NCBI RefSeq assembly: GCF_000003815.2
Contig: NC_049982.1
Location: 4,735,511 to 4,799,510 of the forward strand
Reading direction: 5' to 3'
Length of the DNA stretch: 64,000 bases
From: Branchiostoma floridae
Taxonomy: Eukaryota > Chordata > Leptocardii > Amphioxiformes > Branchiostomatidae
The notes under the pieces: generated by a model
What the model saw: only the letters and a program-made list of their open reading frames with translations
Databases searched by the model: none
What the model was told of the DNA's origin: nothing
Translations under genes and position numbers: made by a program
Part shown: one piece after another, positions 1-64,000 of the stretch
Position numbering within the stretch: position 1 is the stretch's first letter
Layout: the number at the start of each line of letters is the position of its first letter

Positions 1-1385
1 TAAATGTCTTTTGAGGTTCAGTTCTTGAATAGAACAAAATAGAATACAAAAAAACTTAGCTGACATGTACTGATTGATTGATTGAAGAAAGGCACATGCA
101 ACACTGCAATTCGCAGTTCGTGTTATTGACAACATTGTCCAAATTTCCTCCCGAAATAAATCATGTGTTAGATGTGCCTTTTTTCGAACCTAAAGCCGGG
201 TAAGTCGGGTAAGTATCCACCTCTGGACTTGCCGGTCGACTACCGAACAGCACGGCCCATTTCCTTCCCATGGTCGGTCCATACCAGCGCTCGCACCCCC
301 TCCGTACTTTGAACAAGCCCATGCAGGCAGGTCTAAGGTTTGAAACCAGGGTAAAATGGCATTTTGCGCATTTTTTTAACTCTCTCTGTCTGTGACTGTG
401 GTTGTTTGTCCCTTCCTTAGTATATTGTTGAGCAAAGATGTATGTAAAGATCTACCCACCCCCTATGCCCACCCTTCAGGTAAAAAGGGTGGATACTGTT
501 CTTAAACGTTTATATAACTTAGACTGGCTTTACTGGCAGCTGAAGTAAGACCAAGACAAGCTTTTGCCATCTTCTTTGTCTGAAGTCTAGAAATACAAAG
601 CTGCCAGTTTATGCCAAAGGTGCCACAAACTAACATCATACCAATCTCCACCTCCATCTTATGCTGAATTAGTACGGTAATGCAATAAGTCAGTATGATT
701 GAGGTGTTTTTTTTAGCACAATGATTGTAGAAGACCACATTTCTTCACTTGCGCAGGTTGGATACAGGTGAAGAAGAAAAGGTGTTTTCTCCATGGTTGA
801 AGTGTTGGTTATCTTTGGTGTGGATGTTTTTTTTTAATGATTAGTGTAGCAGGACATGGTCTCGAAGCTACTGTAGCTATTACAAATTGAATGGAAGAAA
901 TCTTGCAGTAACATCTAAAAGTATAATCAGGCCAGGGAGCCTTCTTGAATGGGTTGAGAAAATATCTTAACTCCACTTTGTCTCTCTGTACTTGAAGAAT
1001 CTGTTGATATTAAGTCTGGCAACATCAGGTAGTTTTACTTTTTGTACAAATGATTTTGTGGTTGCCCTAACTTCTCCATTGTGAGTCTGACTGAAGTACC
1101 ATAGTATAATTTAGTAGCTTTGAGACCGCTCTTGGTAACCTGTAGCATACTGCAGTTCACACCACTACTCCAAGTTGTTACTGGACCACTGGTAACTCAG
1201 CATGCTATGGGTTAAATGATTACATGTTCCCAAAGTTAACGTCCTGCTCTCTTCTAGCACAGAAGGAACACAACAGGTAAAGTATAACAGGGTGTGTCCA
1301 GGACCTGCAGGTAACAAGATATAACCCGTTTGTGTGGCCGCCGTTTTAACATGACTCTTTTGCCCGTGGCTGGCATCTTTCGCAG
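1..1385 (+). other. Intron and upstream part of the SNRNP70 locus
   Basis: No exon is recognisable here. I looked for the earlier RRM exons of U1-70K (the RNP2 and RNP1 motifs) on the plus strand and did not see them, so they should lie upstream of the window. The stretch ends in a polypyrimidine-poor acceptor (CTTTCGCAG) just before the first recognisable exon. The sequence is AT-rich with no repeat structure that I could name. Confidence 0.6.
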
Positions 1386-3246
1386 CGGCCTACAAGCACG
1401 CGGACGGTAAGAAGATTGATGGTAGACGTGTTCTTGTGGATGTGGAAAGGGGAAGAACGGTGAAAGGGTGGCGCCCGCGTCGTCTTGGTAGGTATTCTAC
1501 TGTCCTGGGTTATAACTGGGGGAAAGATGATGCAAGACAGTTTTGCAATGGAAGAAGTTGGCAGGGTGAAATTGAGGTAACGGAAGGTAACGATGCTAAC
1601 GGTTTGAATGTTTATGAAAGTTTTAACCTTGTTCAATCAAACAGTTTAAACGAGCAATCAGAAATGTTTGTCTAGGAACCACAGAAGTTGGGTATGAACA
1701 TTGATGCCAAAAAGTTTTAAACGATGTCAAAAACACATTTGTCTGCTGATATAAAATGTCTAAATAATAAATTGTCTGACTTTTATAGCAACTTGTACTA
1801 GTTGCAGTTAGTTGTTCTTTATGGGGGATGATGGATTCTTGCACTTTGTGGATGGTTTCTCGTATTCTTGACTTGACTGGGAGAAGCATGGGCTAACTTG
1901 GTACACGAAATAGGTGGCGGATTGGGCGGAACTCGCAAGGGAGGCCCGGAGGTCAACGTGAAGCACTCTGGCCGTGAGGATCCCACGCGAGGGCTGGGCG
2001 GTGGGGAGGACCGCTTCGGTGGTGGACCGCCAGGCTTCCAAGTGTAAGTTATCTTCAATAAAACTACCTTCTTTGGGTGTTTTTGGTTTGTTTTTAATTT
2101 ATCACAATACACCAAGTGTAAGTTATCCTCTCCTTTCTGGGACATATTTTGGAACATCTTATTTGTATTCGTAACAGTGTTGCATAATCCAAAGTAATCA
2201 CATAAAAGTTGATTAGGCGAGTGATTCTCAGTTGTTTTCAAAATTAAAGTATGTATTATCGGAAGGATTATTTGTTTTGCACTTCTGATACATGAGCATA
2301 TGGCTGTTCCATGGTAATGGTAATGAGAATGGTAGTGTGCCAGCTTTAAAAGAGAGACTCCAGAGTTTTTTATTTTGTTTGGTACATATTTGTTTTAGGA
2401 TGTCATTGCCCGTTGTATGATTGCTCTGTAATGTAGTGTAGACATCTTCATACAGCCCAGACAGGTAAGAACTTGTACGAAGCTGTCGGCACACCTTTCT
2501 CGCAGGGATCGCGAGCGTGGAGTGGCGGCGAGATGGAGCATATCCGGGAGCGCGGCGAGAGACCGGAGCGTCCCGAGAGGCGTCGCAGCCGCGAGAGGAG
2601 CCGGGATCGCGGAGAACGCCGCCGCAGCAGGGATCGCAGCGAACGGGGCGATCGCGGTGACAGGGCAGAGCGGGGAGACCGGCCCGAGCGCCACCGGAGC
2701 CGCGACACGAGCAAGGAGCCGCGCCGCCGCTCTCGCAGCCGGGACCGCGAACGCCGCCGGGATCGTGACCGGAAGCGCGGTGGCGGCGGTGGGGAGGAAG
2801 AGAAGCCAGAGGGAGAGGAAGCAGGGGAGGTCATGAATGGCGAGGACGGCCAGGAGAATGACGGAATCAGCAGTGGTGGCGGCAAACGCGAGAGAGAACG
2901 AGACCGGGATCGAGACAGAAAGGACCGCGATCGCGACCGCAAGAAGAGCCGGCGCGACCGGGATCGTGACCGTGACCGGCGGGATCGCGACCGGGACAGG
3001 GATCGCGACCGAGGACGGGACAAGAACCGGGACAGGGATCGCGGCGGGGATGCGGATCGCGCTCCTGAGGAGGAGAGAGAGCAGGGTGAGTATGGAGAGG
3101 TTGTGATAAAGCAGGAGCCCATCGATCCGGATGAGGTGCAGGAACAACAGGAGGAGCAGGTGGAGGGGATCCCAGAGGATATCGCGTTTTACCCTCCCCC
3201 ACCCCCTCCTGCCGAACCTGAGGACGGGGAAACGATGGACTATTAA
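1386..3246 (+). CDS. SNRNP70: U1 small nuclear ribonucleoprotein 70 kDa, C-terminal part (5' end outside the window)
   Basis: U1-70K binds stem-loop I of U1 snRNA and helps define 5' splice sites in the nucleus. Exon 1386-1487 encodes the end of the RRM, matching the nearly invariant stretch around [20 protein letters not shown]. Exon 1914-2043 encodes the Gly-rich segment that follows it ([10 protein letters not shown]); the phase fits and the donor is GTAAGT. The last exon starts at about 2506 after CTTTCTCGCAG. It encodes a tail of more than 200 residues rich in RS, RD and RE dipeptides and ends at TAA 3244-3246. Near the C-terminus VIKQEP fits the SUMO consensus, followed by a Pro run. 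The junction into the last exon is off by one base when joined directly. A possible 9-nt microexon at 2456-2464 (perfect GTAAGA donor) keeps the same mismatch, so a base may be missing near 2506-2530 or a different acceptor may be used. ATTAAA at 3318-3323 is a candidate polyadenylation signal. Confidence 0.9.
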
Positions 3247-5231
3247 TCCTCTAGAACTCTCTAACGTCTGTAATAACCTTGGGCGTCACACAGTTGGCCC
3301 TCCTTTAGCATGTTGATATTAAATACTTTTAGGTTTTAAAGAAATAGCAGGATACTTGTATTTGAGGTAAGGAATTTTCCATTTAAAAAGTTGTGTAAGA
3401 GGGTGGTCAAAGTAGTATTACCATATAAAAATCAGTGTCAAAAAAGTTGGAATAGTAAATCGGGTCACAAATGTGGCCTTTCATTTTGACAAACACACCA
3501 ATTAGGTTGAAAATACATTAGTAAGTGACCCCCTTTTCAAAACTTTTTACATGGAATAGTCCAGTAGAAACTTCACAGGAATATACTTCAAGATCCCGTC
3601 ATGGAAGACTTGGTAAGTTGATGTGCATGTGACGTAAGTATAGTCAATAAGACCTGGAAATATGTGATTCTCTGTAGAGTGTTGGTTAAAGCTCTACGTG
3701 TTTTTCTTTTCTTTTTCATTTGTTCCAGACTTCAAAAGTTGTGATTTTAATGGACTTTGTGAGGGTACTAATTGAAAAAATAGGCACAACTTTTATACTG
3801 CAGTCTTCGTCTTGTTCAATGGGTTTAATGTTAAAGAACAAACCTCAGAGGTTCTCCTGGAACAACTGTGGGGAGTTGCGTGAAAATGTGGAGTTAATCT
3901 TTTTAGTTTATGAATAATGATGTAGATCTAGTATCTTAATTGATTAAGTTCCTTTAATTTTGAATTGTACAAATCATTCTGTTGTCCACTGGATGCTAAG
4001 TTCCCTCCCATTTTCACACAAACACCTACAAAGTCCTACTGATTCTTTTTCTGGTTCCACCACGGATTCATCCCTTGTACTGTATATCGGTGTAACCTGC
4101 CTGTACTGTTGGTAAGTTTGCAGGTAAGCCTCTTGTTAGGTAAGCCTTACGTATAAAACTTCTAAATGTAAATACAACATTGGAGGGGGGGGAGTAACTG
4201 GCGACAAGTAAAATATTGCAGTATGTAAGACACTACAAGACATTATAGTATACATTAACACCTTACAGATACATGTTAAGAAGCATCTTTCAAAGCAAAG
4301 CCAGAATTGTTGTTCCTAACATTGTTACTCATCACTTGACACCCTTACATCAGTAAGTCAAGTTGATACAGCAATAACAGATATAAGAGACCTACATCAT
4401 TGTGATGATTACAGTTGTCTGCCATTTAGCTAAATGCCTCCAGTAAAGTTGGAATGAAGGGGCAGACAGTACGGACAGGAAAGTCTCTTTTTGATTTGCC
4501 TTTCGAAGTTGTTGATGATCATGATTGTACAGACCCGTAGAAGCAGTGCTGGTAGGTATAGATGGAATTGCTGAATGTTTAAACCATGTACTGACTGAAC
4601 CTGATGGCCACGAAGTAAGTTTTTCCCCAATAGCAGAATAACATGTACTGTTCACACTGGAAAAGTCTGCTATTAAACATTTTACACCCATCCTCGAAGG
4701 CTGTATTTATCATGTTTACTTATCAGGTGTTGCTAGACGCTCGGACTTGACAACCCCAGGGGTGAAAGATATGGATGATGTATGATGAATAGTCAAGTCA
4801 AAGCTTCAGACATACTCACATAGATATCAGAACGCATGTGTGCCCACAGAAATTCTAGGCAAAGTACCTATAAAATGTTTGGCCATTGTTGCTAATTGAA
4901 ACTGGCCGAGACAAGGACTGTTTTCTTTTGCAGGGACTTTACCTTTGACATATTGCCTAGAATTCCTGTCGCCACACATGAGTTTTGATCTTTGTGAGAG
5001 GGCTTATTTCATGTAGCCATATTTTATGGCTACACGAAGGGGTAACAATCTTGCCTTGCAACATCTGCTTGGAGATTACGTCTTTACAAGCTGGTTGGTA
5101 ATTGAAATAGAAGGCTGATTAATGGGGGAAAATGGTCAAAAAAGAGAGACCAACGGAGAATTTTAACCACCTTGTGTGATAATTAATGATGGTCAAACGA
5201 ATATAGGTTGCAAAAGCAAGTGAAGGCTACT
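3247..5231. other. Intergenic, no feature recognised
   Basis: This is AT-rich sequence downstream of SNRNP70. Only short chance ORFs occur, with no family resemblance. I see no RNA gene and no clear repeat. Confidence 0.5.
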
Positions 5232-5376
5232 TTCCAAGCAGAGGTCGAGTCGCGTAGATATAGTAGTTGTCAGAAAATTACACCGGCGCTCCTCTGTAAT
5301 AGAAAAATTACACCGGCGTTCCTCTGTAATTTTTCCGACTACTACTATATATACGCGACTCATCCTCTGCTTGGAG
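5232..5376. mobile_element. Foldback MITE with CCAAGCAGAGG ends
   Basis: The left arm (CCAAGCAGAGGTCGAGTCGC) is mirrored on the right by GCGACTCATCCTCTGCTTGG. Inside are two direct copies of an ATTACACCGGCG-CCTCTGTAAT block. A relative with the same arm sequence lies at 23171-23286. It has no coding capacity. Confidence 0.75.
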
Positions 5377-6145
5377 AGTAAGTGAAGGCCAGTTCATAAG
5401 TGTCTGCACTTAAACTGATGAGCAAAGCTGACGTCATTCGGCCTGCCAAACGGACAAGCCCACGCGTCTGGTAACTAATTTGGTTCGGACTCAAAAAGTG
5501 GATTACAAACGTGTTTACGTCATTTCAACATCGACCTTTCACGTCCAACTCCATGCAGTCTCTGGTGACGTCATATCAGTCAGTAGACTTGACGATCCCC
5601 TCCGAAAATAGCCGACCTGCCCTTGCCATGTGACGGCAGTACGTGTTCAGTGCCACGGTTGTGACGGGCATGTGAAAGTTACCCGTCCTGGTATTCTAGA
5701 CAAAGGGACGTGCAAAAACTAGAATCATGGAAGATGACTATTTTTCTATATATGTGCGTGTGTGTGTGTTTTCAACCTTTATTTAACCTTAAAATTACAT
5801 CTCTTCGCCCTTGGCCGGTTTTCAGAAGATCAAGGTAGAAGGAATATCCCATGTAATGACATTACATGGGATATTATACAGTTATTTACCGGGATACATG
5901 CATGATCATGCATAGTGCAAGGCAACATGGAAAACAAGCAGATTTGTTGACAGGGCTTTTGATAATCTTCAAGAAGATGTCGGGAGACAAAATTGTATAC
6001 CAAGCTGACCGTGTTTTCCTAGGTCCTGTTTGAGGCAGTTTGTATTGAAACCTAGCTGACATTTTCTCCCAAACACATGTCAAGCAATCTTCATAATGCT
6101 GCAATTAAGCACTGATAAGTTTCGGCCGCAAAAATGTTGGAGAGT
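5377..6145. other. Intergenic, one short perfect hairpin
   Basis: A short TG run lies near 5757-5770. Positions 5843-5875 form a perfect 33-bp inverted repeat (16-bp arms AATATCCCATGTAATG around a single A). The rest is unremarkable. Confidence 0.6.
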
Positions 6146-6232
6146 TAGCCTGGTATCCAGTCGTATTATAGCTCGATTTGCAGAGAGGATACAGGAGACT
6201 ATGGATCTATAATACTGCTGGATACCAGGCTA
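6146..6232. mobile_element. Hairpin MITE with TAGCCTGGTATCCAG ends
   Basis: The arm TAGCCTGGTATCCAG and its complement CTGGATACCAGGCTA enclose a second paired block (GTATTATAG and CTATAATAC). A half copy (GTCTGGTATCCA) lies at about 10062, so this is a dispersed repeat. Confidence 0.7.
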
Positions 6233-6539
6233 TTGGACAATAGTAAACATTAAATTCGCGACTATTTCTGAGTTTTGCTAATTCAGACATTAAACAGGTG
6301 CAAAGGGGTAAATGACATTTCAGCAGCAAAATGTATGAAAAGATAGATGTGCTTGCTTATGTCCAAATTAGACGTATTTGTCGCCGTTTCCCAGAATACC
6401 CTATTTTGGTCTGAAACGCATGGGTTCCTCATGATTCCTCATGAGGAACACATGTTCCTCAGTCTGGTAGGTGGCGCTTCTAGGGGCAGCCACGTCATGA
6501 ATTAGCTCCTAGGCAGCCGTCATGGTTTTATGCTTATTT

Positions 6540-9500
6540 TAGATTTTAAACTGTTGTGGATGTTCACAAGTGTCATTATAAGTGTACGTGAAGACGTCTA
6601 GACAAGGTTGGGTGCCCTTTTATCTTACTGACGTGAACTTAACTGCGGAAATCGGACTTCCTCACCGGCGTCCCTCACCCAGACACCACAACAATGGCTT
6701 CCAGCGTGTTCAGGTACTCCATGGACTTCATGAGGAGTCTCAAGCCGAGCCATGCGACAACATGTCCACAGCTCAAGCAACTCCTAAGAGACAACGGAAT
6801 CCTTCGGGGCTCAAGCAGGCCGAGAGGCAAGAAAGCCGGTAGGAACTGTTTGCGTAAAATTGAAACTGTTGTAGGAAGGAGAAATGACTTGATTACATTC
6901 CACCGCCCTCCCTTGTTGTCTTCACCCGTTTCCCGCGCAAACTTGACGAGCATCAAAACAGTAAGCAATCACCAGCCCAGCTGTACCCCGGCTGTTCACC
7001 AGCCCAGCTGTACCACTGCTGTTCCGACATTCCTACTCACTAATCCACGATCTCTTGTCAACAAAATTGACGAATTCCAGGCCGTTCTCACAAGCAATAA
7101 CGTGGATATTGCTGCGGTCTCCGAGTCCTGGTTCATGCCCTCCACACCACATGAACAACAGTCAGTCGAAGGATATACCTTGTACTCTAAATGTCGCACA
7201 GATCGTCGTGGAGGTGGGGTAGCTGTGTATGTACATGACAGCATATCGTCTCGTGTACTGACTGAAATCACTGTCCCAGAACAGCTGGAATGTCTTTGGG
7301 TCTACGTGCGACCACACCGCCTGACTCGTCAGTTCTCGTCCATTGCATTGTGTGCTTTGTACTCACCTCCTCAGTCACCACACGAGGAGGAACTCGTAGA
7401 ACACATCATTTCAGCGGCAGATCAACTGCGTACAAGCTTTCCGAACATCGGTCTTGCCTTCCTGGGGGACTTCAATCACCTGAACATCCACAGCATTCTC
7501 CTTGACCGTGAACTCTCACAAGTCGTCCAGAGCTGCACAAGAGGCAACGCCACCCTTGATCTCATCGTGACAAACATGAAGACGTGCTACAAACCCCCCA
7601 AAATCCTCCCACCGATCGGTCTTAGTGACCACTGTTGTGTTCTCTGGCAAGCCCAGGTTAAACTTAAGCAAAACACCTGCACAAAGAAGCTCATTCGTCC
7701 CATTCGGGAACCGAATCTGAGCCACTTTGGGAGATGGATTACTACCCATACTTGGGAGGAGGTTTTAGCTGCAACCACAACTGAAGAAAAGGCAGATATA
7801 TTCTACAGTACACTGACGTCTGCCATCGCGGAGTACTTCCCCACCAAGACTGTTAAACAACACCACTGTGACAAACCCTGGATAACTCCAAGAATCAAGC
7901 ACCTTATACAGCAGAGACAGAGAACATTCACAAATGGAAGTTGCACCGCCATGTCAAAGTTCTACAGAAACAAAGTTCAAAAAGAAATCCGGAAGGCTAA
8001 AAACAAGTTCTACACGATCGACATTGAGGGCCGCAGGAAGGACAATCCTAGGGCATGGCACAACGGACTCAAGTCGATTTGTAACATGAACAGGAAAGCC
8101 AGTCGGATCTACGCTCCCGGCATTGATCAGAACGACCACGCAGCCTTAGCCAACGCCATTAATGCCAAGTTTGCAAGCGTGTCTCAGTCACTCCCGCCGC
8201 TGGATCTGTCGTCTCTCCCATCATTCCTTCCGGCCCAACCGTTACCTGTTATCCAGGAATGGGAGGTTTACTCACACCTACGCGCCACCAACACTTACAA
8301 GAGTCCCGGACCTGATAACGTTCCTGCCTTCCTCCTCATGGAATTCGCGTGTGAACTGAGCACTCCTCTGTGTGACTTACTTAACACGTCGTTGAAAGAA
8401 GGCACCGTACCCCGTCAATGGAAGGAAGCCAATGTGGTTCCACTGCCAAAGTCCACCCCTCCAAACATCGACGAACTTCGGCCCATCTCTCTCACTCCAA
8501 TGTTGTCTAAACTCTGTGAACGCTTCGTGACAAATTGGATAGTACAGGACATATCGCCAAGACTCGATCACCGCCAGTTTGGGGGAAGGAGGCACAGATC
8601 AACAACACACGCACTGGTCAGTTTAGTGGACTTCCTCTACAAATCCACGTCAGTGTCAAAGTCAATCTGCACCCTTGTTACAACAGATCTGTCTAAAGCT
8701 TTTGACAAAGTGGACCATACCATTGCCATTCGTTCCCTACTCGATCTTGGTGTTCGGCCGGCTGTCATCCCCTGGATTTGTAGCTTTATTACCGACAGAC
8801 GGCAGAGAGTGATGTACCAGGGAGAACTCTCGGACTGGCTCTACCTCAGCTGCGGCGTAGCGCAAGGAACACTTCTTGGTCCAGTTATTTTCATGGCATT
8901 AATTGATGGAGCGCTTCGCGAAGTCGCCGACCGTTGGAAGTTTGTTGACGACATGAACATTGCACAGACCCGGTTAGTACGTCAGCCATGTACACTACAG
9001 CCCACACTCGACAACCTTACCACATGGGTCAGCGACCACAAGATGGCTTTGAACCCAAAGAAATGTTTCGTACTCCGTGTGTGCTTCATGAAGGCACCTC
9101 CCCCTCCGCAACCACTGATGATCAGCGAACAACCCCTGAAGTGCGTGTCACACGTCAAAGTGCTAGGTTTAACTGTGCAGAACGACCTTAAATGGAACAT
9201 TCAAGTCAGTAACATGCTCACGTCAGCCAACAGGAGATTGTACATGCTTCGTCGGCTCAAGCGTTTTGGTGTGTCTCTCGCTGACCTTAAGTCGGTATAC
9301 ATGTCGTATGTGAGACCTTCCCTTGAGTACGCGGTTCCTGTGTGGCACTCGTCAATAACCAAGGACCAGGCAGCAAAACTGGAGAGAATCCAAAAGAGAG
9401 CATGTAAAATCATTCTCGGAATTCACTACACTGACTATGCTTCAGCACTTTCAACACTAGACCTCAGCACACTAGCTGACCGACGAATCAGTATCTGCGC

Positions 9501-10002
9501 CACTTTCGCGGAGTCGTTACTACGATCAGAGTTCCGGGACTGGCTCCCTCCATCCAGACAGCACGTGACTGGACGTTCCACTCGCAGCTCAGAGAAACTG
9601 GACATGCCACTATGCCGTACGGACAGATACAAGAACTCGCCTATACCATATCTTGTGAACTTACTGAACAAGTGACTACCCCCGAACTGAGCTAGCACTA
9701 ATCCTAATGTATGTTTCACTGCATTGATAAGACACTTGATTGTATGTAACTATAGTGTTGTACGACAACCCTTCGTTTCGTTATTTTTATAATCCTCACG
9801 GAACGACGAGTTCCCTTCAATAGTATGGGTACAATTCTCAAATGCTTGTAATTGTACTTCCTTTTAAGATTGTAAGATAACGAAGAGATTTTATCATGGC
9901 TGGTTTTAATGTACATAATTGTAAATGACGGCGCAATTCAGCTACTGCTGCGATGCCGTGCATCTGTAATAAAACTTGTCAAACTTGTCAAACTTGTCAT
10001 GA
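6540..10002 (+). mobile_element. CR1-like non-LTR retrotransposon
   Basis: The 5' boundary is not defined; I place it in the roughly 150 bp before the long ORF. The 3' end follows the ORF after about 290 bp of UTR. It consists of AATAAA and then about three copies of an octamer (ACTTGTCA) at 9970-10000. CR1-type LINEs characteristically end in short octamer repeats rather than poly(A). The single ORF is intact. I see no separate ORF1, so the copy could be 5'-truncated or belong to a one-ORF family. Confidence 0.85.
6694..9675 (+). CDS. LINE endonuclease/reverse transcriptase polyprotein, intact
   Basis: This 993-residue ORF copies the element by target-primed reverse transcription. From about residue 111 there is an apurinic-type endonuclease: NPRSLVNKIDEF, SESW (catalytic Glu), FLGDFNHLN (Asp/Asn) and GLSDHC (Asp-His). 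The reverse transcriptase spans about residues 530-800, with KSPGPDNVP, LRPISLTPMLSK, TDLSKAFDKVDH, GVAQGTLLGP and the active-site box FVDD at residues 750-753. The C-terminal part with PSLEYAVPVWH and RACKIILG is typical of CR1/L2-group elements. The N-terminus (residues 20-60, CPQLKQLLRDNGI and a basic stretch) resembles a SAP-type DNA-binding motif, which is a guess. Residues about 93-110 contain a tandem nine-residue repeat (HQPSCTPAV, HQPSCTTAV). There is no internal stop or frameshift, so the copy looks young. Confidence 0.93.
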   Translation: MASSVFRYSMDFMRSLKPSHATTCPQLKQLLRDNGILRGSSRPRGKKAGRNCLRKIETVVGRRNDLITFHRPPLLSSPVSRANLTSIKTVSNHQPSCTPAVHQPSCTTAVPTFLLTNPRSLVNKIDEFQAVLTSNNVDIAAVSESWFMPSTPHEQQSVEGYTLYSKCRTDRRGGGVAVYVHDSISSRVLTEITVPEQLECLWVYVRPHRLTRQFSSIALCALYSPPQSPHEEELVEHIISAADQLRTSFPNIGLAFLGDFNHLNIHSILLDRELSQVVQSCTRGNATLDLIVTNMKTCYKPPKILPPIGLSDHCCVLWQAQVKLKQNTCTKKLIRPIREPNLSHFGRWITTHTWEEVLAATTTEEKADIFYSTLTSAIAEYFPTKTVKQHHCDKPWITPRIKHLIQQRQRTFTNGSCTAMSKFYRNKVQKEIRKAKNKFYTIDIEGRRKDNPRAWHNGLKSICNMNRKASRIYAPGIDQNDHAALANAINAKFASVSQSLPPLDLSSLPSFLPAQPLPVIQEWEVYSHLRATNTYKSPGPDNVPAFLLMEFACELSTPLCDLLNTSLKEGTVPRQWKEANVVPLPKSTPPNIDELRPISLTPMLSKLCERFVTNWIVQDISPRLDHRQFGGRRHRSTTHALVSLVDFLYKSTSVSKSICTLVTTDLSKAFDKVDHTIAIRSLLDLGVRPAVIPWICSFITDRRQRVMYQGELSDWLYLSCGVAQGTLLGPVIFMALIDGALREVADRWKFVDDMNIAQTRLVRQPCTLQPTLDNLTTWVSDHKMALNPKKCFVLRVCFMKAPPPPQPLMISEQPLKCVSHVKVLGLTVQNDLKWNIQVSNMLTSANRRLYMLRRLKRFGVSLADLKSVYMSYVRPSLEYAVPVWHSSITKDQAAKLERIQKRACKIILGIHYTDYASALSTLDLSTLADRRISICATFAESLLRSEFRDWLPPSRQHVTGRSTRSSEKLDMPLCRTDRYKNSPIPYLVNLLNK

Positions 10003-11290
10003 TTGAAGTGGGTGAGGCAAGGTTTTACGAGCGTTAACATTGATAAAGGTCGTCTATGATAGTCTGGTATCCAACCCGACAACCGTATCGTAGCTCCCGA
10101 GTCTCTTCTGCCCTCTCCACAGAGATCTAATGTCTTGGTTCGGAAGGAAAGAATATCTTGTTCACAGACCTCCTACTAGAAGACGTAGATTTAGATGACA
10201 GAAGTACCTAAGCAAACACAGTCAGCATATGCAAGAGAAATGCGTGACGTCAATGAAGGTTATACATCCAGATAATAAGATATTCCAACAAGTACGCAAG
10301 CAACAGGATATGATTTTGACGTGTTGATACCAAGGACAGCGGATGTCGAGGTGAATCCCAGCTTCAGTATGGCTAAAGTTGAGTCTGTTTCAACCACGGA
10401 TCCCTACAGCATTGTAGAGGAGACGATATTACATGGGAGGTGCCTAAATACATTCCGCAAATTGCCGTATATTTGAGACACGCCGGGAATTTTGGCTCGA
10501 CCATTTGGGGCTTGAGATGAAAACGAATCCTCCGTGGCTATTATTCGAAGATCTTGTTTCCCGGATGAAGAGTTGATAGGGAGAAGATGGATCGGGTTGT
10601 TAACGTCGCCACCGATCATGGGAAATCAGCAGGAAAAAAAAAATCAATTTTTCCATCTAACATTCAGCTGCAACTTTAAACAGCACGAATGTGTATGTCT
10701 GTTGGCTACTCATAATCTACAAGCATGTGTAAGGATCCGGATCCGACTCAGATTCGGTGTTGTGCGTATGACATGTTTTCGCGACATTTAGTACGCATTA
10801 AACTCTTTGAAATTAGTGCACATTTACTAGCCTCCACTGGGGCCTTTTCTAGGCTCATAATACACTTTTGCTGGCCATTTTTTTTGTACTGGGTCGCTGA
10901 TTGCCGGCCCCTAGTATGAGCCAAAAAAAGGCCCTAAAGAGCCTGCTATAGAGGCTAACATGTAACAGGCTAACAACCCCGTAAAACTTGTGCCAGTTTG
11001 ATAACAAGAACTGCGCCGTGTTGTATTTAATAGGTATGTTGGCCGTTTGGTCAATGACCTGGTCCCGTGTCATAAGATCCAGCTCTAGATTAGAAATTTG
11101 CGCATTATTATACAGGTTGGATATTAGAATTGACAGTTAAAAAATATCTATGTCTATACAAAGGTATATTGGCCTCTATAGCAGGCTTTTCGGTTATGAT
11201 ATGCGACGAACAAGAGAGAGAGAGAGAGAAACTTTTGGTTGGCGTTTGCACGTATTGATTTTTGCGTATTTTTTTGCCAATTACCTACTA
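10003..11290. other. Intergenic, short inverted-repeat fragments
   Basis: A half copy of the TAGCCTGGTATCCAG repeat lies near 10060. A block around 10827-10965 carries inverted halves (GGCCTTTTCTAGGCTCAT against ATGAGCC and AAAGGCCC). Its GCCTCTATAGCAGGC-type end recurs at 11170-11190, suggesting a decayed foldback element. A GA run occurs at 11214-11230. No gene is seen. Confidence 0.5.
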
Positions 11291-11464
11291 CAGTGGAAGC
11301 CAGTTAATTGCACATCGGATTAACGCACACTTCTGCTAACTGCACGGAATCCCTGAAGCCCAAACCGGTGCGGTCCAGCTAGATAACCTCGCATTATTGC
11401 ACCAGCCGGATAATTTCACCAAAGTCACTGGCAAATAGGCCGTGCAATTAAGCGGCTTCTACTG
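11291..11464. mobile_element. pogo/Tigger-like MITE
   Basis: The ends are CAGTGGAAGCCAGTTAATTG and its complement, flanked by TA on both sides (11289-11290 and 11465-11466). CAGTGGAA-type ends with TA duplication are typical of the pogo/Tigger branch of Tc1/mariner. A second, more decayed copy lies at 54594-54767. It is noncoding, 174 bp. Confidence 0.75.
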
Positions 11465-11928
11465 TACTGTTCATCGATTGATGGCGAGTTCTGAATCTGA
11501 TTGCTTCTAATTTTAGTTTCAACATATTTCGCCTGTGGAAACCATCAAAGTCTGTGGTTAAACAATAGTACTTGGTACGTGGGTTCCTCAAAAATGATCA
11601 AGTCTAATGTTAGAACAGTTTCCGTGCCTCTCGTGGTAAAAGGGTTTTGAACTACTAGTATTTTGGTGAGCGGAGTTTATAATAAAGCATTTCGTATTAT
11701 AATTGGGTATCAACTTTTGATTTAATTTACGATATTGGATATACACTTGTGGCTAGCACTTTGTTTATCTAACTTTTGACAAAAGTACTTGGAAGGGTTC
11801 ATATTTTTATGCACTAATAGATCTACTTGAAGTATGTCTTTTGCAAGATACAATTCAAGTGACATTATCACAAGAAATAACTCAAAGACAGGCGCGATTA
11901 GCAAAATGTACCCGTGTTTTTATGCTGG
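11465..11928. other. Intergenic, with a half copy of the next hairpin element
   Basis: Positions 11518-11575 (ATTTCGCCTGTGGAAACCAT and onward) match one arm of the hairpin element at 11929-12108. Otherwise nothing is seen. Confidence 0.5.
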
Positions 11929-12108
11929 AGACCTACTGTTTAGCCACACCCTTAAGTGGTTTCCAAGGGCGAAAAATGTTGCTGTGCTGAAAACGGAAGT
12001 AATCTAAGTAGTATTGCACATCCCTGGTTATCGATCGAGCTCTGAATTTTTCAGCAACATTTTCCGCCCATAGAAACCACCAAAGAGTGTGGCTAAACAG
12101 TAGGTCAC
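11929..12108. mobile_element. Foldback element with arms of about 55 bp
   Basis: The left arm (CTACTGTTTAGCCACACC, then GTGGTTTCCAAGGGCG) is mirrored by CGCCCATAGAAACCACC and GGCTAAACAGTAGG. No coding capacity and no obvious target duplication. Confidence 0.7.
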
Positions 12109-12147
12109 ATTTTGCTTATCACTTAGCTCTAGTCATCGATAGGTCTT

Positions 12148-12240
12148 GAAGGAAAAACGCTGCTTGTCTTCTCTAATGAAGGATAAATGTGGCCATTTGT
12201 CCTTCATTAGATAGAGAGGACAAGCAGCGTTTTCCCTTGA
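12148..12240. mobile_element. Short near-perfect hairpin repeat
   Basis: AAAACGCTGCTTGTC..CTAATGAAGGA is followed after a few bases by the complementary TCCTTCATTAG..GACAAGCAGCGTTTT. The arms are about 38 bp. This is probably a minimal MITE. Confidence 0.7.
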
Positions 12241-13235
12241 ATAGGAAGCAGGCTGAATGAAAATTGGAAGCTATGTATATGTGACTCCACTGACCACCCA
12301 AAAAAAGTCTAGGGTCGGCAGGTATTTCTCGGGTCGGTCAGGAAACACAACATTTCATTGACCTAGTCCGGACTTGTACGACCTCGGATCAGGGGTCAGA
12401 TCATCTCAGCAGGCCTGACGCTGTTAACGTGACATGACACCAAGTGTTGTAAACAGTCATGGAGTAAGCCAAGATGCGAATTCAGCATTTCTTCGTTGGC
12501 AACCTACACTGCCATTGTATCTGCTTACATATGTATACCTTCAAATAGATCTATAATATACGATATTGGAAGAGCCCATCTTTACACTTGGGAATGTCAC
12601 TTGAGTTGTATCTTACAAAAGACAATCAATTTGTATTCACTTTGCTTACGTTTCGATGTCTCTCAGACACCCTTCTCAGAGCTTCTGACTGAAGTTCTGC
12701 TTCTGCCGCTATATTCCTATATTCTACCAACCTGATGAAATTATTATTTTTTCGATAGTTCAAATACTAGTACATCACCCTTCCATGTACTTTTCTCAGA
12801 AGTTAGATGAAGTGCTAGCTACAACTGTGCATGCAAATGCAATATCGTAAAGTACACCGGAAGCTGACACACCGGAAGCATGATACGAAATGCTTTATTT
12901 CAAACTCACCGAAATCATAGAGCAAAATGATGACCACAAGGGTCAAGAAAACTGCTATGCTACGTATCAGACTCGATGAGTCCATGTACCACAAAAGAAG
13001 TGGGTAAACTCGTCTTCCACTGCCTCAAAAGAAGAAGCGAAACCCAACAAAACTAGCTCGATGTATATTTATGAATGTATTTAACTGTGCGGATAGGAAG
13101 TACTTCTTGATATCATTCTATTCATCTTTATTACGCCTCTATAATACGTCGATGAAGGTTAGACATCCATTTGATAAGATACACCAAAAAGCAGTTACTC
13201 AGGCAACTGAATATGATTTCGAAAACGGTCAGACG
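12241..13235. other. Intergenic, nothing recognised
   Basis: AT-rich sequence before the first assembly gap. Only short chance ORFs occur. Its last 35 bases are the inverted complement of the sequence just after the gap. Confidence 0.5.
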
Positions 13236-13335
13236 NNNNNNNNNNNNNNNNNNNNNNNNNNNNNNNNNNNNNNNNNNNNNNNNNNNNNNNNNNNNNNNNN
13301 NNNNNNNNNNNNNNNNNNNNNNNNNNNNNNNNNNN
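13236..13335. other. Assembly gap (100 N)
   Basis: Exactly 100 N, so the length is a placeholder. The flanks are inverted copies of each other (GCAACTGAATATGATTTCGA on the left, complement TCAAAATCATATCCAGTTGC on the right). A foldback element probably caused the gap. Confidence 0.95.
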
Positions 13336-13604
13336 TATAAAGAGAAAAAATTCCATCTGACCGTTTTCAAAATCATATCCAGTTGCTTGAATTTGGCGTA
13401 TACCTCTATTACTTTGCAGTTAGCCTTCGTGGGTTTATTTGCAATAAACATATCATTATCGCGCACGCTGACTCCACATGCACCAACACGTACTCGGCAG
13501 ACTCGGGCGAGGCCTCAGTGGCCCGTTCCCAGCTGAGGTCTGCCCGGAATGGTAAACTGTGATCAGGAATAGGCCCTAATTCCGACAGCCTGACTCCTGC
13601 TAAG

Positions 13605-16200
13605 CCATGGGATTACTAACAGCAGCCGCCGATGTTTTCACACCAAGGTATACTAGTAACTGGTGTTACTGGAGGTCATTTCGACCAAAGACGCAAGGTG
13701 ACAAGGAACGGGGTAATCTTCAAGCTTAGCAGATTCTTGTCTCAACGCGAAGGATGATATTAACTTGAGAGGAGTACAGGACAAGTCAAAGCCTAACATC
13801 TGTATCGAGATTATACCGATTTTGTGGTAGAAGATCCGACGACGATCAGAGAAGGGTAGTCAGTAACCGCAAATGACACGTCTAAAGCCCCGGTCACAAA
13901 GCGCGTACGATTACTTGCGATTCCTTCCGATGCGCAGGATAAGCGCAATGCGTCGTAAGTCGGGGGAGAATCGTAAGCAATGGTTTAAGTATATAAAGCC
14001 GTGGTCACAAAGCGCGTAGTGCATCGTACGATGAGGTCATAAGAGCGTGCCTGCGTCAATCGTAGTGAATCATAGTAAATCGGGGAGCGTCGTATGGCGA
14101 AAAATAGAGCTGAAGTGGATTTTGAACATGTTCAAAATTTCGCTATCGTCGTAAGATTTTATTTGCCCCCATAGCAGACTTCACTATGGCAATTTTTGTC
14201 TACTGATGAGGTTATAGATTTATGAATTTTTAGCATGTTGTGATGGTTTCAGTTTTCCCTGATATTGTAGATATTGACGAAAAGGGAAAATATATCAGTC
14301 GCAACTGCCAGAGTCGCAACCAGAGAACAGCGCGCCCCGCACAGGTGATGCAGACAATTGTTTGATCGCTTCATGCACGTGAGTTTATAATTAGATCAAA
14401 TCTCAGCTCTCGTCGGTCTTCGGTCAGTTTACCATAAGCGTAATAACCATGGGGACAACTCGAACATAAAGGCAGGCTCTATGAGTCGGAAATATATATG
14501 ATATAATGCTTATGATATGATTTTTGTATGATGGCATCTTTTTGTTGATAGCATATCATGATACGATCTTCGAAATAGCCTGACACGTAGAGCCGGCAAG
14601 CAGGCCGAGATAACCATACCAGTACTCACGCTTCATTTGAACTTTTGCTTGTAATACTCTTGTTGTCATGGTCTTTTTAAATTTATTTTTACAGTTAAAG
14701 ATGTTATAGGAAGGTATTCAACAGCTATGTCTAAAAATTTTGTTGGTTAAAGAAGCACAAAAGCAATCAGACGGCTATACAGAAGAAACACAAGTGAAAT
14801 ATCGTGCGACGCTGTAAAAATTTTGAAAATCATCCGATGCGTTGCGATGGCTGATTTTGCTGACGATTTTGCTGCGATTTACTGCGCTCACCGTACGATA
14901 TGCGGAATATGTAATCGCAAGAAATTGTACGCGCTTTGTGACCGGGGCTTAAGACTTAGCGCTGTTTGGGAGACTAGGGGACATCAACGAATCATTATTT
15001 TTCTGGCGCTTCCTTCGGCAAATCCTCTTTCTTTTTCAACCACAGTTTGCTCATAAAGCAGCCGTCGATGTCTTTACACCAAGATTATACTAGTGCTGGT
15101 GTTACTGGAGGTCATTTCGACCAAAGACGCAATGTGACAAGGAACGGGATACGGGGCAATCTGCAAGCTTAGCAGATTCTTGCCTCAACTCAAAGGATGA
15201 TGCGAATACTGGACAAAGCCTAACATCTGTTTCGAGATTATCTCGATCTTCGTAGTCGGAGAACAGACTAGGATCAGAGAGAAGGGTACTAGTAGTCACC
15301 GCAAATGGCACCGCAAGTGTCTTGTCTAAGCCGTAGCTCTGTTTGGGAGACCCAAGGGACATTAACGAATCATCATTTTCTGACGCTTCCTTCGGCAAAT
15401 CCTCTCTCCTTTTCAACCACAGTTTACTCATAAAGCAGCCGTCGATGTCTTAACACCAAGATATACTAGTACTGGTGTTACTGGAGGTCATTTCGACCAA
15501 AGACAACAAGGAACGGGGTACGGTGTAGGAAGTAATCTTCAAGCTTAGCAGATTCTTTTTTCAACTCGAAGGATGAGCCAACTTGAGTGGAGTACAGGAC
15601 AAGTCAAAGCCTAACATCTGTTTCGAGATTATCTCGATCTTCGTAGTAGGAGAACAGACTAGGATCAGAGAAGAAGGGTACTAGTAGTCACCGCAAATGG
15701 CACCGCAAGTGTCTTGTCTAAGCCGTAGCTCTGTTTGGGAGACCCAAGGGACATTAACGAATCATCATTTTCTGACGCTTCCTTCGGCAAATCCTCTCTC
15801 CTTTTCAACCACAGTTTACTCATAAAGCAGCCGTCGATGTCTTTACACGAAGATATACTAGTACTGGTGTTACTGGAGGTCATTTCGACCAAAGACAACA
15901 AGGAACGGGGTACGGTGTAGGGAGTAATCTTCAAGCTTAGCAGATTCTTGTCTCAACTCGAAGGATGATGCAAACTTGAGAGGAGTACAGGACAAGTCAA
16001 AGCCTAACATCTATATCGAGATTATCTCGATCTTTGTAGTAGAGGAACCGACAAGGATCAGAGAAGAAGGGTAGTCAGGAAAATGTCACCGCAAATGTCT
16101 CGTCTAAGACTTAGAGCTGTTTGGGAGATCTAAGGGACGTCAATGAATCACTTTGACATTTTCTGACGCCTCCTTCGGCAAGTCCTTTTTCAACCACAGT
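13605..16200. repeat. Tandem array of a roughly 380-bp unit, interrupted by a transposon
   Basis: The marker GGTGTTACTGGAGGTCATTT recurs at about 13662, 15098, 15474 and 15865, giving spacings of about 376 and 390 bp once the inserted element at 13886-14949 is removed from the first copy. A partial unit ends near 16200. On the minus strand three units contain the same open stretch (SKLWLKRREDLPKEASEN and onward, about 50 residues), but flanking frames differ by small indels between copies. I do not recognise the peptide. It could be a decayed or duplicated exon; I have no evidence that it is expressed. Confidence 0.75.
13886..14949. mobile_element. PIF/Harbinger-like nonautonomous transposon
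   Basis: The ends are AGCCCCGGTCACAAAGCGCG and its complement. TAA flanks both sides (13883-13885 and 14950-14952). The uninterrupted sister copies of the host repeat read CGTCTAAGACTTAG, which confirms a TAA duplication. A three-base TWA duplication is the PIF/Harbinger signature. A subterminal copy of the terminal motif lies at 13986-14030. No transposase ORF, 1064 bp. Confidence 0.8.
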
Positions 16201-17828
16201 TTATTTTCAAATACTTCCACACACAAAGCACTGTAACCGTACTGTAACCATACCGAAAGGAAGGATCGTAGACAATTATCCTTGTGGGGGCACGAAATAC
16301 TGAAACCCGATGCAATTCTCTTTTTACTTGGTCCATAAATAAGCCCCAGACAGCCTGCTAAACACGTCCCCCGCTGGCAGGTCACGCCACGCAGTATATA
16401 CGCTTACAGTACAGGCCATGATATGCAGTTGTTCGGGGTTTAACTCGTTTTACTCGAGCCTCCTTTTTTCAACTACCATTTAAACTCGTTCTTACCAAGA
16501 AAGGTCATAGACTGGAACCACTTTCCGGAATACGTAGTCAATGCTAAGATTCCACAGGTATTTAAAATACCTTAAATAAGTTGTAACTTTTAACCACAGT
16601 TATGGGTAGGGTGGCGGACAGGGAGTAGCGCCCCTACCCTTGAGGAACTCAGCTCTCCTTCTCCCATACACACATACTAATGATAAAACTAAGCGACCAC
16701 TCCCTCCACACCAAGGGTACCCCTATCCCAACCGTGTGAGCCTTCAGTTATTGAAGATGTATGCGAAACTAGAAGAATAAGAAGAACTTTTTTTCGGATC
16801 GTGAAAGATGAAACGTCGGGGTCGCGATCCAGGCACGCAAAAGTCAAATGCGCCTTGTAAGGTTTAGGTCACATTTCCAAACCGGGGCCCGGCAAGGCTG
16901 ACTTCTGCAATTGAAAAAATGTCAGTCTTTCTTTAGTCTTCATCTAGCTGGAAAAGGCAAATAGCTTTAAGACTTGCAAAACATCATCTGCTTTGAGATG
17001 TAGAACTGTAAAGTATTCAGTATTTAATTTGTATCAAGTTGAAGTTACAAGATCGAAACTAGTGTGTGTTTACGTCATCGTCGCCGAGGGCTGCATGAAC
17101 TACTACTGATATATATTACCCAGTGTAATGGGGACATCTAGCGACCAGAAGTCATTATTACCTTCGCCGAGAAGGGTACAATTTTCGTAGCGATTATATA
17201 ATTGCATATAGATAAACAGCATAACTGAAAAGCTATGTGTGGATGGTTATTAAATTTAGTATGCGGTTAGGTTTTGTCCTATCGAAGAAATTATTAGATT
17301 TCAACCCCCTTGAAGCATCCCTTGGCGCTACAGGAAAGCTCCCGGTTTTGCTATCTTGTGTTAAGACACGCTGTGATCATGATATTCTGAGAACTGCCAC
17401 AATCTAAGCACCCTCGAACAGCTTTCTTTCGAACTACATGGGCGTTGCAATTTCACACATGATAAAAAGGATGACAATCATGTAATTGATAGGAATTTGT
17501 TGTCACATAAGTTGAGCTTAACATCATCATACATAATGTATATCATCTAGAAATACTTTCACAGTTAATGAGGCTATAATTGGCGAACCTATATGAACAG
17601 AATATGAATTTCCTATAGACTATTTAATATGGAGTATAACAATGTTGAAAGATTGGTTTGTGCTATCCAACGATCTCATAGCAAAGGTTATGAAGTTAGT
17701 TTTTTTATGTATCAAAACAAGATAATACATTTGGCATTAATTGAGTATTAAATGTTACTCCAAAAAGATAAACAACATCACAACGGAAGTATGTAACGCT
17801 AGCCCACATTTATCCAACATTTAACCTA
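16201..17828. other. Intergenic, nothing recognised
   Basis: AT-rich. At 16870-16895 there is one end fragment (TTTCCAAACCGGGGCCCGGC) of the foldback element seen at 19928-20110. No gene is seen. Confidence 0.5.
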
Positions 17829-19093
17829 CACTCAGCACAAAAAGTTTGGAATATCAACTTCGGTTGATCACATTTATGTTGTTTCTGCATCGATTTCAAT
17901 ATATTATATATCTATAGAAAGCTTGCATGATTTTCTTTCCAATGGTATCAAACTCATTATCATTGTTAGCTCATGGAACATACACCAGGCCTGCTAACGT
18001 GAGTGGGTCACGAAAAAAAAGTGCCCAAATTCCCCCGTTTCTGTTCAAAACTGTATCGTCCGGTTCAACCGTTGTTATGGCCGCGGGTGACAATGATTCA
18101 ATCAATCCTTTTATCACCTAACGTTTGGTATACAGAACATCCAAGTTTCTTTTTAGCATATCTGAGTAGAGTATTTTATGAGTGTAAATTCATGGAACGA
18201 GCACCAGGCCCGCTTACGTACAGGGGGTCCTAAAGATAAAGTGCCAAAATTACCCTACTAAAGTCAATCACTCCATGCTGCTCATTTTCTTCCGTCAGTA
18301 TTGACTTGTGAATGAAGGCAAGTTGAATAAACAGGACATGTCAATCAAAGCTACTATTTATCTTTATTCAAGCAAAAAATCTGAATCATGGCAAGAGGTG
18401 ATCAATCGAGTGCTAGCCATAAGCCGCAGGAAGGCTATTCCACCTTAAGACTGTGCTCCATCATCTAATGGTCCTTGCTCTGAGTGGACTGGTGTTGTAA
18501 TCTTGCAGAATGGCATTTGGTCCAATATTGAAGAGGTAGAATGTTGCTACTGGATGGGGGATGGTGTCCCTATATGTCACCACATTAATTTGCCTGGAAT
18601 GATGACGAGTCTTGTTTACCCTATGGTTGTTATACCGCCCCACACCATGACGCTGCCTCCACCACCAAATGCCGAAAGTTACTCTTGCCTTGTCAGCGTG
18701 CAGTTCTCCTTGCCACATCCACACTTTGATTCTGCCATCCAACTATCGAAAGGGCAGGTGAACTCCACTCAAGTGTACTAAAACCTTGTATGTTCCGTAT
18801 ACAAAATGTGAGGTGAAAAGAGGATTGATTGAACCAGTGACACATGCGCCAATATCAACAGGACAATGCAGTGTTGAACAGAAGTAGGGGAATTTGGGCA
18901 CTTTTTTTCGTGACCCACTCACGTAAAGCAGGCCTTGTGCTTGTTTCATGTGTTAACAATCATAATAAGTTTGATACCATAGGAAAGAAAATCACACAAG
19001 CTTTCTATTGATATATAATACATTGAAACTGATGCACAAATAACGGAAATATGATATACCAAAGTTGATATTCCAAACTTTTTGTGCCGAGTG
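17829..19093. mobile_element. Tc1/mariner-like foldback element with very long inverted repeats
   Basis: The ends are CACTCAGCACAAAAAGTTTG on the left and the complement of CACTCGGCACAAAAAGTTTG on the right, flanked by TA (17827-17828 and 19094-19095). The inverted repeats run about 290 bp (17829-18120 against 18810-19093). Part of the left arm is also directly repeated at about 18180-18260 (ACCAGGCCCGCTTACG). No transposase ORF, total 1265 bp. Confidence 0.8.
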
Positions 19094-19139
19094 TATATAC
19101 GTTGTTTTTTAAACGGTAACTACATGTACCAGCACGCCC

Positions 19140-19320
19140 GGATGATGATGATGAACTACATGTAGGGATCGGATATCAAGTCGACGGAAGGTGGTTTCAA
19201 ATTACGATATTTTGAATATATTGCAATTTGAAACTACTATCCTTCGACTTGATATCAATAGATACCCTGTCTACATAAATACAACGGTTATAGGTTACCC
19301 TGCGGATATAGGTGAACCAG
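19140..19320. mobile_element. Hairpin repeat, family of 26284-26474
   Basis: GATATCAAGTCGACGGAAGG with TTTCAAATT on one side and AATTTGAAAC..CCTTCGACTTGATATC on the other form a stem. The flank CAACGGTTATAGGTTACCCT and GCGGATATAGGTGAA is shared with the element at 26284-26474, so the two are copies of one repeat. Confidence 0.65.
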
Positions 19321-19349
19321 CGCCACGTCACATCACAACCGCACACGTT

Positions 19350-22300
19350 TTAAAGTTTGGTTGAGTCGTGCTCTTCCTTTCCTTCTTTCACGAGGTTTTC
19401 CTCCGCCATCGCTGGAGCCTTGAACTTCACAAACCTTTGAAAAAAGAAAAATTGTATTAAATGTGAATGAGACGTCATGTTATGATTCTTCTTGTACGTT
19501 TATGAATGTTAGACATCCAGTTTTTCACAATATTTAAATACAAATCAATCTCTACAACTGTTTTTTTTTATCCAGTTGAAGATATTGAATTGCATGTACT
19601 TGAAGATTCTTTCAATTCTACAAATGTTTCTTAAGTGTTTAACGACCAAATAAATGGCTACGGAAAGATGTTCGATTAAAGCATAAGAAGCATAAGGTGA
19701 GTTAGAAAATCGGAAAGCCTATTCATAGAAAGTAAATAAACTCAATCCTTGTGGTAACATAAGGAAAACACTAAGGATGTCTCTATAGTGAAACTGGTGA
19801 CAGTCTCACAGTTGAGCCTTTGGTTACAATCAGTTAGCAATGAGCCCAGTCAGAAGTAGGGCATCTCATTTGAAAAAATGCATTGGTCTTTCGAAAGGGA
19901 TGTTAAAGGGGGTCTCGTGTTTGGCTAACGTCATATTTCCAAACCGGGGCCCGACCGGTCTGTTTGTGGGAACGAAAAATAGTGGTAAACAATATACACA
20001 TATAATGCTCATGACCATTCTCTTTACGCCTTGTGTAGTTTGGTATCTTTTATATCATATTTTTCTTTCCTGAAAGCTGCCAGGCCGGGCCCCGGTTTGG
20101 AAACGTGACGCAGTCTTTGAAGAGATGTATCAAACACGTTGAAGAGGAAGGTCTAGCAACCCCTTTCTGCAAAAACACACCCTGCTTTAAAAACAGCAAG
20201 GAAACCGTATATACCATTAGGTACGACAGGGTCTGAAGTGTGGGTTGGAACTGGTACAGTGTACGAAGTAAAGGAGAGTTGATAGTCCTTTTTACAAGTT
20301 TCTACAGTCAATGTTAAATGTCGAAAACAGATGCAGTTACATGAAGTGTTGTTTACATGAAGATAGATTTCAAAACGCCAGTGGACGTCAGATACTTCAC
20401 CAAACAGAATCCTTTGTAGCAAAATGGCACGTTGTTTTTCGCATCGCTCATTCACAAGACAATTAGGCCCAGGTTCAGGTCCGGACCTGGACCTGATCCT
20501 CTGTACCTGGACCGTACCTGTACCTGAATTTTTCTGTACCAGTACCCAGCCCTAGAATGAAGGGAGGACAAATACTTACCCGGTCAAGACGGCACAAATC
20601 AGAAGAACCCCGATGTAAATCAGGAACACCATCCCAGGCATGATGGAGAGGGTGCTGCTGTAGACGAAGTTCCACAGGGGAACGAACACCACTGCGGACA
20701 GGTTCGTCACAAAAGACACCAGACCGAACAGGCTGCCTGGACAGGGAACAGAGCAGAACACACATACAGAGGGGAATCAGGGAGGCCCTCTTCATCAGTA
20801 CACACCAACTGTCAGTTATCTATTACCTCAATAAAGATAGAGGTACTGTTTTTACTTTGGATGAGGTATGAAGATATATCTCAAGTACCCCTGGATGGAT
20901 TGTTTTGGTACACTCCAAGCAGAAGTTAGGCTCCGGCTGTTGGCGTTTTTATTTTTCGTCATGGTAAAATAAACGGTACAAAATAGAAAAACGCATAACA
21001 CACTCTGTTTGAATGGTAGTTAGGTAGTGGATAGGCCCATATGTACAAACCTTGTTCTTCAGGTCCGACCATCTTAGACATGACAGTCCTCAGGAGTGTG
21101 CTGCTGGTAGACTGCACGCATCCAATGGCTGCAGCTGTAAAAATAAAGATATCCACAGCAGTTACTGATATTGATATCAAATGGAGTGCACTTTTATCTA
21201 GAAAGTTCAATGTACAAAGATATACGCAATACCTTTGTTAATAGTACTACACTTGCAAAACAGAAATATTCGCAACTAACAAAAGAAGACTTTTTCTGAT
21301 ATCTAATGTCATCAGGTAAATAAGATCTAATAAAATAACTGTAAAGTTCGTCTTCACATGTTTTAAGAAGAGGGAGGAAGCATGTAGAAATATAGACTAG
21401 CTTACCTATTAGTCTCTTTGTATGCAATTTACTGCATTTAGCGCGAAGGGGGCATGAATATGCAATAAACTTCATTGTCATTGTCATCAAGTTAAGATCA
21501 TTGCGTTCATAAAAAATGCGGTATAATTTTTGGTTCCGTCTGTTTGTGTATTTATGTGTTTCGGCAGCATCTCCTTAAGAAGCTCTAGGCGAATCAATAG
21601 TGCTTATATTTGGCATGTAAAGGTGCTATAAACATGAAGGGCAAGGGCATGGTTTGGTTTCTTGTCGGCCGACTTCGGTACTGCAGCAGATTTTTTTTTA
21701 GTTTTCTAACATCCGTGAATAGTTTCACCTTTGGGACGGCATTCTCACCGCTGCAGCGCCACCTACATCGGCTATAAGTAGCAATGAAAAGTAGATCCAG
21801 CCAGGCATTCTACCCTGACGATGGTGTCTGATAGACACCGAAACGTTGCAAGAAGTGAGTACTAGTACTATGTGGGTTGTGTTGGAAGAACTTTACAACA
21901 ATTTAGTTTTATATACTTCCAGTCATGCTTTGGACTTACATCTTAGTAAAGAAAAAAACTTTACATCCTATGTACTGGAGCTAGGGTGCATGAGGTTACT
22001 CACCGATGAAAACTGTCACCTCTCGGTTTGGGGTGTATGGGGATAGTCCAAAGAGGCCTATGCAGCCCATTCCCGATATATAGCCAACCTGTACGGAAAT
22101 ACGACGTACAATCCTCCTATAAAAACATTTCACATCCTCTTAAAGAATAAATGATAAAACGGATTCTTTGTCATTAGCAAAAATTAGTAAGAGAATACAA
22201 AAGGAAGGCATTTCAAGACTTTACCTCTATACAATGTAGATATGTCAAAATATATATTGAAATTCAGGACTGTCGGAGATTGAGACAAGAATTAGAACAG

Positions 22301-25300
22301 AAAATTTCGAGCTTACAATCTGAGCAAGGGTAATGACTAACCGTCATCAATCCGTATGGATACTTGCTGAAGACTTTGATGGCCATCGCTGACACGAAGA
22401 AGCCCGCTGCGATTGCCATTTGGAAGAACCCCACAAAAGTTGGAGACCAGCAGAACGGCGGCCCGACGAGATACGTCACGATGAGTCCCGGCAGAGCCTG
22501 GTACATTCCCCACAGGAGGGAGAACGCCAGACACAGCACGCCGATCGGCCATCTTGGTGTCTTCCCCTTGACCTTGAAGAGTTGCAGGATGCCGGTGATG
22601 TTGGACAGCGCGCACAGCTGGCTGTCAGACTTCCTCGGGCAGGTCTCCTTCAGTGCAAAGATGGCATAGAGCAGGCAGAACCCGCACAATCCCACCGTGA
22701 ACCAAAACGGTTGGGAAATGCCCAAGGGGAATCCGAGTTGCTGGAACCAAAAATTTCCTCCCAATGCGGCAACGATGCTGCCCGCTCCTAGATAAAAATA
22801 AACATATCAGGAAACATATCAGTTGATAAATTTATAGTTATAAATTAACAGTATAATATATAGATAAATAAATAAACAGTATAAATTTATAGTTATGTTG
22901 ATTGACGGTCCTTATCCTGTGTGTCAGATTTCGGACGTATGATGTACAGAAATTCCGTTGGCAAGTTCATTCCCCAAGGCTAGTTATAAGTAAAGTTGAA
23001 ACTTAGTACTATTAGGAGACATGCATTGGACGATGGGCAGTTGACTGGCACAAAACACTACCAAATCCTGGTGTTGGTTATATCTAGACACGTTTCATAC
23101 GAATTTTTTTTTTGGAAGCAGATGAAAACGAAAAACCCCACCTTTTGTATGATTTGTGGGTTCTGTGTATTCTCCAAGCAGAGGTTGAGTCGCGGAGATA
23201 TAGCAGTAGTTTGGATTTTTACCAGCACGCTCCTCTAAAAATCCCAACTACTACTATATCTCCGCGACTCAAACTCTGCCTTTAGAATAGGTTCTAGATC
23301 TGTGATTTTAAGATAAGATTGGCTTTCTGAAACGGGACCTCCTCGTCCACCTGCTTTAATTGTTCACCTTGGTATTTCAATGGAAATGCCACATGATAAG
23401 ATGAACATAATGTATTACCTGTAACAGCTTGCAGGAGAGCCTGACGGGAATACCGGACCTCCCCTTACCGGTGATGTCCGCGATGTAGGCATAGCAACCT
23501 CCCGCTAGGGTCGCAGTGCTGCCTCCAAGTCCCAGCAAGAAGATCCCTGGAGACAATTGTAACGTTATCAGCACAGAAATATCAAAGGAATGATCTTAAT
23601 TTTCTTCTCTTTGCATTTAGCAGGTCATACTTTTGCCTAATGCCAACCCCCAGCTAGCTTACCAGTATTCAGTGAGTCCCTCTCTCTTTCTATGTAAGCA
23701 CTGGTTGTCAACCCCCAGCTCATGTTCTTGGATTCACCAGCCAATTATGTTGTTTTCTGATCGTAGGTGGCGATGTGACTGGCTGGAAAGTCAGATTACG
23801 AGACTTCCTAGAACTAGTATTCCGTTAGTTAAAAAAATCGTGGTCAAAACGGGAAACACTTGAAGAAGCTTGGATCATTGCTAACCTGGGAGGAGAACTG
23901 CTAGCGGCAGGTTGAACTGGACGACGAAGGCTGCTACAGTAAAGCTATTGGATAAAACACAACGGTGTAGTTATACAGAGCTAAGGACAAAGTGGGTAGT
24001 GAGTTGGATGCTGCTAAGCTTATGGACAACGTATGTTGGTAGAAATCATAGTACAATGCTAAACTTTCTTCCAACGGTTATACTCGGATGGAATTTTCAA
24101 CGATCACTGTCACCTTCTTCAGGATCAATACATATGATATAAAAGTTCATCACACAGTCTAGAAAATATACATATAATAGAAAACTACTATTCTTACTTT
24201 ATCAAGCAGCCCACAATGGGGATGATGAGATTGAGTTTCCGGCCCAGTTTGTCGGACAGAGAGCCAATCAGAACCGTCACTACAAGTGCCGGTATGCCGC
24301 TGGACAGCTGTATGGCGGTCGCCCATTGGATGGCTTCTGCCTGATCGCTCTGTCTTTCCTGGATCAAAGCAAAGTGAAAACAAAGTATGGAATTATACAG
24401 AGTGAATCAGGATTAGGAGCAGAATTATTTTCTGAAGGGACTGCAAGAGGCCATCTACATTAGGGCATATGTCTTTCAACATAGACGGGGGCTGATATCA
24501 ACTGCCGGGCAACTTTGACCCTTTGCTGACGTCACACCTCCTTCTATATAGGTGACGAGACATAGGATTCGGGTAAAATCACTTGAAATGAGTGAGAGGA
24601 CTAGTCGAAAGCTTGTTGGTAAAGGCTTTACTCTGGGTACTGAGCTAGCGTTTGTTTTATTACTATGATAGTACGTTACAAGGAAATCGAATAAAACAAA
24701 ATGATAGGTAAATTTTCCTTGCACAAAATCGCTGATATAAATGTCAGCTTAGTGTTACGTTTGTAGTTAATCATCATCAATCTTACAATAAACCATCTCA
24801 CAGCACCACGGGGATTGTGGGTAAGGTCAGAGGTTATGGCCCTTCAGCAGTATGAAATATTCACCTGGAACACATTTAGATCGATTTACATGTGTTGTTT
24901 GCAAAATCTGTTTACAAGTAAGGAACTTAAACATTCACCCACCTTAGACAACAAGCATCACGATTTCACATGCGCAATCGAAACTTTGAGATAGCTTATT
25001 ATACAGGTCATCATATCATGAATACCCCGGATGCATCAGACCATGGTCTGTTATTTGCAGATTCTGTTGCACTTGCGCTGATCTGATCAATAGCAAATTG
25101 GTGCCCACCAGGTAGTCTCTACCAGGCTATGACTTAAGGTCGCAAACTGTACTTCTCGGGTATCTAACTCCTTCTGCCTTATTTGGCCAATTTCTACTAT
25201 TTTCCAGCGACCCGTGGAGCCTAGTAGAGGCTACCTACCTGGTACTCCGATGAGTTGGAACTGTTGCCGTAGCAGCTGGACCTCTGATGACAAACTTGTG

Positions 25301-26012
25301 ACCTATAAATTCGCGTGATCTTTGAAAGAAATATATCTCCACTTTTCACGGAGGTGATAAGTGCCTACCTGGTACTCCGTAGAGTTGGAGCTGTTGCCGT
25401 AGCAGCTGGAGCCCTGCTGGTTGACTGTACCGTTGCCGATGCGGTAGTAGATGTACTGCTGCCGAAGCGACCCGGTCATCACAATCGCCGTAAACTATCG
25501 GTCGGGAAAAAAGGAGCACAGATGAATAACCTTCTTCTATGTTTTTAATACAAAAAATTTCCTAACATGTTAGAATAAATGAATGAAAAAGCATATTTCA
25601 AAGTAATTATCTGTCAAAGATGACAGAAACAAGAGTCGCTCGAAAATGAGAAAAGTTTATTCCATGCTTTACCGGATAGAACGCATATAGCTAAAGATAA
25701 CACAATTCATTCTAACCATTAACGTTACAGATGAACTAAAGGAGGAGAATCAGTACCTTACGCCTCTGAAAAACAGATACCAACTGAGATGGATTCGAGG
25801 GTTATGAGGTCACATGGGGGGGGGGTCTTAATCATGTAGATATGATTACAAAACATTTCCATGAGGGAATAAGTTTTTTTCACATCATCTGAATCACCTA
25901 CCAAGAGGAATAAGACAGGTTCCACGGTCACAGGGCAGTAGGGTTTGATCGCTTCTGGCTGAGGGGGATCCTCGACCTTCTTCTCAGAGGTTTCAGTCTT
26001 CTGTTCTGCCAT
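19350..26012 (-). CDS. SLC46-family (proton-coupled folate transporter-like) major facilitator, ten exons
   Basis: Exons, 5' to 3' on the minus strand: 26012-25902, 25494-25369, 24358-24198, 23944-23886, 23546-23419, 22787-22342, 22088-22004, 21134-21051, 20736-20580, 19434-19350. All junctions are GT-AG and the phases agree. The product is about 480 residues, the usual family length. Landmarks are TGSLRQQYIYYR in helix 1, the major-facilitator loop GSLSDKLGRK, YIADIT, PFCWSP (aligns with the disulphide Cys of human SLC46A1) and SKMVGPEEQGSLFG near the C-terminus. The first loop holds sequons NGT, NSS and NST plus a Cys, as in glycosylated SLC46A1. Exon 5 lacks one base in a GGGG run; with it restored the frame reads VRYSRQALLQAVTG and joins exon 6 correctly. 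By hand alignment the folate-transporter residues Glu185 and His281 are Gln and Tyr here, so the substrate is unknown. An in-frame Met at 26075 is an alternative start. Confidence 0.92.
19928..20110. mobile_element. Foldback MITE with TTTCCAAACCGGGGCCC ends
   Basis: CGTCATATTTCCAAACCGGG on the left is mirrored by CCCGGTTTGGAAACGTGACG on the right. It lies in the last intron of the transporter gene. An end fragment recurs at 16870-16895. Confidence 0.7.
20461..20560. repeat. Degenerate ACCTG/GTACCTG short repeat
   Basis: About 80 bp rich in GGTCCGGACCTGGACCTG and GTACCTG motifs, partly self-complementary. It lies in the last transporter intron. Confidence 0.6.
21815..21850 (+). ncRNA. Hammerhead-ribozyme-like core (weak)
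   Basis: CTGACGA, then a stem GGTGTC/GACACC with a short loop, then GAAAC. This resembles the CUGAUGA-stem II-GAAA core of the hammerhead motifs carried by Penelope-like retroelements. One core base differs (U to C) and I cannot find convincing stems I and III, so this may be only a decayed element end. Confidence 0.25.
23171..23286. mobile_element. Foldback MITE with TCTCCAAGCAGAGG end
   Basis: TCTCCAAGCAGAGGTTGAGT with CGCGGAGATATAG on the left is mirrored by CTATATCTCCGCGACTCAAA and CTCTGCC on the right. It belongs to the same family as 5232-5376. It sits in an intron of the transporter gene, between exons 5 and 6. Confidence 0.7.
25232..25282 (-). repeat. Partial duplicate of transporter exon 2
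   Basis: About 48 bp match the 3' end of exon 2 and its splice donor (CCTACCTGGTACTCCG, then GAGTTGGA and CTGTTGCCGTAGCAGCTGGA) with about four mismatches. It encodes SSCYGNSSNSSEYQ-like residues ahead of a GT. It has no acceptor of its own that I can see, so it is most likely a relic. Confidence 0.6.
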
Positions 26013-26283
26013 CTTCTTGTCTTGATACACGATGTACGGTTGGATAGCCTGTTTCCTGTGTGGTTGGGAGATCAACGCGTCCTATCGTTGAATACAACAG
26101 TTCAACGTTATCCGCTCGTTTAAGGTAGGCCATGTTGATTTGATTTTAGAAGAACTTAAAATAACTTCATTGCACGTCCATTGTACACGGTACGTTGTAA
26201 GTACCAGTACATCCTATTTAACACAACAATAATGGCCAACATAGTTCTTTGACATATACATCGATGACATGATTAACGCTAGT

Positions 26284-26474
26284 TCACCTTTATCCATAGG
26301 GTAACCGTTATCCGTTCTTTTTAAAAACAATGTATTTAGGGATATTAAGTCGATAGATAATGGTTTCAAACTGCAATATTTCGAAAATAGTACAATTTGA
26401 AACTACCGTCAATCGATTTGATATCCCTGGATACCATGTTTAGCAACACAACGGATATAGGTTAGCCCGCGGAT
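26284..26474. mobile_element. Foldback MITE with TTCACCTTTATCC ends
   Basis: The outer arms are TTCACCTTTATCC and GGATAAAGGTGAA. Inside is a second stem (GATATTAAGTCGATAG with TTTCAAACTG against its complement). It is about 190 bp and related to 19140-19320. Confidence 0.7.
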
Positions 26475-27208
26475 AAAGGTGAATTAACGTTATATAGACT
26501 GTTTAAAAAAAGAGGTTTCGAACCACACTGTAAATCGTACAAATTATCTGCAGAATGAGCAAATATGTACCATTATTTGCAATAAAATACATCAGAAAAT
26601 GTATACCAATGTTATATAGTGCCAACGTCTGTTCCAAGGTAAAAAAAAACAACAACAACAAGATGTGGACGAACTTATTGTTTAACATACCATATTTTGT
26701 ATGTTAGGTATTTACTCAACCTTCGTGGCCGCTTAGATGTCATGATAAAAGAAACTTTTCTTTTGTCAAACTACCGTATTCATGCACGCATCAGCGTTAG
26801 TGCTTCTATAAGATGATTGTCATCCTTGTAATCAAGTCAACGTTGCCTTAGAATTCAAAATAGAATTGGGTTGAAAGAAAATGACAATGCAGACTTAAAC
26901 CCGTCGACAAGAAAACAGTTGAATTGATAAGAAAGACTTCGTGCTCTTTGCCCCGCCATTTCTGTGTACACTCCCGCTGTTCATCTGTACGCCCTTGTTA
27001 AATAGAAGTTGTCACAGCCCCTGTCTATCCTCAAACCATTAATTTTTTATTGGTTTAACGATTTTGACGTAAAACAATCAAAAATGAAATAAGATGAAAC
27101 ATGACAACACTGCGTAGAAGCATGTTGTGTGTACGAAAGGCAACCCATGTTAAGAATATAGGAAACCCAAACTGTTATGCCAGTTACATACCACCAGAGA
27201 CATACCTT
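26475..27208. other. Intergenic, nothing recognised
   Basis: AT-rich sequence upstream of the transporter gene, with an (AAC)n stretch near 26647. No exon or promoter element could be assigned with confidence. Confidence 0.45.
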
Positions 27209-27220
27209 TACCTACTAAGT

Positions 27221-27656
27221 TAAGTTAAGTTAAACCCTTCCCGCGCCAAGGGCAGTGCCCATTTCTGGCGCATAGGGCGGTGCCCATCTCTGTTTCGTTA
27301 GCCCTGGGCCACACACAACGCAATCACTACAGCAGGGGGCTAGTCCACTGGTAGTGGTGTGTGTTCAACTTCCATACTCCTTCCCGAATGCTGAGTGCTA
27401 AGCAGAGAAAGCAGCATGTACCATTTTTATAGTCTTTGGTATGACTCGGCCGGGATCGAACTCACGACCTTCCGAATGCAAGGCGAACACTCTACCCACT
27501 AGGCCATTGCACCGGCTACTCATTTTCACCTGAGCATAGTGAGGAAAGTCGTGTAAAGTGCCTTTCCCAAGGGCACAAGATCGGTGACACGCAGTCGGAT
27601 TCGAACCCGCAACCTCTCGGTCACGAGGCACAAATGCCGCCGCTGCGCCACGCGAC
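27221..27656 (-). mobile_element. Composite SINE with two different tRNA-derived heads
   Basis: Read on the minus strand, the element starts with a tRNA-like head (A box near GTGGCGCAGCGG, B box GGTTCGAATCC). A body follows with GCCCTTGGGAAAGGCAC. Then comes a second, unrelated tRNA-like head (TGGCCTAGTGGGTAGAG, GAGTTCGATCC) with its own body, ending in TTAAC repeats. One 12-bp duplication, TACCTACTAAGT, flanks the whole unit (27209-27220 and 27657-27668). Neither head folds into a good tRNA: the T-stem of the second is mismatched. These are SINE promoters, not tRNA genes. Confidence 0.8.
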
Positions 27657-27668
27657 TACCTACTAAGT

Positions 27669-28662
27669 GCCTACCGTTTTTCCATTCATTACACTTTAAT
27701 CTAAACATTTACCAAAGATTGTTTAGATAAATGTGTTTACCATAGGGCGCCGGAGGACAGAAAGACACTGGTTACGCCCCTCTCATGTCTCTACCAGACT
27801 GACTACACTGCCTATATCATAGGGAGAAGAATTTGCCAGGGGAGCTTTGATACCAGAGGAGTTGGCCGGCCGCGCAGGTGAAACATTTACCTTAGCGCGG
27901 ACTGTCTCCCCTGGGCGATTTCCCGATTTTTTTTGCCGAATTCTACGATCCCCGCACCCCCCTAGGAAGGTCTGTTGGAGGCTCTCCCTCGTCACTTAAG
28001 ACTGTGATCGCCGTGTCGGCCCACTGAGAGACCAACAGTTTCACGGATCGCTCAACGAATTTTGCAGATAGAGAACGGATCTAAAACGCTTTATTTGTAT
28101 TGTCTTGTCTTTTCTATTATACTTTTACATGATGCATCATGCATGCCCCGATCATGCAAATGTAGTTTTAATCGCAGTACGGTCACTCATTGATCACCGT
28201 CTAAATAAAAGGTACCGATTATGTACATTAACGTTACATGAACTGTGTCTATCACAAAAGCTCGGCTGAGGTTACATTTCGATATGCGAAGGGTTTTAGA
28301 AGGGGGCACATGTATACTAGTATTCTTTTCATACGTGCATGGCCCAGAGATAGGTCCGCTGAATGGGTCAGCAACAACCCGACCTAGGCTACATGGATTT
28401 CTTACAAATAAATCTTTGCAACAATGACTATCAAAACTAGATCCCTTGTTCTATCTGTGTATTTTAGAGTTTCGCGGATGCTTGCTCCAATCAGAGAGTT
28501 TAACTAACGAAAAGTGATACCGTGAACAAAACAAGATGAAACATAATTCACACCTTGGGTTTGTGCCTAAGAAACGTTTTGAATACAGAGCACATTGCTA
28601 CTCATCAGGAAAAAACACTTAAGTGTGGAAAGTAGCCGAGATTCCACGTCACTTGACGCATT
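27669..28662. other. Intergenic, nothing recognised
   Basis: Only chance ORFs, no repeat that I can name. Confidence 0.45.
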
Positions 28663-28790
28663 ATTCTATTCTATTCTATTCTATTCTATTCTATTCTATT
28701 CTATTCTATTCTATTCTATTCTATTCTATTCTATTCTATTCTACCCTACTCTGCTCTATTCTATTCTAGTCTATTTCATTCTATTCTATT
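28663..28790. repeat. (ATTCT)n pentanucleotide microsatellite
   Basis: About 25 units, pure in the first 80 bp and degenerate at the end. Confidence 0.97.
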
Positions 28791-29284
28791 AAGAAATGAA
28801 ACACTTTTCCTACCTTTCCAGCACCTTTTTGCACAGCTGTCTGCTTGAAGAATAGACCTGCGATGACTGATCAAGGACAGCTAATGGCGCACTTAAAAAG
28901 GTGTTACGTTAACGGGACTTTGTATCATCCGCAAATATGGCACGGCAAATCTGGGTCACTCCAGACATGATTTGACAACAACTTAAACACAGGGGAGACT
29001 ATAGGAACGTGAATTAAAATGGTTTCTATAATCGTTTGAAACCACAGGGAGTGTTTCTGTGATTTTAAAGAACACCTGACTAATATCAGAATTGTATAGT
29101 AACGTTCATAGTTCGGCTTTGTTGTGTAAGTAAATCTTATTCAGCTGTCTAATGTGAGTATCAAAACATGTAAGGCCTTATCTGAGTTCAGATAAGTTTG
29201 TTTGAATCTTCGCTTACTCATTACAAGCAAATAGACCTGCAGAACGCTTTTTAAACATTGGGGTCAGGATGGAAGATGAGAGAT

Positions 29285-29450
29285 CGGGCATGTGAGATCG
29301 CGTGGCGAATTCGAAGCAACAGCGTGATTGGCTCAGGACCGAGAGGTCTCGAGTTTAAATCCTGCCATGTCACCGCTCTTGTGCCCTTGGGAAAGGCGCA
29401 ATTTTCCTCACTTTACTTAGGTGAAATGAGTACCTAGCTTCGGTTAGAGC
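29285..29450 (+). mobile_element. Diverged tRNA-derived SINE copy
   Basis: GATCGCGTGGCG, then ACCGAGAGG, a decayed B box and the body motif TTGTGCCCTTGGGAAAGGCG. These match the first head and body of the SINE at 27221-27656, here on the plus strand. Confidence 0.65.
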
Positions 29451-29520
29451 CGTCCCTCCATACATAAATGAGGGAAGATGTGTCCGACAAAATATTACAA
29501 AGATACGATTACATCATTTA

Positions 29521-29969
29521 TGGTTCTCCTGTCGGTTCGACAGATGTGCAGGCAGACAGGCATTTACCTATTTTGCCTGACCTGCACATGACTTTTTATG
29601 GTGAAGGAGGGGCGTGCAATTCCTTCTCCACCCTCTCGTCTACTGGAGCACAGGGACAGAACTTTATGACACGTGTGAGACGGCTTCAGCAGATGCAGCT
29701 TTGTTATTCGGAGTATCCGTCTCCTAGGAGGACTTCCGACAAAGGATGTAAGGAGTTCCTCCTACCCCCGACCGCGCGACTCGTGTGTCATGGCGGGTGC
29801 GTCATGCCCGAACATGCCCCTAAGCCTGTACACGTCTCGGCCACAAAGCCCCGCCAAGGCCACTAGCCGCAGCTAGATACTCATGTACACCTGAGTTAAG
29901 TGAGGAAAGTCGTGTAAAGTGCAAGGGCACAAGATCGGTGACACGGCAGTCGGATTCGAACCCGCCACC
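29521..29969 (-). mobile_element. SINE-like insertion with 14-bp target duplication
   Basis: GATTACATCATTTA occurs at 29507-29520 and again at 29970-29983. On the minus strand the insert begins inside a tRNA-like head (GGTTCGAATCCGACTGCC) with the same body as the SINE at 27221-27656, then continues into about 300 bp I do not recognise. A 132-residue plus-strand ORF overlapping it (29468-29866) is antisense to the element and I regard it as chance. Confidence 0.75.
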
Positions 29970-30078
29970 GATTACATCATTTAAAGTCCTAATAAAAACA
30001 TGGTCAATTATCATGAGTGAAATCTGTTACTTGGGTGGTGTCCGTTAGTCACGATGACGTAGGTAAGTCCGGCGAACC

Positions 30079-30302
30079 TTTAGACCTACATGCCTGGACA
30101 GGCCCTAGGTAAGAGACTTGTATTGACCATATACACTGATTAACAAGCCTGGCGGCCGTTTAGACCTACATGCCGGAACAGGCCCTAGGTAAGAGGCTTG
30201 TATTGACCATATTCACTGATTAACAAACCTGGAGCCGTTTAGACCTACAAGCCGTAACAGGCCCTAGGTACGAGGCCTGTATTGACCATACTCACTGATT
30301 AA
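30079..30302. repeat. Three tandem copies of an 80-bp unit
   Basis: Copies start at TTTAGACCTACA, at 30079, 30159 and 30238, and share CAGGCCCTAGGTA and TGTATTGACCATA. They differ by a few substitutions and one indel. Confidence 0.85.
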
Positions 30303-31609
30303 CAAGTGCCCACGTAGTGATCACGTGTTTACCAGCCTCCCCCTGGCAATTCAAATTACGTGAGATACTATAATTATACTATCCTGGTGCTGGGGGGGGG
30401 ATTAACAGTGTGATCGAAATTCTATTTTTGGGAACGGACAAAACTTGATGCGCGCACGGGTCGTCCTTATAATCGAATAAAGATAGCATTAGTATACATG
30501 GATGACGGCCGTTGTATGCATATATAAAGTTTGCCATTATCATTTTATCATAATTTATTTTTTCAAAGTGCGTTTGCCTTTGCACTTCCAAGGGATGAGA
30601 AAGAAAAAAGAAATAAAAGACAGACAGGTTAAGAATAACTAGAAAGGTTGGCGGATGGAGACTGATACATAGTTTGTTTAATTTTGATTAATTAAAGTTT
30701 ATTGCAAATTCTTGCCCCTTGGGCTAATTGCAGGTAACATAAAAGATTCAGACAGGGTGAAAACGATATCACACATGTCTACTCTAGTCTAAAGCTGGTA
30801 AAGCTAACTCTAGATCCTGGGTTATTGGGTTCGACTCCTATAATTAATAAGTAACTAGGTGCAAAGGATAAACTTTCACCCCGCAACAAGTTAACCTTTC
30901 ACCCCTAGGGTTTTCAGACAAAGGAGGTAGAAAACGGCAGCTGTATTTGCGTACGTAAAAACCACCAGGTAAGAACGTGAAATAGCGTCAAATATACAAA
31001 ATAACTGTCGAATTCTAAAGCATAGGGGGTATAGGTCATTTTTATGTGAATTGCGATATGGTCTGCATGATAGTTTGAGACGAAATTGTAGTATTTTTGG
31101 GGTGGGGTAAGGTGGGGTGGTTTTGAGTGTGTGGAGGGGCTTGTTTTTACGCTTAGCAACTAGAACTTTTCGAGGTCTTCTAAGTCGATTCTTTCACATA
31201 CAAAGTAGCCAATGCCACTGAGGATCTGTTGACTCGCCAGGGGCAGGGAGGAATATTCCACACCCATTTTCCGTCGATGGCAACGGAAAATTCCTTCGGG
31301 CTTTCGTTCTTTTAATAGTTTACTAGTTGTTTGCAATACAACGTTAACCGTTAACGTTAACATAACAACCTCACCTCATCAGCCCCATAGCCTCACCGGC
31401 CGTAACAACGTTATTTGATATTGTGGTAAAGCGTTTTTCTTGTAATATATGTGAATGACCTGGATGCCAGACAGGCTGGTGGGGATGGGCCTAGTTAAAA
31501 CGCTACTAGTATTACGATGGAAGTGGATTCTGAACACGTATTCAAGCAACTTTTCCATTTGTGGTATTGATTAGTATGTTTCATTATCTTATAACTTTGT
31601 CCATTACAG
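30303..31609. other. Intergenic, upstream of a zinc-finger gene
   Basis: A tRNA-like B-box fragment (GGGTTCGACTCCTA) lies near 30827 without a foldable tRNA. No promoter could be assigned. The last bases (TGTCCATTACAG) are a splice acceptor, so at least one exon of the next gene lies in or before this stretch. Confidence 0.5.
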
Positions 31610-32854
31610 TAGGCAAGACATGGCACAGGCAGGTAGTGGGTCTCCTACGTCTGTTTCTCAGAACTTCGGTGATGGGTCTCCTGCTGAAGTTTCATTGCGC
31701 AGAGACACAAGCAAGGTTCAAGACCATACAGGCGAAAAAACCTACAGATGTGAGCAGTGCGACTATTCAACAACAAAGAAGAGGAACTTCGATTATCATC
31801 TAACAAAACACAATGGAAAGAAACCCTACATGTGTGGGGAGTGCGGGTACAGGACAGCTCAGAAGTCTACTTTATTCCACATATGAGAATTCATACCGGT
31901 GAAAGACCCTTCAAGTGTGACCAGTGCGATTATGCCGCTGCAAAGAAATCAACTTTGGAGAGCCATCTCGCGATGCACGCCGGTCAAAAACCCTACATGT
32001 GTGGAGAGTGTGGGTATCGGACAAACCAGAAGTCTCACTTATCCCAACATATACGACTTCATACTGGTGAAAAACCATACAAGTGTGAGCAGTGTGATTA
32101 TACTGCTGCAACGAAATGCACATTGCGTCGCCATCTAGCCAAACATACTGGTGAGAAGTGCGGGGAGTGTGGGTACAGTACAATATGGAAGTCTGAATTA
32201 TACCAACATATGAGAACTCACACAGATGAAAAGCCCTACAAGCGTGATTATTCTGCTGCCAGGGCAACTTTGGGCAGCCAGCTAGCAAAACAAGCCGATG
32301 AGAAACCCTACGTTTGCGGGGAGTGTGGATACAGGGCAGCTCAAAAGTTTACCCTAACCGAACATTTGAGAACTCATACCGGCGAGAGACCATTCAAGTG
32401 TGACCGTTGCAATTATTCTGCTGCATCGAAATCCACATTAGACCGCCACCTAACCACACACACCGGTGAGAAACGCTTCATGTGTGGGGAGTGCGGGTAC
32501 AGAGCAGCACGGAAGGCCCACTTAGACGATCATATCAGAACGCATACAGGTGAAAAACCCTACAAGTGTGACCAGTGTGACTATTCTACCGCACAGAAAT
32601 CCACCTTGGGCAGGCATCTAGCCAGACACGCCGGTAAGAAACCCCTCATGTGTGAGGAGTGCGGCTACAGAACAGCTTCGAAGGCTCACTTAGCCCAACA
32701 CGTGAGAATCCATACGGGTGAAAAACCGTTCAAATGTGACCAGTGTGATTATTCTGCCGCACAGAAATCTGCACTGAGCGTCCATCTAGCCAAGCACACC
32801 AGTAAAAACCCTACTCGTTTGGGGAATGACAAAAAAAAGAAAATTAAGATATGA
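31610..32854 (+). CDS. C2H2 zinc-finger protein of two alternating finger types, frameshifted
   Basis: The exon starts after TTACAG at 31609, with ATG at 31620. Thirteen finger units can be traced. They alternate between a CGECGYR type and a CDQCDYS type, so the array grew by duplication of a 168-bp finger pair. The reading frame breaks in finger 2: the first frame stops at 31886, and the second carries fingers 3-13 to 32854. Compared with the next copy (around 32026-32060), one base is missing near 31875. Finger 6 has lost part of its linker, and finger 7 has lost both Cys and its final His. The end is LysAsp-rich and basic (KKKKIKI). It is probably a nuclear DNA-binding protein; no KRAB, SCAN or BTB domain is visible. 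The frameshift could be an assembly error or a sign of decay, and the degenerate fingers favour decay. Confidence 0.85.
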
Positions 32855-33110
32855 GAACCCATACAGATGAAAATTCCTACAAATATGATCATTGTTGCCT
32901 TTCTTAAAAAAAAAAAGAAGAAAAAATACAGTTGTATGATCATTTAGTTAAACACACCGGCTAAAACTCTGCATTGGTTCAGGACAACTCAAATGTTCAT
33001 ACACACAAAGGCCAGCTCAGGATAGGAGCATTTTAGTTGTATTTAGAATAGAAGCATGGAATTCCAGTGTTGCTCGACATCTAGCAAAACAAACTGATCA
33101 GACTGTGTGA
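32855..33110 (+). pseudogene. Decayed finger relics behind the stop
   Basis: Directly after the stop the sequence still reads as broken fingers, for example MRTHTDENSYKYDHC, then LYDHLVKHTG, and further on ARHLAKQTDQ. Frames are interrupted by an A-rich indel near 32905 and other breaks. The array was once longer. Confidence 0.7.
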
Positions 33111-34379
33111 GGTACAGTACAGAACAACGCTACAACAAAAGTTATTCAGCAATACATACGTTATATGTTAGAAAAAAATGGATGTTAGAACACGTGTTCT
33201 CCGCCAGAGTCTGAGAATAAGCCAAATCTGAGTGCATCTCCAGTAGTCCTGCTTCATTGTATTCTAAGGTCAAAGTTCAAGGTTACCTTTGCTTGGAGTT
33301 GTAGAATTATTAGGTGGAAAAACATTGGTCATAGTTGGTCAAATGTGTTACTATGAAATATTGCACAATGTTGTTTCTCAATTACATGGAAATTACAATA
33401 TCTCATAGTTTTGTTTCTCGAGTACATTAAATCACTTAGTGAAATAGACTTCAAAGTTGTCATTCTTTACATTTTCCATGTTTCGCATGGGTTTGCAGTG
33501 AAGCATATTATACAATCACAATATCGTGTAAAAGATACCAGTTTCATATTATTGAACTGTATTTGTTGGGGAAAAAAATGTGTTTTCTGAAATCAAATAA
33601 TATCAGCTCAGATTCAGCTGCTTTTTGAAGCACATATAGACCCCTGCATCTTAATGTTAATCTGTGGAAAATCTTTACAGTGAATCGACATGGCAATATT
33701 GTCCTAAGGGAATGTAAAAAAAAATACCATGACAATGATTGTACCAGCTGGCACAGACATAAGACAGCCCTTCTACACGGTTATATGTCTTTGAAACTGG
33801 CAATCTGACCCTCTCAATGCAAAACGTCATTATTAGACTTAGTAGTGCATTTGTGATCAGGAGTGACGACCTGGTCTGACGCTGACCCTGATTTGCTCAT
33901 TTTGGCACGCTGTGCTGGCCAAATGATGACATAAACATATGTTTTGTTTGACCTCTTGTACCCGTTTCTGATGGCTTTAAGCTAATATCGCGATCCTACG
34001 ACTGGGTTGCTGTTTTGGTGCGTGCCCGCACAGGTCCACAGTGTGTGCTACATTTTCCTGCTGCATATCATTATCTTTGGGAATCGTAAAGGGTCTGTAT
34101 GGAGTGTCCCAAGTTTTGATCTCATTAAATCCACAAAGGCAAATGGCTCATTTGAATGGCTCCTTTTAAATATTTTTATTATATAGTATTCAATGTTGAA
34201 ATAGCCAGCTAAATCTTAAACAAGGAACGTTAAAATAGGTTAATTTCATTTACAGTATTTTCGAATCGGCTCCTAACAAAACGCCTGCTAGCTTCAATAC
34301 TAAAGGCTGTTGTCATAGCACAATCTTCGCTGCTGAATAATTGCTCTTCCCCTGCAGTGCGCAGCATCAGTACCTGACC
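33111..34379. other. Intergenic, nothing recognised
   Basis: AT-rich spacer between the divergent finger gene and the tandem cluster. No ORF of interest. Confidence 0.5.
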
Positions 34380-34556
34380 TCTCACGTATTTGGCAGCTCA
34401 AGGATTTGGCGTAACACCTGTCTCGTAGAATCCCGACTTCGACTTCCTTTGTTGGCTTGGCCTTGGTGTCTCGTCCTTGACTTTGGAGAAGTCCGCATTC
34501 ATTCCGCAGCGAATTCTAGTGTTTCATCAGGCACGCATGTGTCAACTAAGTTCCAG
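34380..34556 (+). promoter_or_regulatory. Unit 1: noncoding exon 1
   Basis: Homologous to exon 1 of the other six units over GTAGAATCCCGACTT and TTCTAGTGTTTCATCAGGCA, ending TTCCAG with donor GTAAGA at 34557. It is the most diverged copy: the TATA-like box and the ACTTCCGG site of the others are not visible here. Confidence 0.75.
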
Positions 34557-34782
34557 GTAAGAAGACTTGACTATACACGTGTGACTGGGTATTTAAACGT
34601 TTGTAGAGCAATGTTCGAAGAAGAAGTTTCATGTATTTGAGCCACGATTGCAATTTGTTTGTCTTCGGACTGTAATCAGTCCATCAATCCTGTACTTTAC
34701 AGTTCTTTCTTCGTGTATCCGGTACACACACTCAGGTCACTTATTATTGACCTGTTTTTTCAGGTAGGTGTGCAATCATCGT

Positions 34783-35060
34783 ACTCCCCAAGTAGAGGTT
34801 TTTGAGAATTGGCTGAGGACCGTTTTATATCCACCATATTTTTGTTTGTTTTACATACCCGGCAAACCGCCTCATGGCGCAACAAACCAGGCTTGTACCT
34901 AACAGTTCAAGCTGCATATTCGGATAGATTTATTTGATCACCTTTCTCTCATATCTCACGTTTTCTGTGCGCCTGGTCGGGCCCCGGGGAGGGCGGACAC
35001 AAACGGGAGATGTGAGAGAAGCTTGGTCACAATCTTCCGCACAAACCTCTGCTTGGGGGG
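34783..35060. mobile_element. Element with CCAAGTAGAGGT/ACCTCTGCTTGG ends, followed by a G run
   Basis: CCAAGTAGAGGTTTTTG at the left and AAACCTCTGCTTGG at the right frame about 270 bp without coding capacity. The same end sequence is used by the other AAGCAGAGG elements here. Nineteen consecutive G follow at 35055-35073. Confidence 0.6.
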
Positions 35061-35900
35061 GGGGGGGGGGGGGTTACTGCATATTAGCATTAAATAAAAC
35101 CTATGTTTCTTTTGTGCAGCGGTGTAAAAAATAAAAAAGAAGGGAAATTTCTACAAGGAAAGCATTTCATAATGTTGGTGCTGGTTTCAACTGATTGGCA
35201 GTCATCATAAGAAATGAGGATGTAAAAGCTTGGGGATGTAGAAATGTAAATAGGTAGTCGAGGGTCATAGGGTTTTTGAATTTTGTTTGTTGTTAAATTT
35301 TGAGGGTCTAATTATGAAGCTTTATCGCATGGTGTAAAATACCTATAGCTACATATAGTGTTTTGAATCATCGTTTAGCAATCAGGTTCACAAGGGCTGC
35401 TATGGAAATGATCCGGTGTCTGTCTTTTGTATCCTGCAAACCCCTACGTGCGCCCAGGCCCCGAAAGTTCGCCAAATTGTCACATCTAGAATTTCATTCT
35501 CGCCCTAAAGGTCTCATTCATGAAATACTCCGATGAAAAAGGCCAACTGACCTCAAGCCTCAATCTGATAAATGATATCAATATTTTTTTTGAAGTTTCA
35601 TATGGAACGGGACAACTTGGGAGTCAAAACTCAAGAATGAGGCTAGACAGGGAGGGTTTGAATTTCACGGGCCTGTTCGGTTCAATAACTTCTGCAGTTT
35701 TTCTGTCCAGACATTAGCACCTACTCTTAGAGCAGAGGTTAGGCTCAGTTTTTTAAATGTTTTATTTATCTCTTTGTTTGTATTTGCTATGCAGTCTTTT
35801 TTGGCAGAGTTATTTGTTTGGTGGAGAAAAAGGAAACCTGACAAAAAAGAAATTGCCTGTAATGGTGTAAAGATGTCAAAAAATAAGAGCTTAGCAGATA

Positions 35901-36830
35901 CGAGGGTGCTTCAAAAAGTAATGTCACTAGTTTTATAACAGGCTCATTTTTTCCTCGAATGAGATGAAATTTTGCACAAAGGTAAAGGCATATATCCTCT
36001 TGAGATTAGAATATCTCAAGTTGTTGTTAAAATTTCAATGAGCAACTGAGTTATTTTCAAGATAACCATACCCCTGGAAGTTTGTCAGAAGATCAGTTCC
36101 TCTAGATCTGACCCTTTCATAACTACTGTAGGAAGCCGAAATTTCACAATAGTAACAAATGCTTCTATAGGTCACATGCCAATTTTCATTTCTGAACTCC
36201 CAATGGTTCATCTTTTACAGCTGATAGAAAGGAGCGAGTTACTATATTACAGACAGTTTGATTAATTGCCAAATACGTGGTTTATTTATCAAAGGTTTTG
36301 TAGACTAATTTACCATCAACCAAAAGATACGAAACTTGGTACAGTTATTGGTTGTTTCAAGACCAAGAAGTGTGCAAAGTTTGATTTCTTTCTGTTTATT
36401 AAAAAGTCCACTACAGAAACTTTAATCAGCCCACCCCTGATTAACGACACTGATGACCGGGGTCATACCTCACTTCACCCAAGGAACGAAAAAAGAAAAC
36501 ATGATTGGATTTCAAAGATGAACATTGGCATATGCTTTATGCAGAAATAGAACTTGATACATGTGCAATTTCAGCTTCATACAATAGCTACAAGTGAGTC
36601 AAGGACATTATCAATTGCATATTAATCGAACCTCTAATTTCTTTCGACGGGACAACAAGGGTGTGGTCAGCTAGAACTCAAGTCGGTCACTCATAAAAAT
36701 GTGAACAACAAAGTGAGCTATTTCAATCTCAAAAGGAGATATGGCTTTACCTTTGTGCTAAATTTCAACTCATTCGATGAAAAAATGAGCCTAGTGAGAA
36801 CTAGTGACATTACTTTTTGAAGCACCCTCG
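35901..36830. mobile_element. Mariner-like foldback transposon in the unit 1 intron
   Basis: The ends are CGAGGGTGCTTCAAAAAGTA and its exact complement, flanked by TA on both sides (35899-35900, 36831-36832). The inverted repeats extend about 120 bp (ATGAGATGAAATTT..AAAGGTAAAG against its complement near 36750). No transposase ORF. The right end lies 40 bp before the splice acceptor of the coding exon. Confidence 0.85.
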
Positions 36831-36870
36831 TAGTTGATGATTGTTTGCCTGTCATTTATTTGATTTACAG

Positions 36871-38160
<1,290 letters not shown>

Positions 38161-40110
38161 AAAGTCTGAGGAGATGTGTACTCACATGAACCCTACATGT
38201 GTTATAAGAATACAGCAGGGAGTATGATAGGGAAGATAGAAAGAAGCACATTACACTGAAACTGGTGAGATACCCTCGAGTGTTAGGAATTGAGTCAGCT
38301 TGTGTACACTGAAGGAACACATGAACACATACAGTCATGACAGTCTCACAGGGCAGTAATCTTACACAAGTTACAGACCTGAACAGTTTAGCCAGCAAGC
38401 AGTTTAGTAGGACTAGTAATGTCATAATTGATATGCAGCCAAAAAATGCCTATTGAGTGCAAAAATCAGTCTTACTTCATGTGTCTTGGTGAGCTTAAAA
38501 TCATACAAGGGTTGGATATGTAGACTACCACATACATTTTGTACTGTATGTACATGTATTGTCTACTTGTTGGTTTAGTTGATTTTTGTTGTTCTTGTTG
38601 GTTCAGCTTTGACACGACATTTCGTCTGTTACAATGTATATGAAAAGTCTACTCTGTATCTTCATTGCAGACTTAATTGGTTATAGAATGTGCAGATCAA
38701 TCTCTCTTCACAACCATAGCCAGAGGCTGTATTTAGGAGCTTACGACTGGCTGTTATTCAAATTCATTGATTGTAATCTTTTGTAATACATGTGTACATG
38801 ATAGAGTGCATTCCAAGACACCATGAGGGTTTTTAGGCGATATTTATAATTAGTCTGAATTATTTTGAATAAAAGAATATCTGAGCCACAATAATTAAAT
38901 CATTTTCAAAAAATTGACTAAGAAAATAATCATTAATTGGAATTTCTTTGAATATTTTATAAACATTTTGAAAGTAACTGTACAAAAATATCTTTATTTA
39001 GAATAATTGTGAAACCTCTCTGTGATTATTTCACATTTACAAATATTTACAAAAAATGGTAAACCTGGCCAAATGGTAAAATTAGTTTATTGCCCCCATA
39101 AAAGTAAGCCCTATTGTTGCATCTGTATATTTTTAGATTTCACAGCTGGGCACTGGTGGATCCTTTGTGGTGGGCCATTGTTGCATGGCACCCAACCATA
39201 CTTTGCAAGGATGTGTGATTGCTATCTTCCCAGCCCACCGAACCATTTACAAAAAATGGTAGAAAATGGTAGAAAATGGTAAATAATGGTAGAATGCTGT
39301 TTTCATTATTTAGAAACCATCAGAAGTATCAAATTCCACACCATGAATATTTCCAAAGTTTCACAGGACCAGGGAAATATTTATAAAGTTGAAACAGTGT
39401 TAAAAATATTTCTGAAGTATCAAATGTCCTAGACATATAATTACAAAACTTTAAAATCAATTCTAAACAGTGGCAACAAACATCCGCATGGTGTCTTGGA
39501 ATGGACTCTAGAAACGATATTTTGTTTGGCATGTCCACACCTTTTTTCTTAATTTCTTTCATCTGTTGATACATGATCTTGTAGTTGATAGTCAAGTTTT
39601 GTTATTTTGTAAAGTTTGCATAACATTAACATGCTTCCAAAGTAGTGAAAGTACATTTGTGCCAAGTTTATAGTAGTGAAGTAGAAAATTCAAAGTTCAA
39701 TGTAGTAAAAGTTCAAAGTAGGGAAATTGCTTACTTCAAAGTTTATAGTAGTGAAGTAACGTTACAAAGTTTAAATTAGTGAAATAGAAAACTCAAAGTT
39801 GAAGGTAGTAAATGTAAAAAGTTCAAGGCAGGAAAGGAAAAAGATCAAAGTTTATGGTAGTGTAGAACAAAGTAGTGAAGTAGAAATTTAAAGTTCACGG
39901 TTCAAAGTAGTGAAAGTACAATTTCTAATTTAACTACAAAGTTTAAAGTAGTGAAAACATTTCTGGTATTTGTCTATTGAGTTCTCAGACACTTGTAGCA
40001 GATTTTTACAATAGCAACTTTCTATGTCTCTTTACATTTCAAAAGTGTTATGGTTCACTTAGGTTTCATGTATTTGAGTTTTTCAAGCTAGTTATCAAAG
40101 AACTCTGTGG
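38161..40110 (+). other. Unit 1: probable long 3' UTR with relic fingers and AAAGT repeats
   Basis: Positions 38161-38420 read as decayed finger sequence in broken frames (TGEIP, LCTLKEHMNTYSHDS, EQFSQQAV). Positions 39640-39960 are a degenerate repeat around TTCAAAGTAGTGAAGTAGAA. Short TTACAAAAAATGGTA repeats occur near 39020-39290. Confidence 0.55.
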
Positions 40111-40116
40111 AATAAA
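40111..40116 (+). terminator. Unit 1: candidate polyadenylation signal
   Basis: AATAAA in a block (GAAATAAAAC..CCCCAAAGA) that recurs at the same place in units 1-6, about 2 kb behind each stop. A (TG)n tract follows at 40187-40225. Confidence 0.5.
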
Positions 40117-40659
40117 ACTACCCCCAAGAAGATTGTAGCATCGTTTTATTATCTTCTCTAGAAAGTTATGTTTTTCATAGTGTTTCTGTGTGTGTGTGTG
40201 TTTATGTGCTTATGTGTGTGTGTAGTTGACCAGCATAACTCCAGAATGCCTCGATGGATTGTCTTGATATTTGGCGTGTTGGTAGGTCTTGAGACCTTGA
40301 AACGATGAAATTTGTAGCTCCCTGGCGCCTTGCTATGGTACTGCAGTGAAACTTCCGGGTCTAATATCTTGTGTTCTGGACATGCTACGGTCGTGATTTG
40401 TGAGTGGTTGATAGCTCTTGGGGCAGAGAGTAATTGGCATAGGTTTGGGCCCCAAGTGGCTTTCTCAAACTGCAGGGAACCAGTTAGTTTCAGACTTTGA
40501 AAGAGAGAAACTCAAGAAGGGATAAACTGATCATCATGTGATTGTGGAACCATAGTTTAATGATGTGATGTTGTTAAACTTGTAGATACAGTGAGAATAT
40601 ATATTCAGCTGTGCTTGTTTCCTGTGGCCTCCTGGGAGACTGGACAGCTGAAAAACCGT

Positions 40660-40904
40660 GTTAGTCTATAAAGGTCACCGGATTGTCATGTACAATAGAT
40701 GGGTAATCAGGGGAACAAATCTGACCGCCATCCATGAGTACTTCCGGGTCGTAGAGTCCCGACTTCCTGTCTGCGAGGACACCCGGTAACGGCCGCTTGG
40801 CTTGGTGTTCGGGGCCGTTTCTTGTAGTTGGAGAAGAAGTCCGCATTCATTCCGTAGCGAGTTCTAGTGTTTCATCAGGCACCCCTGTGTCGACTAAGTT
40901 CCAG
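40660..40904 (+). promoter_or_regulatory. Unit 2: promoter and noncoding exon 1
   Basis: TATAAA at 40667-40672 lies in the conserved block GTCTATAAAGGTCACCGGA. ACTTCCGGGT (ETS-type) lies at 40740-40749, inside a tiny reading frame MSTSGS at 40734-40754. The exon ends CCAG, donor GTAAGA. Confidence 0.7.
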
Positions 40905-41827
40905 GTAAGAAGACTTGACTTGTGATTCGCTATTCAAAGATTTGTAGAACAGTGTATGGAGGAAAAGAAACTTTCAAGAATACGAGACGCCACACCGGCA
41001 TGCATAAATTATTTACTTTCTTTGTCCGGACTGTCTTTGTTTCTTTGTTTAGGGCGTGAAACCTATGTTCCTGTCTTCAGGCCGTGAAACCTATTCTACT
41101 TTGGCGCATCTGCGTAAAAACATATCGTAGCGGGGGAAAAGAAAAGCATGTAAATGTATTTAGGGCTGTGTAAGTTGTGCTGGCAAAAGTAATGAGGTCT
41201 TATGACTGTTCAGTGACGTAGAAAATGTAAACAATAGAGGGTCAATAGGGTTATTTAGATTTTGTTGGATTGTTAGATTTTGCAGGACTAAATATGAAGC
41301 TTTGTCCCATGAAATCGTGAGATACCTACATACAGTGTTTTTGGTCAACGTTTAGTAACCAGGTTCACAAAAGCTGCCATGGAAGTAATCCAGTTTCTAT
41401 CGAAATAACCCAGTTTTCTGTCTTACTTATACATTTTTGTACTACAAACCCCTACATACGCCCGGTCCCCAAAATAATTGCGCACCTAATTATTCACATC
41501 TGGAATCCATTGTCAGCCTGAAGCCAGATGGAGGGTGTGAATTTTAGTGGACGGTTCACTAACTATTGCAGTATTAATCCTGTGATGTATACACCCTCAT
41601 AGAACCATTCACGAAAATGCCTGAAAGATGCTGAAAATGAATTAAGAGCCAAACCTCTGCTTGGACAATCGCATACACTATAACACATATCACCATTTCC
41701 AGTTCGTATGGTTTCTTGTTGGTATCAATGTTTTTAATTGTAAAACGCAGCTCACAATATTGACAGAGGATTACCCTGTTCAATTACCTCACAGTTGATA
41801 ATTGTTTTCGTTGTCTTGTATTTACAG
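40905..41827 (+). other. Unit 2: intron
   Basis: The shortest intron of the cluster. Only the right end (GCCAAACCTCTGCTTGGACA, about 41650) of the AAGCAGAGG element kept in other units remains. The left part was lost between two CACGA motifs, judged by comparison with unit 6. Confidence 0.65.
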
Positions 41828-42963
41828 AAGTTTTTCCAGATATACTAGTAGCTGACATGACATCAACAGACGGCATGCAGGGTTTGGATGACGTCAGGAG
41901 AGGAGCAGCAGGGGGTTCTGCCGACAGTGTTCTCACCTGGCAAGGAGACAGACGTGAGGAGTCTGGGGAGGAGTCCGGTAGGAGAGACAAAGGTGTGAAA
42001 GTGTACAGGTGTAAGGAGTGCAGCAAGGAGTTCAGTCAGCTGAGTAATCTGAAGAGGCACATACGGACTCACACAGGGGAGAAACCCTACAGGTGTGAGG
42101 AGTGCAGCAGACAGTTCAGTCAGCTGGGTCATCTAAAGAGTCACATGCGGGCTCACACAGGACAGAAACCCCACAGGTGTGAGGAGTGCAGCAAGCAGTT
42201 CAGCCAGCCTTGTAGTCTGAAGACTCACATGAGGACTCACACAGGGGAGAAACCTTACAGGTGTGAGGAGTGCAGCAGGCAGTTTAGTAAGCACAGTAAT
42301 CTGAAGACACACATGCGCACTCACACAGGGGAGAAACCCTACAGGTGTGAGGAGTGCACCAAGCAGTTCAGTCAAGTTGGTGATCTGAAGAAACACATGC
42401 GGACTCACACAGGGGAGAAACCCTACAGATGTGAGGAATGCAGCAGGCAGTTCAGTCAGCTGGTTGGTCTGAAGAAACATATGCGAACTCATACGGGGGA
42501 AAAGCCCTACAGGTGTGAGAAGTGCAGCATGCAATGCAGTCATCTGAGTGATCTCAGGAAACACATGCGCACTCATACTGGTGAGAAACCTTACAAATGC
42601 GAGAATTGTGGCAAGCAGTTTGGTCGAATGGATGTTCTGAAGAAACACATGCGGACTCACACAGGGGAGAAACCCTATAGGTGTGAGGAGTGCAGCAGGC
42701 AGTTCAATCAGTTGGCTACTCTGAAAACTCATATGCGCACTCACACAGGTGAGAAACCCTACAGGTGTGAGGAGTGCAACAGGCAGTTTAGTCAGCTGGG
42801 CAATCTGAAGACTCACATGCGCACTCACACAGGGGAGAAAACCTACACATGTGAGGAATGCAGCAGGCAGTTCAGTCAGCTAAGTCATCTGAAGAGGCAC
42901 ATGGAGACTCACTATGGACAAACTGATGGTGCAAGGGAGGAAGCAGGCGGTTCAGTGAAGTAG
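41828..42963 (+). CDS. C2H2 zinc-finger gene, unit 2 (11 fingers, intact)
   Basis: Acceptor TTGTATTTACAG, ATG at 41857, 368 residues. The family N-terminus ([20 protein letters not shown]) is followed by 11 consecutive C2H2 fingers and the family tail ending GGSVK. The presumed contact positions differ from finger to finger (for example QPCS, KHSN, QVGD, NQLA) while the rest is almost constant. Finger 7 has Cys in place of the core Phe (SMQCSHL), which may weaken it. Finger 8 (CENCGKQFGRMDVL) is shared with unit 1 finger 8. Nothing breaks the frame, so this is one of the best candidates for a functional gene in the cluster. Confidence 0.93.
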
Positions 42964-44294
42964 GAAGTCTGAAGAGACGTGTACTCACATGAACCCTACA
43001 GCAGGGAGCACAATAGGCAAGAAAGAAAGAAGTACATTGCACTCAAACTGATGACATACCCTGAAGTGTTGAGTCAGTTTGTGTACACTGGAGGAACACA
43101 TGAACACACACAGTCATGACAGTCTCACAAAGCAGTAATCATATCTTGCACAAGTTACAGACCAGAGCACTTTAGCCAGTAAGCAGTTTAGTAGGGCTGG
43201 TAATGTCATGTTTGATATGCAGCCAAAATGCCTATGGGTGTTTTAAGTGCAGAAATCAGTTCAGCCTTACTGCATGTTTTTTGTGACTTCAAAATCATAC
43301 AAAGGTTGGATATGTAGACTACCACATACATTTTGTACTTCATGTATATGTATAGACTACCTGTTCGTAAAGTTATTTTTTCTGTTCTTGTTCAGCTTTG
43401 TTACAGCATTTCTTCTGTTATATAAGAAATCTACTCTGTATCTTACACACTGTGCATTTAACTGGTTATACTGTTATAGGATGTCGATCCTTATCACTGT
43501 AGACTTAATTGGTTATAGAATGTGCAGACTAATCTATCTTCACATCACAGCTAGAGGCTGTATTTAGGAGCTTACAATTGACTGTTGTTCAAATTCATTG
43601 ATCATTGATCGTAATCTTTTATAACGTTAACACAGCTAAATGATAGAAACGACGATTGTTTTGTTTATATCCACACCTTTTTTTGAAAGTTCCTTTATCT
43701 GCTTGTTGAAACCTGATCTTGTTGTTGATAGTCATGAATTATTGTTATTTTGTAAAGTTTGCATATATCGTTGATATGCTTCCAAAGTAGTAAAAGTACA
43801 TTTGTACCAAGTTCAAAGTAGTGAAGTAGAAATTCAAAGTTCGATGTAGTAAAAGTTCAAAGTAGGGAAATTACTTACTTTAAAGTTTATAGTAGTAAAG
43901 TACAAAGTTTAGATTACAGTAGTGATTGGTTGGTTGGTTGGTTTGATTGTTGAAATAGGAAAAAAGTACAAAGTAGAAAATGTAAAAAGTTCAAAGTTTA
44001 AGCAGGAAAAGTAAAAAGATTCAAGTTCATGGTAGTGTAGAACAAAGTAGTGAAGTAGAAATTTAAAGTACACGGTTCAAAGTAGTGAAAGTACAGTTTC
44101 CAATTTAAGTACAAAGTTGAAAGCAGTGAAAACATTTCTGGTATTTGTCTATTGAGTTCTCTGACACTTGTAGCAGATTTTAACAGCAGCTATTTTCTAT
44201 GTTCCTTTTTACATTTCAAAAGTGCTACGGTTACTTAGTTTCCATGTATTTGAGTTTTGCAAACTAGTTATCAAAGAAAGCCACTTCTCGGTGA
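42964..44294 (+). other. Unit 2: probable 3' UTR with relic fingers and AAAGT repeats
   Basis: Relic fingers occupy about 42970-43220, as in unit 1. AAAGTTCAAAGTAGTG-type repeats lie at 43785-44130, with a (TTGG)n stretch near 43925. Confidence 0.55.
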
Positions 44295-44300
44295 AATAAA
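44295..44300 (+). terminator. Unit 2: candidate polyadenylation signal
   Basis: AATAAA in the conserved block. A TG microsatellite follows at 44354-44420. Confidence 0.5.
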
Positions 44301-44839
44301 ACGTTCCCCAAAGATGAAGATTGTAGCATCATTTTATTACCTTTTGTTTTTCAGTGTTTGTGTGTGTGTGTGTGTGTCACTGTGTGTAGGTGTGTGTGTT
44401 TGTGTTGTGTGGGTGTGTGACTGTGCAGTTGACCAGTATAACATATTTTGTTTGTTGGTAGGTCTTGATGAGACCTTGAAACGATTAGCTTTTGGGACCC
44501 TAGCGGCTTACTATGGTACTGCAGTGAAACTACCGGGTTTGACATCTTGAGTTCTAGACATGCTACGGTCAAAATTTTTGCGTGGTTGATAGCTTTTGGG
44601 GCAGAGAGTAAGTGGTATAGGTTTGGGCCCCAAGTGGCTTTTTTCGAACTGCAGGGAACCAGTTAGTTTCAGACTTTGAAAGACAGAAACTCAAGAAGGG
44701 ATAAACGGATCATCATGTGGTCGTGGAACTATAGTTTAATGTTGTGATGTTGTTAAACGTGTAGATACAGTGAGAATATATATGCAGCTGTGCTTGTTTC
44801 CTGTGGCCTCCTGAAAGAATGGACAGCTGAAAAACCGTG

Positions 44840-45073
44840 TTACTCTATAAAGGTCACCGGAGGCTCATGTACAATAGATGGGTAATCAGGGAATCAATTC
44901 TGACAGCCATCCATGAATACTTCCGGGTCATAGAATCCCGACTTCCTGTCCGCGAGGATACCCGCTTGGCTTGGTGTACGTGGCTATTTCTCGTCCTTGG
45001 AGAAGAAGTCCGCAATCATTCCGTAGCGAGTTCTAGTGTTTCATCAGCCACGCTTGTGTCAGCTAAGTTCCAG
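44840..45073 (+). promoter_or_regulatory. Unit 3: promoter and noncoding exon 1
   Basis: TATAAA at 44846-44851, short frame MNTSGS at 44913-44933 overlapping ACTTCCGGGT, exon end TTCCAG with donor GTAAGA. Confidence 0.7.
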
Positions 45074-45351
45074 GTAAGAAGACTTGACTTGTGACTCGGT
45101 ATTCAAAGGTTTGTAGAACAGTGTAAGAAGGAGAAGAAAGTTTCATGAATCCCCTTGATGAATCTGAACACGCCACTCCGGCATGTTTTTTTTCAGAGCT
45201 GGATTGTCATCAGGCCGTGAAACCTACCTGTCTTCTGTGCAGCTGGGTAAAAAAAACATATCGTAGTGGGGAGAAACGAAAGCATGTTGTACATTCATTG
45301 GTTGTTTTATGGCTGTCTAATGTGACTATTCAGGAGCTGGCCTTGGAAAAG

Positions 45352-46342
45352 CACCCTCACACTCAGGGTTGACATCGCGGCAAAGCCTAACGATATCACC
45401 CCTGACAAGGTAGCAGAACACAGTTTTTCGCCTATGGGGATTTCTATAGTTAAGGACCGCAAGGTGACTCTGTTCAATGCCGATAAAATCATAGTAAGGT
45501 GCAGTTTTCAAGTACGACAAACTAGTATGTTGAAGTTGAGGGTTGAATCTACGAAATGACTGAAAAGCAAAAAACGTTGTCGTTTATTTAAATTTTGACG
45601 CCCTCTTTAAAATAGGGCCATGCGGGGCCATACGGAACTGCAGCCGACTCACCCAGGCAGTCAGCTGTAAAGGTCACGCGCATTTATACACCCAATGGAC
45701 AAACTTCACAATCCTACTCATACGATCTGAAAGTCAACTTGTCGTGCTACCATTCAGTAAAGTTCATACCCCGCTGCCTTTCACATTTAAGTGTTTTTAA
45801 ACGCTTTCAGATCTAGGATGTACTACTTTCTTACCCCTACGTCATAGAAATATGTAGAAATACTGTAGGCTGCGACCACAATTCAGCCAGGGTATTTGGG
45901 GTCGCCCTGCTTATGAATATTAATGAGCTTGCCTTATTTGTCGCGGGCCAATCAGCGACCGGATTGCAAGTTTCGAACAAACAGCGTACGGCGCGGCGTG
46001 TACAAAGATCTGTTTATCTTTGCGTGATGGTAATGTTTTTTTTCGTATGCTAGGTCGGTACATGTATACGGTGATGCCGTGGTTACCCTATACCCACAGA
46101 ACCGACAAATGTTAAATTTGGTACCTGATAAAGACGTCTGGACGCTGAAAGAACGTTACGCCGGTACTGTTATCTTGCTCTTGAATATTAATGAGTCGCC
46201 TTATATGGCGCCTTTCCGAGCTTTCGACAACAAAAAGCCAGTTGGTTAGAAGCCACGCCCCAAATACCCAAATACCCTGGCTGAATTGTCAGGGGTGATA
46301 TCGTTAGGCTTTGCCGCGATGTCAACCCTGAGTGTGAGGGTG
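45352..46342. mobile_element. hAT-like nonautonomous transposon in the unit 3 intron
   Basis: The ends are CACCCTCACACTCAGGGTTG and its complement, with inverted repeats of about 55 bp. The 8-bp duplication TGGAAAAG lies at 45344-45351 and 46343-46350. Units 4 and 5 show the empty site (CCTTGGAAAAGTA). Inside is a second inverted pair (CCAGGGTATTTGGG), probably nested. No transposase ORF. Confidence 0.85.
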
Positions 46343-46677
46343 TGGAAAAGTACAAAAATGTAAACAGAGGAGGGTCAATTAAGGGTTTTGGATTTTGTTG
46401 GATTCGACTCGAGAGAGCTAAAATTGACGCTTCATAGCAATGACTAGTAAAATACCTACATACAGTGTTTTGAATCAATATTAAGTGACCAGGTTTACGG
46501 TTGTTCATGTGGTAAGGACTCTAGTTATTCGGGAACTGAGGTGTACTGCAAATCCCTACGTGCGCCCCAATCGAGAAAGTTGGCGCCCAATTCTCACATC
46601 TGAATTTCAAGGGACGGTTCACTAACTATTGCACTATTGCCCTTGAGGTATGTACACCTCCATAGAACCAACTGTCC

Positions 46678-46820
46678 GAGCAGAGGTCAGGTTTATGCGT
46701 GTCTTTGTTATCTTTTTTATTTATCTATTTTGCTTGTCAGATTTTCCTGCACAACAAAATGCCGGCAAGGATGTCAAAAAATAAGTTGAATGTAACCTCT
46801 ACTTGTAGATTAAATAGAAC
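46678..46820. mobile_element. AAGCAGAGG-type element, unit 3 copy
   Basis: Left end GAGCAGAGGTCAGG, right end decayed (GTAACCTCTACTTG). It has the same position in the intron as in the other units. Confidence 0.55.
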
Positions 46821-47195
46821 CAATGGTAACATACATTACAAGACATCTCACTATTTCTTAGACTTCACATGAGTTGTAGAAGCTAGGAGAGATCTATTGT
46901 GATGTTCTCCAGTAGTACCAAAATATGCAGGCGTAGGAAGACCATATGTAAAACTTATTTACATGTACATCAGCTTTGCTTTTAAGTGGAAAATCTGCCC
47001 AAGGCTATGGAAGATGGGATGGATGGAGGGAGAGTCATGATGATAATGATGATGGTGTATGGTTTCTTGTTGGTATCAATCTTCTGAATTGTAAAAAGTA
47101 GCCTACACTCTATATGGACAGAGAGAACAGCATTACCTTGTTTAATTGCCTGACAGTCACAGTTAATACTTCTTTGCCCTGTCTTGTATTTACAG

Positions 47196-47827
47196 AAGTT
47201 GATCCAGATATTGTTGACATGGCAACAACAGACAGCATGCAGGGTGTGGATGGCATCAGGGGTGGAGCAGCAGGGGGTTCTACCGACAGTGTTCTCACCT
47301 GGCAAGGAGACAGACGTGAGGAGTCTGGGGAGAAGTCCGGTAGGAGAGACAAGGGTGTGAGAGTGCACAGGTGTGAGGAGTGCAGCAAGCAGTTCAGTAA
47401 GCTGAGTAATCTGAAGAGGCACATGCGCACTCACACAGGGGAGAAATCCTACAGGTGTGACGAGTGCAGCAGGCAGTTCAGTCAGCTTGGTGATCTGAAG
47501 ACACACTTGCGCACTCACACAGGGGAGAAGCCTTACAGGTGTGAGGAGTGCAGCAGGCAGTTCAGTAGGCTGGGTCATCTGAAGAGTCACATGCGCACTC
47601 ACACAGGGGAGAAACCCTACATGTGTGAGGAGTGCAGCAGGCAATTCAGTAGGCTGGATAGTCTGAAGAGTCACATACGGACTCACACCGGAGAGAAACC
47701 CTACAGATGTGAGAAGTGCAGCAGGCAGTTTAGTAGGCTGGGACATCTGAAGAAACACATGGAGACTCACCCTGGAAAAACTGAAGGTGTAATGGACAGA
47801 GTGGTGAGTCCTGTGAGTGTGAACTAG
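47196..47827 (+). CDS. C2H2 zinc-finger gene, unit 3 (5 fingers, intact)
   Basis: Acceptor TTGTATTTACAG, ATG at 47219, 202 residues. The family N-terminus ([20 protein letters not shown]) leads into only five fingers, with helix starts KLSN, QLGD, RLGH, RLDS and RLGH, then the tail [11 protein letters not shown]. An ORF open further upstream to 47114 is intronic. The array has contracted relative to the paralogues, or the others have expanded. The frame is unbroken. Confidence 0.92.
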
Positions 47828-48975
47828 GAAGTCTGAAGAGACGCGTACGCATACATGTGCCTACATGTGCTGAAGGAATACAACAGGGAGTGTGATATAG
47901 GTAGAGATAGGAATACATTGCATTCAAACTCAAGACATAGCCTCAAGTGTTAGGAGTTGAGTCAGCTTTGATACGCTGAAGGAACACATGAACACATGCA
48001 GTCATGACAGTCTCACAAGGCAGTAATCTTACACAAGTTACACACCAGAGCACTTTAGCCAACAAGCAGTGCAACTATTGTCATATTTGATATGCAGCAA
48101 AAAATGCATGAATCAGTTAAGTCTTACTACATGTTTTTTGTGACTTCAAAATCATACAAAGGTTGGATATGTAGACTACCACATACATTTTGTACTATAA
48201 GTACATGTATATAGTCTAATTGTTGGTAAAGTTAGTTTTTGCTGTTCTTGTTGGTTCAGCCTTGGCACAACATTTCTTCTATTATATGAGAATACTACTG
48301 TACTCTGTACTTAATCACTTTACAATTAATTGGTTATAGGATGTGCTAACTAATCTATCTTCACAATCACACCCTGAGGAGCTTCCAATTCGCTGTTGTT
48401 CAATGCATTGATGGTAATCTTTAGCAATATAGCTAAATGGTACAAACAACAATTTTTTAATAACCACACCTTTTTTCAAAAGTTCTTTTATCTGCTTGCT
48501 GATCCCTGATTGATAGTCGTCAAGTTTGTAAAGTTCGTATGACATTAACACGTTCAAGTAGTGAAGTAAAAAGTTCAAAGTTCAATGTAGTAAAGTTCAA
48601 AGTAGGGAAATTAACTTCTTTAAAGTTTATATTAGTGAAGTACAAAGTTTAAAGTAGTTAAAAGGAAACTCAAAAGTTCAAAGTAGTAAATGTAAAAAGT
48701 TCAAAGTTCATGGCAGTGTAGAACAAAGTAGGGAAGTAGAAAGTCAAAGTACAAGGTTCAAAGCAGGGTGCGCGCAGTGTCTAATTTAAGTACAAAGTTG
48801 AAAGTAGCGAAAACATTTCTGGTATTTGTTTATTGAGTTCTCTGACACTTGTACCAGATTTTTACAGTAGCTATTTTCTATGTTCCTTTTTACATTTCAA
48901 AAGTGCTACGGTTACTTTGTTTCCATGTATTTGAGTTTTGCAAACTAGTTATCAAAGTAAGCCACTTCTCGGTGA
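47828..48975 (+). other. Unit 3: probable 3' UTR with relic fingers and AAAGT repeats
   Basis: Relics occupy about 47830-48100 and AAAGT-type repeats 48550-48810. Same order as in the other units. Confidence 0.55.
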
Positions 48976-48981
48976 AATAAA
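48976..48981 (+). terminator. Unit 3: candidate polyadenylation signal
   Basis: AATAAA in the conserved block. A TG microsatellite follows at 49035-49118. Confidence 0.5.
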
Positions 48982-49526
48982 ACGACCCCCAAAGATGAAG
49001 ATTGTAGCATCGTTTTATTACCTTTTGTTTTTCAGTGTTTGTGTGTGTGTATGTGTGTCACTGTGTGTAGGTGTGTGTGTTTGTGTTGTGTGTGTGTGTG
49101 TGTGTGTGACTGTGCAGTTGACCAGCATAACATATTTTGTTTGTTGGTAGGTCTTGATGAGACCTTGAAACGATTAGATTTTGGGCTCCTAGCGGCTTAC
49201 TATGGTACTGCAGTGAAACTACCGGTTTTGATATCTTGAGTTCTGGACATGGCACGTCCCCGATTTTTGAGTGGTTGATAGCTGTTGGGGCAGAGAGTAA
49301 GTGGTATAGGTTTGGGCCCCAAGTGGCTTTTTCGAACTGCAGGGAACCAGTTTGTTTCAGACTTTGAAAGACAGAAACTCAAGAAGGGATAAACGGATCA
49401 TCATGTGGTCGTGGAACTATAGTTTAATGTTGTGATGTTGTTAAACGTGTAGATACAGTGAGATGTATATTCAGCTGTGCTTGTTTCCCGTGGCTTCCTG
49501 GGAGAATGGACAGCTGAAAAACCTTG

Positions 49527-49760
49527 TTAGTCTATAAAGGTCACCGGAGGCTCATGAACAATAGATGGGTAATCAGGGAATCAAATCTGACCTCCCACCA
49601 TGACTACTTCCGGGTCGTACAGTCCCAACTTCCTGTCCGCGAGGATACCCGCTTGACTTAGCGTACGGGATCGTTTCTCGTCCTTGGAGAAGAAGTCCGC
49701 AATCATTCCGTAGTGAGTTCTAGTGTTTCATCAGGCATCCCTGTGTTCACTAAGGTTCAG
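49527..49760 (+). promoter_or_regulatory. Unit 4: promoter and noncoding exon 1
   Basis: TATAAA at 49533-49538 and ACTTCCGGGT near 49606. The small frame from ATG 49600 is extended to 18 codons because TAG has become TAC. Exon end TTCAG, donor GTAAGG. Confidence 0.7.
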
Positions 49761-50388
49761 GTAAGGAGACCTGACTTATGACTCGGTATTCAAAGGTTTG
49801 TAGAACAGTGTATTAAGAAGGAGAATTTGGAAGAAGTTTCATGAATCTGAACACGCCGCTCCGGCATGCATAATTTTTTTTAGAGCTGGACAGCCATCTG
49901 GCCGTGAAACTTCTTCTGTGTAGCCGTGCAAAGCATACCTTAGTAGCGAAATAGGAGAATGTTATGAATTTGGTGCTTGGTTGTGTTGTTTGGTTGTCAA
50001 AATTTGACTTCAGGAGCTGGCCTTGGAAAAGTAAAAAATGTAAACAAGGGAGGGTCAATAAGGGTTTTCCAATTTTGTTGGATTCGAGGGGCAAAAAGTG
50101 ACGCTTTGTCGCAATGACTTGTAAAATACCTACATACAGTGTTTTGAATGAATATTAAGTGACCAGGTCAACAATTGTTCACATGGTAAGGACTTCAGTT
50201 ACCTGTCTTCGTTGTACTGTAAACCCCTATGTGCGCCCCGACCCCGAAAGTTGGCGCCCAATTCTCACATCTGGATTCCATTGTTGCCCTGAAGCCAGAG
50301 AGGCAGGGTGTGAATTTCACGGGAAGGTTCACTAACTAGTACTATTATTGCAGTGTTGACATGAACACCTTCATAGAACCTACTGTTC

Positions 50389-50570
50389 AAGCAGACGTTA
50401 GGCTGAGCCATGTTTTGATAATTTTTTTAATGTATTTTTTGGCTGTCTGTTTTGTCACACTTTCTTGGTTGCTTGATGGACAAACATAGAAAGTGTAGCA
50501 AAAACCACTTAAGTTTGTGTAAAGATATCAAAAGTAAGTTAAGAGCCTGGTCTCTTCTTGGAGAGTACCG
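50389..50570. mobile_element. AAGCAGACG-type element, unit 4 copy
   Basis: Left end CAAGCAGACGTTAGGC, right end GAGCCTGGTCTCTTCTTGG. Confidence 0.55.
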
Positions 50571-51026
50571 GAAATCGCATACATTACAGATATTAGTTTT
50601 GTTCAGTGTAATATAACCAGCTGATGCCGCGCCGCGTGCCTGCGAAGCTGGTGTGTTACGCCGAATGGTGGTTATACCGGCTATATAGATACAGATACAG
50701 ATGTCACACCCATTCCTCTAGACTTTGTATGCTTTCTAGTTCATATAAGTTTGTTTTTTTTGTAAATCATAGCACTTCAGCTCTTTCTGATTGTTTTGTT
50801 TTCATACTCCATTTGAAAAATTTGTTACAGGAACCACCACTGGCCATACTAGAGTAATAAGCTCACACCGGAAGGAATTGCTCTGTACTCCATAGATGTA
50901 GATGTAGATGTTGGTATCAATCTTGTGAATTGCAAAATGCAGCCGACAAGATTAACAGAGAGGACCGGATAAGCTCGTTCATTTGCCTCACAGTTGATAA
51001 CCATTTGTCTTGTCTTTCATTTACAG

Positions 51027-52051
51027 TTTTTCCAGATATTGCTGACCATGGCAACAACAGACAGCATGCAGGGTGTGGATGGCATCAGGAGGGGAGCAGC
51101 AGGGGGTTCTGCCGACAGTGTTCTCACCTGGCAAGGAGACAGACGTGAGNNNNNNNNNNNNNNNNNNNNNNNNNNNNNNNNNNNNNNNNNNNNNNNNNNN
51201 NNNNNNNNNNNNNNNNNNNNNNNNNNNNNNNNNNNNNNNNNNNNNNNNNNNNNNNNNNNNNNNNNNNNNNNNNNNNNNNNNNNNNNNNNNNNNNNNNNNN
51301 NNNNNNNNNNNNNNNNNNNNNNNNNNNNNNNNNNNNNNNNNNNNNNNNNNNNNNNNNNNNNNNNNNNNNNNNNNNNNNNNNNNNNNNNNNNNNNNNNNNN
51401 NNNNNNNNNNNNNNNNNNNNNNNNNNNNNNNNNNNNNNNNNNNNNNNNNNNNNNNNNNNNNNNNNNNNNNNNNNNNNNNNNNNNNNNNNNNNNNNNNNNN
51501 NNNNNNNNNNNNNNNNNNNNNNNNNNNNNNNNNNNNNNNNNNNNNNNNNNNNNNNNNNNNNNNNNNCTGGGTTCACGCTGACGACTCACATGAGGACTCA
51601 CACAGGGGAGAAACCCTACAAGTGTGAGGAGTGCTGTAGGCAGTTCAGTGTGCTAAGTAATCTGAAGACTCACATGCGGGCTCACACAGGTGAGAAACCC
51701 TACAGGTGTGAGGAGTGCAGCAGGCAGTTCAGTCAGCTGAGTGTTTTGAAGAGGCACATGCAGACTCACACAGAGGAGAAACCCTACAGGTGTGAGGATT
51801 GCAGCAGGCAGTTCAATACACTTAGTAGTTTGAAGAGACACATGCGGACTCATACAAAGGAGAAACCTTACAGGTGTGAGGAGTGTAGCAGGCAGTTCAG
51901 TCAGTCGGGCAATCTTAAGACTCACATGCGGACTCACACCGGAGAGAAACCCTACAGGTGTGAGGAGTGCAGCAGGCAGTTCAGTCAGCATGGTGATCTC
52001 AAGAAACACATGCATACTCACAGTCACAGGGGAGAAACCCTACAGGTGTGA
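51027..52051 (+). CDS. C2H2 zinc-finger gene, unit 4 (interrupted by a gap)
   Basis: The exon starts after TCATTTACAG, with ATG at 51048. The family N-terminus is readable to 51149, then 417 N replace the first fingers. After the gap a damaged finger end (one base too many near 51570, at the gap edge) is followed by five fingers with helix starts VLSN, QLSV, NTLS, QSGN and QHGD. The frame ends at 52051 with [10 protein letters not shown], the same terminal residues as unit 1 and for the same reason: a frameshift in the linker after the QHGDLKKHM finger. Two more fingers follow in the +1 frame. Linkers TEEKPY and TKEKPY deviate from TGEKPY. Confidence 0.85.
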
Positions 52052-52244
52052 GGAGTGTAGCAGGCAGTTCAGGCACCTGGGTGCCCTGAAGATACATATG
52101 AGGACTCACACCGGGGAGAAACTTTACAGATGTGAGGAATGCAGCAGGCAGTTCAGTGAGCTGGGTAATCTGAAGAAACACATGCAGACTCACACTGGAA
52201 AAACTGAATGTGTAAGGGACGGAACAGAGAGTTCTGTGAACTAG
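52028..52244 (+). pseudogene. Unit 4: two out-of-frame fingers and family C-terminus
   Basis: In the +1 frame [20 protein letters not shown] and a finger with ELGNLKKH are followed by GKTECVRDGTESSVN and TAG. The arrangement is the same as 37945-38160 in unit 1. Confidence 0.85.
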
Positions 52245-52377
52245 GAAGTCTGAAGAGACATGTACTCAGATGAAACCTACATGCGTTAAAGGAATACAGC
52301 AAGAAGTATGATAGGGAAGACAGGAAGAACCACAGTGCACTCTCACTAGTGAGGTAACACAATGGGTTACTGGTTAA

Positions 52378-52579
52378 TCTCCAAGCAGATCCTACGGTAG
52401 CCTTAGATGGTATCAAAAGCTTCCAGAGGAGTGAAGCCAGCCTATGAGTGGGAGTGTATTTGGCTTCTCTCTGTTTCAGTGACGGCAGATCTCCGGTAGC
52501 CAAACACACTCCTAGGCCAGCTCCACCCCTCTGGCAGCTTTTGATGCTACTTTATGCTTCCGTAGGATCTGCTTGGAGA
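52378..52579. mobile_element. Foldback MITE with TCTCCAAGCAGATCC ends, TAA duplication
   Basis: TCTCCAAGCAGATCCTACGG and its complement, flanked by TAA on both sides, with a second stem inside (TATCAAAAGCTTCCAGAGG against its complement). It interrupts the 3' relic region of unit 4. A TAA duplication suggests a PIF/Harbinger-type origin. Confidence 0.8.
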
Positions 52580-53281
52580 TAAGTTATTGGTAATGCAGAT
52601 TAATCTATCTTGACAGCCAGGGGCTGAATTGTGAGGAGCTTAGAATTGGTGAGACTGTTGTTGAAATGCATTGATTGTAACATTTCATAATTCACCAGCT
52701 AGATAGAGTTGATGGCAAGAGGTTTGGGGAGAATATCGACACTTTTTTTCAAAAGATCTTTTATCTGCTTGTTAATCTCTGATCTCCAAGTTGATAGTCG
52801 CAAATCTTTGTTATTTTGTAAAGTTAGCATATAACATTGACAGTTGTAGATTGTATCCCATGACATGCTTCCTAAGTGGTGGAAATACTAAGTTCAAAGT
52901 AGTGAATAGAAAGTTCAAAGTTGTTAAGTAGACAATTCAATGTTTAAAGTAGACTTGTAAAAGTAAAAAGTTTAAAGTTGTAGAAGTAAAAAGTTTAAAG
53001 TAGTAGAAGTAAAAAGTTCAAAGTTCATAGTAGTGTAGAACAAAGTTCAAGGTAGTGATGTTGAAAATTTTAAGTACAGCGTTCAAAGTAGTGAAAGTAC
53101 ATTGCATAAATTCCAATGTATTTACATATTACTGGTTTTTGTCTTTGGAGTTCTCAAACAGATGTAGCAAGTTTAAAAGTAGCAATTTTTATGTCGTTAC
53201 GTTAAGCGTTACAATAACATAGGTACCTTGTTTTCGTTGAGTTTCACAACCGAGTTATGGAATAATTCCACTGTATGGTGA
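52580..53281 (+). other. Unit 4: probable 3' UTR with AAAGT repeats
   Basis: Repeats of the AAAGTTCAAAGTAGTG type lie at 52900-53100. Otherwise AT-rich. Confidence 0.5.
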
Positions 53282-53287
53282 AATAAA
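53282..53287 (+). terminator. Unit 4: candidate polyadenylation signal
   Basis: AATAAA in the conserved block (GTGAAATAAAACAA). No TG microsatellite in this unit. Confidence 0.5.
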
Positions 53288-53439
53288 ACAATCCCAGGGG
53301 ATGAAAATTACGTGTTTTTTTTTCAATGATGTGATGATGTTATAGGTTGTAGAGGTAGTTTGAAATTAACTTTTTCAGTTGTGCTTGTTTCTGTGGCTTC
53401 CTGAGAGAATGACGAAGTGTGGACCACTGGAAACCCTTC

Positions 53440-53683
53440 TTTATATATAATAGTCTATACAGGTCACCGGAGGGTCATGTACAATAGATGGGTAATCAGG
53501 GAATGAAATCTGACCTCCCGCCATGAGTACTTCCGGGTCGTAGAAACCTTACTTCCTTTCCGCGAGGATACCCGCTTGGCTTGGTGTTCGGGGCCGTTTC
53601 TCGTCCTTGGAAAAGAAGTCCGTATTCATTCCGTAGCGAGTTCTAGTGTTTCATCAGGCATCCCTGTGTTCACTAAGGTTCAG
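53440..53683 (+). promoter_or_regulatory. Unit 5: promoter and noncoding exon 1
   Basis: The TATA box is altered (CTATACAGG), but TTATATATAA lies just upstream at 53441. MSTSGS frame at 53523-53543 with ACTTCCGGGT. Exon end TTCAG, donor GTAAGG. Unit 5 exon 1 and early intron are nearly identical to unit 4. Confidence 0.7.
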
Positions 53684-54332
53684 GTAAGGAGACTTGACTT
53701 GTGACTCGGTATTCAAACGTTTGTAGATCAGTGTACTAAGAAGGAGAATTGGGAAGAAGTTTCATGAATCTGAACACGCCGTTCCGGCATGCATAATTTT
53801 TTTTAGAGCTGGACAGCCATCTGGCCGTGAAACTTCTTTTGTGTAGCCGTGCAAAGCATACCTTAGTAGCGAAATAGGAGAATGTTATGAATTTGGTGCT
53901 TGGTTGTGTTGTTTGATTGTCAAAATTTGACTTCAGGAGCTGGCCTTGGAAAAGTAAAAAATGTAAACATGGGAGGGTCAATAAGGGTTTTCCAATTTTG
54001 TTGGATTCGAGGGGCAAAAAGTGACGCTTTGTCGCAATGACTTGTAAACTAGCTACGTACAGTGTTTTGAATGAATATTAAGTGACCAGGTTAACAATTG
54101 TTCACATGGTAAGGACTCCAGTTACCTGTCTTAGGTGTACTGCAAACCCCTACGTGCGCCCCGACCCCGAAAGTTCGCGCCCAATTCTTACATCTGGATT
54201 CCATTGTCGCCTTGAAGCAAGTGGGGGGGGGGNNNNNNNNNNNNNNNNNNNNNNNNNNNNNNNNNNNNNNNNNNNNNNNNNNNNNNNNNNNNNNNNNNNN
54301 NNNNNNNNNNNNNNNNNNNNNNNNNNNNNNNN

Positions 54333-54460
54333 AAGCAGAGGCAAGGCTTATTTTTGATGTCTTTTTGATTTTTGGTTTTCTATTTTGTCAGAATTTCTTG
54401 TTTGCCTGCTGGAGAGCGAGGAATGCCTGAAAGAATTAAGAGCCGAACTTCTGCTTTGAC
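54333..54460. mobile_element. AAGCAGAGG-type element, unit 5 copy, next to a gap
   Basis: AAGCAGAGGCAAGGCT at the left, directly after the 100-N gap (54233-54332), and GAGCCGAACTTCTGCTTTG at the right. Confidence 0.6.
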
Positions 54461-54593
54461 AGTTCAAAGAACCAACAATCGCATACATCACAACGCATAT
54501 CACTATCTCCTAGAGTTTGTATGGTTTCTCGTCTCAATGTTTGGAATTGTGAAATGCAGCTCACAATATCCAAAAATGACAGAATTACTAGTA

Positions 54594-54767
54594 TAGTTGA
54601 AGCCAGTTGATTGCACGTCGGATAAATGCACACTTCAGTCAATTGCACGGAATCCCTAAATCCCGTGGCGGTGCGGTCCAACTGGGTAACTTCGCATTAT
54701 TGCACACGCCGGATAATGGCACGGAATTCGCTGGCAAATTGGGTGTGCAATTAAACGGCTTCCACCG
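54594..54767. mobile_element. pogo/Tigger-like MITE, second copy
   Basis: Same family as 11291-11464 (GAAGCCAGTTGATTGCACG, complement GTGCAATTAAACGGCTTC), with decayed outermost bases and TA flanks. It ends 56 bp before the coding-exon boundary of unit 5. Confidence 0.75.
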
Positions 54768-54823
54768 TACCTTGTTCAATTATCTCATGGTTGATAATTG
54801 TTAATCTTGTCTTCTATTTACAG

Positions 54824-55910
54824 GATTGATCCCGATATTGCTGACATGGCAACAACAGACAGCATGCAGGGTTTGGATGACGTCATGAGAGGAGCAGCAG
54901 GGGGTTCTGCTGGCAGTGTTCTCACCTGGCAAGGAGACAGACGTGAGGAGTCTGGGGAGGAGTCTGGTAGGAGAGACAAAGGTGTGAGAGTGTACAGGTG
55001 TGAGGAGTGCAGCAAGCAGTTCAGTCAGCTGGGTCATCTGAAGAAACACATGCGGTCTCACACAGGGGAGAAACCCTACAGCTGTGAGGAGTGCAGCAGG
55101 CAGTTCAGTAGGCTGGATAGTCTGAAGACTCACATGCGGGCTCATACAGGGGAGAAGCCCTACAGGTGTGAGGATTGCAACAGGCAGTTCAGTGAGCAGG
55201 ATGCTCTGAAGACTCACATGCGGACTCACACTGCGGAGAAACCTTACAGGTGTGAGGAGTGCAGCAGGCAGTTCAGTAGGCTGGATAGTCTGAAGACTCA
55301 CATGCGGGCTCATACAGGGGAGAAGCCCTACAGGTGTGAGGATTGCAACAGGCAGTTCAGTGAGCAGGATGCTCTGAAGACTCACATGCGGACTCACACT
55401 GCGGAGAAACCTTACAGGTGTGAGGAGTGCAGCAAGCAGTTCAGTCAGCTGGGTAATCTGAAGACTCACATGCGGACTCACACAGGTGAGAAACCCTATA
55501 GGTGTGAGGAATGCAGCAGGCAGTTCAACACGCTGAGTAGTCAAAAGAGACACATGCGCACTCACACAGGGGAGAAACCCTACAGGTGTGAGGAGTGCAG
55601 CAGGCAGTTCAGTGAACTTTGTGTGCTTAAGAAACACATACGGACTCACACAGGGGAGAAACCCTACAGGTGTGAGGAGTGCAGTAAGCAGTTCAGTCAG
55701 CTGAGTCATCTCAAAACTCACATGCAGACTCACACAGGGGAGAAACCCTATAGGTGTGAGGAGTGCAGCAGGCAGTTCAGTAAGCTCAGTAATCTGGAGA
55801 CTCACATGCGGACTCACACGGGAGAGAAACCCTACAGATGTGAGGAGTGCAGCAGGCAGTTTAGTCAGCTGGGCAATCTTAAGAAACACATGGAGACTCA
55901 CCATGGATAA
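54824..55910 (+). CDS. C2H2 zinc-finger gene, unit 5 (11 fingers, intact)
   Basis: Acceptor TTCTATTTACAG, ATG at 54846, 354 residues. The family N-terminus is followed by 11 fingers. Fingers 2-3 (RLDSLKTH and EQDALKTH) are repeated exactly as fingers 4-5: 55083-55250 and 55251-55418 are a 168-bp tandem duplication that I read as identical base for base. Linkers after fingers 3 and 5 are TAEKPY. Finger 7 has Gln in place of the core Leu (TLSSQKRH). The protein ends METHHG, shorter than the family tail. The frame is intact. Confidence 0.93.
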
Positions 55911-57332
55911 ACTGAAGGCGAAGGAATGGAGAAAGCACGTAGTTCTGTGAGCTAGGAAGTCTGAAGAGATGTGTACTTATATGAACCCTACATATGTTAA
56001 AGGAATATAGCAGGGAGCACAGTAGGCAAGATAGAAAGAATAACATTGCAGTCACACTGGTGAGATACCCTCAAGTGTTATGAATGGAGTCAGATCGGAT
56101 ACACTGAAGAAACACATGAACACATACAGTCATGACAGTCTCACAAGGCAGTAATCGTACAGAAGTTACAGACCAGAGCAATTTAGCCAGCAAGCAGTTT
56201 AGTAAGGCAAGTATGCCTACTGAGTGCAGAAATCAGTTCAGTCTTACTACATATGTCTTGGTGAGCTAAAGATCATACAAAGTTTGGATATGTAGACTAC
56301 CACATACATTTTGTACTATATGTACATGTATAGTCTAATTGTTGGTTAAGTTAATTTTTGCTGTTCTTGTTGGTTCAGCTTTGGCACAACATTTCTTCTG
56401 TTATGTAAGAAATCTACTCTGTATCTTACACACTGTATACTTTATTGGTCATACTGTTATAGGATGTCCTTATCTTTTAGACTTAATGGGTTATAGATGT
56501 GCAGACTAATCTCTCTTCACAATCATAGCCAGAGCCAGAGGAGCTTACAATTGGCTGTTGTTCAAATTCATTGATCATAATCTTTTTTAACACAGCTAAA
56601 TGGTAGAAACAACGATTGTTTTTTTTAGATGTCCACACTTTTTTCGAAAGTTTTTATATGCTTGTTGATCCCTGATCTTGTAGTTTATAGTCATCCAGTT
56701 TTGTTATTTTGTAAAGTCTACATAGCATTAACATGCTTCCAAAGTAGTGTTTGTGCCAAGTTCAAAGTAGTGAAGTAGAAAGTTCAAAGTTCAATGTAGT
56801 AAAAGTTTAAAGTAGGGANNNNNNNNNNNNNNNNNNNNNNNNNNNNNNNNNNNNNNNNNNNNNNNNNNNNNNNNNNNNNNNNNNNNNNNNNNNNNNNNNN
56901 NNNNNNNNNNNNNNNNNNATAGTAGTGAAGTACAAAGTTTAGATTAAAGTAGTGATTGGTTGGATGGTTGGTTGGTTGGTTTGATTGTTGAAATATGAAA
57001 CTCAAAGTTCAAGGTAGTAAATGCAAAAAGTTCAAAGTTTAAGCAGGAAAAGTAAAAAGATTCAAGTTCATGGTAGTGTAGAACAAAGTAGTGAAGTAGA
57101 AATTTATAAAGTACACGGTTCAAAGTAGTGAAAGTACAGTTTCCAATTTAACTACAAAGTTGAAAGTAGTGAAAACATTTCTGGTATTTGTCTATTGAGT
57201 TCTCTGACACTTGTAACAGATTTTTACAATAGCAACTTTCTATGTTTCTTTACATTTCAAAAGTGTTACGGTTTACTTAGGTTCCACGTATTTGAGTTTT
57301 GCAAGTTATCAAAGAATGCCACTGCTCAGTGA
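55911..57332 (+). other. Unit 5: probable 3' UTR with relic fingers, AAAGT repeats and a gap
   Basis: Relic fingers occupy about 55920-56210. AAAGT-type repeats lie at 56745-57180, broken by 100 N at 56819-56918. A TTGG repeat lies near 56957. Confidence 0.55.
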
Positions 57333-57338
57333 AATAAA
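57333..57338 (+). terminator. Unit 5: candidate polyadenylation signal
   Basis: AATAAA in the conserved block, followed by (TG)n at 57398-57436. Confidence 0.5.
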
Positions 57339-57393
57339 ACGTCCCCCAAAGATGAAGATTGTAGCATCGTTTTTTACCTTATGTTTTTCATAG

Positions 57394-57432
<39 letters not shown>

Positions 57433-57879
57433 GTGACTGTGTAGTTGACCAGCATAACCCTAGAATGCCTAGATGGATTGTCTTGATATTTGGTATGTTG
57501 GTAGGTCTTGATAAGACCGTGAAACGATTAGATTTTTGGCTCCTGGTGGCTTACTATGGTACTGCAGTGAAAGTTCCGGGTTTGATGTCTTGTGTTCTGG
57601 ACATGCTACGGTCGTGATTTTTGAATGGTTGATAGCTCTTGGGGCTGAGAGTAAGTGGTATAGGTTTGGGCCTCCAGTGGCTTTTTCGAACTGCAGGGAA
57701 CCAGTTAGTTCCAGACTTTGAAAGAGAAAAATTCAAGAAGGGATAAACGGATCATCATGTGGTCGTGGAACTATAGTTTAATGTTGTGATGTTGTTAAAC
57801 TTGTAGATACAGTGAGAATATATATTCAGCTATACTTGTTTCCTGTGGCCTCCTGAGAGAATGACCAGCTTAAAAACCG

Positions 57880-58116
57880 TGTTTGTCTTTAAAGGTCACC
57901 GGAGGCTCATGTACAATTGATGGGTAATCAGGGAATCAAATCTGACCGCCAGCAATGAGTAGTTCCGGGTCATAGAGTCCCGACTTCCTGTCCGTGAGGA
58001 TCATACGCTTGGCTTGGTGCTCGGGGCCGTTTCTCGGCCTTGGAGAAGGAGTCCGCCTTCGTTCCGTAGCGAGTTCTAGTGTTTCATCAGGCATCCCTGT
58101 GTCGACTAAGTTCCAG
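57880..58116 (+). promoter_or_regulatory. Unit 6: promoter and noncoding exon 1
   Basis: The TATA position reads CTTTAAAGG. The short frame is MSSSGS (57955-57975) and the ETS-type site is changed to AGTTCCGGGT. Exon end TTCCAG, donor GTAAGG. Both promoter elements are altered in the same unit that lost its start codon. Confidence 0.65.
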
Positions 58117-59003
58117 GTAAGGAGACTTGACTTGTGACTCGGTATTCAAAGGTTTGTAGAACAGATTTGAGGAAAAGAAACTTTCATGAGTACGAGCCAG
58201 GCCACACCGGAAATTATGCATAACTTTCTTCTTTGTCTGGACTGTCACCGTGCCTTGAGACCTATTTTACCTTTGTGCGCCTGCGTAAAAACATATCGTA
58301 GTGGGGGGAAAACATTTTGTGTCAGTTTGTGCTGTTTGTCAAAAGTCGTGATTTGTTTAGGAGCTGGCTATGGGGATGTGGAAAATGTAAACAAGGAGAG
58401 CCACGCCACACCGGCATGCATAAATTATTTACTTTCTTTGTCCGGACTGTCTTTGTTTCTTTGTTTAGGTCGTGAAACCTATGTTCCTGTCTTCAGGCCG
58501 TGAAACCTATTTTACTTTGGCGCATCTACGTAAAAACATATCGTAGCGGGGAAAAGAGAAGCATGTAATGTATTAAGGGCTGTGTAAGTTGTGCTGTTTG
58601 GATGGCAAAAGTCATGATTGTTCAGTGACGTAGAAAATGTAAACAATGGAGGGTCAATAGGGTTATTTAGAGATTTTGTTGGATTGTTAGATTTTTGGGA
58701 CTAATTCCGAAGCTTTGTCGCATGAAATCGTGAGATACCTACATACAGTGTTTTTGGTCAACGTTTAGTAACCAGGTTCACAAAAGCTGCCATGGAAATA
58801 ATCCAGTTTCTATCAAAATAACCCAGTTTTCTGTCTTACTTATACTACAAACCCCTACAGTACATACGCCCCGTCTCAGAAATAATTGCTCACATCTGGA
58901 ATCCATTGTGCCCCTGAAGCCAGATGGGGAGGGTGTGGATTTTAGGGGACGGTTCACTAACTACTGCAGTATTAATCCTGTGATGTCATAGAACCACTCA
59001 CGA

Positions 59004-59162
59004 AGCAGAGGTTAGGCAAGGCTTGTTTTTGACGTCTTTTTTCATTTGTTAATTTTGGTTTTCTACATTTAATCAGAATTTCTTGTTTGGCTGGTGCAAA
59101 TTGCACGAAAATGCCTGTAAGATACTATAAATGAATTAAGAGCCAAACCTCTGCTTGGACAG
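59004..59162. mobile_element. AAGCAGAGG-type MITE, best-preserved intronic copy (unit 6)
   Basis: AAGCAGAGGTTAGGCAAGG at the left and GAGCCAAACCTCTGCTTGG at the right, about 155 bp, noncoding. Copies or remnants sit at the same place in the introns of units 1-7. Confidence 0.7.
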
Positions 59163-59342
59163 TACAAAGAACAAGCAATCGCATACATTATAACACATAT
59201 CACCATTTCCAGTTCGTATGGTTTCTTGTTGGTATCAATGTTTTTAATTGTAAAACGCAGCTCACAATATTGACAGAGGACAAGATTACCTTGTTCAGTT
59301 ACCTCACAGTTGATAATACTTTGGCATGTCTTGTATTTACAG

Positions 59343-59895
59343 ACTTTGTTCCAGATATTGGTGTGAGGAGTGTAGCAGTCAGTTCAGTAAGCTGAGTAAT
59401 CTGAAGAGACACATGCAGGCTCACACAGGGGAGAAACCTTACAAGTGTGAGGAATGCAGCAGGCAGTTCAGTCAACTTGGTGATCTGGAGAAACATATGC
59501 GGACTCATACGGGTGAAAAACCTTACAAGTGTGAGGAGTGCAGTAGGCAGTTCAGTCAGCTGGGCAATCTGAAGAAACACATGCAAACTCACACAGGGGA
59601 GAAACCCTACAGGTGTGAGGAGTGTAGCAGGCAGTTCAGTCAGCTGAGTGATCTGAAGACTCACATTCGAACTCACACAGGGGAGAAACCTTACAAGTGT
59701 GAGGAATGCAGCAGACAGTTTAGTCGGCTGGGTCAGCTAAGGATACACAAGCGGACTCACACAGGGGAGAAACCCTACAGGTGTGAAGAGTGCAGCAGGC
59801 AGTTCAGTCAGCTGGGTAATCTTAAGAAACACGTGCAGACTCACCCTGGAAAAACTGGTGGTGTAAGAGACGAAGCAGGCAGTTCTATGAACTAG
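59343..59895 (+). pseudogene. C2H2 zinc-finger copy, unit 6 (6 fingers, N-terminus deleted)
   Basis: The acceptor TTGTATTTACAG and the first bases (TTCCAGATATTG) match the other units. The sequence then jumps straight into the first finger (TGTGAGGAGTGTAG), so the start codon and the N-terminus of about 48 residues are missing. Six intact fingers follow, with helix starts KLSN, QLGD, QLGN, QLSD, RLGQ and QLGN, then the family tail [15 protein letters not shown]. The finger frame itself is unbroken. Unless another Met is spliced in, or the internal Met of finger 1 is used, no normal product can be made, so I call it a probable pseudogene. Confidence 0.8.
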
Positions 59896-61018
59896 GATGT
59901 CTGAAGAGATGTGTACTCACATGAACCCTACATGTGTCATAGGAATACAGCAGGGAGCACAATAGGCAAGATAGGAAGAAGCACATTGCACTCACAGTGG
60001 TGACAGTGGTGAGATACCTTGAAGTGTTAGGAATTGAGTCAGCTTGGATACACTGGAGGAACACATGAACACATACAGTCATGACAGTCTCACAAGGCAG
60101 TAATCGTACAGAAGTTACAGACCAGAGCACTTAAGCTAGCAAGCAGTTTAGTACGGCAAGTTATGTCATAATTGATATGCAGCCAAAAAAATTATTAAAA
60201 TCATACAAAGGTTGCATATGTAGACTACCACATACATTATGTACTTCATGTACTTGTATAAATAACAGTATAATCTACTTGTTGGTAAAGTTAATTGTTG
60301 CTGTTCTTGTTGGTTCAGCTTTGACACAACATTCTTCTGTTATATAAGAAATCTACTCCGAATGATATAATATAACTATAAACATAATTGGTTCTAGGAT
60401 GAGACAGAACAGCTTACAATTGGCTGTTGTTCAAATTCATTGATCACAATTTTTTTAACACAGCTAAATGATAGAAACGACAATTATTTTTTGGGTGAAT
60501 ATCCACACATTTTTTTCAACAGTCGTTTATGTACTTGTTGATCCCTGATCATGTAGTTGATAGTCATCAAGTTTAGTTGTTTTTTGCATAGCATTAACAT
60601 GCTTCCAAAGTAGTGGAAATACCAAGTTCAAAGTAGTGAAGTAGAAATTCAAAGTTCAATGTAGCAAAAATTCAAAGTAGGGAAGCATAAAGTTTAAAGT
60701 AGTGAAATAGGAAACTAAAAGTTCAAAGTACTAGTAGTAAATGTAAAAGAATCGAAGTTCATGGTAGTGTGGAACAAAATAGTGAAGTAGAAAGTCAAAG
60801 TAGAAGGTTCAAAGTAGTGAAAGTACAATCTTCAATTCAAGTACAAAGTTGAAAGTGGTGAGAACATTTCTGGTATTTGTTTATTGTGTTCTCTGACTCT
60901 TGTAGCAGAATTTTACACTAGCTATTTCATATACATTTCAAAAGTGTTATGGTTACTAATAGCTTCCATCTATTTGAGTTTTGCAAGCTAGTTTTCAAAG
61001 TATGCCACTACTTGGTAA
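59896..61018 (+). other. Unit 6: probable 3' UTR with relic fingers and AAAGT repeats
   Basis: Relics occupy about 59900-60170 and AAAGT-type repeats 60610-60870. Confidence 0.55.
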
Positions 61019-61024
61019 AATAAA
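61019..61024 (+). terminator. Unit 6: candidate polyadenylation signal
   Basis: AATAAATAAA in the conserved block. A short (TG)n follows at 61087-61105. Confidence 0.45.
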
Positions 61025-61553
61025 TAAAAAAATGCCCCAAAGATGAAGATTTTAGCATATCGTTTTATTACTTTATGTTTTTCATAGTGTGCGTGTGTGT
61101 GTGTATGTAGGTCTTGATGAGACGTTGAAGCGGTTAGATTTTTGGCTTCCTAGCGGCTTGCTGTGGTACTGCAGCGAAACTTCCGGGTTTGATATCTTGT
61201 GTTCTTTCTGAAGATAGATCGTGTAGTTCTGTTACCTGGGTGAGGAGATGATCAACTAATATAAGATATGTAAATGAGGAACTAATATGCATAATTCATG
61301 GCATACAATTAATACACCAGCTGAAAAGGTAATCACTTGGCAAAAGATAAGTGGTCGTGGAACTCTATTGTGATAGAGAACTCTTTGAGTTCGTCAGGCC
61401 AGGTAGGAACAAGGTAGTTCCATTTTAGTTCAATGATGTGAATCATGTGATGTTGTTAAACATGTAGATACAGTGAGAAATATATATTCAGTTGTACTTC
61501 TCTCCTGTGGCCTCCTGAGGGAATGACGAAGCGGGGACTACTGGACGCCCGTG

Positions 61554-61786
61554 TTAGTCTATAAAGGTCACCGGAGGGTCATGTACAATAGATGGGTAAT
61601 CAGGGAATGAAATTTGACCTCTATCCATGAGTACTTCCGGGTCGTAGAGTGTCGACTTCCTGTCCGCCAGGATACGCTTGGCTTGGTGTACGTGGCTATT
61701 TCTCGTCCTTGGAGAAGAAGTCCGCCTTCCATCCGTAGCGAGTTCTAGTGTTTCATCAGGCATCCCTGTGTCAACTAAGATCCAGG
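61554..61786 (+). promoter_or_regulatory. Unit 7: promoter and noncoding exon 1
   Basis: TATAAA at 61560-61565, MSTSGS frame at 61627-61647 with ACTTCCGGGT, exon end TCCAG with donor GTAAGA. Confidence 0.7.
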
Positions 61787-61934
61787 TAAGAAGACTTGAC
61801 TTGCGACTCGGGATTCAAAGATTTGTAGAATAGTGTAAGAAGGAGAAGAAAGTTTCATGAATCTGAACACGCCACTCCGGCATGCATAATTTTTTCAGAG
61901 CACTGCCTGGACTGTCATCAGGCCGTGAAACCTA

Positions 61935-62396
61935 TGTAACAGTGGTGTTCAAGGACTGCTAAAAACCGAAGACGCCTAACGGCTTAAGCCTTTATGGCCG
62001 AACGGTTTGCACGTTCGATTTGTGATCCGGCTGCCCGGGTTTGGCGCGGGTTCGAATCCCGGGAGTCGGGGTGTTGTTTCTTTCTGTTCTTACTCGCCCC
62101 TCTGGTTGTTTCACTGGTTCCCACGCCGGCCCTGTGATTAACAGGCTAGTATGTGCCACACAGGGATGTCGAACTCGGAGATTCGAGGACGAATCTTGAA
62201 AAGAAAAGGGGGAGTAGTGTAACAGTGGTGTTCAAGGACTGCTAAAAACCGAAGACGCCTAACGGCTTAAGCCTTTATGGCCGAACGGTTTGCACGTTCG
62301 ATTTGTGATCCGGCTGCCCGGGTTCGGCGCGGGTTCGAATCCCGGGAGTCGGGGTGTTGTTTCTTTCTGTTCTTACTCGCCCCTCTGGTTGTTTCA
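61935..62396 (+). mobile_element. TRIM-type miniature LTR retroelement with tRNA-like LTRs
   Basis: The LTRs are 61935-62113 and 62218-62396, both 179 bp, both TGTAACAG...GTTTCA, with one difference (T/C at about 62042). The target duplication CCTA lies at 61931-61934 and 62397-62400. The 104-bp interior starts one base after the LTR with TGGTTCCCACGCC (PBS-like) and ends in a polypurine tract (GAAAAGAAAAGGGGGAG) three bases before the second LTR. There is no coding capacity. Each LTR carries a tRNA-like stretch with an A box (TGGCCGAACGG, 61995-62005) and a perfect B box (GGTTCGAATCC, 62049-62059 and 62332-62342). Without these sites it could be read as a duplicated tRNA-derived repeat. Confidence 0.85.
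61988..62073 (+). other. tRNA-like sequence inside LTR 1 (second copy at about 62271-62356)
   Basis: The A-box region resembles class II (Ser/Leu) tRNAs and the B box is perfect. The anticodon arm pairs poorly and I cannot close a proper acceptor stem. It is therefore a promoter-bearing tRNA relic, not a tRNA gene. Confidence 0.6.
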
Positions 62397-62855
62397 CCTA
62401 CTTTTCCTCTGTGTAGCTGCGTAAGATCATACCGTAGTGGGGAAAAGATGTCATATATTTGTTGTAATGTTTGGCTGGTAAAAGCTACGATTGTTCATTG
62501 ACGTAGAAAATGTAAACAGGTAGAGGGTCAATAGGGGTTATTAGATTTGTTTGATTTTTGAGTACTAGACATGAAGCTGTGTGGCATGGAATCGTGAGGT
62601 ACCTGTGCAATGTTTTTGATCGACGTTTAGTAACCAGGTTCACAAATGCTGCTATAAAAATAATCCAGTTTTCTGTCGTACGTGTACTACAAACCTCTAT
62701 GTGCGCCCCGACCCGAAAGTTCGTGCCCAATGCTCACATCTGGAATCCATTGCCGCCCTGAAGCCAGAGGGGGAGGGTGTGAATTTCACGGGACGGTTCA
62801 CTAACTGTTATGGTGTTACTCTCAAGACATATACACCATCATACAACCTACTTTC

Positions 62856-63055
62856 CAGCAGACGTTAGGCAAGGCTGGTTTTGACGTCTTTTTGGTTTAT
62901 TTATTTTGGATGTCTGTTTTGTTATAATTTCTTGTTTGCCTGGTAGTGGATAGTGAAAAAAATACCCGAAAAGATGCTAAAAAACTAGCCTAACTTAACC
63001 TAAAAAACCTAACCTAACCTAAAAAAAAGCCTAACTTCTGCTTTGACAGTACAAA
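62856..63055. mobile_element. AAGCAGAGG-type element, unit 7 copy
   Basis: Left end AGCAGACGTTAGGCAAGG, right end GCCTAACTTCTGCTTTGACAG. A CCTAACCTAA stretch lies at about 62988-63025. Confidence 0.55.
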
Positions 63056-63232
63056 GACCCAACAATCGCATACATTAAAACACATGTCACCATTTCCTAG
63101 AATTCTTATGCTTTGTTGTTAGTATTGATGTTTTGAATTGTAAAACGCAACCCACAACATCAACAGAGGACAGGATTTCCTTCTTCAATTACCTCACGGT
63201 TCATAATCGTTTGCCTTGTCTGATATTTACAG

Positions 63233-64000
63233 GAATTGATCCCGATATTGCTGATATGGCAACAACAGACAGCATGCAGGGTTTGGATGACGTCAGGAGA
63301 GGAGCAGCAGGGGGTTCTGCCAACAGTGTTCTCACCTGGCAAGGAGACAGACGTGAGGAGTCTGGGGAGGAGTCCGGTAGGAGAGGCAAAGGTGTGAGAG
63401 TGTACAGGTGTGAGGAGTGCAGCAAGCAGTTCAGTAAGCTGAGTAATCTGAAGACTCACATGCGGACTCACACAGGGGAGAAACCCTACAGGTGTGAGGA
63501 GTGTAGCAGGCAGTTCAGTGAGCTGGGTCATCTGAAAACTCACATACGGATTCACACAGGGGAGAAACCCTACAGGTGTGAGGAGTGCAGCAGGCAGTTC
63601 AGTCAGCTGAGTGTTTTGAAGAGGCACATGCAGACTCACACAGGGGAGAAACCCTACAGGTGTGAGGAGTGCAGCAAGGAGTTCAGTAGGCTTGATGATC
63701 TGAAAAGGCACATTCGGACTCACACAGGTGAGAAACCCTACAGGTGTGAAGAGTGCAGCAGGCAGTTCAGTCAGCTGGGTGATCTGAAGGTACACATGCG
63801 GACTCACACAGGGGAGAAACCCTACAGGTGTGAGGAGTGTAGCAGGCAGTTCAGTGTTCTGAGTGCCTTGAAGACTCACATGCGTTCTCACACAGGGGAA
63901 AAACCTTACAGGTGTGAGGAATGCAGTAAGCAATTCAGTCATCTGAGTCAATTGAAGACTCACATACGGACTCACACAGGGGAGAAACCCTACAGGTGTG
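63233..64000 (+). CDS. C2H2 zinc-finger gene, unit 7 (runs off the window)
   Basis: Acceptor CTGATATTTACAG, ATG at 63256. The family N-terminus ([18 protein letters not shown]) is followed by seven complete fingers with helix starts KLSN, ELGH, QLSV, RLDD, QLGD, VLSA and HLSQ. An eighth begins at the window edge. The frame is open throughout and this looks like an intact family member. Confidence 0.92.

What the first reader, a model, noticed from the sequence alone, without database searches (positions are those of the whole stretch)
61935..62396. Miniature LTR retroelement whose LTRs contain a tRNA-like Pol III promoter
Two 179-bp TG...CA repeats (178/179 identical) flank a 104-bp interior that begins with a TGG PBS-like site and ends with a polypurine tract, all inside a CCTA duplication. 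This is the anatomy of a TRIM. Unusually, each LTR holds A and B boxes of a tRNA-type promoter. The closest known parallel is the plant Cassandra TRIMs, whose LTRs carry 5S rRNA promoter sequence. A tRNA-bearing counterpart in an animal would be a hybrid of SINE-like transcription and LTR-type replication. The near identity of the LTRs implies recent insertion.
Basis: partly seen in the sequence, partly recalled or inferred. Interest (0 to 1): 0.9.

Follow-up and report, generated by a model that had tools for sequence, protein, structure and literature searches.

The report
Mini LTR element with tRNA-like promoter
A 462-bp mobile element, probably from a lancelet, copies itself like a tiny retrovirus but carries tRNA-type promoter motifs in its ends; it is a new member of the known Helenus group, and some copies still hold a reverse copy of the tRNA that primed them.

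Summary
Window 61935-62396 is a complete TRIM: two 179-bp TG...CA LTRs (one mismatch), a 104-bp interior with PBS and polypurine tract, and a CCTA target duplication. Paralogous empty sites with a single CCTA lie in the same window.

It is one of many copies in a 513-Mb animal genome, probably Branchiostoma (inferred). There are 439 polypurine/3'LTR junctions (5 in the reversed control) and 334 LTR starts of its own type. Of 74 LTR pairs called, 55 have exact 4-bp duplications. Target sites are weakly palindromic about the duplication centre.

New evidence on replication: the PBS fits host tRNA-Glu(CTC). At 34 of 41 exact sites the tRNA complement directly follows a TRIM-type LTR-end hexamer; ten reach full length, seven without mismatch over 75 nt including the unencoded CCA. 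I read this as read-through into the primer.

The kind is known: Helenus/TRIMp3 (Kojima 2024, PMC10886601), which does not mention Branchiostoma. So it is a new member in an apparently unreported host lineage. Pol III transcription is inferred only, box A support is weak, and no autonomous partner was found.

The parts
61931..61934 (+). Target site duplication CCTA, left copy
   Evidence: single CCTA in paralogous empty sites of the window
61935..62113 (+). 5' LTR, 179 bp, TG...CA
61991..61995 (+). TTTAT just before box A; most other LTR subfamilies have TTTT here
61995..62005 (+). Box A-like motif TGGCCGAACGG in 5' LTR
   Evidence: motif definition from Kojima 2024
62049..62059 (+). Box B motif GGTTCGAATCC in 5' LTR
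62114..62217 (+). Interior, 104 bp, too short to code for the needed proteins
62115..62129 (+). Primer binding site, 15 nt complementary to host tRNA-Glu(CTC) with CCA added
62182..62199 (+). TTCGAGGACGAATCTTGA, could read F-E-D-E-S-stop; possible remnant of a Gypsy pol end (inference)
   Evidence: intact in 93 of 113 sampled junctions
62199..62214 (+). Polypurine tract AAAAGAAAAGGGGGAG
62218..62396 (+). 3' LTR, 179 bp
62278..62288 (+). Box A-like motif in 3' LTR
62332..62342 (+). Box B motif in 3' LTR
62397..62400 (+). Target site duplication CCTA, right copy
45199..45276 (+). Paralogous empty site (83% to the joined flanks), single CCTA

Best explanation
[quoted passage not shown] Inferred: RNA polymerase III starts in the 5' LTR from the tRNA-like box A/box B promoter and reads through the interior into the 3' LTR. 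Indicated by genomic fossils: mature tRNA-Glu(CTC) with its added CCA anneals at the PBS and primes minus-strand DNA. Inferred from anatomy: the polypurine tract primes the plus strand, and proteins of an unidentified Gypsy-type element do the work. Shown: copies sit at weakly palindromic sites with a 4-bp duplication, as a retroviral-type integrase leaves them.
For: Anatomy, and empty sites in the same window. Dispersed copies: 45 near-full-length matches from the 40 scored of 1073 candidates; 439 junctions versus 5 in control; 334 LTR starts versus 0 in control. 55 of 74 non-passenger LTR pairs have exact 4-bp duplications, none longer; mismatched flanks agree in 1.1%. Target symmetry peaks exactly at the duplication centre, 1.10 versus next best 0.65 of 37 centres. 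LTR pairs are young: 21 of 55 without a substitution, 37 of 55 with at most one. Primer: the PBS matches host tRNA-Glu(CTC) gene L142 plus CCA over 15 nt; tRNA complement runs on from the PBS in L075 (71 nt), L109 (68), L107 (55), each without mismatch, and L130 (45, one mismatch), and in L140 to the tRNA's 5' end; 34 of 41 exact sites genome-wide follow a TRIM-type LTR-end hexamer, about 0.1 expected with equal base frequencies (my arithmetic); ten are full length, seven of them exact. Promoter: box B in 54 of 55 copies and 14 of 17 subfamily representatives versus 1.8% shuffled; no AATAAA/ATTAAA and no TATAA in any of 55 3' LTRs.
Against: No transcript data. Box A is found in 14 of 17 representatives but also in 36% of shuffled LTRs. 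Column conservation does not single out box A, box B or the T-run before box A (box B is misaligned there between subfamilies). No autonomous element with the same termini was found. Of 121 junctions, 36 gave no callable LTR pair; 19 of the 74 pairs lack a duplication, among them two further passenger copies (L016, L021), inner units of arrays, and pairs with nearly identical LTRs such as L111, L107, L121. Of the 34 tRNA sites the TRIM LTR end was read directly in four (L075, L107, L109, L130); the others rest on a hexamer that other LTR elements could share.
Confidence: 0.82

Rival explanations
1. An ordinary TRIM transcribed by Pol II, whose tRNA-like stretch is a passive relic of a SINE that once landed in an LTR.
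For: No tRNA fold is recognised in the LTRs; box A is weakly supported and neither box is a conservation peak; no transcripts were available.
Against: No TATAA and no AATAAA/ATTAAA in 55 of 55 3' LTRs; box B kept in 14 of 17 representatives; no TTTT inside the 462-bp window element, though 34 of 55 copies have one.
Confidence: 0.2
2. A duplicated SINE or tRNA repeat moved by a LINE.
For: Box A/B-like motifs; tandem arrays of LTR-interior units at some loci.
Against: PBS, polypurine tract, TG...CA termini, exact 4-bp duplications in 55 of 74 pairs, palindromic targets, tRNA-primer fossils, no A-rich tail on the window copy.
Confidence: 0.02
3. The tRNA-Glu stretches beside the PBS are not read-through of the primer but one chimeric copy that was later amplified.
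For: The element could have captured a tRNA once and propagated it; only five such loci were read beyond the pattern.
Against: Five loci read end the tRNA at five different points (45, 55, 68, 71 and 75 nt); the 13 rows whose letters were printed show six LTR-end types; CCA is present although genes L139 and L142 lack it.
Confidence: 0.07

Closest known systems
Helenus (TRIMp3), Kojima 2024, PMC10886601 (abstract, results, discussion, figure legends and tables read)
   Same: TRIM with tRNA-derived box A/B sequence in the LTRs, PBS and polypurine tract, 4-bp duplications in animals, tRNA 3'-end primer; solo LTRs and tandem arrays reported; tRNA-Glu is among the primers named for bivalve Helenus.
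   Different: Branchiostoma does not occur in the paper. Here read-through of the primer is visible in copies, target symmetry was measured, and TTTT before box A recurs; none of these appeared in the sections read.
Cassandra (plants; passages of PMC7215508)
   Same: TRIM with a Pol III-type promoter in its LTRs and tandem arrays.
   Different: 5S rRNA-derived sequence; none was found here. Its paper reports Pol III terminators in the LTRs; the window copy has no TTTT.
Ajax (nemerteans; Kojima 2024)
   Same: Animal TRIM with a small-RNA promoter in its LTRs.
   Different: 5S rRNA-derived, 5-bp duplications.
Other animal TRIMs (bivalves PMC6934838, Echinococcus PMC4558846, ant PMC3532108; search listing only)
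   Same: Miniature LTR anatomy.
   Different: I did not read these papers; the abstract starts shown mention no small-RNA promoter.

Membership tests
Helenus / TRIMp3 | Two short LTRs flanking a short non-coding interior | tested here: met
   179 + 104 + 179 bp
Helenus / TRIMp3 | tRNA-derived box A (TRGCY, YGG) and box B (GGTTC) in the LTR | tested here: met
   TGGCC...CGG and GGTTCGAATCC in both LTRs; across subfamilies box B is strong, box A weak
Helenus / TRIMp3 | PBS complementary to a host tRNA and a polypurine tract | tested here: met
   tRNA-Glu(CTC), 15 nt; tract AAAAGAAAAGGGGGAG
Helenus / TRIMp3 | 4-bp target duplications in animals | tested here: met
   55 of 74 pairs, none longer
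Helenus / TRIMp3 | PBS shared with an autonomous Gypsy element | tested here: inconclusive
   L131/L135 has a reverse transcriptase domain (RVT_1) and the PBS TGGTTCCCACACCGG, but other LTR and tract sequences
Helenus / TRIMp3 | Functional Pol III promoter | not testable with these tools
   no RNA data; Kojima also leaves it unproven
Cassandra | 5S rRNA-derived sequence in the LTR | tested here: not met
   no 5S match by cmscan
tRNA-derived SINE (SINE2) | Single unit with LINE-type tail and no LTR, PBS or polypurine tract | tested here: not met
Functional tRNA gene | Cloverleaf recognised by tRNA models | tested here: not met

The most novel reading that the evidence does not exclude
The LTR may place a Pol III start and a Pol III stop almost on top of each other. 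A TTTT tract sits at LTR positions 54-59, directly before box A, in 13 of 17 subfamily representatives, against 21% of shuffles. RNA started just upstream would pass it in the 5' LTR and stop at it in the 3' LTR, giving a roughly 295-nt RNA with a 10-16 nt terminal repeat (my estimate), enough for strand transfer without polyadenylation. The young window subfamily replaced it by TTTAT, and would read on to the TTTT at 62402 in its flank; this and the unremarkable column conservation of the tract speak against it. Such RNAs, primed by tRNA-Glu, would also leave LTR-plus-full-tRNA insertions as recurrent dead ends.
Probability: 0.25. Interest if true: 0.7.

Novelty: new member of a known kind. 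Interest (0 to 1): 0.5.

Why it matters
If the host is a lancelet, it adds an apparently unreported chordate branch to Helenus. More usefully, the genome keeps molecular fossils that name the primer (tRNA-Glu-CTC) and point to tRNA-primed, integrase-type replication of an element whose promoter looks SINE-like. That makes the open question of how a Pol III transcript enters LTR-type replication testable in a species with young, nearly identical copies.

Tried and rejected
Autonomous partner: four searches and follow-ups. GGGGGAGTAGTGTAACAH gave 5 places, all TRIM relatives or fragments. A pattern excluding the TRIM interior gave 2 places: one lies at a TRIM already sampled, the other was read and is a TRIM relative. 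A tRNA-Glu PBS pattern excluding the TRIM interior gave 7 places: L129 and L132 follow TRIM-like LTRs, L130 a short LTR remnant, L131 is a reverse-transcriptase-bearing LTR element sharing only the PBS, L126 and L128 have other upstream sequence and no second LTR in the 9.9 kb fetched, which in one case holds runs of N, L127 is unclear. GAGGACGAA...GGGGGAG gave 5 places (control 1); three were read and are TRIM relatives, two (C5, C8) were not read.

Column conservation as a promoter test failed: box A 0.55, box B 0.40 (misaligned), mean 0.66; the window over the T-run ranks 67th of 169. T4 absence as evidence for Pol III failed as first framed: 34 of 55 duplicated copies contain TTTT, mostly at one place before box A. 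Mapping the transcription start from fossil junctions failed: L075 and L109 resume in the LTR at different points, L107 in the interior. cmscan and ARAGORN did not recognise the LTR's tRNA-like region. A fold of the supposed transcript was moderately stable (z -2.38) and decides nothing. Host identity is inferred: 513,431,437 bases in 431 contigs, contigs C1-C19 of chromosome size (17-35 Mb where a length was shown); 19 chromosomes in B. floridae is from a passage of PMC12373286; its assembly size is recalled.

Full report
Observation. The window holds, at 61935-62396, two 179-bp direct repeats that differ at one base (62042 T, 62325 C), starting TGTAACAG and ending TTTCA. They flank 104 bp that open with C and then TGGTTCCCACGCCGG, and close with AAAAGAAAAGGGGGAGTAG. 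CCTA stands on both sides. The joined flanks match four other places of the window, best 45199-45276 (83%), each running through the site without the insert and with a single CCTA. The stretches around these places are duplicated units in a region with several C2H2 zinc-finger frames (one confirmed by Pfam). So the insert is real and precise, and its LTRs are nearly identical.

Family. The host genome (G000, 513,431,437 bases) was searched. A 462-bp query scored 40 of 1073 first-look candidates and returned 45 near-full-length matches at 96-100% and one partial one. The junction of polypurine tract and 3' LTR occurs 439 times at up to 3 mismatches, against 5 for the reversed control. LTR starts of the window's own type occur 334 times at up to 2 mismatches, control 0; I could not separate solo LTRs from paired ones, as the matching junction count never ran. 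The sample studied is the 100 places listed (exact matches, contigs C1-C6) plus 22 of the 46 places, with overlap. In it 121 distinct junctions were examined and 85 gave LTR pairs. Eleven of these share flanking bases and are taken as one passenger copy. Of the other 74, 55 have exact 4-bp duplications and none longer; mismatched flanks agree in 1.1%. The 19 without include two more passenger copies (L016, L021), inner units of arrays, and some pairs with nearly identical LTRs. LTR pairs are young: 0 substitutions in 21 of 55, at most one in 37 of 55. The bases around the 55 target sites are symmetric about the centre of the duplication (score 1.10; next best of 37 centres tested 0.65), as with retroviral-type integrases (recalled).

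Subfamilies. Greedy clustering at 88% identity gave 17 LTR representatives, some truncated, nearly all sharing the first 11 bases. Most PBSs are of the tRNA-Glu type; 4 of 74 pairs (L011, L020, L053, L103) instead have TTGGCGCCC[AG]ACGTGG, which I recall as tRNA-Lys type. Tandem LTR-interior arrays occur at L004, L012/L013, L031/L032, L072, L087, L098 and L112 and at L136.

Primer. The tRNA-Glu 3' end occurs at 60 places, control 0; 40 of these are the TGG-bearing places below and 20 are not. ARAGORN names L139 and L142 tRNA-Glu(CTC); neither encodes CCA. The window PBS matches L142 plus CCA over 15 nt. In L075, L109, L107 and L130 the PBS continues into the reverse complement of the tRNA for 71, 68, 55 and 45 nt, the last with one mismatch; in L140 it runs to the tRNA's first base. 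Genome-wide, 41 exact places carry TGG plus the tRNA complement (71 at up to one mismatch, control 0), and 34 of the 41 directly follow YTWCAH, the form of the TRIM LTR ends (about 0.1 expected with equal base frequencies, my arithmetic). The seven others were not shown to be TRIM-linked; one of them, C2:28393617 (L141), has TTTCAG there. The whole 75-nt complement occurs 25 times at up to 3 mismatches: ten are among the 34, including all seven exact ones, and the other 15 are not; one of these is gene L139. In HIV-1 plus-strand synthesis normally stops at m1A58 after 18 nt, while unmodified tRNA is fully copied in vitro (passages of PMC13191261). I therefore read these loci as read-through into the primer, fixed by integration or joining. 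How frequent this is stays open: among 85 distinct Glu-type PBS sites in fetched loci, 3 carry the extension, and one of those (L130) was fetched by a PBS pattern; L109 fell outside that count, being near the edge of its locus.

Promoter. Box B is present in 54 of 55 duplicated copies and in 14 of 17 representatives, against 1.8% of shuffled LTRs. A box A-like motif is in 14 of 17 but also in 36% of shuffles. No 3' LTR of the 55 has AATAAA/ATTAAA or TATAA. No tRNA fold is recognised in the LTRs. TTTT lies directly before box A in 31 of 55 copies and 13 of 17 representatives, versus 21% of shuffles; 19 of 55, the window subfamily, have TTTAT instead. Neither box nor this tract stands out in column conservation. 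The window element contains no TTTT; the first is at 62402. Pol III use is thus likely but unproven.

Mobiliser. No autonomous element with these termini was found. An element with a reverse transcriptase domain (L131/L135; RVT_1, E 8e-30) shares the tRNA-Glu PBS only. The interior end TTCGAGGACGAATCTTGA, intact in 93 of 113 sampled junctions, could be the last codons of a Gypsy pol (inference). Kojima assigns animal Helenus to Gypsy on PBS similarity and notes that 4-bp duplications set animal families apart from fungal ones.

Known kind. Kojima 2024 defines Helenus as TRIMs with tRNA-derived LTR sequence and names TRIMp3 for TRIMs with Pol III promoters; Branchiostoma, amphioxus and lancelet have no occurrence in its main text. 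Searches for amphioxus with TRIM (0 papers), for Helenus and TRIMp3 (3 papers) and for amphioxus LTR/tRNA-derived elements (5 papers, passages of two seen) showed no report of this family. The library lacks most subscription papers; Repbase and the paper's supplements could not be checked. Four searches for genomic copies of primer-tRNA read-through listed no title or abstract start describing it; I read only passages of PMC13191261 and the abstract of PMC12220202, which reports a reverse-transcribed tRNA-Gly beside HIV proviruses. So this is a new member of a known kind, with unusually direct replication evidence.

Noticed in passing
L022, L025, L036, L044, L049, L057, L065, L066, L070, L096, L097 (also L016, L021): One TRIM insertion with unlike LTRs (78-84% identical) recurs with the same flanking bases; in the 3-kb loci compared with L022 (L016, L021, L025, L036, and also L009, L026, L030) the likeness runs over 1-2 kb, so it travels as a passenger in a larger repeat.
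   Followed up: partly
L102, L100: Elements with intact 4-bp duplications but LTRs of two different subfamilies (15 substitutions each), suggesting gene conversion or chimeric reverse transcription.
   Followed up: partly
L028 about 396-1459: The interior of a relative holds an expanded minisatellite of a roughly 30-bp unit; the window element carries one unit.
   Followed up: no
L069: TRIM LTR present in inverted orientation around a shortened interior.
   Followed up: no
L136: Tandem array of at least four LTR-interior units, mostly 286 bp apart.
   Followed up: no
window 36864-63836: Several C2H2 zinc-finger frames in duplicated units (one frame confirmed by Pfam); the TRIM sits in one such unit.
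   Followed up: partly
window 6643-9675: Open frame of 1010 aa with a reverse transcriptase and an endonuclease match below its cut-off, probably a non-LTR retrotransposon.
   Followed up: no
L132:1664-1727 (- strand): tRNA model match of 31.5 bits (cut-off 29) beside a TRIM fragment, possibly another tRNA-derived repeat.
   Followed up: no
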